A stretch of 64,000 bases of DNA from assembly GCA_012103325.1 (NCBI GenBank), contig WLWY01000001.1, positions 1,279,653 through 1,343,652 of the forward strand, read 5' to 3'. The DNA comes from Alphaproteobacteria bacterium (GTDB lineage Bacteria; Pseudomonadota; Alphaproteobacteria; UBA8366; GCA-2717185). How positions within the stretch are numbered: the first letter of the stretch is position 1; every line of letters starts with the position of its first letter. Shown here piece by piece: positions 1 through 64,000 of this stretch. The translations under genes and the position numbers were made by a program. The notes under the pieces are model-generated. The model did not search any database. It was not told the DNA's origin and saw only the letters and a list, made by a program, of their open reading frames with translations.

Positions 1-1
1 G

Positions 2-1723
2 CTTGGCGATGCCACCATCCACGGCCTCGCGGGACGGGCCGACGCCGCCGATATCGTCTTCGACGACACGATGGCGCACCTCCGCACTCTCCATCGCGAC
101 GGCATCGCCATCGTTGGCCTGTGCGCCGCCGGGATCCTCATCCGCGCCTTGGCGCCGCTGCTCGACGACAAACAAACGGACGCACCTGTCATCGCGCTGG
201 CGGAGGATGGCAGCGTCGCGGTGCCGCTGATTGGTGGTCATCACGGCGCCAACGAACTGGCCCGGCAACTGGCAGCCGCGTGCGGCGGCGTTGCAGCGGT
301 CACGACGGCCGGCGACCTCCGGTTCGGGTTTTCGCTCGACGATCCCCCGCCGGAATGGCGCATCGCCAATCCCGAAGGCGTCAAACCGGTTACCGCGGCG
401 CTGCTATCGGGTGAAGGCGCACGGCTGGACGTGGAAGCGGGCGTGGCGGCGTGGCTCGACGACGCACCCTGGCGCGCCGATGCCACGGCGCGCGTTCTCG
501 TCACCGACCGAAATCCAGACCTGGAGCCGCAAACGCTCGTCCTTCATCCCCCCGTCATCGCTATCGGCGTTGGGTGCGAACGGGACACAGCGCCCAGCGA
601 ACTTATTGCCCTCGTCACGCAGACTCTGCAGGAAGCGGGCATCGCACCGGGTGCCATCGCAGCGATTGGATCATTGGAACTAAAGATGGACGAACCCGCG
701 GTGCACCGCGTCGCCGCCGCGCTGAACGCTCCAGCAAGATTTTTCACCGCCGCCGCGCTCGAGGCCGAAGCGCCTCGTCTACTGACGCCCTCCAACCTCG
801 TCTTCCGCGAGACCGGATGCCATGGCGTCGCCGAGGGTGCAGCGCTGGCACTGGCCGGCCCCGAGGCGGAATTGATCGTTCCGAAACGCAAATCGCGGCG
901 TGCGACCTGCGCCATCGCCCGCGCGCGGGGCGATATTGATCCGACCCGCAAGGGAATGGCGCGGGGCGTTCTCTCTGTTGTTGGTATCGGTCCGGGCGAC
1001 CCGGTATGGCGCTCGCCGGATGCCACCGCAGCGATCCAATCCGCCGAATTTATCGTCGGTTACGACCGCTATCTCGATCTCATAGACGGCGTTGCGCGAC
1101 GGGCGGAGCGGCGCGGTTACGGCTTGGGTCAGGAAGCAGCACGGGTGCGCGATGCGTTGACGCTGGCCGGCGAAGGCCATCGCGTGGCGCTGGTCTGCTC
1201 CGGCGACGCCGGCATCTATGCGCTGGCAAGCCTCGTGTTCGAGATGGTCGAATCGAATGCCGATCCACTTTGGCGCCGCGCCGAAATCACTGTGGCGCCC
1301 GGGATTACCGCGATGCAGGCCGCGGCCGCGCGCGCCGGCGCACCGATCGGCCACGATTTCTGCGCGATCTCGTTGTCCGACCTGCTGACGTCGCGTGATG
1401 TCATCATCCGCCGGCTCAACGCCTCGGCCGCTGGCGATTTCGTTACAGCCTTATACAATCCACAGAGCGAACGCCGCCGCGATTTGCTAGTGCACGCGCA
1501 GAAAATCTTTCTGGAGTCCCGGCCACCATCGACGCCTGTCGTTATCGCCCGTAATCTTGGCCGCGATGACGAGACGACCCTAATCGTGCCCCTCTCGGAC
1601 ATGGATGTGGATGCGGTGGACATGCTGACCATCGTCATCATCGGCAACAGTCAGACCCGTATGCTGCAACTCAGCGACGGGGTCCGGGCCTATACACCGC
1701 GCGGTTACGGGGTCGAGCCATGA
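2..1723 (+). CDS. cobJ: CbiG-CobJ fusion: cobalamin biosynthesis protein / precorrin-3B C17-methyltransferase (5' partial)
   Basis: This is a bifunctional corrin-ring enzyme of cobalamin synthesis. The frame is open from the first bases of the window (reading [12 protein letters not shown] before the ATG at 71), and those residues still fit CbiG, so the true start lies upstream and the gene is 5'-truncated here. The first part, to about residue 295 counted from that ATG, is CbiG-like (GICAAG-type [17 protein letters not shown], then [10 protein letters not shown]). The rest is a tetrapyrrole methylase of the CobJ/CbiH type, starting at VVGIGPGDP and containing [11 protein letters not shown] and the [10 protein letters not shown] segment. 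CobJ methylates C17 with SAM during ring contraction; CbiG in the anaerobic route opens the delta-lactone. The stop overlaps the cobM start (ATGA), so the two are translationally coupled. The fold assignment is firm; which oxygen regime the fusion serves is not decided by sequence. Confidence 0.93.
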
Positions 1724-2478
1724 CGGTCCATTTCATTGGCGCGGGACCGGGCGCGGCGGATCTGATCACCGTGCGGGGCCAGGCGCTGATCCGAAAAGCG
1801 CCCGTCGTGTTGTATGCCGGTTCATTGGTGCCACCGGAAATCGTCGCCGAAGCGCCGGCGGGTGCCCGCGTCATTGACACAGCGCCAATGACCCTGGACG
1901 AGATCATCTCGGAAATCGAGCAGGCCAATGCCGCCGGACATGACGTAGCGCGGGTTCATTCCGGCGACCCCGCGCTTTATGGCGCCATTGCCGAGCAGAT
2001 GCGGCGGCTCGATGCGCTCGATATTTCCTACGACGTGACGCCTGGTGTGCCAAGCTATGCGGCTGCCGCGGCGGCACTGAAAACAGAATTGACCCTCCCC
2101 GGCATCGCGCAAACCGTCATTCTGACCCGAACGGCAACGCGCGCTTCCGCCATGCCCGACGGCGAAGAGCTGGCGAGGCTGGGAGAGAGTGGCGCAACGC
2201 TCGCGATCCATCTCTCGGTCAACAATCTGGCGCGGGTCATCCGGGACCTAACGCCGCATTACGGCGCGGACTGCCCTGTCGCCGTCGCGTACCGCGTATC
2301 CTGGCCGGATGAGATGATCCTGCGCGGCACGCTCACCGATATCCGCGAGCAGGTAAAACGGGCTCAAATCACACGCACCGCACTCATCCTGGTCGGCCCC
2401 GCGCTGGGACACAGCACCTTTGCGGACAGCCGCCTTTACGCGAGCGACCACCACCACGTTCTCCGGCCGAAGAGTTAG
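1720..2478 (+). CDS. cobM: Precorrin-4 C11-methyltransferase
   Basis: This SAM-dependent tetrapyrrole methylase of 252 residues adds the C11 methyl group to precorrin-4. The N-terminus [20 protein letters not shown] is the classic first SAM-binding loop of CobM/CbiF. It is followed by [19 protein letters not shown] and [15 protein letters not shown], all typical of the family, and the length is normal. The start codon overlaps the stop of the upstream cbiG-cobJ gene by four bases. The 3' end meets the convergent ankyrin gene with a four-base overlap (2475-2478), so there is no room for a terminator between the two arms of the cob locus. Confidence 0.94.
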
Positions 2479-3032
2479 CGGCCCTTTTCAGCCCGCTCCA
2501 GAAGGCGGATGACGTCCGGATCCCGGCTGTCTCGTGCCCAATCCAGCGCGCTCCGCCCGGTATAGTCGAGAACCGTCGGATCGGCACTATTGTCGAGCAG
2601 GATTTGAACGATGTCGTAATAGCCAGCCGCCGACGACATCATCAACGACGTCTGTCCTTGGCCGTTCTGCAAGTTCACATTCGCCTCGGCTTCGATCAAA
2701 CGTTCGACGATTTCCAGTTCGCCCTGACTTGCCGCCCAGACCAACGCCGAGCTCCCACCCTTGTCCTGGCGATCGACAATCGCCCCTCCGGCCAGGGTCA
2801 ATTCGACGATATCCATGGAACCGACAAACGCGCCGAATATAAGTGACGTTCGCCCTTCGTCGTCGGCGACGTCGGCCCGCACGCCGCGCTTGAGCCAGTA
2901 TTCGACAACATCGGCGTTACCGATGGCGGCCGCATCGATCATCGGGTGAGTCTGTGTCAGATCGGTTTGCGCAAGTGCCGCACCTGGCAGCAAAAGCGCT
3001 AAAATCGCTGCAATAAACCGGAGTGGGCGCAT
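2475..3032 (-). CDS. Periplasmic ankyrin-repeat protein
   Basis: This is a small secreted ankyrin-repeat protein of about 185 residues. I chose the ATG at 3032 rather than the ORF-track start because it follows GGGAGATA and opens a clean signal peptide ([22 protein letters not shown]). About four ankyrin repeats follow, for example [20 protein letters not shown] and [20 protein letters not shown]. The start overlaps the cobK stop by one base (TAATG), so it is probably co-translated with the cobalamin genes. Ankyrin repeats mediate protein contacts; the partner is unknown and a link to cobalamin rests only on position. Confidence 0.85.
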
Positions 3033-3811
3033 TATCTCCCTTCCTTCCCGGCCAATCTGTCGGTAATCCATTGCAACGCTCCTTCCAGCGACTCGACGCA
3101 TTCGCCTGCCTCACGCGCCGGCGGCGCAATCATGACAACAGGCAAATTCAGCGTCCTGGCTGCATGTAACTTCGCGACCGTCGCCGCGCCACCACTATTT
3201 CGGCTCACCACCACATCGATCCGCTCGCGGCGCAGCAAATCAATTTCCGCCGCCCTATCGAACGGACCGCGTCCGAGCACGATCGAATAATCGGCCAACG
3301 GCAAGGGACCGTTCGGCGGATCAATCATGCGAACCACCAAATGCACGCCGCGAAGCCCGGAAAATGCGCTCAAGTGCGCCGAACCAAGGCTCAGAAACGC
3401 CCGTCTGGCGATATCTGGCAAAAGAGCCGCCGCGGTGTCAAGACCGGATACGCAGCGCCACCTATCGCCGGATTCTGCCCACCAGGGCGCCCGCGCGAAG
3501 ATCAGCCGCGGGACATCTTCGGCATCACATGCCTGCCGCGCATTCGCCGAAATTTGACGCGCGAAGGGATGCGTCGCATCAACGACAAGGCCGACCCGCT
3601 CCGCACGCAACCAACCCACCAGCCCCGCGACACCGCCGAATCCGCCCGTCCGCACGGCACCCGCAAGCGCACCCGGTGCCCGCGTCCGTCCCGCGAGCGA
3701 CGACGTTACGGCAAGCGCCGAACCGAACCGTTCTCGAGCAGCCGACGCGAGCCGCGCAGCCTCTGCCGTCCCGCCTAAAATCAGCAGGTGCGGAGAGTCA
3801 GGGACCGACAT
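3032..3811 (-). CDS. cobK: Precorrin-6A reductase (CobK/CbiJ family)
   Basis: This NAD(P)H-dependent reductase of about 259 residues reduces the macrocycle of precorrin-6A. The ORF track extends 64 residues further upstream into cbiD, but the family N-terminus is LLILGGTAEAARLA, so the ATG at 3811 (MSVPDSPHLLIL) is the likely start. It overlaps the 3' end of cbiD by 14 bases. Family hallmarks are VVDATHPFARQISANA and the later VVSRNSGGAATVAKL. It sits second in a cbiD-cobK-ankyrin operon on the minus strand, facing cbiG-cobJ/cobM. Confidence 0.92.
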   Translation of the reverse strand: MSVPDSPHLLILGGTAEAARLASAARERFGSALAVTSSLAGRTRAPGALAGAVRTGGFGGVAGLVGWLRAERVGLVVDATHPFARQISANARQACDAEDVPRLIFARAPWWAESGDRWRCVSGLDTAAALLPDIARRAFLSLGSAHLSAFSGLRGVHLVVRMIDPPNGPLPLADYSIVLGRGPFDRAAEIDLLRRERIDVVVSRNSGGAATVAKLHAARTLNLPVVMIAPPAREAGECVESLEGALQWITDRLAGKEGR

Positions 3812-4886
3812 ACCCAACCGAGCGACCTTTTCGGTCCACGACCAATACATCCAACGCAACGTCACCCGACAAACGCGCCATGGCCGAAGCGCGTGCCGCT
3901 GTCGCAATTGCGTCGCCAAGCGGCAGACCAGCGGCGATTTCCAGCACCTCGGACGCCGTGTTCGCTGTTCGCACGGCATCGGCAAGCGATTGCGTACCAC
4001 CAAGGCCGCTTGCCATCCTCGCCAGTTTCGTAAAATCCACTTGGCTGCGCGAGGAATGCAGATCGAGATGTCCTTGCGCCAGTTTCGTCAGCTTGGCGAA
4101 ACCGCCGGCAATCGTCAGCCGCGGTATCGGATGGCCGTCGAGATATTTCAGCATGCCACCAACGAAATCACCCATGTCGATAATCGCCGCATCGTCCAGA
4201 CCGTGGACGCGGCGCACCGCCGCCTCCGACGTCTTGCCCGTCGCACCGGCAATGTGCCCAACACCGGTCGCTCGCGCGACGTCGATGCCCTGCCGAATCG
4301 AATGAATCCAGGCGCTGCATGAATAGGGAATAACAATGCCTGTTGTGCCCAGGATCGATAAGCCGCCAACGATACCGAGCCGCGGATTCCAGGTTCGCGC
4401 CGCAATACGTTCCCCGTCCGGGATCGACAGGATCACTGCGACATCAGGTACGGCATCATTGGCTACCGCGACTTCGCTCAGCATCTCGCGGATCAAGGCA
4501 CGCGGCCCCGGATTAATCGCCGCCTCACCGGGTGGAATTGGCAGGCCCGGTTTGGTCACTGTGCCGACACCCGTGCCCGCGTGGAATGTAATGCCGGCAC
4601 CCACCGGACCTGGGCAAATGCGCGCTTCAATCAACGCGCCATGCGTGACGTCCGGATCGTCGCCCGCGTCCTTGATAATGCTGGCCGTCGCGGCGCCGTC
4701 TTCCAATATCTTCTTCGCCAGCGAGAAAGTCGGCGTTTCTCCCTTTGGCAGCCGTATCGTCACGGGATCGGGGAACGTTCCGGTCAGCAGCGCCTGATAG
4801 GCCGCGCGCGCGGCCGCGGCGGCGCATGCACCAGTGGACCAGCCGCGCCGCAACACACCTTGGGGTTTACGGTTCATCGACAGCAT
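3798..4886 (-). CDS. cbiD: Cobalt-precorrin-5B C1-methyltransferase (CbiD)
   Basis: This is a 362-residue CbiD-family enzyme of corrin-ring synthesis; CbiD methylates C1 in the anaerobic pathway. Visible hallmarks are RRGWSTGACAAAAARAAY near the N-terminus, TKPGLPIPPGEAAINPGPR, the central GTTGIVIPYSCSAWIHSI, and the C-terminal half with GDFVGGMLKYL. A second in-frame ATG (MNRKPQG, 4877) is also possible. It leads the minus-strand cob arm and is divergent from the aminopeptidase gene across only about 63 bases. No CobF-type C1 methylase is seen in the window, which is consistent with CbiD doing this step here. Confidence 0.93.
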   Translation of the reverse strand: MLSMNRKPQGVLRRGWSTGACAAAAARAAYQALLTGTFPDPVTIRLPKGETPTFSLAKKILEDGAATASIIKDAGDDPDVTHGALIEARICPGPVGAGITFHAGTGVGTVTKPGLPIPPGEAAINPGPRALIREMLSEVAVANDAVPDVAVILSIPDGERIAARTWNPRLGIVGGLSILGTTGIVIPYSCSAWIHSIRQGIDVARATGVGHIAGATGKTSEAAVRRVHGLDDAAIIDMGDFVGGMLKYLDGHPIPRLTIAGGFAKLTKLAQGHLDLHSSRSQVDFTKLARMASGLGGTQSLADAVRTANTASEVLEIAAGLPLGDAIATAARASAMARLSGDVALDVLVVDRKGRSVGYVGP

Positions 4887-4949
4887 TTTATCAAAGCTGC
4901 GAATTTGTGATACTCAGTAATCGAATTGCACCTCGCCAAGGAGATTCCC

Positions 4950-6335
4950 GTGACCGACTGCTTCGCCGCCCGGGCCAACGCCCGTACTATACCGATGACT
5001 CCGCTTACCGCCGACGGCCTCGATGCGTGGTTGAAGCGCCAAACCGATGCGACTGCAAACTGGGTGCGCGGCGCCGGGTTCAATGCTAGCCCCGGCGCGA
5101 CATTGCTGCTTCCCGGCAACGGCAAGAATACAGCCATCACAGGCGCGCTTGTCGGCGTTACGGGCGACAACGATATCTGGTCATGGGCGGCGGCCAGCGA
5201 CAAACTTCCCAAGGGCCGCTACAAACTTGCGCGCGAACCGAAAGCCGCAACGGCAAACCGTCTGGCCCTGGGCTGGGGCTTGGCGGCATACAAGTTCACG
5301 CGATACAAGGGCAAACCCGATGCCCGCCCGGAATTGGTCTGGCCGCGCAATGCGGACAAATCCTCGATTGAAGGCGCGGTCGACGCAACCTTCCTGACCC
5401 GCGATCTGATCAACACGCCGGCAGCCGACATGGGCCCGGAAGAACTGGCCGATGCCGCCAAGAAACTCGCCCGCCGATTCAAGGGCAGCTGCAGCGTCAT
5501 CGTCGGCGACGACCTGCTGAAGAAAAACTTCCCGGCTATCCATGCCGTCGGGCGTGCATCCAGCCGGGCGCCACGTCTCATCGACCTGAAGTGGGGCCGC
5601 ACCGGCGACCCGAAAGTCACGCTGGTCGGCAAAGGAGTCTGCTTCGATACGGGGGGTCTCGACCTCAAAGGCGCTGCCGGCATGTTGATGATGAAGAAAG
5701 ATATGGGCGGTAGCGCGCACGTGTTGGGATTGGCGCACATGATCATGGCGGCGAAACTGAAGGTCCGCCTGCGGGTACTGATCCCCGCTGTGGAGAACAG
5801 TGTGTCCGGAAATGCCTACCGGCCGATGGACGTCATCCCCACGCGCAAAGGACTGATGGTGGAAATCGGCAACACCGACGCCGAGGGCCGTGTCGTGCTG
5901 TCCGACGCACTTGCCCTCGCGGCATCCGAAAAGCCCGCCGTGATCCTGGATTTCGCGACTCTGACCGGTGCGGCACGCATTGCGCTCGGTCCTAGCCTCC
6001 CGGCAATGTTTACGAACGACGACTCGCTTGCCAATGCTTTCATGAAATGCGGCGCGGCGGCAGACGACCCAGTGTGGCGCATGCCGCTGTGGCAGCCGTA
6101 CCGCAAATATATCGAACCCAACATTGCCGATCTGAGCAACACCGGGAAAATCCCCCAAGGCGGGTCGATCACCGCCGCGCTGTTCCTGGAATCCTTTGTT
6201 GAGGACACGATTCCCTGGGCGCATTTCGACATCATGGCCTGGAATTCATCGTCGACGCCCGGCAAGCCGGAAGGCGGCGAAGCCATGGCGATGCGGGCCG
6301 CCTTCGACGTCATCGCGAAGAACTACGCAAAATAA
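4950..6335 (+). CDS. Leucyl aminopeptidase family protein (M17)
   Basis: This cytoplasmic, two-metal M17 aminopeptidase of about 461 residues removes N-terminal residues from peptides. I chose GTG at 4950 because AAGGAG lies six bases upstream; the ORF-track TTG at 4926 has no such site. The M17 signature NTDAEGRVVLSDALALA is present, along with the metal/active-site region GKGVCFDTGGLDLK and KKDMGGSAHVLG. The N-terminal domain is short and divergent, as in the PepA-like subgroup often called PepB-like in alphaproteobacteria. It is transcribed alone, divergent from cbiD and convergent with the HAD gene. Confidence 0.92.
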   Translation: MTDCFAARANARTIPMTPLTADGLDAWLKRQTDATANWVRGAGFNASPGATLLLPGNGKNTAITGALVGVTGDNDIWSWAAASDKLPKGRYKLAREPKAATANRLALGWGLAAYKFTRYKGKPDARPELVWPRNADKSSIEGAVDATFLTRDLINTPAADMGPEELADAAKKLARRFKGSCSVIVGDDLLKKNFPAIHAVGRASSRAPRLIDLKWGRTGDPKVTLVGKGVCFDTGGLDLKGAAGMLMMKKDMGGSAHVLGLAHMIMAAKLKVRLRVLIPAVENSVSGNAYRPMDVIPTRKGLMVEIGNTDAEGRVVLSDALALAASEKPAVILDFATLTGAARIALGPSLPAMFTNDDSLANAFMKCGAAADDPVWRMPLWQPYRKYIEPNIADLSNTGKIPQGGSITAALFLESFVEDTIPWAHFDIMAWNSSSTPGKPEGGEAMAMRAAFDVIAKNYAK

Positions 6336-6367
6336 AACGAGCAGAATAGGTCAGGCGCCAAAAAGCG

Positions 6368-7015
6368 CTACAAATAACCCGGCAGCGCCGTCATGTCGTC
6401 GAAGATGCTTGCAGCACCGGCATCGCGCAGCTTTTCCGCATGACCGTCCTGGATATGGCTGGCGCCAATGAAACCAAGAACGGTCATGCCCGCGGCAACC
6501 GCCGCTTGAACGCCGGGAAGGCTATCCTCAATCACGACGCAGTCGGCAACCGGGGACGCCATCTCGTCCGCCACATGCAAAAACAGATCTGGCGCCGGTT
6601 TGCCCCGTGAAACCATGGCGGCGCTGAAAATCGCTTCGTCTTTGAAATGCCGATATAGTCCGGTGGACTTCAGCGAGCGGCGAATGCGCGTCGGCGACGA
6701 GGACGAGGCAACGCAGCGATGCGGCGCATGCTGTGCCAGCACACCGTCGATACCCTCGACCGCTTGCAATTCACTGTCGAAAATCGTGTTGGCGCTTTCC
6801 CGGCAGCGCATCGCGAAATCATCCGGCAGCGCCCGTCCCAGCTCCGCTTCGACGATGCCAACCATCGTCGGCATGCTGAGACCGGTGAACCGGGCGATAG
6901 CCGTCTCCGTATCGATCGGATAACCACAGGCGGTGAACTGTTCGGCGGAGATGCGGGCGAAAATGATTTCACTGTCCACCAGCACGCCGTCGCAATCGAA
7001 AATGACCAGTGTCAT
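6368..7015 (-). CDS. HAD-family hydrolase (beta-phosphoglucomutase / phosphatase type)
   Basis: This is a 215-residue haloacid dehalogenase superfamily protein. The four motifs are visible: FDCDGVLVDSE (Asp nucleophile and acid/base), SSSSPTR (motif II), GKPAPDLF (Lys) and IEDSLPGVQAA (metal Asp pair). The helical cap between motif I and II places it with subclass I phosphatases and beta-phosphoglucomutases; the substrate cannot be read from sequence. The ORF track begins far upstream in another gene, but the ATG at 7015 overlaps the EamA stop as ATGA. It is the last gene of the VOC-NUDIX-EamA-HAD operon. Confidence 0.9.
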   Translation of the reverse strand: MTLVIFDCDGVLVDSEIIFARISAEQFTACGYPIDTETAIARFTGLSMPTMVGIVEAELGRALPDDFAMRCRESANTIFDSELQAVEGIDGVLAQHAPHRCVASSSSPTRIRRSLKSTGLYRHFKDEAIFSAAMVSRGKPAPDLFLHVADEMASPVADCVVIEDSLPGVQAAVAAGMTVLGFIGASHIQDGHAEKLRDAGAASIFDDMTALPGYL

Positions 7016-7887
7016 GTCGCACTCTCTCGTCTGAACATGTCGCGGGCGGCGAGCAAGGCACCGCCAACGATCAAAGCACATGCCGCAGCGACAACGCCGG
7101 TCGCGGCCCCCTGCCCGAACGCAATCAACAGCAATGTCGAGATCAGCGGCGCGGCGTAGGAAAACACCCCCAACGCCCGGATATCGCCGCGCTTCATGCC
7201 GATATCCCAGGCGAAAAACGCGGCCCCGACCGGTCCGAGCCCAAGACCCAAAACGGCAAGCCACTGGCCTGCATCCTGCGGCCACACGGTCGTCTCGAAG
7301 GCGAGATGCGCGAGCAGGCCGAGCAGCGCCGATGCGCCGCAGAACCAACCGACCGTATCCGTCGGCACCGCGCCGAACCGGCGGCTCAGTACCGAATAGG
7401 TCGACCAGGTCAGGGCGCATGCGCCCGCCGCCATGTAACCGAGCGTATAATCCGCCTGGAAGGTGACGCGTCCGCCATCCGTTACCAGTAGGACGCTTCC
7501 CGCCAACCCGGCGAGGGCGCCCGCCACATGCCACCAGCGCAGTCGCTCCCCCGGCAGCAGCGCGGAGAACAGCACAATCAGCAGCGGCCACATATAGGCG
7601 ATGAGACTTGCATCGACGGCGGGCGCATTTCTGAGCGCCATGAAATAGAAGAAGTGGTAGCCGAATAGTCCCCCCACACCGAGAAGCCACACGGGCAAGG
7701 GATGACGCAGATGCGCACGGAAATCTTCGCCCCGCACGAGCCATTTGGTGCAGGCCATCGCGAAGGCGATGCTGAACGCCATCGCAACGAGCTGAAACGG
7801 CGGGATCGACCCGGACCATGTTGTGAAGAGCGCCAGCGCACCCCACATCAACACCGCCGTCGATCCGATAAGCGTCGCGCGGTTCAC
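7012..7887 (-). CDS. EamA/RhaT-type drug-metabolite transporter
   Basis: This inner-membrane permease has about 291 residues and the ten-helix layout of two EamA repeats. The first repeat begins LIGSTAVLMWGALALFT and contains the conserved ALRNAPAVDASLIAYMWPLL; the second contains a similar MKRGDIRALGVFSYAAPLIS segment. I placed the start at GTG 7887, which overlaps the NUDIX stop (GGTGA); upstream sequence in this frame is the NUDIX gene out of frame. Family members export amino acids or metabolites. The substrate is unknown. Confidence 0.88.
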   Translation of the reverse strand: MNRATLIGSTAVLMWGALALFTTWSGSIPPFQLVAMAFSIAFAMACTKWLVRGEDFRAHLRHPLPVWLLGVGGLFGYHFFYFMALRNAPAVDASLIAYMWPLLIVLFSALLPGERLRWWHVAGALAGLAGSVLLVTDGGRVTFQADYTLGYMAAGACALTWSTYSVLSRRFGAVPTDTVGWFCGASALLGLLAHLAFETTVWPQDAGQWLAVLGLGLGPVGAAFFAWDIGMKRGDIRALGVFSYAAPLISTLLLIAFGQGAATGVVAAACALIVGGALLAARDMFRRESAT

Positions 7888-8309
7888 CGCGCCGCCGCCG
7901 ACATTTCGATGACCCGCAGGGTTTCTTTCCAGAGCTTCAGCGGACCGAGATCGTTGGGATGGATCCAGCGCACGCCGGCTGCGTCCGATCCGGCGACAGC
8001 TTCTCCCGAGCGCCACTCGGCGGCGAAATCGACCAGCGTGTACTGCATACGGACCCGGCCGTCCTCGTCGCGCGTAATCGTGTCGACCACGTCGATCAGA
8101 TGCGTCACCGTGATTTCGACCCCTGTTTCCTCGCGCACCTCGCGTGCCGCCGTCTCGCGTACTGTCTCTCCGAGCTCCTGCATACCACCCGGCAGACTCC
8201 AGCTTCCCGCCCGGGGTGGTTTGCCACGCTGAATCAGCAATAGTTCCGGGCCGCGCCACACAACGACGCCCACGCCGACCATCGGCCGGTCCGGGTATTC
8301 ACGGGACAT
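7884..8309 (-). CDS. NUDIX hydrolase (ADP-ribose pyrophosphatase-like)
   Basis: This 141-residue NUDIX protein hydrolyses a nucleoside diphosphate linked to another group. The Nudix box is complete: GGMQELGETVRETAAREVRE followed by ETGVEI. The N-terminus VGVGVVVWRGPELLLIQRGKPP and a WSLPGG segment resemble the small ADP-ribose/NADH-type NUDIX group, but this does not fix the substrate. It lies eight bases downstream of the VOC gene and overlaps the EamA gene by four bases, so it is inside a tight minus-strand operon. Confidence 0.9.
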   Translation of the reverse strand: MSREYPDRPMVGVGVVVWRGPELLLIQRGKPPRAGSWSLPGGMQELGETVRETAAREVREETGVEITVTHLIDVVDTITRDEDGRVRMQYTLVDFAAEWRSGEAVAGSDAAGVRWIHPNDLGPLKLWKETLRVIEMSAAAR

Positions 8310-8317
8310 CGCGGTTC

Positions 8318-8698
8318 CTAGCGTTTTGGTACGCCGTACAGATAACGGGTGTTGACTTCGGTTTCATTGCCGTCCGGGTCCATCATGAACAGCGCCCGGC
8401 GTTCGCCACGTTCGCCGTACGGCCCCCGGGTGAAGTGCCGGCTGCCCTCGAACTTCGCGAGGATCTCGTCGAAGGCTTCTTCGGTGCATGTCATCGCAAA
8501 ATGCATCGGTCCGCCACCTTGGTGCAACCCGGTGTGGTTTTCGATTTGCAGCACGAGATGACCGCGCTCCATCTGCATGTAAGTCTTCTCGTCGTCCTGC
8601 TTGTCGATCGGAATGCCAAGAATGCCATGGTAGAAGTCGATCGCCTTCTCCATGTTCTTGACCTTCAGAAAAATCTCTTCGATGCCGATAACACTCAT
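8318..8698 (-). CDS. VOC (glyoxalase/dioxygenase superfamily) protein
   Basis: This protein of about 126 residues has the paired beta-alpha-beta-beta-beta fold of the vicinal oxygen chelate superfamily. Visible features are FLKVKNMEKAIDFYHGILGI, HLVLQIENHTG, PMHFAMTC and the C-terminal MMDPDGNETEVNTRY. AAGGAG upstream lies ten bases from the second ATG (MSVIGIEE, 8698) but only one base from the first (8707), so the second is preferred. It is the first gene of the four-gene operon continuing with NUDIX, EamA and HAD. The substrate is unknown. Confidence 0.87.
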   Translation of the reverse strand: MSVIGIEEIFLKVKNMEKAIDFYHGILGIPIDKQDDEKTYMQMERGHLVLQIENHTGLHQGGGPMHFAMTCTEEAFDEILAKFEGSRHFTRGPYGERGERRALFMMDPDGNETEVNTRYLYGVPKR

Positions 8699-8831
8699 GG
8701 CTTGCATGCTCCTTATTTAAGCGACCGGGTAAGAGTATATCGGCGTAGCGACGGATGTGACCAGGGTCCCTTTTGGGGTGCGTTGCTATAAGCTGCGCTC
8801 CAGCAGAACAAGAGCAGATAAGGGAGCAAAC

Positions 8832-9842
8832 ATGGAGTACCGCAATCTCGGCCGCAGCGGGCTGCGCGTATCGCGCGTCTGTCTGGGCACCATGATGTTC
8901 GGCGGACCGACGGATCGGAAGGCTGCGACCGCAATCGTCAACGCCGCACGCGATGCCGGCGTCAATTTCATCGACACGGCGAACGGCTATACTAAGGGCG
9001 CGTCGGAGACGATGGTCGGCAAGCTGATCGCCCGCGACCGCGATAATTGGGTGCTTGCGACCAAAGGCGCTGCGAATGTCGGACCTGGGCTCTATGACCG
9101 CGGCATCAGCCGCAAGGCGTTGATGAAGTTCCTCGACGACAGCCTGAAGCGGCTCGGTACCGACTATATCGACCTTTATTACCTGCATAAGGACGAGGAA
9201 GAAAAGCCGCTCGAAGAAACCGTCGGCGCCATCGGCGACATGATCCGCGCGGGTAAGGTGCGCTATTGGGGTCTGTCGAATTATCGCGGGTGGCGTCACG
9301 CCGAGGCAGTGCATGTCGCCGACAGGCTGGGTGTCCCCCGCCCGGCCGCGAGCCAGCCCTATTACAACGCGATGAACCGGATGCCGGAAACGGAAATCCT
9401 GCCGGCCTGCGCCCATCACGGGGTCGGCGTCGTGCCCTATTCGCCCCTGGCGCGCGGCGTCCTAACCGGCAAATACGCTCCCAAGGCAAAGCCCGGCAAA
9501 GGCACGCGCGCAGGCCGCGACGACAGACGCATCATGGAGACGGAGTTCCGGCCCGAATCCCTGCGCATGGCGCAACGCATCGCCAAACACGCGGAGAAGC
9601 GCGGCATGACCGCCGCCGCCTTCGCTTTCCAATGGGTGCTCAACAACCGTATCGTAACGAGCGCGTTGGCAGGGCCGCGCACGCTTGCGCAATGGAAAGC
9701 CTATATCGCAGCAAGCAAGCAGATCTTCACGGCAGAGGACGAAGCCTTGATCGACGGCATGGTCGTCTCCGGCCATCCCTCAACACCGGGATACAACGAT
9801 CCGCAATACGCCATTCTCGGCCGACCGACGGAGTCGGCATAA
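8832..9842 (+). CDS. Aldo/keto reductase
   Basis: This NADPH-type oxidoreductase of 336 residues has the AKR (beta/alpha)8 barrel. The start MEYRNLGRSGLRVSRVCLGT at 8832 is preceded by AAGGGAGCAAAC; the 25 residues before it in the ORF track are not family sequence. The catalytic tetrad is visible: Asp and Tyr in FIDTANGYTKGASE, Lys in LATKGA, and His in LYYLHKDE. It resembles the YajO/PhdYeaE-type AKRs. The stop overlaps the next gene start (TAATG), giving an AKR / CMD-like / SDR operon. Confidence 0.92.
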   Translation: MEYRNLGRSGLRVSRVCLGTMMFGGPTDRKAATAIVNAARDAGVNFIDTANGYTKGASETMVGKLIARDRDNWVLATKGAANVGPGLYDRGISRKALMKFLDDSLKRLGTDYIDLYYLHKDEEEKPLEETVGAIGDMIRAGKVRYWGLSNYRGWRHAEAVHVADRLGVPRPAASQPYYNAMNRMPETEILPACAHHGVGVVPYSPLARGVLTGKYAPKAKPGKGTRAGRDDRRIMETEFRPESLRMAQRIAKHAEKRGMTAAAFAFQWVLNNRIVTSALAGPRTLAQWKAYIAASKQIFTAEDEALIDGMVVSGHPSTPGYNDPQYAILGRPTESA

Positions 9843-10393
9843 TGGCGCGGCTTCCCTATCTCAACGAAGAGGATTTGGCTGAAGGAGACAAGGATCTCCT
9901 GAAACGCGGTATGAACCTGCACCGCCTTCTGGCCCACAGCCCCGAAGCAGCGCGCCGCTTCGGCAGTGTCGCCCAGTACATCCGTTTCGAAAGCACGCTG
10001 GATTCTCGGCTGCGGGAAATGGCGATTTTGCAGGTCGGTTATCTATCCAAAAGCCCGTACGAATATAGCCATCACCTCCGACTCGGGCGCGACTTCGGCG
10101 TCACCGATGACGATGTCAAAGCGATGGAGAACGAAACGGCAGGTAACAGCAGTAGCCTGCCGGAACTCGACCGCACCGTGTTGCGCGGCGCACGCGAGAT
10201 GACAAATGATCTCAAATTCTCCGATGAGACCTACGACACGCTGCGCGCCCATCTGAGCGAAGCTCATATTCTCGATCTCATCATGACCATCGCATTTTAC
10301 AACGGCGTCGTGCGCCTGCTGGGCGCGCTCGAAATCGATGTCGAGCCAGAGTTTCAGTCGGAACTCGACGCACATCCATTTTCAAAAGACTAG
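9842..10393 (+). CDS. Carboxymuconolactone decarboxylase-like protein
   Basis: This 183-residue protein of the AhpD/CMD superfamily is alpha-helical. The family pattern is REMAILQVGYLSKSPYEYSHH followed by RLGRDFGVTDDDV; a Cys pair of the AhpD peroxidase type is absent at that place, so it is not an AhpD-like disulfide enzyme. Its ATG shares one base with the stop of the aldo/keto reductase. Such proteins often accompany oxidoreductases of ring or lactone degradation, but no pathway can be named here. Confidence 0.85.
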   Translation: MARLPYLNEEDLAEGDKDLLKRGMNLHRLLAHSPEAARRFGSVAQYIRFESTLDSRLREMAILQVGYLSKSPYEYSHHLRLGRDFGVTDDDVKAMENETAGNSSSLPELDRTVLRGAREMTNDLKFSDETYDTLRAHLSEAHILDLIMTIAFYNGVVRLLGALEIDVEPEFQSELDAHPFSKD

Positions 10394-10404
10394 AGGAAGT
10401 ACCT

Positions 10405-11217
10405 ATGGGAACTCGTTTGCAGGATAAAATCGCCATCGTTGTCGGCGCTGGCCAGAGCCCCGGCCCCACGCCCGCCATCGGCAACGGCCGCGCCACCGCC
10501 ATGCTGTTCGCGCGCGAAGGCGCCAAGGTCCTGTCCGTCGACCGTCACCTGGAGTCGGCGGAAGAAACGGCTGAGATAATCCGCAAAGAAGGCGGCGATG
10601 CCGCGGCACACGCCGCCGATGTCACCGTCGAGTCCGACATGCAAGCGATGGTCGATGCGTGCGTCGAACGCTAGGGCCGGGTCGACGTGCTGCACAACAA
10701 TGTCGGGATCAGTGTCGAGGGCGGCGATGCGCCGTTCACCGAGATCACGACGGAGGCGTTCGACAAGATCGTCGCGGTCAATCTGCGCAGCCTCGTCTAT
10801 GCCTGCAAATACACGCTGCCGGTGATGCGGAAGCAGGAGAGCGGCGCCATCGTCAATATCTCGTCGATGGCGGCGTGGTCGAGCTACCCTTGGGTCACCT
10901 ACAAGGCAACCAAGTCGGCGATGATTTCGCTGACCGAGCAATTGGCAATTCAGAACGCAAAATACGGCATTCGCGCGAACGTTATCCTACCCGGTTTGAT
11001 GGACACGCCGATGGCAGTCGATCGCCGCGCCGCGGCCTTCGACCGGCCTCGCGAAGAAATCGCCGCCGAACGCGATGCCAAGGTACCGCTGAAAGGCAAG
11101 ATGGGAACCGGCTGGGATGTGGCCCACGCGGCCCTGTTCCTTGCATCGGATGAGGCCGGCTTCGTTACCGGCGTTACGCTTCCCGTAGATGGAGGTGCCA
11201 GCTGCCGTGTCGGCTAA
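10405..11217 (+). pseudogene. Short-chain dehydrogenase/reductase interrupted by an in-frame TAG
   Basis: The two ORFs 10405-10674 and 10687-11217 are in the same frame and together form one full-length SDR of about 270 codons. The only interruption is TAG at 10672-10674 (ACVER*GRVDVLHNNVG). The nucleotide-binding loop is an extended GAGQSPGPTPAIGNGRATA type; NNVG, the SS pair, YKATK (catalytic Tyr/Lys) and the GGASCRVG end are all intact. A Trp or Tyr codon changed by one base would explain the stop, since an aromatic residue often stands there. It is third in the operon with AKR and CMD-like genes, 11 bases after the latter. It may be a recent nonsense mutation, a sequencing error, or a suppressed codon; only the first two seem likely. 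Confidence 0.85.
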
Positions 11218-12545
11218 CGCCGATACTGATCGAATAGCGCGTCGATTTCGGCATCGCCGGTTGGATACTCGCTCGAAGCATCAGCGCTCGCGCCGGCTTC
11301 GAGCAGAGATTTGACGACACGCGGATAGTCGCCATGAGTCACGTCCGCTGGCTGGCCCGCCGCGATCATTCCGCCAAATCGGTAATGGCAATGCCCTGCA
11401 CCAAAAGCTGCGGTATCAAGCGCCGTGCCGCCGAAAGCATTCAGCTTTTCCAGGTCGGGACCATGCGCCAGAAGGGCGTCCATCGCATTCGCTGCACCAG
11501 TCCAGGCGGCATTGCACAAAATGGGACCAATATTCGCCGACTCGTCCGGATCGAAACCCATCCGCGCCATGCTGTCGACGGCCAAGGCATTGTCTTCACC
11601 TGCCAGGGCGGCAAAGATCTGATATTCATCCGGTCCCAGCTCATCGGTCAAATCAGCGCGCAAAGCCTGTGCCAGATTTGTGTCGCCAACAGCGCACGCG
11701 CCGACAAACCGATCCATGTTCGTTAGCTCTGCGTCTGTCGCACCATGCGCGCGCAACACATCGGCCACACCGGTACGGCCATATCGAATAGCCAGCGCAT
11801 AAGGTGTTTTGCCATATTCCGTGCGCGCGGCGATATCGCCACCGTGATCCAGTAGCAGCGCGATAGTATCCGGCCCCCGTCCCCGTTGAACGGCATGATG
11901 GAGGCGGGTCATGCGGTCGCCAAACGGGGTCACGAAATTGACGTCGGCGCCATGCGCAAGGAAAAGCCGAGCCCCTTCGATATCCTCAAAATCCAACTTT
12001 CTGGCAAAACAGAAGGAGATCTTGTCCAGGTTCGGTTTCGCCGCAAGGATCAGCGACAGGCATTCAAGGTCTGGCAATTCGGCGGCATGATACAGCGCTT
12101 CCGAGCCAAAAGACTCCGTGCCTTCGTTCGGGTCCGCACCCGCATCCAGGAGCAACTTCGTGAGACCCGGATTATTGGCGCGTCCGCACCCCCCATAGAG
12201 GGCCGTCTGCGGTTCATCATTTGCGAGAAAAGATGCGTTCGGGTCGGCGCCCGCGTCCAACAACAGCACAGCGGATCGAAGAAACGCTTCCCGGCGCGCA
12301 AGATCGAAGCGCTGAAATTCGGAATAACAAAGATAGAGAAGCACCGGCCAGTCGCGCGGTCCGCCAACTGCCGTCAAACGCTCCGGATAAGAAGCAAACG
12401 CTTCCACGTCGCCATAGCACGCTGCGGCAAACACATCGCGTTTGGGCAATGTCGGGTCGCTTGCGAGCAAGATCTGCGCCGCATCCATGCGGCCCGAGAT
12501 GACATGCTCAATAAACTCAGCAACCTCGTCGGTTCCAGCGGTCAC
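11214..12545 (-). CDS. Ankyrin-repeat protein (cytoplasmic)
   Basis: This 443-residue ankyrin protein starts with GTG at 12545 and has no signal peptide. Repeats are visible through the chain, such as ALYGGCGRANNPGLTKLLLD, LHHAVQRGRGPDTIALLLDH and YGKTPYALAIRYGRTGVADV. The N-terminal quarter (EFIEHVISGRMDAAQILLAS) is a degenerate repeat. It lies 13 bases after phaB on the same strand and overlaps the convergent SDR pseudogene by four bases. No enzymatic domain is seen; a protein-binding role is the most that can be said. Confidence 0.88.
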   Translation of the reverse strand: MTAGTDEVAEFIEHVISGRMDAAQILLASDPTLPKRDVFAAACYGDVEAFASYPERLTAVGGPRDWPVLLYLCYSEFQRFDLARREAFLRSAVLLLDAGADPNASFLANDEPQTALYGGCGRANNPGLTKLLLDAGADPNEGTESFGSEALYHAAELPDLECLSLILAAKPNLDKISFCFARKLDFEDIEGARLFLAHGADVNFVTPFGDRMTRLHHAVQRGRGPDTIALLLDHGGDIAARTEYGKTPYALAIRYGRTGVADVLRAHGATDAELTNMDRFVGACAVGDTNLAQALRADLTDELGPDEYQIFAALAGEDNALAVDSMARMGFDPDESANIGPILCNAAWTGAANAMDALLAHGPDLEKLNAFGGTALDTAAFGAGHCHYRFGGMIAAGQPADVTHGDYPRVVKSLLEAGASADASSEYPTGDAEIDALFDQYRR

Positions 12546-12558
12546 CTAACGCACAGCC

Positions 12559-13284
12559 TTACGTCAGGTATTGGCCGCCATTCGCGGTCAAGGTCGCGCC
12601 GGTGATAAATCCGGCATCGTCCGCGGCGAGAAAGACGACGCAACGGGCAATCTCGGGACATTCGCCGAGGCGTCCAGTTGGGATCAAGGGCAGAATCTTG
12701 GTGTTCAGCACTTCCTCCGGCACCGCACGCACCATCTCGGTGGCGATATAGCCAGGCGCGACGCAGTTCACCGTGATGCCCTTGGCCGCCGATTCCTGGG
12801 CCAATGCCTTGGTAAACCCGATCACGCCGGCTTTGGCGGCAGAATAGTTGGTCTGGCCGAACTGGCCCTTCTGCCCGTTGATCGACGAGATGTTGATGAT
12901 CCGGCCGAAGTTCCGGGCGCGCATCCCTTCGATCACGCTGCGCGACATCGAGAATACGCTGTCCAGGTCGGTGTGGACGACAGACGTCCATTGCTCTGCG
13001 CTCATACGGTGCAACGGCGCATCGTAAGTAATGCCCGCATTGTTGACCAGCACATCCACCGGGCCAAGATCGGATTCGATATTCCCGATTGCCTCCTGGC
13101 AGGATTCGAGATTCGCTACATCGAACTTGTAAACCGGAATATCGGTTTCATCGCGAAACTTGAATGCCGCTTCATCCCGGGTGGCATAGTTCGCCGCCAC
13201 CACATACCCGGCTTCCTTGAGCCCTTTAGATATCGCTTCGCCGATACCGCGTGTACCGCCGGTCACTACCGCCACTTTCGCCAT
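12559..13284 (-). CDS. phaB: Acetoacetyl-CoA reductase
   Basis: This 241-residue SDR is likely the NADPH-dependent reductase that turns acetoacetyl-CoA into (R)-3-hydroxybutyryl-CoA for polyhydroxybutyrate. The start MAKVAVVTGG at 13284 follows AGGGAGAGAAAG. Motifs are GGTRGIGEA (cofactor), NNAGIT, NISSINGQKGQFGQ and YSAAKAG (catalytic Tyr/Lys). The stretch GQKGQFGQTNYSAAKAG and the C-terminus ATLTANGGQYL are characteristic of PhaB against FabG. PhaA and PhaC are not in the window. The ankyrin gene downstream is probably cotranscribed. Confidence 0.9.
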   Translation of the reverse strand: MAKVAVVTGGTRGIGEAISKGLKEAGYVVAANYATRDEAAFKFRDETDIPVYKFDVANLESCQEAIGNIESDLGPVDVLVNNAGITYDAPLHRMSAEQWTSVVHTDLDSVFSMSRSVIEGMRARNFGRIINISSINGQKGQFGQTNYSAAKAGVIGFTKALAQESAAKGITVNCVAPGYIATEMVRAVPEEVLNTKILPLIPTGRLGECPEIARCVVFLAADDAGFITGATLTANGGQYLT

Positions 13285-13501
13285 CTTTCTCTCCCTGTCG
13301 AACAGAGTTACGAACCCCAACGGATCCGCCGGCCAATGACGTGGGACCTAACGCCCATTCGTTCTGCGTACAATGGCATGGGACAATTCGCCGCGCCAGC
13401 GGATTCCCCTTAGCGAATTTGGCGCATCGCGATGACGATTTGATTACAGGCGCGGCGGGATCGGAGCGAGTTTACGAAGACCCCTTGCCGGTCGCCGTGA
13501 G

Positions 13502-14044
13502 TCAGGCGCACAGCATTTCGAGGCAGGCCTCGAACGCGCGCATCGCCGCGAGCGCCTCTTCACCGTTTTCCCCAACAACGGCGATATCACCGCAAGCCTT
13601 CCGGACCGCTTCGTCGATCATGAGATTATCGGTGAGACCGAAGCTTTCGATCAAATGACCGTTCCGGTCGTAGCGCCGCGCATCGCGCTCAACCGCCGGG
13701 CCGAACGCCGCATCGACACGGTCCGTATAGGATGCCGACGTACTGGTATATCCGAAGACTGGTTTGCCTAGCGCAAACATAAGCCCGAGTTCGAAGACCG
13801 TCCCGGCATCCGCGCTGGGTCCGCGAAACGGTGTGAGATTGAACAGCCCGGCATCCGCCCGTCGCATCAGCGCGTGATTTGCTTGAAATATCGATGCGGC
13901 GGTAGCTTCTGCGCCTGCATCCTGGTCCAGCGGAAACAGCCCCTCGACGCCACGCTCTTGGCATAGCTCGCATTTTCGTCTGCCAATCTCCCGCGCGTTA
14001 GGGAGAAAGACATCCGGCCCGGCGAGGTAGATTTTGCAGGTCAT
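13502..14044 (-). CDS. Nucleoside 2-deoxyribosyltransferase
   Basis: This 180-residue protein of the NDT/RCL superfamily (COG3613 type) cleaves or transfers N-glycosidic bonds of (deoxy)nucleosides. The start MTCKIYLAGPDVFLPNA at 14044 matches the family; the longer ORF-track version runs into the SIR2 gene. The catalytic Glu motif is in GPSADAGTVFELGLMFALGK, with KPVFGYT after it and FGLTDNLMID near the C-terminus. It starts 16 bases after the stop of the SIR2-like gene on the same strand, so the two form a unit. Whether it recycles nucleosides or acts on an NAD-derived signal is open. Confidence 0.88.
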   Translation of the reverse strand: MTCKIYLAGPDVFLPNAREIGRRKCELCQERGVEGLFPLDQDAGAEATAASIFQANHALMRRADAGLFNLTPFRGPSADAGTVFELGLMFALGKPVFGYTSTSASYTDRVDAAFGPAVERDARRYDRNGHLIESFGLTDNLMIDEAVRKACGDIAVVGENGEEALAAMRAFEACLEMLCA

Positions 14045-14060
14045 GCTGCGGAATCCCGGA

Positions 14061-15221
14061 TTACGTAAGCCGCGCCTCGGCGCAGAAATCCTCGAACTTA
14101 CCGGGATAGTAAAACACCTTCGGCCACCCCATGCGGTCGATGGAGTTGAACGTCCAGCGCAGCCTTGTATCCAGAATGGGGCTGCCCTTGAGGTCGATGC
14201 AGAAGATGTGTTTGCCCCGCGCATCCTCACCGCTTTCCGCGAGCTGCCGCAGCACGAACCGTACGAGCGCATCTTCCCGTGGCATGCTGTAGCCTACAAT
14301 CACCAGGATGCGGGTCTCGCGCAGAACCCGGACCGCCTTTGGGAAGATTTCCTTGAAGTAGGGATCCGTATAATCCTGTTCGCGGGACGGCAGAATGAGG
14401 ATCGGCGGGTTATTGCGCACGGCCTCGGGCGGGCGATTGCGATACTCGAAATGATAGCCTTCCCGGTCGCGCAGAATTTCGAAACCGCCGTTGAGCTTGA
14501 TCAGATTGTGATCGAATACGCTGCGGCGCTGATCCCAGATCGAGCGGCCGCAGACGAGATGCGGCGTTATGCCGCGATAGAGGCGCCGGTAGATCGGCCG
14601 GTCAGCGGCCCCGAGATTGTCCAATATCGTCTCGATGGTGAAGTCGTAGTTGGTCGTAATGAAATTGAGAATAAGCCCGTCATTGTCGCTGCTCCGGCCA
14701 CCGCACAGCCCGGTCAGATCTTCGAAGAATTTGTGGATGGCCTGCTGGTTTTCGGAGAGGACGGGGGGCGTCGGAAACTTGCTGGTCTCCATATCGATAT
14801 TGTTCAGGTCGCACAGGCTGCGGAACCGGTTCTGGATGAAGGTCCGGATCTCCTGAATGCTGAGTACCAGGCTTTGCTCGTCCAGATAACGGTTCCGGAT
14901 ATCCGGATATTTAAGCTGCATATCGATGACGTATTGCAGGGTCTTGAAACCCTCGAACCCGATCCCGTCATTTTCGTCCCAACCCAACGCCTTGAGGACG
15001 TGCGACAGGTTCTTGAAGGTCTCGATTTCAGCACGGGAAATCGAGAACAAGGTCCCTTCCGTCGGCGATTGCGGATTCCACGCCTTGGAAAACCCGGCAC
15101 CGCCCCAAAACGTCATCGTTCGCAGGGCTGCCAGGCTCTCATCGTCTTGCGATAACTGTTCTGCGATATCGCGAAATGCCGCGACGGCGGTCTGTCGTTC
15201 GTCCAAGGCGGCCTTGTCCAT
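14061..15221 (-). CDS. SIR2-like domain protein
   Basis: This 386-residue protein carries a SIR2-like Rossmann domain. Evidence is the N-terminal glycine loop WGGAGFSKAW (about residues 38-47), the LNFITTNYDFTIE motif near residue 190, and the late RILVIVGYSMPREDALVRF. In many SIR2-like proteins the catalytic base lies in KLHG; here the corresponding segment reads LIKLNGGF, so the His appears replaced by Asn. GGGAAG precedes the ATG at a good distance. The deoxyribosyltransferase gene follows after 16 bases. SIR2-like domains of this type are NADases in several antiphage systems; this protein could be such an effector, or an inactive binder. No transmembrane segments are seen. Confidence 0.82.
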   Translation of the reverse strand: MDKAALDERQTAVAAFRDIAEQLSQDDESLAALRTMTFWGGAGFSKAWNPQSPTEGTLFSISRAEIETFKNLSHVLKALGWDENDGIGFEGFKTLQYVIDMQLKYPDIRNRYLDEQSLVLSIQEIRTFIQNRFRSLCDLNNIDMETSKFPTPPVLSENQQAIHKFFEDLTGLCGGRSSDNDGLILNFITTNYDFTIETILDNLGAADRPIYRRLYRGITPHLVCGRSIWDQRRSVFDHNLIKLNGGFEILRDREGYHFEYRNRPPEAVRNNPPILILPSREQDYTDPYFKEIFPKAVRVLRETRILVIVGYSMPREDALVRFVLRQLAESGEDARGKHIFCIDLKGSPILDTRLRWTFNSIDRMGWPKVFYYPGKFEDFCAEARLT

Positions 15222-15357
15222 ACCAGCTTCCCAACGGTGTCAGCGCAACGGTGTGCGATACTTAGATGTAAATATTATGAACACGCGGATATTCGCACAC
15301 GCGTCCATAAACGAAGTAGCATCAAAAAGACAGCAGCAACACACGGAGACCGAAGTC

Positions 15358-16275
15358 ATGGCAGTCGATTACGAGAAACGCGACGGCGTCGCCTACATCA
15401 CACTCAACAACCCCGAGAAGGCGAATATCCTCGACAAAAAGACGTCGGATGCGATCTCCGAAGCGTGGATCGACCTATGGGAAGACCGCGACATTCGCTG
15501 CGCAATCCTGACCGGCAAAGGCGACCGGCATTTCTGCGGCGGCCATAACCTCGCACCGCGCCCGGAACTGAGCGAGGAAGAGCGTGAGATGCTCAAGACG
15601 CAGCGCATCTTCTGGCCGCTGGCAGGTACGGTGCACGGCACACCGACCGGTGTCGACGGCCGCATGGGCGACCACTATCCGAGAGTCTGGAAACCGATCA
15701 TCGCTGCCGTCAATGGCTGGGCCGCCGGCGCAGGACTCTACATTTTGCTGGCATCCACCGACATCCGTATCGCGAGCGCCGAACACGCGCGGTTCAAGTT
15801 CGCCTTGCTCAGCCAAGGCTGGCTCGGCCACGGTCCGGGCGCGAGCCTACTCATCAAGCAACTTCGTTATATCGACGCGATGAAGACCCTCCTTACCGAC
15901 GAACCTTTCGATGCTGCCGAAGCGTTGCGCATCGGGCTTATCAATGAAGTCGTACCGCACGACCAACTGCTGGCGCGTGCGGAAACAATGGCGCGGCAAA
16001 TCGTTTCCATGCCGCCGGTCGCGGTGCGCATGATGAAGGAGTTCGTGGTCCGGTTCGGCGACCTGCCGACCGATCAGGCGTGGCATGTCCAGAACCTGAT
16101 CAACACACTGTTGATCCAGACGACAGCGGATGGCGAGGAAGGCCGCCAGGCTTTCAACGAAAAGCGGCCACCCAATTTCACGGGGGCACTGCGCAAACGC
16201 GGCGAACCATTCACCGACATTTCGGAGGAAGACGCGGCCCGGCTCGAAGAAATCTACCGCAGCGGTGAGTTCTAG
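15358..16275 (+). CDS. Enoyl-CoA hydratase/isomerase (crotonase) family protein
   Basis: This 305-residue crotonase-fold protein acts on a CoA thioester. The ATG at 15358 (MAVDYEKRDGVAYITLNNPE) follows ACGGAG; the ORF-track start is far upstream in the SIR2 gene. Oxyanion-hole segments are FCGGHNLAP and AAVNGWAAGAGLYILLASTD. At 305 residues it is longer than the usual 260, with an insertion after GGHNLAP and an extended C-terminus. It is divergent from the SIR2/NDT pair. The precise substrate is not identifiable. Confidence 0.88.
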   Translation: MAVDYEKRDGVAYITLNNPEKANILDKKTSDAISEAWIDLWEDRDIRCAILTGKGDRHFCGGHNLAPRPELSEEEREMLKTQRIFWPLAGTVHGTPTGVDGRMGDHYPRVWKPIIAAVNGWAAGAGLYILLASTDIRIASAEHARFKFALLSQGWLGHGPGASLLIKQLRYIDAMKTLLTDEPFDAAEALRIGLINEVVPHDQLLARAETMARQIVSMPPVAVRMMKEFVVRFGDLPTDQAWHVQNLINTLLIQTTADGEEGRQAFNEKRPPNFTGALRKRGEPFTDISEEDAARLEEIYRSGEF

Positions 16276-16291
16276 CACCTAATTCGATCTG

Positions 16292-16507
16292 CTAAGGCCC
16301 GATATCCCAGCCGTAGTTCAACTCCCGCTCCAACGCAGGATCGTTTGCCTTGTTCCCGTTATAATAGTCGTGCAACTCGCTATGGTACGGATATGCGCCA
16401 TATTGCGGGTCTCGACTGTTGGACAGGCAGGCCGTAAGGCCGAAGGATAGGAAAACGAACAAAGTCGGGCGCACGAAACTTCGGCAGAACTTGGTGAGCA
16501 GCAGCAT
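16292..16507 (-). CDS. Small lipoprotein
   Basis: This 71-residue protein has a lipoprotein signal peptide: a basic start, a hydrophobic core (PTLFVFLSFG) and the lipobox LTAC, so the mature chain begins at Cys about residue 27. The mature part is short and rich in Tyr, Asn and charged residues (YHSELHDYYNGNKAND). GGAAC lies upstream of the ATG. It is convergent with the enoyl-CoA hydratase. I do not recognise a family. Confidence 0.7.
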   Translation of the reverse strand: MLLLTKFCRSFVRPTLFVFLSFGLTACLSNSRDPQYGAYPYHSELHDYYNGNKANDPALERELNYGWDIGP

Positions 16508-16567
16508 TATTCTTGTTCCGGTTTTGCCAAGCTATGGAAATCGATTTGGGTCGCCCGGTCTCCAATT

Positions 16568-18772
16568 TCAATCACCGACCCCACTAACCGAAAACAACGG
16601 CACGGCAGCGCGCAACGTCGCTATATCGTCCACAGACATACCCAGGACGTCGCGCAACACGGCATCAGTATCCGCGCCAAGCGCCGGGGCAGGCCCGATA
16701 TGCCGGCCGAAGCTGGCCTTCCAAGGCAGGCCGGGAAGCGCTCCTGCTTCGGTTTCATTCCAAAATCCGCGGTGGCGAAGATGTTCGCTGCCGACCAGAT
16801 CCAGCATCGACGCGACCGCAGCCGCCGGAATGCCGGCACCGGTCAATTGCGCTGCTACAGTCGCCGCGCATTGTTCGGCTGTCCAGTTCGACAGGATTCC
16901 GTCGATTGCTTCCGCCCGCGACCGCCGTTCGCTCGCATCGGAGTCTTTCCAACCCGACAGCGGCGGAACCATTGAACATAGCGCCAGCCATTGGGCATCG
17001 TCGGTTACGGCAATACTTACCCAGGCATCGTCTCCCGCCGCGGGATAGATACCGTGCGGCGCGAAACGGGCCGACCAGTTGCCAACCGGCTCCGGCGCGG
17101 CCCCGCATTGTGCCGCGAGGAGCGGTCCCGCCATGGTCCAAAGCATCGCTTCGATCATCGAAAAATCGACGCGGGCGCCTCGGCCCGTGCGCTTCCGGTT
17201 CCAGATACCGGCCGCCGCCGCTAAGGCGAGCTTGAGACCGCACATGGGATCAAGCCACGCCATGCCGACACGCGGCGGCACATCCGGATGCCGGTTCAAC
17301 CCCGCGAAACCAGCATAGCATTGCAGCAAGGTCCCGTACGCCACTGCCTGCGCTTCCGGTCCCGTGCGTCCCAGACCCGACGCGGAAATGTAAAGCAGAT
17401 GCGGGTTTGTTTTGTGCAATTCTTCTGCACCCAAACCGAAGCGCTCCATAACTCCAGTCCCGAAATTCTCGATCACGATGTCGCACTGCGCCGCCAGCGC
17501 GCGTGCAATTCCCGCGGCGTCATCGCTCTTCAGGTTCAGGACGACGGCACGCTTGCCTTGCCCCAGCACGGTGTGCAGTTCTGAGGCGCGGCCAGGATCG
17601 CCGCGGCCGGGCGCCTCCACCTTGATCACTTCCGCCCCCATGGCGGCGAGATAGCGTGTCGTCGTCGGTCCGGCGATTACCCAGCTGAAATCGAGCACAC
17701 GAACGCCGGACAGCGGCAACGCTCCTGTGGCCGGATCAAGGCGCCTGGGAGCACCAACGTCGACCAACGACAGGCCAAAGGCTGGTCCGGGTACTTTCAG
17801 CGCCTTTCCGTCCCATACGAACGTGCGATAAAACCCTCGCTGTGCCAACTGATCCGAAGCGAGTTGCTCGGTAGGCTCCCGCAGCGGAAAGCTTGGCACA
17901 TGTGCCGTCTGCGCGGCATCGGCGATCCATTGCTTGTCGTGCTGACGGCTCCATTCCGACATCAAAGCGTGTAGGTCATCCCAATTTTCGACCCTGTCCG
18001 ATTTGCTGGCGAAGCGCGCTTCCGTGCCCCATTCCGGCGAGTCCATCACGGTCAGCCAGGACGCCCACTGATGATCTTCGCGCGGCGAGATCGCTACATA
18101 TCCGTCGTTCGCGGGCAGGATCGTCACCGTCGCGCCATTGCCGTCCGCAACGCGCTTTCGCGACCAAATGCGGCGATGCAGGCTGGCACGGGTAAGTTCC
18201 GTAATCGCCAAGGTCGCCATCGCCTCCTGAATCGAAACGTCCACGACAGCGCCTCGCTCCGGTGCGAGAAGACCCTGCATGCCCGCGCAGGCGGCCGCCA
18301 GCCCACCGATGAACGCCGTCTGCTCGCCAACCGCCCGGATCGGCGGTTCGGCTACATCGTCGACCTGTCCCGTCAGCATGCGCGCAATACCGCTGGCGCA
18401 GAACAGGGTCAGATCGGTCGCCGGTTCGTCGGCCCGCGGCCCCGTCTGGCCAAAGGGACTGATCGCCACGATGACCGCACCGGCGTTCAACGCGCGCAGC
18501 GCCGCCGGATCAATGCCGTCCGCGCGCAAGGCCGCGGGGCCGCCCTGGCAGATAATGAGATCCGCCTTCGGTACGCAATTTTGCAGAACGTCGTGTTCAA
18601 TCTCGTCGCCGGTGCACTGCTTACCATCGTTGAGATAGGCGGCAAGCGGCGTAGAGCGATCGACCGCAAGACATTCGACGGTCGCCCCGAGATCGGCAAA
18701 CGACCGCCCGCAGACCGCAGCGGCGAGCCCTGGCCCGATCTGAAGCACCGTCATCCCCGTCAACAGCGGCAT
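16568..18772 (-). CDS. Tandem CaiB/BaiF-type (family III) CoA transferase
   Basis: This protein of about 734 residues has two CaiB/BaiF domains in tandem. Domain 1 begins LLTGMTVLQIGPGLAAAVCG and is the more divergent. Domain 2 begins near residue 370 with LSGVRVLDFSWVIAGPTTTR and has the canonical GAEVIKVEAPGRGDPGR. The position usually given to the catalytic Asp seems to be Glu in both halves (VDVSIQEA and VDFSMIEA). Most family members are single-domain dimers of about 400 residues, so this is a natural fused dimer. I prefer the ATG at 18772, behind AAGGAAAGG, over 18799. The CoA donor and acceptor are unknown. Confidence 0.88.
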   Translation of the reverse strand: MPLLTGMTVLQIGPGLAAAVCGRSFADLGATVECLAVDRSTPLAAYLNDGKQCTGDEIEHDVLQNCVPKADLIICQGGPAALRADGIDPAALRALNAGAVIVAISPFGQTGPRADEPATDLTLFCASGIARMLTGQVDDVAEPPIRAVGEQTAFIGGLAAACAGMQGLLAPERGAVVDVSIQEAMATLAITELTRASLHRRIWSRKRVADGNGATVTILPANDGYVAISPREDHQWASWLTVMDSPEWGTEARFASKSDRVENWDDLHALMSEWSRQHDKQWIADAAQTAHVPSFPLREPTEQLASDQLAQRGFYRTFVWDGKALKVPGPAFGLSLVDVGAPRRLDPATGALPLSGVRVLDFSWVIAGPTTTRYLAAMGAEVIKVEAPGRGDPGRASELHTVLGQGKRAVVLNLKSDDAAGIARALAAQCDIVIENFGTGVMERFGLGAEELHKTNPHLLYISASGLGRTGPEAQAVAYGTLLQCYAGFAGLNRHPDVPPRVGMAWLDPMCGLKLALAAAAGIWNRKRTGRGARVDFSMIEAMLWTMAGPLLAAQCGAAPEPVGNWSARFAPHGIYPAAGDDAWVSIAVTDDAQWLALCSMVPPLSGWKDSDASERRSRAEAIDGILSNWTAEQCAATVAAQLTGAGIPAAAVASMLDLVGSEHLRHRGFWNETEAGALPGLPWKASFGRHIGPAPALGADTDAVLRDVLGMSVDDIATLRAAVPLFSVSGVGD

Positions 18773-18923
18773 CGCGATCCTTTCCTTCCCTTCGCTCACA
18801 TAATCTAGCGCGTCACATCCTTTGCCGCGATGCCGTAAGCCGCATTCCTTTCCTCAGCATCGGCGTCATGCTATCGCAACGGACCGCTGACGCCGCGATG
18901 GCGCCGCAACAGGAAACGCTGGC

Positions 18924-19628
18924 ATGACCGACTTCGTCGCGGCTTTTCAGACCGCCTTCGCGATGATCATGACCCTGGATGACGGGCTCGTGGAAATCGT
19001 CTGTCTGTCGCTGCGGGTCAATTTCGTTGCCGTCGGGCTGGCGGCCGCAATCGGGTTTCCGGTCGGCGCAGCAGTCGCGATCTTCTCGTTTCCTGGCAGG
19101 CGCGCACTTGTCGTCATTATGAACGCGCTGATGGGCATGCCGCCGGTGGTCGTTGGGCTGATCGTCTATCTGCTGCTGTCCCGTGCCGGACCGTTCGGCG
19201 TTCTGGGCCTTTTGTTCACACCAACCGCGATGATCATCGCGCAATGCATCCTGGTAACGCCGATCATCGCCGCCTTGACGCGGCAGACAATCGAAGATCT
19301 GTGGACCGAGTACCGCGATCAACTGCGGTCTCTCGGCTCGGGCGCGTTTCAAACCATGCGGACATTGTTATGGGAGGGCCGCTTCAGCCTCTCGACAGCC
19401 ATTCTCGCCGGGTTCGGCCGCGCCAGCGCCGAAGTCGGCGCGGTGATGATCGTCGGCGGCAATATCGATCATCTGACGCGGGTGATGACCACGGCAATTG
19501 CGCTAGAGGTCAGCAAGGGCGACCTGTCCCTCGCGCTCGGGCTCGGGATCATCCTGATTACGCTATCGCTCTGCGTGAACAGCGCGACTTTCATTCTGAG
19601 TGAAGTCGCACAGCGCCGGCACGGCTGA
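18924..19628 (+). CDS. ABC transporter permease, tungstate type (TupB-like)
   Basis: This inner-membrane permease of 234 residues resembles TupB/YvlB-type tungstate importers. The chain is strongly hydrophobic with about five helices, and the MalF-type loop reads EYRDQLRSLGSGAFQTMRTLLWEGR; ILAGFGRASAEVGAVMIVGGNIDHLTRVMTTAIALE is typical of tungstate permeases. AGGAAA precedes the ATG. Neither the ATPase (TupC) nor the binding protein (TupA) is adjacent; the flanking genes are convergent or divergent to it. It must work with subunits encoded elsewhere or be an orphan. Confidence 0.85.
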   Translation: MTDFVAAFQTAFAMIMTLDDGLVEIVCLSLRVNFVAVGLAAAIGFPVGAAVAIFSFPGRRALVVIMNALMGMPPVVVGLIVYLLLSRAGPFGVLGLLFTPTAMIIAQCILVTPIIAALTRQTIEDLWTEYRDQLRSLGSGAFQTMRTLLWEGRFSLSTAILAGFGRASAEVGAVMIVGGNIDHLTRVMTTAIALEVSKGDLSLALGLGIILITLSLCVNSATFILSEVAQRRHG

Positions 19629-19636
19629 AAACAAGC

Positions 19637-21232
19637 TTAGTCTGGCAGCGTAAATATCTCTTGGGTACCGCTAATACCGCGCAACTCGTGCGGACCGAGA
19701 GACACAAGTCCCGAGGATACACTTTTCGCAAAGACGGACGACATCAGAACCGGCTTGCCCAAGATTTTGCAAAGGGACTCGATGCGTGACACCTCGTTCA
19801 CAGCCGTTCCGATGACCGTGAAATCGAGCCGTTTGGTTGTTCCGATATTGCCGTAGGTAATGTCGCCCCGATGCAGTCCAGTGCCGTAGCTTAACGGTAT
19901 TTCTGAATTCGCCTTTCGTTCCGCGTTCAGACCCACAATGGCTTGATCGGCTTCCCGGACTGCCGCCAAAGCCCGTTCGCAAGCTTCTGGATAAGGGCTT
20001 TCCCGGTCGTCGATCGGAAAGATAGCCAAAACGGCATCGCCGATGAATTTCAACACTTCACCGCCGTTATCGATGACGGCACCGGCGACGCAGTCGAAAT
20101 ACTGATTGAGCGCCGCAAGATAGCCAACCCGGGACAGCGCGTTCGCCAAAGCCGTGGAGTCGCGAAGGTCTGAAATCCAGACGACCGCATGCACTTCCTC
20201 GCCGTCGCCGCGCTTGACCAACCCATCCATGACCCGCTCGCCCGCATCGCGGCCAAGATAGGTCCGCAGCAAAGTCAGCGACGAGAGCCGTTGCGCATAC
20301 GCCTCCAACTGGCGGCCGAGCGCCGGGAGCACTTCGTACAGCTGTCCCAATTCCTCTGTTGCGAACCCGCCGGGACGATCCGACGTCAGGATCAGGATAT
20401 TGATCAGGCCGTCGGAGAACTTGACCGGCATGGCTACATAGTCTGTCGCGCCCTCCGCCACGAGGTCTTCAAGAATCGGAAAGTCGAGCTTCGGACTCGG
20501 CCCTTCAAGCCTGCGGCGGATACCACCCTCGCCGGCGATGATCGGCGCAAACGGACTGTCGCGATACTCGGCGGTCTGCAAGCCGACATGGGTCGCCTGA
20601 TATTCTTCGATCCCTTCGACGCCATGCTGCCATGTATAGGTATTCGCGAAGAGCTGCGGGTTCAGCGTCCGGACAAGCAACCGTAACCGCCAGACCGGGA
20701 AATCGGCGGCGACCAGCGCATTGGCGAGCCGGGCCACAAAATCTGCTGCCGACGTTGCCTTCCAGGCATCCTCGACGAGCCATTTCACGAACGGGTTTTC
20801 CTGGCTCGATATGTCGCCGCGCGGCTGCTCGGTTAAAACGTCCTCGTCGAGAAACCAAGCATCCATCGCGCTCCAGTCGAAGGCGATATAGCCTCCGATG
20901 CCCGACGCTTCGTCATAAGGTTCCTCATAACTCCAGACCGCATTCTCCGCCGCCCGCTCGCCCACCTTGAGCGACCAATAGGACGCATTTCCTTTGAACG
21001 GACAATGTGTGTGGAATTCGTTGCGGAGAAGGAAATCCGTGCGAACATCGGCAATCGGGAAGTAGTACGCCGACGGGAGCCGCGTCTCGTGCATCAGCAG
21101 CGCCCGCGTACTGTCAGCAACCGTCTCACCATTGAAAACAACGCGCACACGCTCGCCGCGCGGTTCGATGACAACGCGATAACCATCATGCGCGACCGCT
21201 TCGGGAAGTGCCGTATTTACGGCAGAAACCAT
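19637..21232 (-). CDS. DUF427 domain - class III adenylate/guanylate cyclase fusion
   Basis: This protein of about 530 residues joins two families. The N-terminal third is DUF427-like (VVFNGETVADS, SAYYFPIADV, CPFKGNASYWSL, WSYEEPYDEASGIGGYIAFD). After a linker that may be a GAF-like sensor, the C-terminus is a class III cyclase catalytic domain: AVVWISDLRDSTALAN (metal Asp), GGEVLKFIGDAVLAIFP, and YGTGLHRGDITYGNIGT with TVIGTAVNEVSRIESL. It would make cAMP or cGMP in the cytoplasm. Start choice is uncertain: GGGA lies six bases before the ATG at 21232, but 21244 and 21289 are also in frame. Confidence 0.83.
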   Translation of the reverse strand: MVSAVNTALPEAVAHDGYRVVIEPRGERVRVVFNGETVADSTRALLMHETRLPSAYYFPIADVRTDFLLRNEFHTHCPFKGNASYWSLKVGERAAENAVWSYEEPYDEASGIGGYIAFDWSAMDAWFLDEDVLTEQPRGDISSQENPFVKWLVEDAWKATSAADFVARLANALVAADFPVWRLRLLVRTLNPQLFANTYTWQHGVEGIEEYQATHVGLQTAEYRDSPFAPIIAGEGGIRRRLEGPSPKLDFPILEDLVAEGATDYVAMPVKFSDGLINILILTSDRPGGFATEELGQLYEVLPALGRQLEAYAQRLSSLTLLRTYLGRDAGERVMDGLVKRGDGEEVHAVVWISDLRDSTALANALSRVGYLAALNQYFDCVAGAVIDNGGEVLKFIGDAVLAIFPIDDRESPYPEACERALAAVREADQAIVGLNAERKANSEIPLSYGTGLHRGDITYGNIGTTKRLDFTVIGTAVNEVSRIESLCKILGKPVLMSSVFAKSVSSGLVSLGPHELRGISGTQEIFTLPD

Positions 21233-21335
21233 CGGATTTCCCATATAAATATTTGAATCACTTTGATTTAAGAGCTTTCGGTGCACCATACAACTGGTTT
21301 CCCCGTTGCGCTGGCCGGGGCCGGGACTGTAGCGT

Positions 21336-22007
21336 GTGCCGGAGCGTTCGCCCGCCGCAGCAACCCTTCAGAGGCAATTCCCAACAGTGTCCTACTCTTA
21401 TAACGACGATCTGCGTACGAAGCTCCTCGCCAATATTACCGGTTTCGAAGACCACCGGGTCGACTCCGATGGCTTAACGCACGCGGCAGTCGCGGTAACT
21501 GTCGTCGATTCACGGCACGGCGCGGCCTTCCTTCTGACACGCCGGACCGCGAGGCTAAACGCCCATTCCCGGCAGTTCGCGCTGCCCGGCGGACGGGTCG
21601 ATCCGGGCGAAACCGCCATCCAAGCGGCGCTGCGCGAGCTGCACGAAGAAATGGGGGTCGAGTTGGGCGAAGACTCGGTGCTTGGCCTGCTCGACGACTA
21701 TCCGACACGCTCGGGCTACCGCATCACGCCGGTCGTTTTGTGGGCCGGCGGCAGCGTCACGATCGTTCCAGAACCGGAAGAAGTCGAGCGGGTTCACATC
21801 GTTACCCTGGAGCGGCTCGCCCGGCCAGAAACGCCGGAATTCAGCTCAATTCCGGAAAGCGACCGGCCGCTGATCCGCCTCAACATTGCCCGCGCCAAAG
21901 TCCATGCACCGACCGCCGCGGTCATCTATCAGTTCCGTGAAGTTGGCATCTTCGGCCGCGATACTCGGGTTGATCATCTGGAACAGCCGGTCTTTGCCTG
22001 GCGGTGA
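21336..22007 (+). CDS. NUDIX hydrolase (CoA pyrophosphatase-like)
   Basis: This NUDIX protein of up to 223 residues resembles the NudL/YeaB group that cleaves CoA to phosphopantetheine and ADP. The sequence LLTRRTARLNAHSRQFALPG resembles the group's TRR..L..H.GQ.aFPGG pattern, and the Nudix box GGRVDPGETAIQAALRELHE plus EMGVEL is complete. The first codon is GTG at 21336, but a GTG further in (VSYSYNDD, near 21387) is also reasonable, as the first 17 residues are not family sequence. It is divergent from the cyclase fusion. A second CoA-type NUDIX lies at 41.1 kb. Confidence 0.85.
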   Translation: MPERSPAAATLQRQFPTVSYSYNDDLRTKLLANITGFEDHRVDSDGLTHAAVAVTVVDSRHGAAFLLTRRTARLNAHSRQFALPGGRVDPGETAIQAALRELHEEMGVELGEDSVLGLLDDYPTRSGYRITPVVLWAGGSVTIVPEPEEVERVHIVTLERLARPETPEFSSIPESDRPLIRLNIARAKVHAPTAAVIYQFREVGIFGRDTRVDHLEQPVFAWR

Positions 22008-22139
22008 CTAGAAATTTGCCTCTTGCCCAAATCGATAACGGAATTTGGGGCCTTGCCGCCGCCTTTTACATTTACCTGGGTTCCGGGTATTAGAGTCGGC
22101 GGCACGAGAACGAATGAAGCGAGGGGAGGCGCGTTCGTC

Positions 22140-22796
22140 GTGAGGGGTTTCTATTTTCTTTGTGCGTGCCTGGCCGCGCTGCCCGCTTGGGCTGAAGAGC
22201 AACAAGGCGGGTACTATACCGGTTTCCAAATAACCGGATCGCGCGCCGAGGTCGACGATTTCTCGACCACTGGGACTGGACAATTCGCCACCATTGATAC
22301 CAAAGACCTTGTCATCGGCGCCGGCGCCGTGCTCGGCTATCAATGGCGTGGCATCCCCCTCAGAACGGAAGTTGAGGCTGGCTACCGGTTTCGATTTGAT
22401 TTCGACAGCACGGACACGGTGGGACCGGTTTCCTATAAATCTAACATTTCCACCATTACCGTCCTCTACAACATCGCCTACGAATATCGCAACAGCACGA
22501 ATTTCACGCCTTTTATCGGCGCATCGATCGGGTGGGCGCGCAACACCGCGGACACGGATCGGAACCTTCGCGGCACGACGGCACAGGTCAACGACGAAAA
22601 CGATACAGATAATCTCGCGTACGGCGGATTTGCGGGGGTGAATTGGGCATTTGCGGAGAGTTGGAGTACCGAGTTCGCCTATCGCTACTTGCAGCTCGGC
22701 GAAGTGAGCACGGGCACGTTTCCAACTGGCGAGACCATCACAGCAGACGAATACAGCTCGCACGACTTTCTGATTACGATTAAGTACCATTTCTAG
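22140..22796 (+). CDS. Outer-membrane beta-barrel protein
   Basis: This protein of about 218 residues is predicted to be an eight-strand outer-membrane barrel. I chose GTG 22140, after GAGGGGAGG, because it opens directly into a signal peptide (VRGFYFLCACLAALPAWAEE); the ORF-track start adds 39 non-family residues. Alternating strands such as FTPFIGASIGWARN and WSTEFAYRYLQLGEV and the C-terminal ITIKYHF with terminal Phe are typical of OmpA/OmpW-like barrels inserted by BAM. Its ligand is unknown. An inverted repeat lies just after the stop. Confidence 0.83.
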   Translation: MRGFYFLCACLAALPAWAEEQQGGYYTGFQITGSRAEVDDFSTTGTGQFATIDTKDLVIGAGAVLGYQWRGIPLRTEVEAGYRFRFDFDSTDTVGPVSYKSNISTITVLYNIAYEYRNSTNFTPFIGASIGWARNTADTDRNLRGTTAQVNDENDTDNLAYGGFAGVNWAFAESWSTEFAYRYLQLGEVSTGTFPTGETITADEYSSHDFLITIKYHF

Positions 22797-23099
22797 CCCT
22801 TATACAATCCACACGTTCTTCGTATAAGACGCCGTTCAATACCAATCATCCGTCGCGGAAAACCGGAAAACGCGGTGTACCGCGCATACACAGGTCTGTT
22901 CAGGAGCAACTGACATTAGGGAAGGCGAATTCTTTGGTCCGTTATGTTGGGCAGCATTGCTCTTGTCCGCCCTCGTCTTCTATCGCGCGCCAATGCCGGG
23001 AACCAGGTACTTCGTCAACCTATCCCTCTTCGACCCCATTGGGCTTGTTCCACGATATTCAGGGTGCGAGATTAATATTGCTCATCATGGCTTCTGGAT
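22797..23099 (+). other. Intergenic stretch of about 300 bases
   Basis: This gap separates the barrel gene from the flippase-like gene. It holds the inverted repeat listed separately. About 22910-23133 reads as an open frame with a hydrophobic stretch (LCWAALLLSALVFYR) but without a good start, ribosome site or family match. I see no RNA gene here. Confidence 0.5.
22799..22828. repeat. Inverted repeat after the beta-barrel gene
   Basis: CTTATAC and GTATAAG form a perfect seven-base inverted repeat around a 16-base loop, starting two bases after the stop codon. There is no T-run after it, so it is not a clear intrinsic terminator; it could be a weak terminator, an mRNA-end structure or an operator. 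Confidence 0.35.
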
Positions 23100-24164
23100 A
23101 TGCAAAATGGTTCAATCAATCTATGCGCATTAGTGGGTCCAACACCATGCAAGCAGAAAAGTCCTGATCCGTTGACCGCCATCAAGCGCTTTTACCCAAT
23201 CTTTGTTTCAGTGTTCGTTCTGGCGGCACTGATTACCTTTGTCGACATAGAGAATTTCGTCGGCAAACTGGTCTCCATTGAGGCCGAGGTACTTGCCGCG
23301 GTTTTGGCCATTCATCTCTTGCAGGTTGGCGTCGTCGCTTTGCGCTGGCGACTTGTTCTTGGCGGAATCGGCGCTAGAATCCGCTATTCTTTGGTCGTCC
23401 GTTTTCAGTTCATGGCGCTCTCAGCCGGACTGTTCATGCCGGCGTCGATCGGGACGGGCGCGGTGCAGGCGGTCCTCGCCAACGATCATGTTCCCGTGTC
23501 CAAGGCGGTTAACAGTGCCATCATCGACCGTTATATCGCCGCGATCTCCCTCGTGCTCGTTACTCTATGCATGATGCCATTTGCAACTTTTCTGCTTGCC
23601 GATTTCAGCGAGACAAGCGTTGCACTCATCGCCATTTTCCCGCTCTTGGCCGTTATGCTATCACTCGCGGTCCTTGCGGCACTGGCACGCACACGGTATC
23701 GAGTCGTCTCTCATATTCGAAAATTTCTGGATGACTTTCGGACAATCGGCCTGCGAATCGGGCGCATGACGCAGCTCTTCGTAACGAGCGTTGTGGGATT
23801 GCTGCTCTATGTCGCTGCCTTTTTTCTCCTGGCCCGGTCGCAGGGAATCGATATTACCTTCTTGAGCTTACTTGTTCTCATGCCTCCGGTGATGTTGGCG
23901 GCAGCGATGCCGATATCCTACGGCGGTTGGGGCGTTCGAGAAGGCGCACTCGCAGCAGCGCTATCGCTGGTGGGCGTGCCGGCCGTCGACACGATTGCAC
24001 TATCCATTCAGCAGGGTGTCGTCGCGTTGGTCCCAGGCGCGCTGGGCGGTGTCCTTTGGGCCGGCCAGTCCATCGCCAACGCCCAGCGGCTCGCCGCTTC
24101 GATAGATGCAGATTCGCTCAGACCTCTGCCTCAGCAACCCGCAAGCACTCCTGAGGGCGACTGA
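23100..24164 (+). CDS. Lysylphosphatidylglycerol synthase/flippase-like membrane protein (UPF0104)
   Basis: This polytopic inner-membrane protein of up to 354 residues belongs to the UPF0104 group related to the membrane half of MprF. Hydrophobic segments run through the protein, with the family motifs LLQVGVVALRWRLVLGG near the start, PASIGTGAVQAVLAN, and the C-terminal SYGGWGVREGALAAAL. The soluble synthase domain is absent, so it is likely a lipid or isoprenoid-linked transporter rather than an aminoacyl transferase. The first 20 residues are not family-like; TTG at 23172 (LTAIKRFYPIF) is an alternative start. Confidence 0.83.
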   Translation: MQNGSINLCALVGPTPCKQKSPDPLTAIKRFYPIFVSVFVLAALITFVDIENFVGKLVSIEAEVLAAVLAIHLLQVGVVALRWRLVLGGIGARIRYSLVVRFQFMALSAGLFMPASIGTGAVQAVLANDHVPVSKAVNSAIIDRYIAAISLVLVTLCMMPFATFLLADFSETSVALIAIFPLLAVMLSLAVLAALARTRYRVVSHIRKFLDDFRTIGLRIGRMTQLFVTSVVGLLLYVAAFFLLARSQGIDITFLSLLVLMPPVMLAAAMPISYGGWGVREGALAAALSLVGVPAVDTIALSIQQGVVALVPGALGGVLWAGQSIANAQRLAASIDADSLRPLPQQPASTPEGD

Positions 24165-24346
24165 CGATCCACGCGATGTAAGCGTTCGGCAATCGCGTAT
24201 CGCGAGGGGAAATACATTAGTATCCGTCGTCTATGCCTGAAGAGGGCCGTCACGGGGCACCTCGGCGAACATCAATGAGACCCACGTGTTTCAGTTGACA
24301 GGTCTTGCTGATGGCTATGCTTTTTGCGGCGCGCGACGGCGGCGAT

Positions 24347-24437
24347 TGGCGGAGGGAGTGGGATTCGAACCCACGTTAGGGGATTACCCTAAACACGCTT
24401 TCCAAGCGTGCGCCTTAAGCCACTCGGCCATCCCTCC
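24347..24437 (-). tRNA. tRNA-Ser (GGA anticodon)
   Basis: The reverse strand folds into a class II tRNA: acceptor GGAGGGA with TCCCTCC, D-arm GGCCGAGTGG, anticodon stem CACGC/GCGTG around TTGGAAA (anticodon GGA), a long variable arm (TAGGG/CCCTA), and T-arm GTGGG TTCGAAT CCCAC. Discriminator G and an encoded CCA follow. The length with CCA is 91 bases, as expected for tRNA-Ser. It reads UCC/UCU codons. Confidence 0.97.
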
Positions 24438-24551
24438 GAAGCGCGGCGACATTACCTGCTGACCTTTATCGGTGCAAGAATAGCCATGGTTTTCGTCGCG
24501 GCGCACACGTGATAGGATCTACACTAGTTACGGTGGAAAACAGGCTGAACA

Positions 24552-24887
24552 ATGATCGTCTTACGTATCATCGGTCGCCTATTGATAATTTTGGCGACCA
24601 TTACTCTGCTGGGAGGACTGGTGATCTGGCTGTTTGGCGCGGATGTCACGCGCCCGGCCGGGGCTGCGTGGTATGAAGCGCATGTGACGAGCTTGAACTT
24701 CAGCCAAGTCATTGTGCAACGTCATTTGCATATCCCGGCTTTTTGGGATTCGGTCATCGTACCGCATCTGCTGGCCCGCCCCGTTTGGGAAGCCGTCATT
24801 ATCATCTTCGTCGTGTTGTTGATCATGGGAGGGCTGTTCGTGCGCCTCGGACGACAGCGGCATCTACGGCGCAGCGGTTTAGGATAG
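24552..24887 (+). CDS. Small membrane protein
   Basis: This 111-residue protein has two predicted transmembrane helices, LLIILATITLLGGLVIWLFG near the N-terminus and VIIIFVVLLIMGGLFVRL near the C-terminus, with an extracytoplasmic loop of about 50 residues (including AAWYEAHVTSLNFSQVIVQRH). The tail RLGRQRHLRRSGLG is basic and probably cytoplasmic. It lies between tRNA-Ser and the convergent lepA, six bases from the latter. I do not recognise a family, though the layout is common in alphaproteobacteria. Confidence 0.72.
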   Translation: MIVLRIIGRLLIILATITLLGGLVIWLFGADVTRPAGAAWYEAHVTSLNFSQVIVQRHLHIPAFWDSVIVPHLLARPVWEAVIIIFVVLLIMGGLFVRLGRQRHLRRSGLG

Positions 24888-24893
24888 TTCGGC

Positions 24894-26696
24894 TCAACCG
24901 TCATCCATGCGGAGCGCTTCAAGGAAGGCCGACTGCGGGATCTCGACCTGGCCGAACTGGCGCATCCGCTTTTTGCCCTTCTTCTGCTTCTCGAGCAGTT
25001 TGCGTTTGCGCGTGATGTCACCGCCATAACATTTGGCGGTCACATCCTTGCGCAGCGCACCTACCGTCTCGCGGGCAATAACCTTGCCACCGATCGCCGC
25101 CTGGATCGCGATCTTAAAGAGTTGACGCGGGATAAGCGTCTTGAGCCGCTCGCAAAGCATGCGGCCGCGGCGCTCCGCCTGACTGCGATGGGTGATCAAG
25201 GCAAGCGCGTCGACCGGTTCACTGTTGACGAGGATGCCGACCTTGACGAGATCGCCTTCGACATAACCGTCGATTTCGTAATCGAAGCTGGCATAGCCGC
25301 GGCTGATGGATTTGAGGCGGTCGTAAAAATCGAAAACAACCTCGTTTAGCGGCAACCGATAGACCGCCATTGCCCGGTCTCCAACATAGGTAAGCTCGAT
25401 CTGCTCGCCACGCCGTTCCGTACACAAGCCCAGGATACCGCCGAGATATTCGTCCGGGGCCATGATTGTCGCCTTGATCCATGGCTCTTCGATCCGCGCG
25501 ATATGGACCACGTCGGGATAATCGGCGGGATTGTGCAGCTCGATCTCGCGGCCATCCGTCATGCTGATACGATAGACGACGGAGGGTGCGGTGGTGATCA
25601 GATCGAGATCGAATTCCCGTTCCAACCGCTCCTGCACGATCTCAAGATGCAATAGACCCAGACATCCGCAACGAAAACCAAAACCCAGGGCAGCAGACGA
25701 TTCCGCTTCATAATGGAAACTGGAATCATTCAAAGCGAGCCGCGCCAGACCCTCGCGCAGATCCTCGTAGTCGGCCGCGTCGACGGGAAACAGCCCGCAA
25801 AATACCACCGGCGCGGAAGGATTGAACCCCGCCAGCGCTTCTTCCGCCGGCTTGCGATCATCGGTCAGCGTATCGCCGACCTTGCAATCGGCGACCGATT
25901 TGATCGATGCGGTGATAAAACCGATTTCGCCCGAACCGAGCCGGTCCACCATTACACCCTTCGGCATGAACACGCCGGCCCGCTCTACCTCGTGCACTGC
26001 GCCCGTCGACATCATGCGCAAGCGCTGACCCTTCGCCAGATTACCATCCTTCACCCGGACCAGTGCCACGACGCCGAGATAAGCGTCGTACCAACTGTCG
26101 ACCAGCAAGGCCCGCAGCGGGCCCTCGGTCGAGCCTTCCGGCGGCGGCAAACGCTCAACCAGCGCTTCCAACACGTCGTCGATGCCGGCGCCCGTCTTGG
26201 CCGAGATCTCCAAGGCATCCGTCGCATCGAGGCCAATCACTTCCTCGATCTGCTGGCGAATCTGGTCGGGCTCCGCGGAAGGCAGATCGACTTTGTTCAA
26301 AACCGTGATGATCTCGAGATCCGCCTCAATCGCCATATAGACATTGGCCAACGTCTGCGCTTCGACGCCCTGACTGGCATCGACCAGCAGGATCGCACCT
26401 TCGCAAGCGGCGAGGCTGCGGCTGACTTCATAGGCAAAATCGACATGGCCAGGCGTATCGATCAGGTTCAGGATGTAGGTTTCGCCGTCGCGCGCCTTGT
26501 ATTCCAAGCGAACCGTCTGCGCCTTGATGGTGATACCGCGCTCGCGCTCCAGATCCATCGAATCGAGCAGCTGCGCCTTCATATCCCGCGCTTCGATCGA
26601 GCCGGCGCGCTCGATCAGCCGATCCGCCAGCGTCGACTTTCCGTGGTCGATGTGGGCGATGATCGCGAAGTTTCGAATTCGAGCAGTATCAGTCAT
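24894..26696 (-). CDS. lepA: Elongation factor 4 (back-translocase LepA)
   Basis: This 600-residue translational GTPase acts on stalled ribosomes. G motifs are intact: [14 protein letters not shown] (G1), [10 protein letters not shown] (G2), [20 protein letters not shown] (G3), and [11 protein letters not shown] (G4). The LepA-specific C-terminal domain is present, ending [20 protein letters not shown] with [13 protein letters not shown]. The length is normal. It is divergent from the SDR gene and convergent with the small membrane protein. Confidence 0.97.
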
Positions 26697-26867
26697 TTAG
26701 CCGGTGCGATGTGGGCAACGTTGATTCGCCGGAACATAAGGCGGAGAGAGTTCCTGCGCAATGGCGTCTCGTCCCTCAATATTAGGCCTCAAATCCTCTT
26801 TGTTGGCGCTTGGCAGTGTCACATGCGACACATAAACGAATGATTATCGAATTTTGGGAAGGGAACT

Positions 26868-27659
26868 ATGATATCTGAGGCAACGGAATTTCAGGGGCGG
26901 CCCGTCGCGGTGTTGGGTGCGGCGTCCGGTATCGGCCGCGCCACAGCGCTAGCCTTCGCCGCCAAAGGCGCGCGGGTTGCGGCGCTCGACGTAAATACCG
27001 ACCCGCTTGAAGGATTCGCGGATGATCTGCGTACTGCGGGCGCCGAAGAAGCCCTCAGTGCCGTCGCCGACGTGCGCGACAGCAATATGCTGAACACCGC
27101 GCTGAAACAGGCCACCGACGACCTTGGCGGCCTCGATCACTTGATCTTCACCTCCGGCATCTTGCGGGTCGGCGCCCTTGCCGATATGGCAGAAAACGAA
27201 TTCGATGACGTCTTCGCCGTCAACATGCGCGGGTTCTGGATCGCGGCGCGCGCGGCCCTGCCGCATCTGCAAGCCGGGCCGGACCGCCGCAAATCGATTA
27301 CGGCGCTATCGTCGGCCGCAGCGATCCGGCCAAAGGCATCAAGCGGCGCCTATGCCGCATCGAAAATCGCCTTGTCGCATCTGGTGCGGGTGCTCGCGGT
27401 CGAACAAGCATCGAGCGGCATCACCGTCAACGCTATCGCGCCCGCCACGGTCGACACGCCGATGACCCAGCCCTTTATGGGAGAGACCAACGCCAGCCAT
27501 GGCTATCGCCTGTCCGGCACATCGCCGATGGGGCGCATCGCGCAACCGGAAGACATCGCGGAAGCGTGCCTGTTTCTGAGCTCGCAAGCGTCCTCGTACA
27601 TAACCGGCATCACGATGCCGGTCGACGGCGGCTCGACAGCGGCGATGCCGCGCGGTTGA
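26868..27659 (+). CDS. SDR family oxidoreductase
   Basis: This 263-residue classical SDR has the cofactor loop GAASGIGRATALAFA, acidic residue ALDVNTD after strand 2 (suggesting NAD(H) preference), TSGIL, a Ser-containing SSAAAIRPKASSG and YAASKIA with catalytic Tyr/Lys. The C-terminus has the GITMPVDGGS typical of the group. GGGAAGGG precedes the ATG. Its substrate is unknown. Confidence 0.88.
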   Translation: MISEATEFQGRPVAVLGAASGIGRATALAFAAKGARVAALDVNTDPLEGFADDLRTAGAEEALSAVADVRDSNMLNTALKQATDDLGGLDHLIFTSGILRVGALADMAENEFDDVFAVNMRGFWIAARAALPHLQAGPDRRKSITALSSAAAIRPKASSGAYAASKIALSHLVRVLAVEQASSGITVNAIAPATVDTPMTQPFMGETNASHGYRLSGTSPMGRIAQPEDIAEACLFLSSQASSYITGITMPVDGGSTAAMPRG

Positions 27660-27761
27660 GAATATGACGAACGCCTTTACTTTGCCGCAATTTGGTCCGG
27701 TTTATCGCCGCTTTTCCCCCTTACCGATTGGCTTCTGCAAAATCTTATTCGGAGGGGCACG

Positions 27762-28268
27762 ATGGCGATGTTCAAAAAACAGGAAGACAACAAGCATGCG
27801 GAAGCGGATGCCAAACCGGCAGCTGCGATAGCACCGCGCCGAATTCCCGCGGTCCCGGAGCCCGGTGGACCGGCTGGCCGACTGACCGTCGGCCCCGATA
27901 TTCGGCTTAAAAGCGCGGCGATCGAGGATTGCGATACGCTATTCGTCGAAGGCCGGGTCGAGGCGTCGATGGACAGTCGGGTGCTTCAAATCGAAAAGTC
28001 CGGCACCTTCGTTGGCGCCGCAACGATCGACGAAGCGGAAATCCATGGCAACTTCGAAGGCGACTTGACCGCACGCGACCGCTTGGTCATTCACAAAACC
28101 GGACGCGTTTCCGGCACCGTACGCTACGGCCGCCTCACGATCGAAGAAGGCGGTGAGATCGCCGGCGACATCGCCGCAGCGGGCAGCAAATCACCCGTAA
28201 AGAAAACGAACCTAACCGCCGTCACTACGGATACGAGCGAGGAACCCAAGAAAGAGTCCGCCGGCTAG
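27762..28268 (+). CDS. Bactofilin
   Basis: This 168-residue cytoskeletal protein polymerises without nucleotide and organises cell-wall enzymes or polar structures. A disordered, Lys/Pro-rich N-terminus precedes the bactofilin beta-helix (LTVGPDIRLKSAAIEDCDTL, GNFEGDLTARDRLVIHKTGR, RVSGTVRYGRLTIEEGGEI). A charged tail ends KKESAG. CGGAGGGG precedes the ATG. The stop overlaps the convergent UGSC gene by four bases. No M23 peptidase partner is adjacent. Confidence 0.92.
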   Translation: MAMFKKQEDNKHAEADAKPAAAIAPRRIPAVPEPGGPAGRLTVGPDIRLKSAAIEDCDTLFVEGRVEASMDSRVLQIEKSGTFVGAATIDEAEIHGNFEGDLTARDRLVIHKTGRVSGTVRYGRLTIEEGGEIAGDIAAAGSKSPVKKTNLTAVTTDTSEEPKKESAG

Positions 28269-29995
28269 ATCACGCACATCTCACCGCTTGGGCCCAAATC
28301 CTCTTCGGCTTCGGCGATCAACGAACCCCAACCAGCCGGCAGATCGATACGCCCACTCGCCACCTTTGGCGCGTTACCCTGCATCCAGAAATTATGTGTC
28401 GGGTGCGCACCACCGGCGACGGCAAGAATGATCTGCGACGGGTCCCGGCAGATCGTCCAGGGATCGTCATTGGCGGATGCCACGGTTTCCGGATCGACGC
28501 TGGTCTCGATCCATTGCCGCATGCCGGTGCGGACGATTTCTTCATGGGGGATTTTCGCGTTTTCCCATAGAAAGTTTTTGATCTTCTCCTTGGTCCAGCC
28601 GAGAGCCGCGAGTTGTTTGGCGACAACGCGCGGCATCAGCAATGCACCCGGTGTCCCATTGGCATGGCCATCCAGGTAATGGATCGTCGGGCTGCGCAGG
28701 TAGCCAGCAATCCGGTACAGGCTTTCAAGCGCCTCATTTTCCGCCGTTTCCTTACCGACACCCCGGCGCACGATATTGCTCGCACCGGTTGCCACAAAGA
28801 CCGTGACCGAATTCACGCCCCGTTCGACATCACCATGGTCGGCGCTGACCGTGCTCCATTCCGGCGGCAGGCCCTCTTCGTCTTCGGCGATGACGACGTT
28901 CGTGGTTCGCATCGCGCCATAGATCGACATCGTGCCGACACCGGGTAAGGCCCCGCCGACATTTTGCTGAATCAGCCGCAGGGCGCGGCCGATGGAAGAA
29001 CCAGCCGGATGTTGCGGATCCGGCCCTAATAGACCAAAGCCCGAATTGAGCCGAATATCCGCCCCAATCGGCCCATTCACGATGATCACAGGGAAGGTGC
29101 TGTCCGAAGTCGCCTGGAACTTGTCATGCTCGAGTTCCGGATCCAAAACGCAACGCGTGGCCGCTATCAACACCGGTAGATATTCCGGGCGCCCGCCGGC
29201 CATGGCAAGCGACACCGCAAGAGTTTCCACCGTGGCGATGCCGCCGCGCGGCATAACCTTGCCAATCACCGTCTCCGGTGCCAGGTCGCTGCCTTTCATG
29301 ATCCAGTCGACACGCGCCTGGGTCGGTGGGTTGATCGGCAACCCATCGCCCCAGGTGTTGATGAGGAATTGGCGGTTCATCTTGTCGAACGCGGCTTCGT
29401 AGCCGTTCGCTTCGATGGGTACCTTGGGCGGATACGTGATCCCGGTTTCCTTGGTCGCCGCTTCCCAATTGGTCAGCCCTTCACTGAACTTGTCCGTCGC
29501 TTCCGCGATCGGTGTAAGGTCGCTGTCAACCAGGAACGGATCAATCGGAAAGATCACCATGGACGCGTCCTGATCGAAACCAAGCCCGGCCAGAGAATTA
29601 CGAACCACACCCACGAAATCTTCGCGGGTCAGAATAACGGTGGGGATACCCCTGCTTTCAATACGAGCGGCAACACGGCCGCATGCTGTCGCGCAGGCGC
29701 CTCAGGAGGCGTTCCCGACAATGACCGCGTCAACGCCCCGTTCGATGAGCATGTCGACGGTTTTTTCGGTGTCCATCTCCCGCGAGCCCATCGGAAATTC
29801 GGTTTCCGGGATGAACGTCGCATCGGGATATTGCGCTTGCAGTTTTTCGCGCACGAGCGGCAGCATACGGTGCGCCTGCCACATGTCGTCCGACACCAGT
29901 GCTACCGTCTTACCGGCCAAGGTGTCCAGACGCGGCGCGTGCAGTTTCAACACCTCCGTCGCGCCGGTCGGATCTAAAACTTCCATTGCATGCAT
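28265..29995 (-). CDS. UGSC-family selenoprotein (predicted, UGA read as Sec)
   Basis: The ORF track splits this gene into 29702-29995 (97 codons) and 28265-29614, but both share one frame and are separated by a single TGA at 29702-29704. Read through, it is a 576-residue protein with Sec at residue 98 in VIVGNAS-U-GACATAC, matching the UGSC family, in which U-G-S-C gives the name and Cys replaces Sec in some members. The pattern U-x-x-C is a redox-type motif. The N-terminal domain starts LDPTGATEVLKLHAPRLDTL; after the Sec site comes RGIPTVILTREDF, then a large C-terminal domain (GDGLPINPPTQARVDW, GGALPGVGTMSIYG). AGAGGATA precedes the ATG. A stem-loop just downstream of UGA fits a SECIS. 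It follows the GMC oxidoreductase by 44 bases. The function is unknown. Confidence 0.83.
29667..29692 (-). promoter_or_regulatory. Candidate bacterial SECIS stem-loop
   Basis: Ten bases after the UGA the mRNA can fold as GCG-A-CAGCA / TGTTG-C-CGC around the loop TGCGGCCG: eight pairs (one G-U) with one A-C mismatch. The loop lies about 19-26 bases from UGA and contains GG, which fits the position and loop guanine of SelB-binding elements. An alternative smaller hairpin GCGGC(CGTGTT)GCCGC overlaps it. Pairing was done by eye. Confidence 0.5.
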
Positions 29996-30039
29996 GATTG
30001 TATCCTCTAACCTCCACTTTATTTGCCAAAGCGTAGCAG

Positions 30040-31644
30040 CTAACGGGCATCTTCCAAAATCATGTCAGACGCCTTCTCGCCAATCATAATCGATGGCGCA
30101 TTGGTATTGCCCGATACCAGGGTCGGCATGATCGATGCGTCGACGACCCGCAGCCTTTTAATTCCATGAACGCGCAGCCGCTCGTCTACCACCGCCATCG
30201 GATCATCACCCATTTTGCAGGTTCCAACCGGGTGATAGATCGTCCCTGCATTGTCGCGCGCATGTTCCAGCAGATCTTCGTCGGATTGAACGTCCGTACC
30301 GGGCATGAACTCCTCGGTGATCAGCGACTGCATCACTGGGGTCGCCATAATCTTCCGGGACAATTTCATGCCCCCGACAATCGTCTGCTGGTCCGTTACC
30401 GCCGACAGATAGTTCGGATGAATCGCTGGATAGCTCGTAGGGTCAGGCGATTTGATGACAATCCTGCCGCGCGACTCGGGCCGCAACTGACAAACCGACG
30501 ACGTGAAAGCGGAAAATTCATGCAGTCCTTCACCCGGCGCTTTGGTGCTCAACGGGATCAGGTGGAATTGCACGTCCGGCGTCTCGAGATCTGGCCGGGT
30601 CCTGGCAAACATCCCGACATGACCGGCCGCCAAAGTCAGCGGCCCCTTACGGGTAAAAATGTATTCGAGCCCCATCAACGCCTTACGGAAGAGGCTGTTG
30701 ACCTCATCATTGAGAGACGGTTGATTGGTCTTGTAGATGGCTCGAATCTGCAAATGATCCTGGAGGTTCTCGCCAACGCCAGGCGCCTCGTGCACCACCG
30801 GGATACCAAACTCTCCCAAAAGTGCGCCGGGCCCAACGCCGGAAAGCTGGAGAATTTGTGGCGATCCGATCGCACCGGAAGACAGGATAACCTCACCCTT
30901 CGTCCGAGCAACACGCGTTTGACCATCAACCATGTATTCGATGCCGACCGCGCGTTTGCCTTCGAATAATATCCGGCGAACGAGCGCGCGTGTCGTAATG
31001 GATAGATTGGAGCGCCCCTTGACGGGCCGCAGATACCCCACCGCCGTACTGCACCGTCGGCCGTTGCGTGTGGTGAGTTGGAAATACCCAGCGCCCTCCT
31101 GATCGCCGCTGTTGAAATCGTCGGTCCGCGGAATGCCGATGTCTTCCGCCGCATCGATAAACGCGTCGGAAAACCCGCGCGAGAATCCGATATCGGACAC
31201 ACCCAGCGGGCCACCTGCGCCATGCGTCTCGCTCGCACCACGTTCCTGATCCTCGGCTTTCATGAAATAGGGCAGCACATCGTCCCATGCCCATCCGGTA
31301 TTGCCGAGTTGGCGCCATTGATTGTAATCGTGGCTTTGGCCCCGGATATAGACGAGCCCATTGATCGAACTGGAGCCGCCCAACACCTTGCCGCGTGGCC
31401 ACGGGATGCTGCGGCCGTTCAACCCCGCATCGGGTTCCGTGTAAAAACACCAATCGGTTCTCGGGTTCAAAATGGTCTTGAAATAGCCGACCGGAATGTG
31501 AATCCACGGATAATTGTCGCGCCCGCCTGCCTCCAATAGCAGCACCCGGTTTCTGGAGTCCGCCGAAAGCCTGTTGGCCAGCACGCAACCGGCAGACCCC
31601 GCCCCCGCGACGATATAATCGAACTCTTCTTCCGTACCGGCCAT
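30040..31644 (-). CDS. GMC family oxidoreductase (choline dehydrogenase-like)
   Basis: This 534-residue FAD enzyme oxidises an alcohol. The start MAGTEEEFDYIVAGAGSAGC at 31644 follows GGGAGGG; the 18 ORF-track residues before it are not family sequence. Motifs are the Rossmann loop VAGAGSAGCVLANRL, LLEAGG, PRGKVLGGSSSINGLVYIRG (GMC signature 1), SSGAIGSPQILQLSGVGP (signature 2) and the C-terminal YHPVGTCKMG with the active-site His. The gene precedes the UGSC selenoprotein on the same strand by 44 bases, so they are probably cotranscribed. BetA-like proteins outside betaine operons act on many alcohols; the substrate is not given by sequence. Confidence 0.92.
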   Translation of the reverse strand: MAGTEEEFDYIVAGAGSAGCVLANRLSADSRNRVLLLEAGGRDNYPWIHIPVGYFKTILNPRTDWCFYTEPDAGLNGRSIPWPRGKVLGGSSSINGLVYIRGQSHDYNQWRQLGNTGWAWDDVLPYFMKAEDQERGASETHGAGGPLGVSDIGFSRGFSDAFIDAAEDIGIPRTDDFNSGDQEGAGYFQLTTRNGRRCSTAVGYLRPVKGRSNLSITTRALVRRILFEGKRAVGIEYMVDGQTRVARTKGEVILSSGAIGSPQILQLSGVGPGALLGEFGIPVVHEAPGVGENLQDHLQIRAIYKTNQPSLNDEVNSLFRKALMGLEYIFTRKGPLTLAAGHVGMFARTRPDLETPDVQFHLIPLSTKAPGEGLHEFSAFTSSVCQLRPESRGRIVIKSPDPTSYPAIHPNYLSAVTDQQTIVGGMKLSRKIMATPVMQSLITEEFMPGTDVQSDEDLLEHARDNAGTIYHPVGTCKMGDDPMAVVDERLRVHGIKRLRVVDASIMPTLVSGNTNAPSIMIGEKASDMILEDAR

Positions 31645-31733
31645 CAACGACCCTCCCAAAACCCGTTTCTGCCTCAAACTTAGCAGACCAGACGCCATGC
31701 GACAGCCCGGCGAGGCTACGCTAGAATTACCCC

Positions 31734-34700
31734 ATGGATGTGATTCGCTATTCGATCAACCGGCCTATCGCGGTCGTGGCGGTCGTAATCCTGGTCATGC
31801 TGTTCGGCGGACTCGCGCTTACGACTATCCCGATACAGCTATCACCAAGCATCGCACAACCAACGATTCATCTCCGAACGTCATGGCATGGTGCCGCGCC
31901 TGAAGAAATCGAGCGTGAGATCATCAATAGGCAGGAAGAAGCCCTGCGTGGCCTACCGGGCTTAAAAAGCATTCTCAGCCATTCCACACCAAGTCAGGGC
32001 CGGATCCGTCTGCGGTTCCCGGTCGGCCATAATATGGATAAGGCGTTGCTGCTGGTTGCCAACCGGCTGGACCGCGTTAACGGTTACCCGGAAGAAGCCG
32101 AGGCCCCTAGATATCGGTCGGCCGACCCGCGCGGCAACCGCATCGCCTGGATCTACATGTGGCCACAAGAGGGCAACAACCGCCTGATCGACGACTACGG
32201 CGATTTCGCTCACGACGTGGTCCGCGAACGCCTGGAACGAGTCGCCGGTGTCGAATCGGTTTCGGTTCGCGGCGGTCGGGGCCGCGAGTTACACATCACG
32301 TTCGATCCGGCAAAGATGGCGCGTTACGGGTTGACCGTGCGAACCGTACTCGACCGATTGCGCGCCGCTCATGTCGCCGCCACGACCGGCAACATCGCAG
32401 AGGGCAAGCGCCGTTATATCGTTCGTACCGATTGGCGGCTCTCGACACCCGAGAATGTGCGCCAGATCGTCCTGCGCAGCGCGCGCGACAACGCGACCGG
32501 CCGTGTTGCACGCGTCACGGTAGACGACATTGCCGACGTCGATTTCCAGCATCACAGACATTTCTCGCTCGCGCGCATGAACGGCCGTCCGATTATCAAT
32601 TTCGGTGTCCGCAGCGAGGTCGGCGTGAACGTTATTGAAACGATGCAGGGCGTTAAACAAGCGTTGGCCGAACTCAAAAGCGGCCCCATCCCCGAGAACG
32701 GTCTTGTGCTGGAGCAGATGTACGACGAAACGGTCTATATCGAGTCCGCCATCGATCTGGTGTTGCAGAACATCTGGGTTGGCGGTGGCGTGGCCGTTTT
32801 CATTCTGCTCCTATTCCTGCGCTCCGGCCGGGCCACATTAATCGTCGCCTTGGCGATTCCCACCTCGGTCGTCGCCTCCTTCGTCGCCATGGCAGCGTTC
32901 GGTCAAACGATAAATGTCGTATCGCTGGCCGGTATCGCCTTCGCCGTCGGCATGGTGGTCGACGCTGCGATCATCGTTCTGGAAAACATCTACCGGCTTC
33001 GTCAGCAGGGATATCCGGCGGCACAGGCCGCGTTTCTTGGTACGCGACAGGTTTGGGGGGCGATTCTGGTATCATCCCTGACCACGATTCTGGTTTTTGT
33101 TCCGATCCTTTTCACTGACCTCGATATCGGCCAGATTTTCCGCGACATCGCCGTCGCGATAACGGTCGCCGTAACATTATCGCTGTTCGTATCCGTGACC
33201 GTGATTCCCGCGCTGGCCAACCGCCTGTTGGGAGGAACCGGTGAACTGGCAACCGTCCGGCTGCCCGGCATGGACGATTTCGCCGAGGGTTTCGTTACGA
33301 CGACCGTACGGCTCATCGGGTTCGTCGTGCGCAGCCGCGCACGGGCGCTGGGGCTGCTTGCTGTTATCACGAGCGGCGCCGGGATCATCATTTGGTCCCT
33401 CTTGCCTCCGCTCGAATACCTTCCCGAAGGCGACAGAAATCTCGTCATAGGCATTGCCAAACCACCGCCCGGTTATAATTTGGACACCGCCGCGCAATTG
33501 TCGTTGGCGTTCGAACAAAAACTGCTGCCCTATCTCGAATCGCGTGCGACCGATACGCCGCTCGCGAACAATCCGCTGACCACCAAGTACTTCACCTTCA
33601 TCACCTCGCCGGAACGAATCCTTACCGTTTCGCGGGGCTCTCAAACGGTTCAAGCCAAGGAACTGATCGCATTGATTCTGGACGCCACGCGCAACTATCC
33701 AGGCGTCAGCGCGACCGCCTATCGACCGGCAATCTTCAGAGTCGATGGCGGCACAAGAACGATTCGCCTGACTGTAACCGGACCGGAACTGGAACCAATC
33801 TTTGCCGTGGTCCACCGCGCCCTCGACCGTGTCGGCGAAATCCTACCGCGAAAGGAAGGGGCGCAAGTCAGGGCAGCACCGCGGCTTGAACTCGGAGCAC
33901 CAGAGGTCCGCGTTCAACCCGACCCGGTCCGGCTCGCAGACAATGGCGTCAGCGCCCGGGACCTCGGACTAACGGTCGATGCGTTCAATGACGGAATCCG
34001 CGTCGACGAGGTTCTTGTCGATGGCCGTTTCATGGATTTGATTCTCACCGGACGGAAACCGGCTGGCGGCGAAACGCAGAATATCGCCAACCTGCCGGTC
34101 ATTACCGATAGCGGCGCAACCGTACCGGTTTCCTCTCTGGCCGAAGTGAAGCTCATCGCCGGGCCGACGCAGATCATGCATGAAGAGGGGGCACGTGCGA
34201 CCGCACTACGTATCCGACCGCCGCCTCATATGCCGCTGGAGACGGCCCTGAACCTTCTGCGGACGAATGTCGTCGCCGAATTGGAGGCGGAAGGCTTGCC
34301 GGATGGCATAAGGCTGCGGCTTGGCGGCACCGCTGATGCTCTATCGGCGACCGCCGCGGAATTGCGGCTCGACCTCGTTTTGGCATTTGCCATCGTGTTC
34401 CTGGTAATGGCTGTGTTGTTCGAAAGCTTCTTTTACCCGCTTATTATCGTGCTTTCGGTTCCCATCGCCGCCGCCGGTGGCGTCATCGGATTGACGGTGC
34501 TCAACCAATTTCATTTGCAGCAACTGGACATGCTTACCCTGCTCGGGTTCGTCATTTTGATCGGTATCGTCGTCAATAACGCCATTCTGTTGGTGCACCA
34601 GACACTGCATCATATCCGTGTGGACGGTATGGCCCACGCCGATGCCGTCGTCGAAGCCACGAGAAACCGAATTCGGCCGATCTTCATGTCGACGCTGACC

Positions 34701-34889
34701 AGCGTCGGCGGCATGCTGCCGCTCGTCCTCTTCCCAGGCGCCGGCTCGGAGCTTTATCGCGGATTGGGATCCGTTGTCGTCGGTGGTTTGGCGCTCTCTG
34801 CCGTTCTGACACTTGCGATCGTTCCGCCATTACTGGCACTGTTTGTCGGCACGCTTGAAGGTACGTCGCCACGTTCACGGTCTACATGA
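31734..34889 (+). CDS. RND superfamily efflux permease (AcrB/HAE1-like)
   Basis: This 1051-residue inner-membrane transporter is driven by the proton gradient. It begins VIRYSINRPIAVVAVVILVML, has two large periplasmic loops and twelve predicted helices. The proton-relay Asp is in FAVGMVVDAAIIVLENIYR of TM4, and the second half has FVILIGIVVNNAILLVHQTL. Such pumps usually need a membrane-fusion protein and an outer-membrane channel; neither is encoded next to it. Its stop overlaps the start of a secreted beta-helix gene (ATGATG), so the two are coupled. The substrate is unknown. Confidence 0.92.
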   Translation: MDVIRYSINRPIAVVAVVILVMLFGGLALTTIPIQLSPSIAQPTIHLRTSWHGAAPEEIEREIINRQEEALRGLPGLKSILSHSTPSQGRIRLRFPVGHNMDKALLLVANRLDRVNGYPEEAEAPRYRSADPRGNRIAWIYMWPQEGNNRLIDDYGDFAHDVVRERLERVAGVESVSVRGGRGRELHITFDPAKMARYGLTVRTVLDRLRAAHVAATTGNIAEGKRRYIVRTDWRLSTPENVRQIVLRSARDNATGRVARVTVDDIADVDFQHHRHFSLARMNGRPIINFGVRSEVGVNVIETMQGVKQALAELKSGPIPENGLVLEQMYDETVYIESAIDLVLQNIWVGGGVAVFILLLFLRSGRATLIVALAIPTSVVASFVAMAAFGQTINVVSLAGIAFAVGMVVDAAIIVLENIYRLRQQGYPAAQAAFLGTRQVWGAILVSSLTTILVFVPILFTDLDIGQIFRDIAVAITVAVTLSLFVSVTVIPALANRLLGGTGELATVRLPGMDDFAEGFVTTTVRLIGFVVRSRARALGLLAVITSGAGIIIWSLLPPLEYLPEGDRNLVIGIAKPPPGYNLDTAAQLSLAFEQKLLPYLESRATDTPLANNPLTTKYFTFITSPERILTVSRGSQTVQAKELIALILDATRNYPGVSATAYRPAIFRVDGGTRTIRLTVTGPELEPIFAVVHRALDRVGEILPRKEGAQVRAAPRLELGAPEVRVQPDPVRLADNGVSARDLGLTVDAFNDGIRVDEVLVDGRFMDLILTGRKPAGGETQNIANLPVITDSGATVPVSSLAEVKLIAGPTQIMHEEGARATALRIRPPPHMPLETALNLLRTNVVAELEAEGLPDGIRLRLGGTADALSATAAELRLDLVLAFAIVFLVMAVLFESFFYPLIIVLSVPIAAAGGVIGLTVLNQFHLQQLDMLTLLGFVILIGIVVNNAILLVHQTLHHIRVDGMAHADAVVEATRNRIRPIFMSTLTSVGGMLPLVLFPGAGSELYRGLGSVVVGGLALSAVLTLAIVPPLLALFVGTLEGTSPRSRST

Positions 34890-36109
34890 TGTCGCCTGTT
34901 TCACACCAACCGACCAATTGTACCCAGCACGCTATCAAAAGGCGGGTGCTCTGCTGCATTCTTGGGATGCTCGGGTTTTTCGTCGCGCCTCAAGCGGTCG
35001 CGGACGTGGAGGTATGGACCGACAAACAAAGAGTGATCTTGAAAGGAAACCTGAAGGGATTGAAGATCCTGCCGACGGAAAACGGCAAGAAGAAGCCGCG
35101 CGCACCAAAAGGATTGCCTCCGAAGCCAACATGGAAGAAGACGCCGTCAGCCCTAAAGAAGTCGAGAGCACCGATGACACTGCGCGTTGGACCGAAAGAG
35201 AGTATGAAATGGCCCAGCCTCGCGGCGTTGAAGGCGCAGGACGGTGATACAATCGAAATTGCCGCCGGCGAATATGTCGACTGCGCGACCTGGAAAGCCA
35301 ACAATCTGACAATTCGCGGCGTCGGCGGACGCGCGCATGTGCGTGACCAAACCTGCGGCGGCAAAGCGATATGGATCGTGAGGGGCAACAACACGACGAT
35401 CGAGAATATCGAGTTCTCCGGCATGAAGGTAAAGGATCAAAACGGCGCCGGAATTCGTCATGAGGGCGCGGGCCTGACAATTCGAAACTCTTACTTTCAC
35501 GATGGACAACAAGGAATTCTCGGCACCAGCCGAAGGCCTGGCGATGTTATTCTTATCGAAGACAGCGAATTCGCGCGGTTAGGCATAAGAGGGCGCGCGC
35601 ATCCGATGTACTTCAATAAGGCGGACAAACTGATCATTCGCCGCAGCTTTATTCATGACTGTCTTGGCGAAGGAAACTGTGTAAAGAGCCGCTCGAAAAT
35701 TACAGAAATCTCCTGTAGCGTAATCGCGAGTATGGGCGGCAACAGCTCTTGGGAAATCGACCTGTCGAACGGCGGCCGTGCCGAAATTCGCAACAATATC
35801 ATCCAACAAGGCCCCAAAAGCGTTAATCGCAATATTGTCGGGTTTGCGATGGAAACCGGAAATGCAAAGCGACGGAATTCGGAACAGATGCTGATTTTCG
35901 AAAGGAATATCGTTATCAACGATCACAGCGGTGGTGGCCAATTTTTGAACTATCGCAAGCGTGAAAACACAAAGCTTGTCGTCAAGGGAAATACATTCAT
36001 TGGCCCGGGCAAACTGCAGTTCAAGGACAAGAACAACGAATATTTTCGTAATCGCCAACTTGCAAATTTGAAGCCCTATCCGGCATTACCATCCGCGTGC
36101 AAAAAGTAA
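34886..36109 (+). CDS. Secreted right-handed beta-helix protein
   Basis: This 407-residue protein has an N-terminal basic stretch and hydrophobic core (RRVLCCILGMLGFFVAPQAVAD), consistent with a Sec signal. After a Lys/Pro-rich linker (KKKPRAPKGLPPKPTWKK) comes a parallel beta-helix of pectate-lyase-like coils: GDTIEIAAGEYVDCATWKAN, NNTTIENIEFSG, AGIRHEGAGLTIRNSYF, IIRRSFIHDCLGEGNCVKSR. It resembles proteins with NosD/right-handed helix repeats that bind or cleave polysaccharide. It starts inside the stop of the RND pump. No catalytic residues can be assigned. Confidence 0.83.
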   Translation: MMSPVSHQPTNCTQHAIKRRVLCCILGMLGFFVAPQAVADVEVWTDKQRVILKGNLKGLKILPTENGKKKPRAPKGLPPKPTWKKTPSALKKSRAPMTLRVGPKESMKWPSLAALKAQDGDTIEIAAGEYVDCATWKANNLTIRGVGGRAHVRDQTCGGKAIWIVRGNNTTIENIEFSGMKVKDQNGAGIRHEGAGLTIRNSYFHDGQQGILGTSRRPGDVILIEDSEFARLGIRGRAHPMYFNKADKLIIRRSFIHDCLGEGNCVKSRSKITEISCSVIASMGGNSSWEIDLSNGGRAEIRNNIIQQGPKSVNRNIVGFAMETGNAKRRNSEQMLIFERNIVINDHSGGGQFLNYRKRENTKLVVKGNTFIGPGKLQFKDKNNEYFRNRQLANLKPYPALPSACKK

Positions 36110-36170
36110 CAACGCCATACAACACCGGTAATTCTTGACAAGCTCTCGCTGGCTCCGTTGAGTCGGATGT

Positions 36171-37655
36171 ATGAGTAGTCATGCTAGCGGAACGAGCAAG
36201 GATGGGCGCCGGCCAAGCGGCGCATTGTATTCTCAATACGTTATCGATAATGCGTACGACGAGATGTTCGATCCCAACGGCGCGTCGCGCGAACATTACC
36301 GCGCCCTGCAAGCGCGCCTCGATGCGCTAGGCCCGGAGGAAATGACGCGCCGCCAGCAGGCGGTCGACCGCGCTTTTCTGCATCAAGGCATTACCTTTAC
36401 GGTTTACGGTAATTCGGATTCGACCGAGCGGATCTTCCCGACCGACTGCTTGCCGCGCATTCTGACAGCATCCGAATGGGCAACGATCGAAGCCGGACTC
36501 ACACAGCGTCTCGAGGCGCTGAATCTGTTCCTGAAAGACATCTATAACGATGGCGCCATTCTGTCGGACGGCGTGGTGCCACGGGACCTGGTGTATAGCT
36601 GCCGGCAATATCGCCGGGAAATGCGCGGGGTGCAGGTGCCCCGCGACGCCTATGTCTCGATCTGCGGGAGCGATCTGGTGCGGACCGAGGATGGCCAGTT
36701 TGCGGTTCTTGAAGACAATCTCCGGGTACCGTCCGGCGTCTCCTACATGCTGACGAACCGGGAAATCATCCGCCGCGCCTTCCCGACGCTGTACCGCGGA
36801 TACAATGTCCGCCGTATCGAGAATTATTCGGAGATGCTGCTGTCGGCCCTGCGGTCGTTGGCGCCCGGCTATCAATCCGATCCGCGCATCGTCCTGCTGA
36901 CCCCAGGCGTTTTCAACTCCGCCTATTTCGAGCATACGTTCCTGGCCCGGCGGATGGGCATCGAGTTGGTCGAGGGACGCGATCTCGTCGTTCACAACAA
37001 CACCGTGTTCATGCGTACGACCAGTGGATTGCGCAGGGTCGACGTGATCTACCGCCGGCTCGACGACGACTTTGTCGACCCCATCGTATTCCGCCCCGAC
37101 TCCACGCTCGGCGTTTCCGGGCTATTCGACGCCTACCGCGCCGGAAACGTCACGATTGCCAATGCGCTCGGCACAGGAATTGCGGACGACAAGGCGGTGT
37201 ACGCCTATGTCCCGCGGATCATCAAATATTACCTCGATGCCGAACCAATCCTGCCCAACGTTGAGACCTACCTGTGCCGCGAGCCAGACAGCCTGAAATA
37301 TGTCCTCGACAATCTGGAACAACTCGTGGTCAAAGCAGTCGGGGAGTCGGGCGGCTACGGCATGCTGGTCGGGCCGCATGCCGCGAAGGAAGAGATCGCC
37401 GCTTTTCGGGCAAGACTCATCGCAGATCCCGCAAACTATATCGCACAGCCAACCTTGGCGTTGTCCCGTGCGCCGTGTTTCGTAGACCGCCAGATCGAAG
37501 GCCGGCACGTCGATCTGCGCCCGTTCATTCTGCACGGTGAACGCACGACGATCGTTCCCGGCGGGCTAACGCGAGTCGCGCTGAAACGTGGCAGCCTTGT
37601 GGTAAACTCATCGCAGGGCGGCGGCTCGAAAGACACCTGGGTTCTAAGCAATTGA
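36171..37655 (+). CDS. Circularly permuted ATP-grasp protein (DUF404/DUF407)
   Basis: This 494-residue protein is a circularly permuted type-2 ATP-grasp ligase. Diagnostic parts are [70 protein letters not shown]-like sequence, and [14 protein letters not shown] (ATP-binding glycine loop). It is predicted to form amide bonds between a peptide or amino acid and an acceptor. It is the first of the conserved trio ATP-grasp / alpha-E / transglutaminase, separated by 13 and 21 bases. Confidence 0.93.
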
Positions 37656-37668
37656 GGGGGTCGGGGCG

Positions 37669-38646
37669 ATGATGCTCTCCCGGGTCGCGGATAGCCTGTA
37701 TTGGATGAGCCGCTATCTCGAACGTGCCGAACACATCGCCCGGCTAATGAGCGTGCAGTACAGCGCTTTGCTGGACCACGAACCGCAAGAGAACGACCCT
37801 TCCTGGGCGCGAGTCCTGGCAAGCCTGCGAGCAGCGCCGCCGGGCGGCAACGATCAGATCTACCAGGTTCGCGGTAGTCTTGCCTATCGCATCACCGGCG
37901 CGCTAACCTTCGATCTGCACCAATCGCCATCCATCGCCAACGCATTGTTTTCCGCGCGCGAAAATGCCCGCCAAGTGCGCGAGCAAACCAGTACGGAAAT
38001 GTGGGAGCAACTGAACCGCCTTTACCTCGCGCTCCGTTCAACTTCTCTCGAATCGATGTGGCGGACACAGTCGACGGATTTTTACGTTGACGTCATCAAT
38101 GGTCTGCACCAATTCCACGGCATCACCGATTCGACCATGAGCAATGGCGAAGGCTGGCACTTCATTCAGCTTGGACGCTACATGGAACGCGCCCAGCTTG
38201 TTGCATCGCTGCTCGCGTTCCATTTCGGCGGCATTCCCGGAACAAAAACCGGCGCGGCCGAGACGCCGTTCGAATGGTACAATCTCTTGAAGATGTGCAC
38301 CGCATTCGAGGCCTATTGCAAAGTCTATACGGCCGATATCCGGCCGAGCCGCATCGCCGAATTCCTCGTCTTCGATTCCGAGTTCCCCCGGTCGATCCGT
38401 TTCGCCGTCGACATGGTGCAAGCGGAGCTGCAGAAAGTCGCCCCTGAAAGCAATGTCCATCGAAACGGGAGGGCGGAACGGATCGCGGGCCGTCTACGGG
38501 CCTATCTGGATTACGGCCAGGTAGAGGAAATCATGAACGATTCGATTCAGGCGCATTTCGCCGATATTCAGCGGCAATGCGCCGAAATCCACGACGCGGT
38601 ATTCGAGACCTATATCGCCTACCCCGTCGATGCGCACATCGCCTGA
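37669..38646 (+). CDS. Alpha-E domain protein (DUF403)
   Basis: This 325-residue all-helical protein starts MMLSRVADSLYWMSRYLERA, the signature of DUF403/alpha-E. Further matches are WEQLNRLYLALR, GWHFIQLGRYMERAQLVASL and RPSRIAEFLVFDSEFPRSI. It is nearly always encoded with a circularly permuted ATP-grasp and a transglutaminase-like peptidase, as here, and is thought to be their structural or substrate partner. No catalytic residues are known. Confidence 0.93.
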   Translation: MMLSRVADSLYWMSRYLERAEHIARLMSVQYSALLDHEPQENDPSWARVLASLRAAPPGGNDQIYQVRGSLAYRITGALTFDLHQSPSIANALFSARENARQVREQTSTEMWEQLNRLYLALRSTSLESMWRTQSTDFYVDVINGLHQFHGITDSTMSNGEGWHFIQLGRYMERAQLVASLLAFHFGGIPGTKTGAAETPFEWYNLLKMCTAFEAYCKVYTADIRPSRIAEFLVFDSEFPRSIRFAVDMVQAELQKVAPESNVHRNGRAERIAGRLRAYLDYGQVEEIMNDSIQAHFADIQRQCAEIHDAVFETYIAYPVDAHIA

Positions 38647-38667
38647 CCCCGGGAGTCTGTCCAAGTA

Positions 38668-39627
38668 ATGTTTTATTCCATTCGCCATGTGAAACGTTTC
38701 CGATACTCGGCACCGGTCCGCGAAAGTGCTATGGCGTTGTACATGCAGCCGCGCACGGAAGCGCGGCAGCGGCTGCAAGCCTTTCAGGTCCAAATTCTCC
38801 CGCACGCTCAGCTCTTCGCCTATTCCGACTATTTAGGCAATGCGGTCTATCACTTCGACGTGCCCGGGGCGCACGACACACTTACCATCACCGCCGAGTC
38901 CGCCGTCGAGATGGCCGATCCCGAACCCCTCCCCGATGCACTGCCTGCAGCAGCGTGGGACACGCTGCGCGATGGTGCGGCGCGCGGTGATCATTGGGAC
39001 ATGCTGCATGACAGTCATTACATTCGGTCGAGCGAGATGCTGTCCGATTTCGAAAATTCGCTAAATTTGCACCGCGACACGGACCCGCTTACGGGCCTGA
39101 AAGAGTTGAACACGGCGCTTTTTTCACATTTCGATTACGTACCGGACGCCACGCACGTCGACTCGCAAATTACCGACGCCCTGAAGGATGGCAAGGGCGT
39201 GTGCCAGGACTTCGCACACATCATGATCGCGCTGGTTCGCAACAAAGGAATCCCTTGCCGGTACGTGTCCGGATATGTCTACCGAACGATGGACAGCGAC
39301 GACCGGTCGATCGAAGGCGCGAGCCATGCGTGGATCGAAGCATACTTGCCGGATCTCGGCTGGGTCGGTTTCGACCCAACGAACAACGTTATCGCCGCCG
39401 AACGCCATATCCGCGTCGCCGTCGGGCGGGATTATGCCGATGTACCGCCGACGCGCGGCGCCTTCAAAGGCGGTGCGGCGAGCGAACTCGCGGTCGCTGT
39501 TACCGTACTGCCAACCGAAGCGCCGGCGCATCACGAAGACTTCCTGCGCATCGTCCGCCCCATGCCACCCGCACCGCAACAGGAGCTGGAACCGTTCCAG
39601 CAACAAGAACAACAGCAGCAGCAATAA
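38668..39627 (+). CDS. Transglutaminase-like cysteine peptidase family protein
   Basis: This 319-residue protein has an N-terminal bacterial transglutaminase-like domain (FRYSAPVRESAMALYMQPR) and the papain-like core. The catalytic triad is visible: Cys in GKGVCQDFAHIMIALVR, His in EGASHAWIEAYLP and Asp in GWVGFDPTNN. It may hydrolyse the bond made by the ATP-grasp partner. The last 30 residues are an unusual Pro/Gln-rich tail ending in QQQEQQQQQ. It is third in the trio and convergent with the CCA gene; the stop codons abut directly. Confidence 0.93.
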   Translation: MFYSIRHVKRFRYSAPVRESAMALYMQPRTEARQRLQAFQVQILPHAQLFAYSDYLGNAVYHFDVPGAHDTLTITAESAVEMADPEPLPDALPAAAWDTLRDGAARGDHWDMLHDSHYIRSSEMLSDFENSLNLHRDTDPLTGLKELNTALFSHFDYVPDATHVDSQITDALKDGKGVCQDFAHIMIALVRNKGIPCRYVSGYVYRTMDSDDRSIEGASHAWIEAYLPDLGWVGFDPTNNVIAAERHIRVAVGRDYADVPPTRGAFKGGAASELAVAVTVLPTEAPAHHEDFLRIVRPMPPAPQQELEPFQQQEQQQQQ

Positions 39628-40851
39628 CTAACGCTTCTGAATTTCCTGCTCGAGATAAGCAAGGCAGACCGCGCGATCCGCAGCGAAATCGCCGCCGACC
39701 CACCAGTCTTCAACCGCGCGCAGCAGCTCACCCACAGCAGGGCCATGCGGAATGTTCCTTTCCAGGACATCGGCGCCGGTTATCGGGAATGTCTTCGTCG
39801 TCCAGCTGTCCGCTAAATCCAGCAACGCCTTCCAATCCGCGTCTACATCGGTGCGAGCGTGTCCCACCAACGTAAGCTCGCGAAACGACGCGGCACCAAG
39901 CCGATATATGAGGCGCCGCCGCGCCAGATCATTCAGCGTTGGAGAAACCGACTCTGTCGCGACCATTAGGAGATACCCTCTTTCCGTATTGGAAAGCCGC
40001 AAACGGTCGGCAACTTGGGCCAGCGCTTTCACATCGGTTTCCAGCAAAACGGTCAACCGTCGAATCGGATCAACCGCAATACCGGCAGCGGTCTCGATCG
40101 CGACGAGCCGGGCCAAATGCGGCAGCGCCGTTGCCTCCGGTAAAAAGCTTTCGAAAACCTTCGTTTCTTCCATCAAGCGTAGGGTCGGCAAAGGATCGGG
40201 GGCACCGAGTAGTTTGAGCACCTCAACACGGACGCGTTCGCCCGACAGGCTCGTCAGGCGTGGCGCCAGCGCCTGACAGGCCGCCAGCGCATCAGCATCC
40301 GGGGGCGACCGGCCGTAATGCGCGTAAAAGCGGAAGAACCGCAACAGCCGCAAGACATCTTCGACGATACGGTCCTGCGGATCGCCAACGAAGCGAATGC
40401 GGCCTGCAGCCAGATCGGCCCGGCCACCGAAGGGATCGTGCAACGTACCATCCGGCTCCAGTGACATCGCATTGATTGTGAGATCCCGCCGCGCCGCATC
40501 GCCTTCCCAATCGTCGGTGAAACGAACCTTGGCGTGCCGGCCGTCGGTCTCGACATCGTGGCGTAAGGTAGTGATCTCGAAGGAAGTGCCGCCCGCGACG
40601 GCTGTAACCGTGCCATGCGCCAGGCCCGTCGGTATGGCGCGCAACCCGGCATCTTCAATACACTTCACCACGTCGTCCGGCAAAGCGTCGGTCGCAATGT
40701 CGATGTCGCCGATCGGCCGGCCCAGCAGCGTATCGCGCACACAGCCGCCGACGAACCGGGCCGCATGACCCCGATCCTGCAGTGCCGCTATAACCGCACA
40801 CGTCTCCCGTTTGGTCATCCAGGATTGCGGCGCGATCCTGTCGGCAGTCAA
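39628..40851 (-). CDS. cca: CCA tRNA nucleotidyltransferase
   Basis: This class II nucleotidyltransferase of about 407 residues adds or repairs the tRNA 3' CCA. The core is ARFVGGCVRDTLLGR with DIDIATDA (metal Asp pair), RRDLTINAMSL, GRIRFVGDPQDRIVEDVLRLLR and the helical neck/body. The ORF track extends it 34 residues into DUF6111; I prefer TTG at 40851 (LTADRIAPQSW), five bases after the DUF6111 stop. ATG 40818 (MTKRE) is an alternative. The C-terminus matches the alphaproteobacterial short form without an HD domain. Confidence 0.92.
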   Translation of the reverse strand: MTADRIAPQSWMTKRETCAVIAALQDRGHAARFVGGCVRDTLLGRPIGDIDIATDALPDDVVKCIEDAGLRAIPTGLAHGTVTAVAGGTSFEITTLRHDVETDGRHAKVRFTDDWEGDAARRDLTINAMSLEPDGTLHDPFGGRADLAAGRIRFVGDPQDRIVEDVLRLLRFFRFYAHYGRSPPDADALAACQALAPRLTSLSGERVRVEVLKLLGAPDPLPTLRLMEETKVFESFLPEATALPHLARLVAIETAAGIAVDPIRRLTVLLETDVKALAQVADRLRLSNTERGYLLMVATESVSPTLNDLARRRLIYRLGAASFRELTLVGHARTDVDADWKALLDLADSWTTKTFPITGADVLERNIPHGPAVGELLRAVEDWWVGGDFAADRAVCLAYLEQEIQKR

Positions 40852-40855
40852 GGGG

Positions 40856-41140
40856 TTACTGCCCCACGCGGCCCGGGACGATTTTCCCGTCTTCGAAGCG
40901 CGGTGTCTGGTATTCCGCAAACGGGTCGCCTCCGCTGAGCACAGCCGTGACAATCAGCGCAGTTGCCGCCAATGCGGCGCCGGCCGAGATCAGCCAGATC
41001 CACGGCATATCCTCCCAAGGCGCCACCTTTCGCCCCTCTGCTTCCGCCAGCGCGCGGCGTCGCGTCGTCCACCACCAGATCAAATAGACGATAAATGGCG
41101 ACAGAAACGGCAAACCGATCGTGAGAAGTTTGCGGATCAT
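40856..41140 (-). CDS. DUF6111 family membrane protein
   Basis: This 94-residue protein has two transmembrane helices, LPFLSPFIVYLIWWWTTRRR at the N-terminus and WIWLISAGAALAATALIVTA, separated by a charged loop (EAEGRKVAPWEDMP). The C-terminus YQTPRFEDGKIVPGRV is typical of DUF6111. It sits between a NUDIX gene (four-base ATGA overlap) and cca. Its function is unknown. Confidence 0.82.
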   Translation of the reverse strand: MIRKLLTIGLPFLSPFIVYLIWWWTTRRRALAEAEGRKVAPWEDMPWIWLISAGAALAATALIVTAVLSGGDPFAEYQTPRFEDGKIVPGRVGQ

Positions 41141-41751
41141 GGTCCCACCAGGACTTCGGACAGGTTCACCAGCATGCCTGCGGTTGCGCCCCAGATATAC
41201 CGGTCTTCATAAGGAAGAACATAGAAGGTGCGCTTTGTGCCTTCATGTGTACGCGAATCCGTTTCGTGATTGTCGCTGTTCAGCACGAAGGTCAGCGGCA
41301 CCTCGAAAACGTCAGCCACCTCGAAGGGATCGGGTTTGACGTCGAAGGGCGGGTTTACGAAACCCACGACCGGCGTTACCCGATAGCCGGAACGGACAAT
41401 ATAGGGGTCGAGCACCCCGATCACGTCGACGCGATCCGGCGGCAGACCGACTTCCTCCTCCGCTTCGCGCAATGCGGCCGCCAAGTGACTGGGGTCCTCA
41501 GGCTCGACACGGCCACCCGGAAAACTGATCTGACCTGCATGGTCGTTCAAATGGGCGGTGCGTTGTGTCAGCATGATTGTTAGGCCCTCAGGACGGTCAA
41601 CCAGCGGCACCAACACGGCGGCAGGGATAAGGTCGTCCTTCAACTCCATGCCCGGGTTTAGATTATGATCGCCGCGGAAACCCGACCATCGTTCCGACGA
41701 CGATCCGCTATCCGAAGTCTTAAATCGCTTGATGATTTCTTCGCGCTGCAT
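41137..41751 (-). CDS. CoA pyrophosphatase (NUDIX, NudL-like)
   Basis: This 204-residue NUDIX hydrolase likely cleaves coenzyme A or its derivatives to 3',5'-ADP and (acyl-)phosphopantetheine. The CoA-type prefix MLTQRTAHLNDHAGQISFPG is followed by GGRVEPEDPSHLAAALREAE and EEVGLPPDRV. It lies nine bases after the DUF1285 gene and overlaps the DUF6111 gene. The order DUF1285-NUDIX-DUF6111-CCA is a conserved alphaproteobacterial arrangement as far as I recall. Confidence 0.9.
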   Translation of the reverse strand: MQREEIIKRFKTSDSGSSSERWSGFRGDHNLNPGMELKDDLIPAAVLVPLVDRPEGLTIMLTQRTAHLNDHAGQISFPGGRVEPEDPSHLAAALREAEEEVGLPPDRVDVIGVLDPYIVRSGYRVTPVVGFVNPPFDVKPDPFEVADVFEVPLTFVLNSDNHETDSRTHEGTKRTFYVLPYEDRYIWGATAGMLVNLSEVLVGP

Positions 41752-41760
41752 GCTCTATCC

Positions 41761-42315
41761 TTATTCCACGGTATCGCCCAACGGGAACAGAACACCACCG
41801 CTCCAGATGCCGAGGATCGTTCCGCCGCCATCCCACTGTTCTTCGGCCAGCGACACCAGATCATAGAATATAGGACGCGTGATCAGCGCTTCGAGGTTTT
41901 CGCGCACTGTAACATAGGGGGACGGTTCGCCAGTTACCTCATTTTCCGCCACGCGAAGAGGATGATCGGCGTCCACGGGCACAATTTCGTCCAAATTGGT
42001 GCGAAAACTCAGAATTTGATCTTTTCCTTCGCCCGCGACGATCAATTCCACGGCGGTGAACGGCGCATCCTCAACTTCAATTCGGCCTCGTTCGACCGGC
42101 GTAACGAGCCAGAAATCACCAGCCTCATCCCGCCGCAAGACAGTGGCAAACAGCTTCACCAATCCCATGCGCCGGATCGGCCCACCTTGATGGTACCATG
42201 TTCCATCGCGCGCTATACGCATCTGGAACCGGTCAGGATCGTCCGGATCGACGGAAACAGGTTGGTTTTCGATCATTTTTTCGAGATGGCCGGGCTTCCG
42301 GGGTTGCACGCTCAT
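41761..42315 (-). CDS. DUF1285 family protein
   Basis: This 184-residue cytoplasmic protein matches DUF1285: RIARDGTWYHQGGPIRRMGL near residue 35, LVTPVERGRIEVEDAPFTAV, and the later PYVTVRENLEALITRPIFYD. No catalytic residues are known. It heads the minus-strand group with NUDIX, DUF6111 and cca and is divergent from the MoxR operon across about 51 bases. Confidence 0.87.
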   Translation of the reverse strand: MSVQPRKPGHLEKMIENQPVSVDPDDPDRFQMRIARDGTWYHQGGPIRRMGLVKLFATVLRRDEAGDFWLVTPVERGRIEVEDAPFTAVELIVAGEGKDQILSFRTNLDEIVPVDADHPLRVAENEVTGEPSPYVTVRENLEALITRPIFYDLVSLAEEQWDGGGTILGIWSGGVLFPLGDTVE

Positions 42316-42366
42316 CGAACGCCACCCATGCTATTATCACGACGTCGCATATAAGGAGATTAGGTC

Positions 42367-43374
42367 TTGAGCCCATCCGACGCCAGTGCCGCCGCACCCG
42401 AAGATCTCGCCGCCGAAATTGAACGGCTGGGCGAAAAAATCGCCGCCGCCCGGGAGAGCATCGGCCGCGTTATTTTTGGCCAATCTCACGTGATCGACCT
42501 CAGTCTGACGACATTGCTGTCGGGCGGGCATGCCCTGCTTATCGGCGTGCCGGGGCTGGGGAAAACCCGCCTTGTCGAAACCATGGGCACCGTGCTTGGC
42601 TTGGATGACAGCCGCATACAATTCACGCCCGATTTGATGCCGGCTGACATTCTCGGCTCCGAAGTGCTTGAAGAGTCCGAATCGGGGCGCCGCTCGTTCC
42701 GTTTCGTAAATGGTCCGGTGTTCTGTCAGGTGCTGCTTGCCGACGAAATCAACCGTGCCAGTCCGCGAACGCAGTCCGCCCTGTTGCAGGCGATGCAGGA
42801 ACACCGTGTTTCCGTCGCGGGTCAGTATCACGCATTGCCCCAACCATTCCATGTTCTGGCAACGCAGAACCCGCTCGAACTGGAAGGCACCTATCCGCTG
42901 CCGGAAGCGCAACTCGACCGTTTTCTCATGGAAATCGATGTCGGTTACCCGGACGAGTCCGCTGAGCGGGAAATCATGCTGGCGACAACCGGAACATCCG
43001 AAGCAAAGGCCGAAGCGATCTTTACGGCGGACGCCTTGATCGAGGCGCAACGGTTGGTTCGCAGTGTCCCCGTCGGCGAGCGCATCGTCGAAGCCGTGCT
43101 CCGTGTCGTTCGCGCCGGTCGGCCGGAAACCAGCGATATTCCGGAGGTTATCAGCCATGTTTCATGGGGCCCCGGCCCTCGCGCAAGTCAAGCGCTGGTG
43201 CTGGCATGCCGGGCGCGGGCGCTGATTGGCGGCCGGCTTGCTCCGTCCGTCGATGATGTTCTCGCCCTCGCCAACCCGATTCTTCGGCATCGCATGGCGT
43301 TGAGCTTCGCGGCACGCGCCGAAGGCGTTACAATCGATACGGTGATCGACAGGCTGTGCGAGCCCCTTCGCTAA
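42367..43374 (+). CDS. MoxR-family AAA+ ATPase
   Basis: This 335-residue AAA+ chaperone-like ATPase probably inserts a metal or remodels a von Willebrand-type partner. Walker A is GVPGLGKTRLVETMG, Walker B LLADEINRASPRTQSALLQA, followed by sensor 1 FHVLATQNPLELEGTYPLPE. The start is TTG at 42367 behind AAGGAG. It leads an operon with DUF58, DUF4159 and two more genes, the usual MoxR context. Confidence 0.93.
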   Translation: MSPSDASAAAPEDLAAEIERLGEKIAAARESIGRVIFGQSHVIDLSLTTLLSGGHALLIGVPGLGKTRLVETMGTVLGLDDSRIQFTPDLMPADILGSEVLEESESGRRSFRFVNGPVFCQVLLADEINRASPRTQSALLQAMQEHRVSVAGQYHALPQPFHVLATQNPLELEGTYPLPEAQLDRFLMEIDVGYPDESAEREIMLATTGTSEAKAEAIFTADALIEAQRLVRSVPVGERIVEAVLRVVRAGRPETSDIPEVISHVSWGPGPRASQALVLACRARALIGGRLAPSVDDVLALANPILRHRMALSFAARAEGVTIDTVIDRLCEPLR

Positions 43375-43402
43375 CCTTCCTTGACCGGAGAGTGGGAGAC
43401 GC

Positions 43403-44293
43403 ATGACGGCCACGGAGCGACGGCTGAATCTTCAAAGCCAAGCGGCTCGTATCTCGGGCAGCTTGCCGCCGCTGCTTCTTGCCGCTGAACGAGTCGCCAC
43501 GACAGTCGCCCAAGGGGTGCATGGCCGCCGCCGGGTCGGCCAAGGAGAGACGTTCTGGCAGTTCCGGCGATACGAAACCGGCGACTCCGCGAATGCCATT
43601 GACTGGCGGCAATCGGCAAAATCGCAACATCTGTTCGTCCGGGAAACCGAGTGGGAAGCAGCGCAGTCGTCCTGGCTGTGGCGAGACGCATCGCCATCAA
43701 TGCATTACCGGTCCAACGACAGCTTGCCGACCAAGGCGGAACGGGCCGATCTTCTATTGCTCGCAACGGCTCTGCTTCTCATGCGCGCGGGGGAGCGTTT
43801 CACCCTGTTGGGTAGTGCGCTCCGGTCCGCCAGCGGCCGAGTAGCCTATGACCGGCTGGCTGACGTCATGGTTCGGGAAACGCCTGTCGAGGATAGTTTG
43901 CCGCCCTACCGGCCGTTGCCGCGATACGCGCAGACAATTTTGTTTGGCGACTTTCTGTCGCCGTCGGAGGAAATCGGGGAGCGTCTCTCGGCTTTTGCAG
44001 CGCGAGGGGTAAACGGTCTGTTCCTCCAAATCCTCGACCCGGCGGAACGGAGCCTGCCATTCCGCGGGCGAATTCGCTTCGAAGGCTTCGAAAACGAAGG
44101 CGAAACGATATTGGGGCGGGTCCAGTCCGCGCGCGAAGCATACAAAACGAAATTCGCCCGGCACTGCGACGATCTTCGCGAAATCGCGCGGCGCACGGGC
44201 TGGATGTACTTGCAGCATACAACCGATCATTCGGCCGAAGCGGCGTTGTTGACGCTCTATACGGCGCTCACGCCGCGCCGGTGGGAAGGCTGA
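43403..44293 (+). CDS. DUF58 protein
   Basis: This 296-residue protein carries the DUF58 core: GRRRVGQGETFWQFRRYETG then DSANAIDWRQSAKSQHLFVR, a divergent vWA-like fold that works with MoxR. No transmembrane helices are seen, unlike longer DUF58 proteins. GGGAG precedes the ATG. It ends one base before the next gene, so coupling is likely. Confidence 0.9.
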   Translation: MTATERRLNLQSQAARISGSLPPLLLAAERVATTVAQGVHGRRRVGQGETFWQFRRYETGDSANAIDWRQSAKSQHLFVRETEWEAAQSSWLWRDASPSMHYRSNDSLPTKAERADLLLLATALLLMRAGERFTLLGSALRSASGRVAYDRLADVMVRETPVEDSLPPYRPLPRYAQTILFGDFLSPSEEIGERLSAFAARGVNGLFLQILDPAERSLPFRGRIRFEGFENEGETILGRVQSAREAYKTKFARHCDDLREIARRTGWMYLQHTTDHSAEAALLTLYTALTPRRWEG

Positions 44294-44294
44294 C

Positions 44295-46997
44295 ATGGGG
44301 CTGGAAACCTTTGCCTTTGCATCGCCCTGGATCCTGACTGCACTGCTTGCTCTGCCCCTTTTGTGGTGGCTGTTGCGCATCACGCCGCCGGCCCCCAAGC
44401 AGCTACGGTTTCCAGCAGTTCGCTTGCTTTTCAATCTTTCGAGCAAAGAGGAAACGCCCGATGCGTCACCGCTTTGGCTGATTATCCTGAGGCTTACCGC
44501 CGCCGCACTGATGATTCTCGCGCTGGCGCATCCGCTGTTCAGCCCGGCTGCGCCACTGCCCGGAAACGGCCCCGTGGTCATCGTCGTCGACGATGGCTGG
44601 GCCGCGGCTGGAGACTGGCAGGCGCGGCAGGATGCCATGAGCCGGATCATCAATCAGGCGGACCGCGGTGACCGGCCGATCATTGTGCTGGCGACAGCAC
44701 CGACCGCGCAAGGCAAGTCGCCGGAGTTCTCCGGACTATTACGGCCAGCGCAGGCGCGCAGCCTGATCGCCGCCATCGAACCGAAACCCTGGCCCACCGA
44801 CCGGGTCGAGGCCCTTAAGGCTCTCGACGGAACCAATCTAACGGGGACACCTGCCGTTATTTGGCTCAGCGATGGACTGGGCGGTGATGGAGTCGAGCCG
44901 TTTGCGGAACGCCTACGGCGCATTGGAAAGCTAACCGTCCTGTCGTCGGAGATTTTGCCGCACGTGGTTCTGCCACCGGCGATCGGGGGAAGCCGTTTCG
45001 ATATCTCGTTGCGCCGGGGCAAGACTGCGGGTGAAGAACAGGTTAGCGTGCGGGCCAGCGGCGGAGACGGTCGTCTGATCGCACGCGAGGCGGCCACGTT
45101 CAAAGTGGGCAGCGCTACCACCAGCGTCTCGCTCGACCTGCCGCTCGAGCTGCGCAACGCGATCGCGCGCCTCGAAATCGAAGGCGACTCAACGGCGGCA
45201 GCGACCGCTCTGCTCGACACGCGCTGGCGGCGGCGGCCGGTCGGGTTGGTCTCGGAAACGCCACTCGATGCGGGACCTGCCTTGTTGTCCGAGCTTTATT
45301 ATATTGAGCGCGCGCTGCGGCCATCGAGTGAGCTCCGCCGCGGGCCGGTTGACCGGCTTATCGCCGGTTCCCTCGCCGTTATCGTTGTGCCGGACAGCAC
45401 GCCACTCAACGCAGCCGAACGCGGAAGCCTCGCTGCCTGGGCTGGGAAGGGAGGAATGGTTTTACGCGTCGCCGGTCCTCGTCTGGCGCAGAATATGGAA
45501 GACCAGTTGGTTCCCGTCCCGCTACGGCGCGGCGGTCGGACACTGGGCGGCGCCATGCTGTGGACCCAACCAGCCCGGCTCGCCCCGTTCAATCGGAAGA
45601 GTCCGTTTTTCGATCTCAAATTGCCAGCAGACGTGACGATTTCACGGCAGGTTCTTGCGGAGCCGTCGCCCGATCTTGGCGAGAAGTCCTGGGCGCGCCT
45701 GACCGACGGGACCCCGCTCGTAACCGCAAACCAGGTCGGCGACGGCTGGGTCGTCCTAATCCACACCACCGCCAATGCAGCATGGTCCAACCTCGCATTG
45801 TCCGGTCTGTTCGTCGAAATGCTCGAACGGATCGTGTCGACAAGCCGCGGCGTCGCCGGCACCAGTGAAGGCGACCGGCCGCTCGCACCGATCAGCTTGC
45901 TCAACGGCTTCGGCCACCCGGTTGAACCCGGCCCTTCGACTCAGGCGATCAACGCACGCGACTTTAAGGATGCGCGTGTCGCACCGCGCACGCCGCCGGG
46001 GATATATGGCGACGTGAGCGGCCGCCGCGCCCTTAATCTCGGACCGCAAATCGGCGCACTCCAGGCGCTCCCTGAATTTGCCGACGGAGTCGCTCGGCAG
46101 AGTTACGCGCCGGTCGCGGATGTGGACTTGAAACCGTGGCTGCTTACCGCGGCGCTCATATTGCTGATGGTCGACATGCTGGCGACTCTGATGCTGCGCG
46201 GCCTTTTGCCGTGGCTGCGTCCGGGGGCGACCGCTGCCGTTTTCGCCATAGCTCTTTTAGCGGCGAACGCAAATGACGCGAGCGCGCAGGTCAACGATGA
46301 GGATTTCGCGCTCAAGGCAACGCTGGAAACGCGGCTTGCCTACATCAAGACAGGCGACCCGACAATCGACGATACCAGCCTGCGGGGCCTGACCGGGTTG
46401 AGCAGGATGCTCAATCAACGGACCGCCGTCGAGGCCGCCGCACCTATAGGCATCGACGTCGAGCAGGATTCCTTGACCTTTTTCCCATTGCTCTATTGGC
46501 CGGTCACAGAAACGCAGCCCCCGGTGTCCGAGGCCACGATCGGGCGGCTTAACCGCTTCATGGCGACCGGCGGCACCATTTTGTTCGACCTCTTGGACGG
46601 TGCGGCCAATGAAAATGCCGGAATGCTGCGCCGCCTTACCCGAGGGCTGGACATACCGCCGCTGACCCCGGTGCCCCCCGCTCATGTCCTGACCAAGGCA
46701 TTCTACCTCATGCAGGCGTTTCCCGGCCGCTGGGCCGACGGCCGTGTGTGGGTTGAACGCCCCGGCGAGCGGGTCAATGACGGCGTATCCAGTATCATCG
46801 TAGGATCCAACAACTGGGCTGCGGCATGGGCTGTTGACGAGCAGGGCCGCCATCTGTTCCCCGCCGTGCCCGGCGGCGAGCGGCAGCGGGAAATGGCGTA
46901 TCGCTTCGGTGTGAATCTCGTCATGTACACGCTGACCGGCAACTACAAATCGGATCAGGTGCATGTGCCCTCTATCCTTGAGCGCTTAGGAAACTAG
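44295..46997 (+). CDS. BatA/DUF4159 domain membrane protein
   Basis: This 900-residue inner-membrane protein starts with a BatA-type N-terminus: LETFAFASPWILTALLALPL, then FPAVRLLFNL, and a second helix (LIILRLTAAALMILALAHPL). A vWA-like region follows (VVIVVDDGWAAAGDWQARQD). Near residue 610 are one or two helices (LLTAALILLMVDMLATLMLR), and the C-terminal quarter is DUF4159 (FPLLYWPVTETQPPVSEATI, FMATGGTILFDLLDGA). It works with the MoxR/DUF58 pair; the role may be envelope protein or metal-cofactor maturation, not proved. Confidence 0.9.
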   Translation: MGLETFAFASPWILTALLALPLLWWLLRITPPAPKQLRFPAVRLLFNLSSKEETPDASPLWLIILRLTAAALMILALAHPLFSPAAPLPGNGPVVIVVDDGWAAAGDWQARQDAMSRIINQADRGDRPIIVLATAPTAQGKSPEFSGLLRPAQARSLIAAIEPKPWPTDRVEALKALDGTNLTGTPAVIWLSDGLGGDGVEPFAERLRRIGKLTVLSSEILPHVVLPPAIGGSRFDISLRRGKTAGEEQVSVRASGGDGRLIAREAATFKVGSATTSVSLDLPLELRNAIARLEIEGDSTAAATALLDTRWRRRPVGLVSETPLDAGPALLSELYYIERALRPSSELRRGPVDRLIAGSLAVIVVPDSTPLNAAERGSLAAWAGKGGMVLRVAGPRLAQNMEDQLVPVPLRRGGRTLGGAMLWTQPARLAPFNRKSPFFDLKLPADVTISRQVLAEPSPDLGEKSWARLTDGTPLVTANQVGDGWVVLIHTTANAAWSNLALSGLFVEMLERIVSTSRGVAGTSEGDRPLAPISLLNGFGHPVEPGPSTQAINARDFKDARVAPRTPPGIYGDVSGRRALNLGPQIGALQALPEFADGVARQSYAPVADVDLKPWLLTAALILLMVDMLATLMLRGLLPWLRPGATAAVFAIALLAANANDASAQVNDEDFALKATLETRLAYIKTGDPTIDDTSLRGLTGLSRMLNQRTAVEAAAPIGIDVEQDSLTFFPLLYWPVTETQPPVSEATIGRLNRFMATGGTILFDLLDGAANENAGMLRRLTRGLDIPPLTPVPPAHVLTKAFYLMQAFPGRWADGRVWVERPGERVNDGVSSIIVGSNNWAAAWAVDEQGRHLFPAVPGGERQREMAYRFGVNLVMYTLTGNYKSDQVHVPSILERLGN

Positions 46998-46999
46998 CG

Positions 47000-49072
47000 A
47001 TGGCAGGGACAACAATCGAGTTCGCACCATTGCTGCCCTGGATTGCCGTCTTGATCCTCGGTTTCGTTGCTGCGTTGCTTGCCGGGCTGGGCCTCTATGT
47101 CCGAGCCAACGGCGCGCTTTTGCGCACGTTGGCCTTCGCGGTTCTGGTCTTGACGCTCCTCAATCCATCACTGGTCGCGGAAGAACGCGAACCACTCAAG
47201 GACGTAGCGGTAGTCATCGTGGACGACTCGCCAAGCCAGGGTATTGGCGACCGCCGCGCACAAACCGCGGCCGCACTTCAGGCGATCGAGACAGAAGCGG
47301 AGAAATTTAAGGACACGCTCGATCTACGCGTCGTCAAGGTCGGACAGGACGGATTGGCCGCAGCCGATCAAGGAACGCGCCTGCTCGGGCCGCTAACAAG
47401 AGCACTGAGCGATGTGCCGGCGCGCCGGGTTGCCGGGGCTATCCTGCTCACCGACGGTCAGGTTCATGACATCACGGCGGACACACGGGCCGACGGGCTA
47501 CCAGCCCCCTTGCATGTGCTGCTTAGCGGCCAGGCGGACGAAACCGACCGGCGGCTCGTCATCGTCAAGGCGCCCGCGTTCGGCATTGTCGGCAAAGAGC
47601 AGGAAATGACCATCCGTGTCGAGGACAACGCACCATCGCTGGACAAAAACACGACACTAACGATTCGGCGCGACGGCGGCGACATCATCACCACGACCGC
47701 ACCTATCGGCTCGGATCACCAATTGGCCTTTACGTTGAACCATGGTGGCCCAACGGTGTTCGAAATAGAGGTCGCTCCCGGACCAAATGAACTGACGCGC
47801 ATCAACAATCGCGCCGTCATCTCGATCAATGGCATCCGCGACCGGCTCCGCGTGCTGCTGGTATCCGGGGAACCCCATGCGGGCGAGCGCACGTGGCGTA
47901 ATCTTTTAAAATCCGATCCCTCGGTCGATCTGATTCATTTCACGATCCTGCGCCCGCCGGAAAAACAGGACGGCACGCCTATCAACGAGCTGTCGCTGAT
48001 CTCCTTTCCGACGCGCGAACTTTTCGAAGTGAAGATCGCGGATTTCGATCTGGTTATATTCGACCGCTATCGCCGCCGTGGGGTTCTGCCGCCGGCTTAT
48101 CTTCGCAATATCGTCGATTATGTTGCCGACGGAGGCGCATTGCTAGAAGCGGTCGGACCAACCTTCGCCGGGCCATTCAGCATCTATCGCACACCGCTCG
48201 GCAAGGCATTGCCAGGCGAGCCGACCGGTGAAATCGTCGACCGCGGCTTCCGGCCCCGGGTCACCGAAATGGGCCACCGCCATCCCGTCACAGCCAATTT
48301 GCCGGGCAGCCGCCCTGACGAAGAACCGGGCTGGGGCCGCTGGTATCGTCAGATCGACGTTTCCGTAAAACAGGGCCGAATTCTGATGAGCGGCGCAGAC
48401 GACCGGCCGCTCTTAATCCTGGACCGTTTCGGCGAAGGCCGGGTTGCGCAGCTCAACAGCGATCATATCTGGCTTTGGGCGCGGGGGCACGAAGGCGGCG
48501 GCCCGCAAGCCGAATTGCTTCGGCGCCTTGCGCATTGGCTGATGAAGGAACCGGAGCTCGAAGAAAACGATCTGCGCGCCATCACGAAAGGCGAGAGGCT
48601 GGAAATTACCCGGCGCGACATCGATGCGGAGAGCCGCTCTGTGACCGTTACCGGCCCGGACGGGCGCGTCAGCGAAGTCCCGCTCGAAGCGAAACGAGAC
48701 GGTCTCTATACCGGGAGCCTGCCCATCACGCAGCCTGGATTGTATCGAGTCAGCGATGGCGATCTCGTTTTCATGGCGGCAGCCGGAACGCTCAATCCGA
48801 TCGAATTTTCCAACATCAGTGCGACGGCCGACACCCTTACGCCTTTGAGTGAAGCGACAGGCGGCGTGGCGCGATGGCTCAGCGATAGCATGCCGAAAAT
48901 ACGGCGCGTTGCCCCGGGCCGCAGCACATCAGGGCGCGATTGGATCGGTTTAATCGCGAATGGCGACTACATCGTCACCGGGGTCAACGTCGTCCCGCTG
49001 CTTCCAGCGCTTGTCGTCTTGCTACTAGCACTCGGCGCGACCGCACTGGCCTGGCGGCGCGAGGGGGACTAA
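47000..49072 (+). CDS. Large membrane protein of the MoxR operon (glutamine amidotransferase-like/vWA)
   Basis: This 690-residue protein has N-terminal helices (LLPWIAVLILGFVAALLAGL and LLRTLAFAVLVLTLL) and a C-terminal helix (LLPALVVLLLALGATALAWR). Between lies a vWA-like stretch (VVIVDDSPSQGIGDRRA), beta-rich modules and a DJ-1/GATase-like region around LLVSGEPHAGERTWRNLL and YLRNIVDYVADGGALLEAVG. Homologs with this plan are standard third or fourth genes of MoxR-DUF58-DUF4159 operons. It starts two bases after the DUF4159 gene stop. Confidence 0.88.
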   Translation: MAGTTIEFAPLLPWIAVLILGFVAALLAGLGLYVRANGALLRTLAFAVLVLTLLNPSLVAEEREPLKDVAVVIVDDSPSQGIGDRRAQTAAALQAIETEAEKFKDTLDLRVVKVGQDGLAAADQGTRLLGPLTRALSDVPARRVAGAILLTDGQVHDITADTRADGLPAPLHVLLSGQADETDRRLVIVKAPAFGIVGKEQEMTIRVEDNAPSLDKNTTLTIRRDGGDIITTTAPIGSDHQLAFTLNHGGPTVFEIEVAPGPNELTRINNRAVISINGIRDRLRVLLVSGEPHAGERTWRNLLKSDPSVDLIHFTILRPPEKQDGTPINELSLISFPTRELFEVKIADFDLVIFDRYRRRGVLPPAYLRNIVDYVADGGALLEAVGPTFAGPFSIYRTPLGKALPGEPTGEIVDRGFRPRVTEMGHRHPVTANLPGSRPDEEPGWGRWYRQIDVSVKQGRILMSGADDRPLLILDRFGEGRVAQLNSDHIWLWARGHEGGGPQAELLRRLAHWLMKEPELEENDLRAITKGERLEITRRDIDAESRSVTVTGPDGRVSEVPLEAKRDGLYTGSLPITQPGLYRVSDGDLVFMAAAGTLNPIEFSNISATADTLTPLSEATGGVARWLSDSMPKIRRVAPGRSTSGRDWIGLIANGDYIVTGVNVVPLLPALVVLLLALGATALAWRREGD

Positions 49073-49075
49073 CGC

Positions 49076-50092
49076 ATGAACGAATCCATCCGGCGGATGA
49101 CGGTTGGAGACCGGGCACCCAACTTTCTGCTGGAAGACATAACCGGTACGCCGCACGAACTGTACAATACCGACCTGACCGGCGGTCCGATCGTCGTCCT
49201 GATCCTCGGGAAAAATGCCGACAGCGATCTCTTGAAGCCGTTCGCCGAACAGGCGGATGCATTCGATGCATTTGGCGCCCACCGATACGCCCTGTTGCCG
49301 GACAGCAACGGCGCAACAGACGTCGCAAAGGCTAGCGGATTCATCCTCCTCGAGGATGCCGGCTGTACGGTCAGCAATGGCTATCTCGACTCCGCCGGCC
49401 TCACCGCACCGACGATGTTCGTGCTGGACCCCAATCAGCGCATCGTCTCGATTGCCGACGACACGGCAACCTTCGCCGATACTGCCAAAACGACGTTCGA
49501 ACGCCTCGCACCGTGCGGCCCACCGGCGCTGGTCGCGATGCAGGCGCCGGTCTTGTTTATCCCGGACGTTCTTGACGATGCCGATTGCAAGCGCCTAACC
49601 GATGCCTGGCGTTCCGGCGACAAGCGGAAGAATGTCGTCAATGTGGCGTCCGGCGAAGAAACCTCAAAAGCAGGCCGGGCCGAAGTAAAGCGCCGCAGTG
49701 ACGTTATTATAGAGGGCGCGCTCGAACGCCACCTTCTGATAACCCTTATGCCGAGGATCGCGCCGGAAATCGAGCGTGTCTATTCCTTCGACAAAGAGTG
49801 GGGCTTTGAGAAGTTCAGGATTGGCTGTTACGAGGCCGAAGACGCCGGTTTCTTCCGGCCGCATCGCGATAATCCATCCGACGCGCTGAGCCATCGGCAT
49901 TTTGCCATCTCGACCAATCTTAACGATGAATACGAAGGCGGCTATCTACGTTTTCCAGAGTATGGGGCAAATCACTACGCCCCACCAAAGGGCGGCGCGC
50001 TGATATTTTCCTGCGGCCTTTTGCACGAGGTCGTGCCGGTTACGGCTGGCCACCGATTTACCTTGCTAACATTCGTTAGTACCCGGCTGTAG
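49076..50092 (+). CDS. Thioredoxin-fold / 2-oxoglutarate-Fe(II) oxygenase fusion
   Basis: This 338-residue protein joins two domains. Residues 1-155 resemble peroxiredoxin/AhpC-TSA (VGDRAPNFLLEDITGTPHEL, PTMFVLDPNQRIVSI), but the usual catalytic Cys place reads ILGKNADSD, so it seems inactive. Residues 160-338 are a prolyl-4-hydroxylase-type oxygenase with HxD in FFRPHRDNPSD, distal His in LLHEVVPV and the 2OG Arg in GHRFTLLTFVS. It starts four bases after the last MoxR-operon gene. The substrate is probably a protein residue but is not known. Confidence 0.87.
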   Translation: MNESIRRMTVGDRAPNFLLEDITGTPHELYNTDLTGGPIVVLILGKNADSDLLKPFAEQADAFDAFGAHRYALLPDSNGATDVAKASGFILLEDAGCTVSNGYLDSAGLTAPTMFVLDPNQRIVSIADDTATFADTAKTTFERLAPCGPPALVAMQAPVLFIPDVLDDADCKRLTDAWRSGDKRKNVVNVASGEETSKAGRAEVKRRSDVIIEGALERHLLITLMPRIAPEIERVYSFDKEWGFEKFRIGCYEAEDAGFFRPHRDNPSDALSHRHFAISTNLNDEYEGGYLRFPEYGANHYAPPKGGALIFSCGLLHEVVPVTAGHRFTLLTFVSTRL

Positions 50093-50117
50093 AGCGTGCA
50101 CGGACCAGAGGTGGGCT

Positions 50118-50453
50118 TTGGGTTCAAATAGCGAATTTCGCGATTACGTTCTTGATCAGCTCGATACCATCGAAGGCGTAACCGCCCGCGCGATGTTTGG
50201 CGGTTTTGGTGTTTTTCAAGACGGTGTCATGTTCGCACTCATCGCTAAAGATACGCTCTACTTCAAGGTCGATGACGAAAACCGTATCGATTACGAAAGT
50301 GCCGGGATGCCACCATTTCGTTATGCGCGTAGCGGCAAAACTTTCGAGATGTCCTATTGGCAGGCGCCGTCTGATGTTCTCGATGACCCAGACGATCTCT
50401 CCAACTGGGCGCGGAGTGCTATTGCCGCCGCGCAACGAGGTCGCTTGACGTAA
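50118..50453 (+). CDS. TfoX/Sxy N-terminal domain protein
   Basis: This 111-residue protein matches TfoX_N: YVLDQLDTIEGVTARAMFGG then GVFQDGVMFALIAKDTLYFK. It starts with TTG behind AGAGGTGGG. The C-terminal TfoX domain of full-length competence regulators is missing, as in most stand-alone members, whose role is unclear. It follows the oxygenase by 25 bases and may belong to that transcript. Confidence 0.85.
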   Translation: MGSNSEFRDYVLDQLDTIEGVTARAMFGGFGVFQDGVMFALIAKDTLYFKVDDENRIDYESAGMPPFRYARSGKTFEMSYWQAPSDVLDDPDDLSNWARSAIAAAQRGRLT

Positions 50454-50539
50454 AGATTTACGTAGCATTTTACCATTAATGCCGCGTGTCACGAGCGTTC
50501 AACACTTCGTGAAAAAACTACAGAATTACCGCGTCCGGT

Positions 50540-50568
50540 TTGTCGATGATTTTCGGCTCCGATATAGT
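50540..50568 (+). promoter_or_regulatory. Candidate sigma70-type promoter
   Basis: TTGTCG and TATAGT are separated by 17 bases and the -10 lies 32 bases before the start codon of the RHH gene. The surrounding intergenic region is clearly AT-richer than its neighbours. No experimental start is known; this is matched to the consensus by eye. Confidence 0.42.
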
Positions 50569-50600
50569 TTTTAAAGATTTTGTAAAGATGTGCTCGACGG

Positions 50601-50909
50601 ATGAACCAGCTAAGCAGCAACTACAGTGTTAGAAGGGCGGGGCCGAATATGCCGCAAGCGGACGCCGATCAGTCCATCAATCCTGGTGAAATGCGCAAGC
50701 GCTCCGTCGTCATTGCGGGGCACCGAACCAGTGTTTCCCTTGAAAATGCCTTCTGGAACGCGCTGAAAACAATCGCAACGGCACGTGGTCTAACGGTCAA
50801 TCAAATGGTCACCGAAATCGACAGCCGTCGTTCCGGCAACCTTTCGAGCGCAATTCGGCTGTTCGTCTTGGATTCCTATCGGCGGCGCGACGCCGGACAG
50901 GCCGCCTGA
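50601..50909 (+). CDS. Ribbon-helix-helix DNA-binding protein (RHH_4 type)
   Basis: This 102-residue protein has the RHH_4 domain found in alphaproteobacteria: RKRSVVIAGHRTSVSLENAF with WNALKTIATARGLTVNQMV and GNLSSAIRLFVLDSYRRR. The first strand and two helices would dimerise and bind DNA; targets are unknown. The first 30 residues may be disordered; ATG 50649 and 50691 are later possible starts. It has its own likely promoter. Confidence 0.87.
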   Translation: MNQLSSNYSVRRAGPNMPQADADQSINPGEMRKRSVVIAGHRTSVSLENAFWNALKTIATARGLTVNQMVTEIDSRRSGNLSSAIRLFVLDSYRRRDAGQAA

Positions 50910-50958
50910 AACGAAGAAGAACCACCTTTGTCTGTATGACAGCGTGGAAAGGCGACGG

Positions 50959-53900
50959 CTATTTGCCAAAGCCTTTGAGAAGATCCCGCAATATGTCCTT
51001 AGGTTCCACCTTTCCGGAACCCGAGTTATCGGACTCCGACGGCTTTCCGAGCACGCCAGGCAGAATCTGCTGCAGAGGGCTCGACGATGATGACGAAGAG
51101 TTGCTGCGAGCGCTAAGAAACGAGCCGCCGGTCTTTATATTCGGCGAATCGAGCGCACCCGTTAGCGTGACGGAAATATAGGGGGACCGTGTATCGTCCT
51201 CTTTCCGCAATACGGATGTGGTGGAGTTAACAAGCCAGCGAGGAAGATCAGCCGCGCCAACGGTCACCGCTCGGGTACCGGCACCGTTTAATACCGTATC
51301 TCCTGTCTGCACGACGCCCCGATCGATGGTGAAATTCCCCGAAAGGTCCGCCGGACTCCGGCCAAAGGCCTGCACCAGCTCATTGGTCAGCCCGCCGACC
51401 TGCTTCAGTTCCTTGACCTTGTCGCCGAATATCGCCGTAGCCAGCCCGATGGCGCCTATCGCTTGTTGTTCCTGCTTCGTCGCCAGAATCTGAACCTTGC
51501 CCGCAATCGTTCCGGTACCGGCAAGAGTCGATACGAACGCGGCGACAGACTTGCCGGTCGTCGTCAGTGACGCTGTCGCGGACACTGGTCCCGCGACACG
51601 TGCCTGCGCGCCAAACGCTTTGGACGCCGTGGCCAAATCGACATTGGACGCGGTGATGTCGGCAGACAGGGCGGGTACTTTTGCCCCCGCGTTCATGGAT
51701 CCTTTCGCCGAGACCGAGCCACCGAAAAGGCCCGCTTTAAACTGCCTCAGATCGAGCTTGCCATTCTTCAATGCAGCGCTGAGTTCCGGCTGAGCCAAGC
51801 GAATGCGATCACTGATAAGCCCCGTCATCCGTATCTTGATGTCCGCGTCGACATTGCTCAGCCCCGTCAGGTCGATAGGCTCCCGAGACCAGCGGTCGTT
51901 GGACCTTGCCGGCGCAGCATCGTTTGCCGATGCGGCTGCCCGCCCGCGCGCGGTCGCCGCGCCGGTCTTCTTCGGCGCCGGTTGGAACAGGTCGAGCAGC
52001 ACTTCGCTGGTCGCCAAATCCGCGCTTACGAAAGGACGAGGACCGTCGGTCCGAAACGCCACGTTTCCTTCCACTTTCAGCGGACCTACCGATGCATCCA
52101 ACGCCGAAATTCTCAGATTGGTAGGCACCCCCTCGAGCCGGAACGACGCGGCAAGTGGGCCGAGCGCTTTAGCAGCGGGTCGAAAATCGGGTGACGCCAA
52201 ACGGACAAACTCGACAAGTTCAGGATGATTGACCGTGGCTTTGATGTCGAACGCCGGTGCCGTGGCAGCGCTCTTGACCATGCCATCCAGTTGGACTTTC
52301 GTACCCGCGGCAACCAGTTTCGATTTTACGGTAAAGGCATCGGCTCCCCCTTCGATACGGCCTTCCATCGAAGGTTTGCCTAACTTCTGACGCGGTATCG
52401 GAAGTGGCGCGCCAACGACCTGAAACAGCTTTTCCGGATCGCTGACCGTAACGCGGTAGTCGATTTTGGCAGATGGCGCACCGGCTAGGTTCTTCACGTC
52501 ACCCGACAGGTCGGCGCGCGTACCGGCAAAATTCCTAACGCCTGCCTTACGAACCGTCAGTGCGCCACCAACAAGCAAGCCATCGAAGTGAATCTTGCGC
52601 GCTACGGTCTTGTGAACCGTAAGACGCTCAATCTGTACATCGATATTGGCGTCGAAGGAGTCGAGAAAGGCCAAAGGCGCCGCTTCGACGGGCTTTTTCC
52701 CCGCCGGCGCGCTGGCAGAGACCTTCTGTTTTCCTCGACTCACGGCAGGTTTTGCGGCCGTTCGTGGCATATAGGCATCGAGGTTCAACTGATCGATCGC
52801 CAACCGCAATCCAAACCCCGGCCGATCCCGAACCGCTACCGCAAGCCCGCCTGTCATCGTGCTCGCATCGAGACGGACATTGATGTCCGGTATTTCAATG
52901 GCGGTCGGTGTCGCCTTTATCTTGCTGGCGTACGAAAAACCGCGCATGCGGTCGGGCGGAAGAGATTGGGTATCGGCACCGGCCCAGCCAAGCAGTCCGC
53001 GCAGATTATCCGACGCGGCGGCGATTTCCCCTTCGAAACTGGGGTCACCTTCCACAAAGGAAAGGAAGCCGACCAGCGATACATCCGATCCGCCGGGCAG
53101 CAATGCAGACGCCCGGTCGAGCGTAATCGTGCCGTTGGCAAGGGCGGCGCGAACGCCGACGTCCCGAATGACGCCATTGCGGTACTGAATTACGTCGATC
53201 CCGAAATCAAACGATGCGTTTATATTGTTCGGCAATGCGAATGGCTTAGAATTGGACGGCGCTGCCGGTGTTGCCGGCGTTGCCGATTCCACTTTTTTAC
53301 TGGACGGCGTTGTTTCCGCCGGCATCGCCTTGGCGTCGGCGGATTGCGTGAGCAACTCATCCAGATTCAGCCTGCTCACCGAAACCGCGATGTCGGCGTT
53401 GACCGTTTCGCCCAAGGTAACGCTAACCGCACCATTCCCGGCAAACGCGCCGAGCCGTATCGCTGTGTCGTTCAGAGCAACCGCATCGGGCGATACCATC
53501 ATCGTGCCCTTCAGCGATACCGGCTGCGCCAGAACCGCGGGAAGCGGATCCTTTACCGCAAGTGCCGCAAGACGTGCCGCGTCCGCGCCTTCGATCTCGA
53601 GCGATCCCGACAGAAGCCCCGTCGGGATCGGCGCAAGCATGCGGCCGTTAAACCGTACTTCCGCATCGGCATCCGTCAGCGCCAGTTTTAGCCCCACGGT
53701 AAGTGGTTGCTCCGGCTTCAACGCGCCTGTCTTAAGTTCGATCGATACCGGTGTGCCACGCACGCGTGCTTTGGCATTCAGTTCGAAAGGCCCCGAAAGC
53801 GATGGTGCCGATACGGACATTTCCAACGCGTCGATCTTCTCGACCGTGCCGGACTTCGCATCCCGGAAGCTCAGCGAACCGTTTCTGATCATTACATTCG

Positions 53901-54366
53901 CGAGCGAAATGTCCAGCGGCGCGCCCGCTTCCGCCTCTTCTTGGGCGGGCGCCGCTTCGCTTTCACTCGCAGCGGCAGCGGTCTTGATATCCCAGCTTGC
54001 CCGCCCATCCTCGGCGATTTCGAGAGCGATGACCGGCTCAATCAGCTCAAGCTGCTCGACCACAATACGGCGTTCGAGCAAGGCAGCAATCGAAACGCGG
54101 ACCCGCAGCTCTTTCAGACGCAACATATCGGCGGATTGTGCGCCCTCGAAATTCGCGATTCGCACCCCCGCGACACGCAGTGCCGGCGTCGGCAACACGG
54201 AGAAGGCGATATCGCCATCAATCGACGCGTCACGACCGGTATTGTCGCGCACTTGGGCGACGATCTGTCCCTTATAGGCGTTCCAATCGATGAAGCTTGG
54301 GCCCACCAGGACCGCAGCGACGAGCAGCACCCCCAGTACAGCGAGCGCGATGAACACTTTTTTCAA
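50959..54366 (-). CDS. AsmA family protein
   Basis: This 1135-residue envelope protein starts (TTG, behind GGAG) with one membrane anchor (VFIALAVLGVLLVAAVLVGP) and a chorein-like AsmA N-domain (IDGDIAFSVLPTPALRVAGV). Long beta-rich periplasmic sequence follows, with Ala/Pro-rich low-complexity links and the AsmA C-terminal region (GTGTIAGKVQILATKQEQQA, FTIDRGVVQTGDTVLNGAGT). AsmA-like proteins are thought to carry or tune phospholipids between membranes. It is convergent with the RHH gene. Large antisense ORFs over it are shadows. Confidence 0.92.
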   Translation of the reverse strand: MKKVFIALAVLGVLLVAAVLVGPSFIDWNAYKGQIVAQVRDNTGRDASIDGDIAFSVLPTPALRVAGVRIANFEGAQSADMLRLKELRVRVSIAALLERRIVVEQLELIEPVIALEIAEDGRASWDIKTAAAASESEAAPAQEEAEAGAPLDISLANVMIRNGSLSFRDAKSGTVEKIDALEMSVSAPSLSGPFELNAKARVRGTPVSIELKTGALKPEQPLTVGLKLALTDADAEVRFNGRMLAPIPTGLLSGSLEIEGADAARLAALAVKDPLPAVLAQPVSLKGTMMVSPDAVALNDTAIRLGAFAGNGAVSVTLGETVNADIAVSVSRLNLDELLTQSADAKAMPAETTPSSKKVESATPATPAAPSNSKPFALPNNINASFDFGIDVIQYRNGVIRDVGVRAALANGTITLDRASALLPGGSDVSLVGFLSFVEGDPSFEGEIAAASDNLRGLLGWAGADTQSLPPDRMRGFSYASKIKATPTAIEIPDINVRLDASTMTGGLAVAVRDRPGFGLRLAIDQLNLDAYMPRTAAKPAVSRGKQKVSASAPAGKKPVEAAPLAFLDSFDANIDVQIERLTVHKTVARKIHFDGLLVGGALTVRKAGVRNFAGTRADLSGDVKNLAGAPSAKIDYRVTVSDPEKLFQVVGAPLPIPRQKLGKPSMEGRIEGGADAFTVKSKLVAAGTKVQLDGMVKSAATAPAFDIKATVNHPELVEFVRLASPDFRPAAKALGPLAASFRLEGVPTNLRISALDASVGPLKVEGNVAFRTDGPRPFVSADLATSEVLLDLFQPAPKKTGAATARGRAAASANDAAPARSNDRWSREPIDLTGLSNVDADIKIRMTGLISDRIRLAQPELSAALKNGKLDLRQFKAGLFGGSVSAKGSMNAGAKVPALSADITASNVDLATASKAFGAQARVAGPVSATASLTTTGKSVAAFVSTLAGTGTIAGKVQILATKQEQQAIGAIGLATAIFGDKVKELKQVGGLTNELVQAFGRSPADLSGNFTIDRGVVQTGDTVLNGAGTRAVTVGAADLPRWLVNSTTSVLRKEDDTRSPYISVTLTGALDSPNIKTGGSFLSARSNSSSSSSSPLQQILPGVLGKPSESDNSGSGKVEPKDILRDLLKGFGK

Positions 54367-54495
54367 GCGAAAGCTCCAAGCATTTGAACGCGGAACAAAC
54401 GGGTCGTACTTACGGCCCGATCCGAAACGACACCCTACAATTAAGGCGTCCGTGAGGGTATTTCAAATCGCGTTCGCGTGCACGGACGCGCTTTT

Positions 54496-55893
54496 TCAGG
54501 GCCGCAACATCTTTCCCGGATTCATGATGTTGTCGGGATCGAGCGCATTCTTGATGCTGCGCATGACGCTGACCGCTTCGCCATGCTCGGCCGTGAGAAA
54601 ATCAAGCTTGCCCATGCCGATGCCGTGCTCGCCGGTACAGGTGCCGCCCATCGCGATTGCTCTGTGCGCAAGGCGGGCGGTTAGATCTTTCGCGCGCTTC
54701 ATATCCTCCGGGTCATCGGGATCGACGAGCAGCACCAGATGGAAGTTGCCATCGCCCACATGCCCGACGATCGGCGACAGCACGCCGGTCTCTTCGATGT
54801 CGCGCCGAGTCTCTGCGATACATTCCGCCAGATTCGATATCGGCACGCAGGCGTCCGTTGTGATACCGCGCTTGCCCGGCTTCAGCGCCAATGCGGCGAA
54901 ATAGGCATCGTGACGGGCCTGCCACAGGTGATTTCGGTCTTCCGTACGCGTCGCCCAGCGGAACTCGCCGCCCCCGAATTCATCGGAAATCGCACCGACC
55001 ATCTCCGCCTGTTCGGCAGCCGACGCCTCCGAACCATGAAACTCGAACAAAAGCGTCGGCTTGCTTTCATAGCCTTCGAGCTTTGAATAGGTGATGCAAG
55101 CGCCCATTTGCACTTCGTCGAGCAATTCGATGCGGGCGACCGGAATGCCGGACTGAATCGTCATGATCACCGTGTTCACCGCATCATCCACGGTCGGGTA
55201 CTGGCAAACGGCGGCTGACATGGCTTCGGGAATTCCGTACAGCCGGAGCCGCACCTCGGTAATAATGCCCAGCGTGCCTTCCGATCCCACGAACATGCGG
55301 GTCAGATCATATCCCGCCGCCGATTTCCGGGCGCGGCCGCCGGTATGGATCACCCGGCCATCAGCCAGTACTACGGTGAGGCCCAAAACGTTCTCACGCA
55401 TGGTGCCGTAGCGCACCGCATTAGTGCCGCTCGCCCGGGTCGCCGCCATACCACCAAGCGACGCATCGGCCCCAGGATCAATGGGGAAGAACAGGCCGGA
55501 ATCGCGGATATATTCGTTGATCTGTTTGCGTGTTACACCGGCCTGCACGCGGCAATCGAGATCCTCCGTATTGACCTCCAGCACCTGATCCATCTGCGAC
55601 ACGTCGATGCACACGCCGCCATGCAGCGCAACGACATGGCCTTCAAGAGACGTGCCGGTGCCAAAGGCGATGATCGGGGTTCCATGCCGCGCGCAAATCG
55701 CCACCAGCGCGCTGACCTCCTCTGTCGATTGCGCAAAGCAGACGGCATCAGGCGGCATGGCCGTGTGGTAGTCCTCCCCGCTGCCATGATGCTCACGCAC
55801 CGCTGCCGCGGTCGAGACGCGATCGCCAATGACGCCACGTAGCTCCTCGATGAGCGGCTCCGTGACCGGTGCGAAATCGGCTTCGGCGGACAT
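54496..55893 (-). CDS. FAD-linked oxidase (D-lactate/glycolate dehydrogenase type)
   Basis: This 465-residue flavoenzyme of the GlcD/DLD group has the PCMH FAD-binding half (AICARHGTPIIAFGTGTSLEGH, DPGADASLGGMAATRASGTN with VRYGTMRENVLGL) and the FAD-oxidase C-terminal half ending GTCTGEHGIGMGKLDFL and ALDPDNIMNPGKML. It oxidises a 2-hydroxy acid, passing electrons to cytochrome or quinone; DLD-like enzymes match this length, but the substrate is uncertain. GGGAG precedes the ATG. It is divergent from the TauE/SafE gene. Confidence 0.92.
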   Translation of the reverse strand: MSAEADFAPVTEPLIEELRGVIGDRVSTAAAVREHHGSGEDYHTAMPPDAVCFAQSTEEVSALVAICARHGTPIIAFGTGTSLEGHVVALHGGVCIDVSQMDQVLEVNTEDLDCRVQAGVTRKQINEYIRDSGLFFPIDPGADASLGGMAATRASGTNAVRYGTMRENVLGLTVVLADGRVIHTGGRARKSAAGYDLTRMFVGSEGTLGIITEVRLRLYGIPEAMSAAVCQYPTVDDAVNTVIMTIQSGIPVARIELLDEVQMGACITYSKLEGYESKPTLLFEFHGSEASAAEQAEMVGAISDEFGGGEFRWATRTEDRNHLWQARHDAYFAALALKPGKRGITTDACVPISNLAECIAETRRDIEETGVLSPIVGHVGDGNFHLVLLVDPDDPEDMKRAKDLTARLAHRAIAMGGTCTGEHGIGMGKLDFLTAEHGEAVSVMRSIKNALDPDNIMNPGKMLRP

Positions 55894-55987
55894 CGCGTTC
55901 TCCCTCAGAGGTTATCCGTGCTAAGCAAGGTAGCCCGCCCCCTATCGGCCTTCAACCTTTCCTGCAGCACCATGGAATCGCAATAAG

Positions 55988-56716
55988 ATGATCGAATTCG
56001 ACGCAAATCTACTTGCTGCGGCCGGATTCATGATACTCGGCGGATTACTGCGGGGATTCCTCGGATTTGGCGGCTCCATGGGCGCAGTTCCCGGGCTGAG
56101 CTTGATTTACGGCCCGCTGGGTGCGGTATCGATCGTGCTGCTGGCCGATATCGGCGCCGTCCTGCAGCTCCTGCGCACGGCAGTCCGGCAATCCGACAAG
56201 CGCGTGGTCGCGCCGCTCGCGCTGGCATCGGTCCTGACCACCCCGCTTGGGGCATGGCTGCTGATCAATATCGATCCCCACGATATGCAGCGCGCCATCG
56301 CAGTAACCGTACTTGGCTTCGCGGCGATTCTTGCCGTGGGGTGGCGCTATCAGCGGCCACCAACCCTGCCGGTCGTCGTCGGAGTCGGCGTTGTCGGCGG
56401 CGTATTAAGCGGCGGGGCGGGTATGGGCGCACCGCCAGCCGTCCTGTTCCTGCTTTCGGGACCGCATGACCACGCAGCGGTCCGGGCCAACATCATCGGC
56501 TATCTGGCCGTCGCCAACATGACCGCGCTGGCAACGATTTGGCTGAATGGCGCGCTGTCGACGGAAATTCTCTGGCGGGCAATTGTCCTTGCCCCGCCCT
56601 ATCTGGCCGCAATTTGGGCCGGCGGGCACTTGTTCCGATTTGCCTCGGAAGGCGTATTTCGTTACCTCGCGCTGGCGGCTGTTGCACTGGTTGGCATTGC
56701 TGCACTGCTTTTCTGA
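55988..56716 (+). CDS. TauE/SafE-family sulfite exporter-like permease
   Basis: This 242-residue inner-membrane protein has about seven to eight helices and the TauE/SafE pattern: GGLLRGFLGFGGSMGAVPGL in the first repeat and GGVLSGGAGMGAPPAVLFLL in the second. Members move sulfite, sulfoacetate or other organosulfonates and carboxylates across the membrane. The substrate here is unknown. No ribosome site is obvious before the ATG. Confidence 0.88.
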   Translation: MIEFDANLLAAAGFMILGGLLRGFLGFGGSMGAVPGLSLIYGPLGAVSIVLLADIGAVLQLLRTAVRQSDKRVVAPLALASVLTTPLGAWLLINIDPHDMQRAIAVTVLGFAAILAVGWRYQRPPTLPVVVGVGVVGGVLSGGAGMGAPPAVLFLLSGPHDHAAVRANIIGYLAVANMTALATIWLNGALSTEILWRAIVLAPPYLAAIWAGGHLFRFASEGVFRYLALAAVALVGIAALLF

Positions 56717-56735
56717 GGAAGGCCGAAGGCCCCGC

Positions 56736-57380
56736 CTAACGCAGACTATAGCGGATCTCCGAACCATCCCGGCCTTTGAAACGTACCTGCACCAGGATGC
56801 TTTGCTTGTCGTACCAAAGGTCGCGTTCGAAATCTCCAGTCATGACATAGCGCCGCGCCCGAATCTCCTGGCCGCGGACTTCGATAACTTCCTCGCCCGA
56901 ATCGCGGATCGCGACTTTCATAAGATCGCCGTCGGCGGGGTCCAAGATGCTGCCACGTTTGACCAATGCGATGTTCCATAGGCTGGCGGGGACCATTTCG
57001 GGATCGATCGGCGTCTCCTCGCCATTTATCGAAAGACTAAGTTCGCTTCCATCCGGCTTCACTTCAATATGGTAGTCGTCACCGTTGTCGTTGGTTTCGG
57101 CCACCATGCCAACCAGCCGGCCATCCCGCCATTCCTCGCGCGAGACATGCTGAAACAGATATAAGGGAATGAACGCAAGGCGGTAGTCGATCTGTGCTTC
57201 AATCCGTACGATCATGGGATCTCCGCTTCTCTCGAAACGGATGACGTGATGACCAATTTTCGAACCATTGCGTAAAACGGCAAAATCCAATACGCCGCCA
57301 TCCGGCACACCGGCACCCGATGCGGTGTACGGTGTCACCAGCATCGCTACGAATATCAGCTTGGTCAGAAACTTGAGCAC
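56736..57380 (-). CDS. DUF6134 family periplasmic protein
   Basis: This 214-residue protein starts with GTG behind AGAGAAG and has a signal peptide (LTKLIFVAMLVTPYTASGAG). The mature part matches DUF6134: VLRNGSKIGHHVIRFERSGD, LYLFQHVSREEWRDGRLVGM and SGEEVIEVRGQEIRARRYVM. The fold appears all-beta and resembles secreted lipid-binding proteins; the function is unknown. It is convergent with the TauE/SafE gene. Confidence 0.82.
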   Translation of the reverse strand: MLKFLTKLIFVAMLVTPYTASGAGVPDGGVLDFAVLRNGSKIGHHVIRFERSGDPMIVRIEAQIDYRLAFIPLYLFQHVSREEWRDGRLVGMVAETNDNGDDYHIEVKPDGSELSLSINGEETPIDPEMVPASLWNIALVKRGSILDPADGDLMKVAIRDSGEEVIEVRGQEIRARRYVMTGDFERDLWYDKQSILVQVRFKGRDGSEIRYSLR

Positions 57381-57483
57381 GGATCTTCTCTACGAATAGA
57401 CATCATCAACCTGCAATCAACTACACTGCAATGTGTTCGACACGACTACTGACGTGCAATTCCAGCAGGGTTAGAATGTTGGT

Positions 57484-58278
57484 ATGATGCGGTTCACGTG
57501 CAATCATATTTCGGTGTTCAGTTCAGCGTTGCGGCTTACAGCCGTCTTTGGGTTCTGCCTCGTTTGGCTATCGCCCGTCAGTTCGGCTCACGCCGAGGAA
57601 GTCGCCGTTGAACTGATCCTCGCGATCGACTGCTCGTCGAGCGTGGAACCGCACGAGTACAGCCTGCAAATGCGCGGCGTTGCCGCCGCGTTCCGGTCGC
57701 CTGGGGTCATTCAAGCGCTTTCCGCCGCGGCACCCAACGGAATTGCTGTAACGCTCGTACAATGGTCCGGTGCGAGCATGCACACACAGGCGATTCCCTG
57801 GACCCACATACACAACAAACAGAGTGCCGCCGAATTCGCCAGCGAAGTCGAACAGGCGCCGCGCTACATGCGATGGGGGGCAACGGCGATCGGCGAGGCG
57901 CTGAGCTTTTCGTTAGGGCTCTTTGAAGATAACAGCTTCGAGGGCGTGCGCCACGTCATCGATGTATCCGGAGACGGCAGCTCGAACCAAGGAGTATTTC
58001 CAACTGAGGTTCGGCCCATAATCGTCGCGGCCGGCGTAACGATAAACGGGCTGGCGATTTTGAACGACGAGCCCGATCTCGCTCAATATTACAAGAAGCA
58101 GGTGGCCGGCGGTAAACGGTCGTTTGTCGAGAGCGCGAAAAACTTCGCTGACTTCGCTGGCGCCATACGGCGCAAACTCATCCGCGAAATCGGCAGTCCG
58201 CCTTCTGTCCGTCTAGACACCCAAACGGCACAAAAAACCAATGCAGCTTCCGCCGAAAATCTCCCTATTCAAAGGTAG
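57484..58278 (+). CDS. DUF1194 von Willebrand factor A-type protein (secreted)
   Basis: This 264-residue protein has a signal peptide (LTAVFGFCLVWLSPVSSAHA) and the DUF1194 vWA-like domain. The metal-site motif is LILAIDCSSSVEPHEY and the family sequence continues with RHVIDVSGDGSSNQG. Such proteins are periplasmic and are thought to bind a partner through Mg2+ (MIDAS). The C-terminal 25 residues are Ser/Thr/Asn-rich. It overlaps the convergent lipoprotein gene by 14 bases. The function is unknown. Confidence 0.87.
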   Translation: MMRFTCNHISVFSSALRLTAVFGFCLVWLSPVSSAHAEEVAVELILAIDCSSSVEPHEYSLQMRGVAAAFRSPGVIQALSAAAPNGIAVTLVQWSGASMHTQAIPWTHIHNKQSAAEFASEVEQAPRYMRWGATAIGEALSFSLGLFEDNSFEGVRHVIDVSGDGSSNQGVFPTEVRPIIVAAGVTINGLAILNDEPDLAQYYKKQVAGGKRSFVESAKNFADFAGAIRRKLIREIGSPPSVRLDTQTAQKTNAASAENLPIQR

Positions 58279-58678
58279 TTTTTTCACCATCGGTCAGCAG
58301 GACTTTTTGCAGTTGGAAGGCATTTCCCGCATCGTCCTCAATCCAATAGTGTAGTGTAATCGTATCCTTCGCACTTATCGTCGCGACGTGATGCCCTTTT
58401 TGCACAAGCGTCTCGGACGCTTCCACACGGTATTTGACCAGTGCGTCGACGCATTCCGCACCGTTTTGTACACACACCTTACCGCGCACGATGTTAAGGC
58501 CGACTCCGCCTGATTCCGTAAAATGGCGGTCATGATTGTAGGTATGCCTGCCGTCACGGAATTCGTAGGTCAAGCCCACGAGATCGAGAGCCAGCTTCGC
58601 CCGGCCCGTCGCCTGCTCTTCATCGCACCCCGTCAGCAGCAGCACGCTTGCCAACAACGTTATGGCGACGCAACGCAT
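58265..58678 (-). CDS. Hypothetical lipoprotein
   Basis: This 137-residue protein has a lipoprotein signal (MRCVAITLLASVLLLTGC, lipobox LTGC). The mature part looks beta-rich with two Cys (GKVCVQNGAECVDALVKY), which could form a disulfide. I do not recognise a family. It is 15 bases downstream of tldD on the same strand, so they may be cotranscribed, and it overlaps the convergent vWA gene. Confidence 0.73.
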   Translation of the reverse strand: MRCVAITLLASVLLLTGCDEEQATGRAKLALDLVGLTYEFRDGRHTYNHDRHFTESGGVGLNIVRGKVCVQNGAECVDALVKYRVEASETLVQKGHHVATISAKDTITLHYWIEDDAGNAFQLQKVLLTDGEKTTFE

Positions 58679-58693
58679 TGCGAAATCCCGCGC

Positions 58694-60127
58694 CTAAGCC
58701 GCGGTGCCGCCGACGGTCAGGCCGTCGATACGCATTGTCGGCTGGCCGACGCCGACCGGAACGCTTTGTCCGTCCTTGCCGCACGTGCCGACGCCTGGGT
58801 CGAGTGCCATGTCATTGCCGATCATCGCAACCCGGGTCATTGAATCCGGCCCGTTACCGATCAGGGTTGCGCCCTTGACCGGCGCCCCGATTTTGCCGTT
58901 CTCGACCATGTAGGCTTCCGTACAGCTGAACACGAACTTGCCGCTGGTAATGTCGACTTGGCCGCCACCGAAATTAACGGCGTAGAGGCCGTTTTTCACC
59001 GACGCCAGAATCTCCGCCGGATCCTTGTCACCCGCCAGCATATAGGTGTTCGTCATCCGCGGCATCGGTGCGTGTCCGAAGGATTGCCGACGCCCGTTAC
59101 CGGTCGCGGCGACACCCATCAGCCGCGCATTCATGCGGTCCTGCATGTAACCAACCAATATGCCGTCTTCGATCAGCACGGTGCGCGATGACGCTGTGCC
59201 TTCGTCGTCGATGGTAATTGATCCGCGCCGATCCGAAATTGTCCCGTCATCGACGATGGTGACACCCGGTGACGCCACTCGCTCGCCCATCAACCCGGCG
59301 AAGGCGGACGTCTTCTTGCGATTGAAATCGCCTTCCAGGCCATGTCCAACCGCTTCATGCAGCAGCACGCCTGGCCAGCCCGGGCCAAGAACCACGGTTG
59401 TTTCACCTGCGGGGGCAGCAACCGACTCCAGATTGACCGCGGCCTGCCGCAGCGCTTCATCGGTCTGTGCCCGCCAGGCATCGGGCTGAATGAAGGCAGC
59501 GTATGTCTCCCGGCCGCCGACACCATGGCCGCCGCTTTCCATTCGGTCGCCTTCGCCGACGACCACGGAGACGTTGAGGCGAACCAGCGGCCGGATATCC
59601 GCGACGCGGAAGCCACCGGGACGGATAATCTGCACCGCCTGCCATTCGCCGGCGATCGATGCCGTGACCTGGCGCACCCGCGGATCGCGCGCGCGCGCAT
59701 AGGCGTCAATATCGGCAAGCAGTTTGACTTTTGCTTCGAAGCCCATTTGCCCCAGCGGGTTCTCGTCGGCATAGAGGCTTTGGTTTGTGCCCGACGGCCC
59801 TTCCGCCAACGTCCCGCTATGCCCAGTCTGCACGGCACGCACCGTATCGCCCGCCCGTTTTATCGCCGCTTCAGTCAACTCGGCGGAATGAGAATAGCCG
59901 GTCGCTTCGTCGGCAATCGCACGCAACCCGAACCCCTGCATCGTGTCGAAACTAGCGTTTCGCACTCGCCCATCGTCGTAGGTGACGCTTTCCGCCTGGC
60001 AATACTCCAAATATAGCTCGCCGTCATCCGCATCACGCAGCGCATCGTCTACGATGCCTTCGGTTCTTGTGCGATCGAGCCCAGCCCGATTGAAAAACAG
60101 CTCGTCGGTCGTGGAGAGATCGGACAC
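58694..60127 (-). CDS. tldD: Metalloprotease TldD
   Basis: This 477-residue protein is the TldD half of the TldD/TldE (PmbA) protease that processes small modified peptides. The zinc motif is VLLHEAVGHGLEGDFNRKKT (HExxxH), and QGFGLRAIADEATGYSHSAE lies near the N-terminus. The start is GTG behind AAGGAAGGGG. PmbA is not in the window. A small lipoprotein gene follows by 15 bases. Confidence 0.94.
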   Translation of the reverse strand: MSDLSTTDELFFNRAGLDRTRTEGIVDDALRDADDGELYLEYCQAESVTYDDGRVRNASFDTMQGFGLRAIADEATGYSHSAELTEAAIKRAGDTVRAVQTGHSGTLAEGPSGTNQSLYADENPLGQMGFEAKVKLLADIDAYARARDPRVRQVTASIAGEWQAVQIIRPGGFRVADIRPLVRLNVSVVVGEGDRMESGGHGVGGRETYAAFIQPDAWRAQTDEALRQAAVNLESVAAPAGETTVVLGPGWPGVLLHEAVGHGLEGDFNRKKTSAFAGLMGERVASPGVTIVDDGTISDRRGSITIDDEGTASSRTVLIEDGILVGYMQDRMNARLMGVAATGNGRRQSFGHAPMPRMTNTYMLAGDKDPAEILASVKNGLYAVNFGGGQVDITSGKFVFSCTEAYMVENGKIGAPVKGATLIGNGPDSMTRVAMIGNDMALDPGVGTCGKDGQSVPVGVGQPTMRIDGLTVGGTAA

Positions 60128-60435
60128 GGTTGCCCCTTCCTTGTTTCAGTATGGCGGCGCATGACCGGCACTTCGGCACGCAAAATACGACAGATACGGT
60201 TAAGAAGTACATCGCGTATCGCGAGCCGGCCAATCACCTTTCCAACACGGTCTGTTTAGATTGCTAGAACAACTGTGCATCGACCGCATAGCGTAATCAA
60301 ATTCAAGTTAATAAATGGAAATCATTTAATACAAATCAAGCAATGGTAATATAGAAACGTGTATTCGTCGATATTCTTGCTATTTTTCTGACAAGGTGAT
60401 AAGCAGGATTGTTAACTCGCAGAGGAAATTGGATT
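60128..60435 (+). other. Intergenic stretch of about 308 bases
   Basis: This gap between divergent tldD and the small 60.4 kb gene is clearly AT-rich in its right half. It should hold the promoters of both genes; TTGCTA and TAAGCA spaced by 17 bases near 60378-60406 are the best match and weak. I see no coding sequence or RNA fold. Confidence 0.5.
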
Positions 60436-60687
60436 ATGACTAAGGAATTAAATGACGCAGCGTCCGACGACGAAACCTTAATTCGCGTCCAACATGCCGT
60501 CGTAATCCAAAATGCCGCCGATATACGCGCGCTGAATGATTTACTCTCGGTTGGCTGGCGCGCTACTTTGTCCGCGCCAATGGAGGGCGGGGTTCTGGTC
60601 ATCCTGGAACGCGCCGGATCGCAAAAAGATGTAGAAGAAATGCGCGAAGCATTGGGATACAACGTCTTAGCAGATCCGGGCGCTTAA
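60436..60687 (+). CDS. Small hypothetical protein
   Basis: This 83-residue cytoplasmic protein starts MTKELNDAASDDETLIRVQH; I prefer this ATG, behind GAGGAAATTGG, over the upstream TTG of the ORF track. It is predicted alpha/beta, with a basic middle (LLSVGWRATLSAPMEGGVLV) and an acidic C-terminus. I do not recognise the family. Codon use is like the neighbours, so it is likely real. Confidence 0.65.
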   Translation: MTKELNDAASDDETLIRVQHAVVIQNAADIRALNDLLSVGWRATLSAPMEGGVLVILERAGSQKDVEEMREALGYNVLADPGA

Positions 60688-60819
60688 GATACCCTGAAGG
60701 AAACAGGTCGATATCTACACCCGCCTTAGCGCAAATTAACGGCTGATTAAGACTTCGGTGCAAGAATTCCCGGTAAGGTGAATCGGCACGCACGTTCTTT
60801 CTATCGGAAAACGGGGACC

Positions 60820-61290
60820 ATGAAGCGAATAGCAATCCTGATGCTGGCGCTATCACTCGCCGCGTGCAAAACCACTGACGACCCGGACAATCAACGCGCC
60901 GTCGCCGCGGTAGCGGGCACCATCTTCGGTGCCTTCGTCGGATATAACCTGTTAGGCGGCGGTTCAGGCCAGGCGGTCATGGCGGTTCTGGGTGCTGCAG
61001 CGGGCGGTGCCGGTGGATTCTACGCAGCCGACTACGTGATCAAGCGCGACAAGAAAATGCGGGAACGCGCGGCATATGAAGGCCTGACTGACACGCCAGT
61101 CGGCAAAACCGTCTACTGGGAGAACCAAGAGACTGGCTCGGCGGGAAGTTTTACCGTCCTGCGTACGTTCACAACGACAGACGGTCGCATGTGCCGTGAA
61201 TTCAGTACGAACATCATGGGCGCGCTCGATACGGTCGAAAACAAGAGCACGGCGTGCCGCCTTCATAACGGCGCCTGGGAAATGAGCTGA
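60820..61290 (+). CDS. RT0821/Lpp0805-type surface lipoprotein
   Basis: This 156-residue lipoprotein (lipobox LAAC in MKRIAILMLALSLAACK) has the glycine-zipper segment AVAGTIFGAFVGYNLLGGG and GAAAGGAGGFYAADYVIKRD typical of 17-kDa surface antigens. The C-terminal part (GKTVYWENQETGSAGSFTVL, RMCREFSTNI, GAWEMS) matches RT0821/Lpp0805. I take the ATG at 60820 behind CGGGGACC. It is an outer-membrane-associated protein of unknown role. Confidence 0.85.
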   Translation: MKRIAILMLALSLAACKTTDDPDNQRAVAAVAGTIFGAFVGYNLLGGGSGQAVMAVLGAAAGGAGGFYAADYVIKRDKKMRERAAYEGLTDTPVGKTVYWENQETGSAGSFTVLRTFTTTDGRMCREFSTNIMGALDTVENKSTACRLHNGAWEMS

Positions 61291-61388
61291 CACCTGCCGC
61301 GCCAGTTCGAATATTTAGCTGTAATCCAAGTAACCTACCGTTGGGATACTCGAAGACCTAAACCTCTGAACCAAGATTGCGTTCGCTG

Positions 61389-61417
61389 TTAACCATGAAC
61401 CTGTTTTTAACCATGAA
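61389..61417. repeat. Short direct repeat upstream of the TPR gene
   Basis: TTAACCATGAA occurs twice, starts 18 bases apart (61389 and 61407), about 90 bases before the TPR gene. Spacing near two helical turns would suit a regulator site, but this is the only evidence. Confidence 0.3.
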
Positions 61418-61507
61418 TACGTGTAAACTAATGAATCATGTTCTTCGTATGTTCAATTTGACCCTGACATCTGTACTAGAAAAACCGATATGCGGAAGCG
61501 CTCGCCC

Positions 61508-64000
61508 ATGAACACGACCCTCACATCATCTGGATCTTCGATCCTGCGCCTTTTTATCGTCTGCCTGTTTGGCTTCGCCCTTGCCAGCTGTGACGACTCA
61601 GCGGACCAGAACGTCGAAGGCCTTATGAAGCGCGCCATCGAACAACGCGATCAGGGGAAACTCCGCGCCAGCGTCATAGATTTGAAAGCGGTCCTGCAAA
61701 AAGATCCGAAGAATGCTGCGGCGCGGCTGATGCTGGGAGAAATTTACCTCGGTATCGGAGATGCGCGCACGGCCGAAAAAGAGCTGAAGGTCGCCCGGGA
61801 GCTTGGTGCGAATGCGGCAGACATCCACACCATGTTGGGCCGCGCGCGCCTCCTCCGCGGCGACTACAAGGGGGTGCTCGAAGATTATCAAGTCGACGAT
61901 AATACCAACGCCGGAAATCGCAGTAGGATCGAACTGCTCCGCGGTATCGCTTATCTCGCCCGCCGCGAACTAGGTAGCGCAGAGAAAAGTTTTCAAACAG
62001 CCATCTCCTCGTACAAGAAGGATATCAACGAAGAACGCCCGCATCTGAAAGCGACTGAGCCGCCGGATTTTGTCGAAGCGATCGTCGGCATTACAAACGT
62101 CTCCATCAAACGCAAAAACTGGGATGAAGCAGAGGAGCGTCTTGGCCTTGCCAAACAGATTGCGCCAAATGACCCAGACGTTATGGCCGCAGCAGGAGAA
62201 CTTGCGTTCGAGAAGCAGCAATTCGCTGAATCCGAAACGGCCTTTAAAGCCGCATTTAAGGCTAAGAGCTACGATCTGCAATTGCAAATCGGCATAGGCC
62301 GTGCGCAAGTCATGTTAGGCAAATATGACGATGCCATTAGAAATTTCGATGCGATTCTCGAGCATTTTCCGGATCATATCGTCACTAATTTTTTCCGCGG
62401 CCTAGTTGCACTGCACGTCAAGGATTTTGAGAGCGCGAATAACTTCTCGGAGAAAATTTTAAGACTTGCACCGAACTATCTTCCCGCGCATCTCGTTTCC
62501 GGGACCGCCAATTACGGCCTCGAGCGATATGAACAGGCCTCGATCAACTTAAGACGTTATCTCGCGAGCAACCCTTCGAATAACCTGGCGCGGCGGTTAC
62601 TCGGGCTGGCGCAACTTAAATTATCGCGTCCAAAAGAAGCCCTCGCGACCCTCAAGCCGCTTGGGTCGGAAAAGACCGAAGATACCAACATTCTTACGCT
62701 AGTCGCCGCAGCGGCGGCCGGCAGCGGCGACCTGAATCTGGCGAGCGATTTATTCAAAAAATCGATATCTCTTTCGTCCAATACACAAAACTCGCGACTC
62801 TTGCTCGCTGCCGTCAATTTGGCGCGCGGGAACCACGAACAGGCGGAACGGGAACTCGAAAAAGCGATCAACGAGGTCCCGGAGTTCCTAAAAGCCAAAT
62901 ATGCGCTCTTGCTGTTGTATTTGCGGGCGCAAAAATTCGACAAGGCGCTCGACGTTGCGAAAGAGTTGCGGGATGAAGACCCTGACAGCCCGAACCCGTT
63001 GATCGCACGAGGTCTCGCATATATCGGACAAGAGGCATGGGACGATGCCTTGCAGGCGTTCAGAGACGTTGACACCATTTCGCCCGGACACGTCGGTGCG
63101 GCGTATGGCGCTGCCGATATACATTTCCGCAAGAACGATATCGAGAACGTCCGCGCGGTTTACAACAAGATCCTCACGCAGAATCCAAACCATTTGACAA
63201 CGTTGATACGGCTCATCGCAATCGAGACCAGACTCGGGCGGGTCCAGGAAGCGAACACTCTGATTGAACGCGCCTACAAAGCCCATCCGGACGCTTTAGA
63301 ACCGAGATTGCTATTCGCGCAACTGCAACTTTCTCGGAACCAGCCCATAAAGGCGCTGGCGACGCTCGGAGATGTCACTTCAAAGTATCCAGATAGCACA
63401 GAGGGTCTTCAGATTCTGGGTCAGGCGCAATTGGTTGCGGGGAAAGCGGGAGAAGCGGCACGCACCTTGGAAAGGCTTGTGCAGCGTGAACCGGCCTCAG
63501 CGCAAGGACACTATCTTCTGGCGCAGGCGTTTTCGCTACTAAAAAACAAAGACCGCATGTTTTCCGCCTTGCAACGGGCGCTAACCCTATCGCCGGACTT
63601 TTTGGTCGCTGAAATCGCGATGATACGCATGCTAGCGGGCGACAAGAAACTCGACCTCGCCCGAAGCCAATTCGAAACGCTCAAAGCAAAGCATCCCGAC
63701 GATCCAAACGTTCATCAGCTTGAGGGCTGGCTTGCGATACGCGAGCAACGGCCCGATGAAGCAGTGGAAGCGTTTGGCAGTATCAGCGAATCGCAAAGGA
63801 ACCGGGATATAACGCTACAGATGGCTAACGCTTTGTGGCAATCCGGGAAGCAAACGGAAGCAACCGAAACGCTCTCGAAATGGGTTTCGACCCATTCGAA
63901 TGATTTCAGGACACAGATGGTCTTGGCAAATTACTATCTGGTTTTGGATAAGCGCCGGGAGGCGGGCGAGGTTCTGAAAAATGTCGTCACCCTAGCCCCT
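61508..64000 (+). CDS. TPR-repeat lipoprotein, PEP-CTERM system PrsT-like (3' partial)
   Basis: This ORF has no stop before the window edge and is missing from the ORF track; at least 831 residues are encoded. It opens with a lipoprotein signal (SSILRLFIVCLFGFALASC, Cys about residue 27). TPR repeats follow throughout, for example GKYDDAIRNFDAILEHFPDH, DLNLASDLFKKSISLSS and RPDEAVEAFGSISESQ. This plan, an outer-membrane-bound lipoprotein with over fifteen TPRs, matches PrsT of PEP-CTERM/exosortase systems, with which exopolysaccharide genes are usually linked. The start is ATG 61508 behind GGAAG; ATG 61490 is an alternative. Exosortase genes should lie to the right. Confidence 0.8.
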   Translation, partial: MNTTLTSSGSSILRLFIVCLFGFALASCDDSADQNVEGLMKRAIEQRDQGKLRASVIDLKAVLQKDPKNAAARLMLGEIYLGIGDARTAEKELKVARELGANAADIHTMLGRARLLRGDYKGVLEDYQVDDNTNAGNRSRIELLRGIAYLARRELGSAEKSFQTAISSYKKDINEERPHLKATEPPDFVEAIVGITNVSIKRKNWDEAEERLGLAKQIAPNDPDVMAAAGELAFEKQQFAESETAFKAAFKAKSYDLQLQIGIGRAQVMLGKYDDAIRNFDAILEHFPDHIVTNFFRGLVALHVKDFESANNFSEKILRLAPNYLPAHLVSGTANYGLERYEQASINLRRYLASNPSNNLARRLLGLAQLKLSRPKEALATLKPLGSEKTEDTNILTLVAAAAAGSGDLNLASDLFKKSISLSSNTQNSRLLLAAVNLARGNHEQAERELEKAINEVPEFLKAKYALLLLYLRAQKFDKALDVAKELRDEDPDSPNPLIARGLAYIGQEAWDDALQAFRDVDTISPGHVGAAYGAADIHFRKNDIENVRAVYNKILTQNPNHLTTLIRLIAIETRLGRVQEANTLIERAYKAHPDALEPRLLFAQLQLSRNQPIKALATLGDVTSKYPDSTEGLQILGQAQLVAGKAGEAARTLERLVQREPASAQGHYLLAQAFSLLKNKDRMFSALQRALTLSPDFLVAEIAMIRMLAGDKKLDLARSQFETLKAKHPDDPNVHQLEGWLAIREQRPDEAVEAFGSISESQRNRDITLQMANALWQSGKQTEATETLSKWVSTHSNDFRTQMVLANYYLVLDKRREAGEVLKNVVTLAP

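Follow-up and report, generated by a model that had tools for sequence, protein, structure and literature searches.

A SIR2-like protein with asparagine at the catalytic histidine site, encoded beside a nucleoside 2-deoxyribosyltransferase gene in an alphaproteobacterial genus

Introduction

The usual present-day interpretation of SIR2-like proteins in bacteria is that they are suicide NADases. Where such a protein is encoded directly upstream of a nucleoside 2-deoxyribosyltransferase (NDT), as in the 64,000 nucleotides of an alphaproteobacterial genome analyzed here (contig WLWY01000001.1; this whole stretch is called the window), the question arises whether the two genes form a defence unit or belong to nucleotide metabolism.

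The SIR2 effectors with which the protein invites comparison, namely ThsA of Thoeris, DSR2, the SIR2 protein of SIR2-HerA/Nezha and pAgo-linked SIR2, have in common with it the SIR2_2 Rossmann fold, a GAG(F)S loop, the Asn of the TTNYD motif and a C-terminal GYS...D. In ThsA, the substitutions N112A and H152A each abolish cleavage of NAD+, the latter with an additional effect on the integrity of the oligomer (PMC7272460). The FAM118 noncanonical sirtuins, which are antiphage-like, were reported to process NAD in ways other than classic deacylation; of these, FAM118A/B keep the active-site His and need it for activity (PMC12700824).

Results

Both genes are encoded on the minus strand, the SIR2-like gene (14061..15221, ATG start, 386 aa) lying first and the NDT gene (13502..14044, 180 aa) 16 nt downstream. 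The gap between the SIR2 stop and the NDT start (14045..14060) is compatible with one transcript, and the two genes are probably co-transcribed. The operon-like spacing described in a sequence-only reading of the window was thus confirmed, and its domain calls agree with Pfam profile searches, in which the SIR2-like ORF matched SIR2_2 (PF13289) with E=1.5e-8 and 35.3 bits (gathering cut-off 24.5) and the NDT ORF matched PF05014 with E=4.7e-36. A longer, mechanically called NDT ORF (13502-14272) was dropped, since homologues align only from MTCKIYLAGPD. Across congeners dN/dS amounted to 0.05-0.11 for SIR2 and, where dS was estimable, to 0.18-0.22 for NDT; with purifying selection on both, they are regarded as real genes and not as chance ORFs. 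The 136 nt that separate the SIR2 start codon from a divergently oriented gene for an enoyl-CoA hydratase (15222..15357) are the presumed promoter site and contain no convincing match to the sigma-70 consensus; no tRNA or Rfam element was seen near the two genes.

The enoyl-CoA hydratase gene (15358..16275, plus strand) and, on the other side, a short-chain dehydrogenase (SDR) gene (12559..13320, minus strand) are flanks of a block that gene comparison found to be syntenic with the congener G003. It comprises an adenylate cyclase-like gene, ABC permease, CaiB, enoyl-CoA hydratase (ECH), SIR2, NDT and SDR, followed by an ankyrin protein, a further SDR, a carboxymuconolactone decarboxylase-like gene and an aldo-keto reductase (Cyc-ABC-CaiB-ECH-SIR2-NDT-SDR-ANK-SDR-CMD-AKR), several of these neighbours being named from sequence and others by Pfam. 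Given neighbour identities of 65-96%, the block looks vertically inherited. Between congeners, identity reaches 88-93% for the enoyl-CoA hydratase (three congeners), 84% for SIR2 and 55-61% for NDT, which evolves faster than most neighbours at the locus. The earlier description of the surroundings as metabolic, and not as a defence island, holds for this syntenic locus: no mobile or defence genes were seen near the pair, and the partner genes of Thoeris, DSR, SIR2-HerA and SPARSA are absent next to it, the neighbours being NDT, SDR and ECH. PADLOC returned only weak SIR2 matches for the SIR2 protein and none for the NDT, and phage records held no relative of the window SIR2 protein. Elsewhere in the window, another SDR gene (10405-11217, plus strand) is split over two frames by a frameshift or an assembly error; intact 270-aa copies of it are present in G003 and G004.

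The AlphaFold2 model of the SIR2-like protein (pLDDT 87.5, pTM 0.89) found its best PDB folds by Foldseek in the SIR2 protein of SIR2-HerA (E 1e-8), ThsA and DSR2, then in sirtuins, with TM-scores of only 0.3-0.6. A search of PDB sequences with the SIR2 family profile found nothing, so that the fold search was needed; against viral structure models the same model gave no significant match. Membership in SIR2_2 follows from the Pfam match above the cut-off together with the SIR2 fold. Of its motifs, GAGFSKAW (41-48), GYSMPREDAL (310-319) and the previously noted ITTNYD-type motif (TTNYD, 189-193) are present, and K242-L-N244-G-G takes the place of K-x-H-G-S.

This last exchange characterizes a whole family. 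While all 52 Asn-type members keep the nicotinamide-site Asn of [TS]TNYD, the catalytic His site reads K-x-N-G-G in 51 of them, the remaining copy being frameshifted, as opposed to K-x-H-G in 12 of 13 fetched ordinary SIR2_2 proteins (the other has I-H-G), a second SIR2_2 protein of the window genome being among the 13. In a profile-profile alignment to eight ordinary SIR2_2 proteins (98% probability), TTNYD fell on TTNYD, and N244 of the window protein was matched to the His within K-x-H-G-S. All 38 aligned rows have N191 and N244, the glycine loop is likewise kept, and YRG (215-217), Q282 and Y284 are invariant residues specific to the family. As judged from these alignments, the window protein is a member of a distinct, coherent Asn-type family of SIR2_2, from which the His at the position of ThsA H152 is absent. 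Hence the analogy to NADase effectors lacks one of its defining residues, and the claim of NADase activity is lowered, though another nucleotide activity would be compatible with the missing His and the Asn might still allow hydrolysis. The window protein further differs from those effectors in having no fused sensor domain, and its family differs from FAM118A/B in the lost His. The same genome encodes a second SIR2_2 protein with the ordinary His motif YKIHGSINW (L079, C9:93334).

The pairing with NDT reaches less far than the SIR2 family. It is present in three of five genomes of the genus (the window genome and four congeners), G002 and G003 having kept the tandem in the order and close spacing of the window; in G004 the corresponding place between SDR and enoyl-CoA hydratase is occupied by NDT with no SIR2, and G001 has neither gene. 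Among 99 genomes, the window's own and those of relatives, the SIR2 gene was found in three and NDT in 16, or 17 with the window's own. The sequence-only reading had named an NDT found mostly apart from SIR2 as evidence against a two-gene unit, and this is largely what was seen: of 16 relatives in which NDT was matched, 14 lack SIR2 and two have it (12 of 14 lack it if strong NDT matches only are counted). A SIR2 match of any kind was obtained in 4 of 399 genomes of the phylum. In 289 alphaproteobacterial genomes, SIR2_2 matches (51 genomes) and above-cut-off NDT matches (33 genomes) were nowhere side by side beyond the window genome, as judged by eye from contig coordinates, and a pattern scan with one genome per species gave 51 SIR2-family loci, with NDT nearby only at the two congener loci. 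No SIR2 relative outside the genus adjoins an NDT, and thus neither co-occurrence nor adjacency extends across genera and the tandem is a genus-level arrangement. The open-access literature yielded no paper on a SIR2-NDT or a nadC-SIR2 pair.

The nearest solved relatives of the NDT are nucleoside 2-deoxyribosyltransferases, e.g., 2a0k of Trypanosoma brucei, and 6qai. They belong to the same sequence family (PF05014), and the catalytic Glu, Asp and C-terminal Asn align to 2a0k. Conserved are YLAGP (Y6), SADAGTVFELG (D79 and E85) and DNLM (N140), whose Tyr, Asp, Glu and Asn we take to be the active-site residues of NDT enzymes. The protein differs from 2a0k and 6qai by about 20 additional residues and a distinct C-terminal segment. 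Structure prediction from three sequences gave no usable model (pLDDT 44.5). In several relatives the gene adjoins an inositol-phosphatase-type (CysQ-like) gene and not SIR2, and in other hosts of the SIR2 family NDT lies elsewhere in some genomes and is absent from others, two searched Salinicola genomes having none. By its residues the NDT is probably active and best read as an ordinary salvage enzyme.

A different linkage emerged from the maximum-likelihood tree, in which the window gene falls, with support of 100/100, into a 23-member clade. Sixteen of these members follow nadC, ten directly and mostly with a 4-nt gap, six after nadC plus a fusion gene, and three members precede NDT; an eleventh copy directly after nadC (L071) is frameshifted and was left out of the tree. 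The fusion joins PhnN (ribose 1,5-bisphosphokinase) to a putative thymidine phosphorylase of the TIGR02645 type, a relative of the AMP phosphorylases. The earliest branch, a Rhodospirillaceae MAG (L045), has the order nadC-PhnN-phosphorylase-SIR2, with a phosphorylase identity of about 45%, which suggests that the linkage of the clade with NAD and PRPP metabolism is old; the independent lineages behind the linkage to nadC number about two, namely the genus Salinicola and this one alphaproteobacterial MAG contig. That the adjoining nadC might be a second, paralogous copy was rejected, as it is the sole nadC in the searched Salinicola genomes, and the L045 genome likewise has a single copy. In Salinicola the nadC, PhnN and AMP-phosphorylase-type genes are operon-like neighbours of close relatives of the window protein, which itself has NDT beside it instead, the only nadC of the window genome lying far from the SIR2 gene. 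The members from Larsenimonas, Halotalea and Caenispirillum are also away from nadC. Gene calls at these loci stem from a codon-usage caller and not from curated annotation. At L045:3693-6574 and L039:5055-7993, where nadC is followed by the fusion gene, the ribose of nucleotides may be recycled into PRPP that serves NAD synthesis.

The other 29 tree members come from a wide range of phyla, and a few adjoin defence genes. An Asn-type SIR2 gene directly follows Gabija GajA and GajB in a Desulfatitalea MAG (L059:3687-9188), another lies between type III Res and Mod (methyltransferase) genes and overlaps Res (L060:4973-12129), and a third (L023) adjoins a helicase that PADLOC lists in a candidate group. 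In P2-like prophages, five members (L092-L096) have an AbiL-like ATPase as their partner; phage records held no relative of this prophage form. With known defence genes beside these distant and prophage members, the family taken together may include a defence function. The sequence-only reading had proposed a test for enrichment near defence genes; for the window and its clade no enrichment near defence genes or on mobile elements was seen, whereas distant members do lie near defence genes.

Discussion

As judged from sequence and model, the SIR2 protein, and not the pair, appears to be the element of interest, having one metabolic-looking branch and some defence-linked relatives elsewhere. 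From sequence, fold and neighbourhood we infer a metabolically retained Asn-type SIR2 which acts on or senses pyridine nucleotides and is co-transcribed with an ordinary salvage NDT, a reading that we consider to have an even chance of being right. The SIR2-like protein would then be a Rossmann-fold processor or sensor of pyridine nucleotides, kept as a metabolic gene and not as a defence effector. With the TNYD Asn and the glycine loop kept, it would bind NAD+ or a related nucleotide, and because the general-base His is missing, it would presumably not be a fast NADase; its role may lie in the homeostasis of NAD, PRPP and nucleosides, with the NDT swapping bases between deoxynucleosides in salvage. 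Of the salvage role that had been mentioned earlier as a further option, the part concerning NDT stands as the better fit, whereas for SIR2 the nadC of its relatives suggests a link to NAD and nucleotides instead.

The two-gene NAD-depleting or signalling unit put forward in the sequence-only reading found no support. As an abortive-infection or nucleotide-signalling system against phages, SIR2 would deplete NAD+ in response to a signal that the NDT-like enzyme produces or removes, and a fold closest to SIR2-HerA, ThsA and DSR2, the distant Asn-type members beside GajA-GajB, type III Res/Mod and the AbiL-like ATPase of P2-like prophages, and the NDT-like active sites discussed for ThsB of Thoeris (PMC11204291) all speak in its favour. 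Yet the cited NADases have His where the window protein has Asn, PADLOC hardly responds, the NDT is kin to ordinary NDTs and bears the nucleoside-transferase signature, and the clade has no defence partner, in contrast to those effectors. Since the pair is limited to one small genus and to a stable, genus-conserved metabolic locus, in whose vicinity neither mobile nor defence genes were seen, it does not have the look of an anti-phage unit, and we hold this explanation to be very improbable. More weight is due to the view that the genes are incidental neighbours with unrelated functions, a resident NDT having gained an upstream SIR2-like gene or one lineage having lost it. The solitary NDT of G004, the faster divergence of NDT (about 60% identity versus 84% for SIR2), as expected for uncoupled genes, and the lack of NDT near any family member outside the genus and in the two searched Salinicola genomes agree with it; the spacing and order kept in both SIR2-bearing congeners do not, nor do the SIR2 relatives that run in the same direction as genes for other N-glycosidic or phosphoribosyl enzymes of nucleotides, which suggest a shared theme. 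On the whole it is possible but doubtful, and as regards one shared pathway of SIR2 and NDT the adjacency may be incidental.

Within the preferred reading of a metabolically retained SIR2, a special case would be a catalytically dead pseudoenzyme that senses NAD(H) or ADP-ribose and regulates nucleotide enzymes. The family-wide loss of the general base, next to an invariant nicotinamide-site Asn and glycine loop, and the position of relatives next to nadC, a biosynthetic gene, are consistent with this, but the strong conservation of the full pocket (YRG, Q282, Y284) fits altered catalysis as well, and we think this case rather unlikely.

For the family at large, a more speculative proposal, which we would call unlikely as it stands, is that the Asn-type proteins carry out a changed N-glycosidic reaction on nucleotides, of the pyridine or another kind, with one branch in NAD, PRPP and nucleoside metabolism, to which nadC, the PhnN-nucleoside/AMP phosphorylase fusion and NDT would be interchangeable partners, and others recruited to defence as effectors, in the company of Gabija, type III restriction-modification and AbiL-like ATPases. 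A large and coherent His-less SIR2 family beside a single-copy nadC, as in the examined Salinicola, offers a direct test of whether housekeeping roles, too, are filled by SIR2 folds, and cautions against naming every SIR2_2 gene a defence gene.

On the defence-linked side, the AbiL-like ATPase and Asn-type SIR2 of the P2-like prophages are a candidate two-gene defence system. The AAA ATPase gene lies 2-13 nt upstream of SIR2 (L094:3751-6062, L092:3668-5990; also L093, L095 and L096), and the pair is sited between replication and portal/terminase genes; it was read in detail at two loci, at one of which PADLOC scoring covered the ATPase (L094, AbiLi, E=8e-57). A Pseudoalteromonas megaplasmid (L025:6874-9134) carries two different SIR2-like genes in tandem, the first with an LHG (His) motif, as read by eye, and the second of the Asn type.
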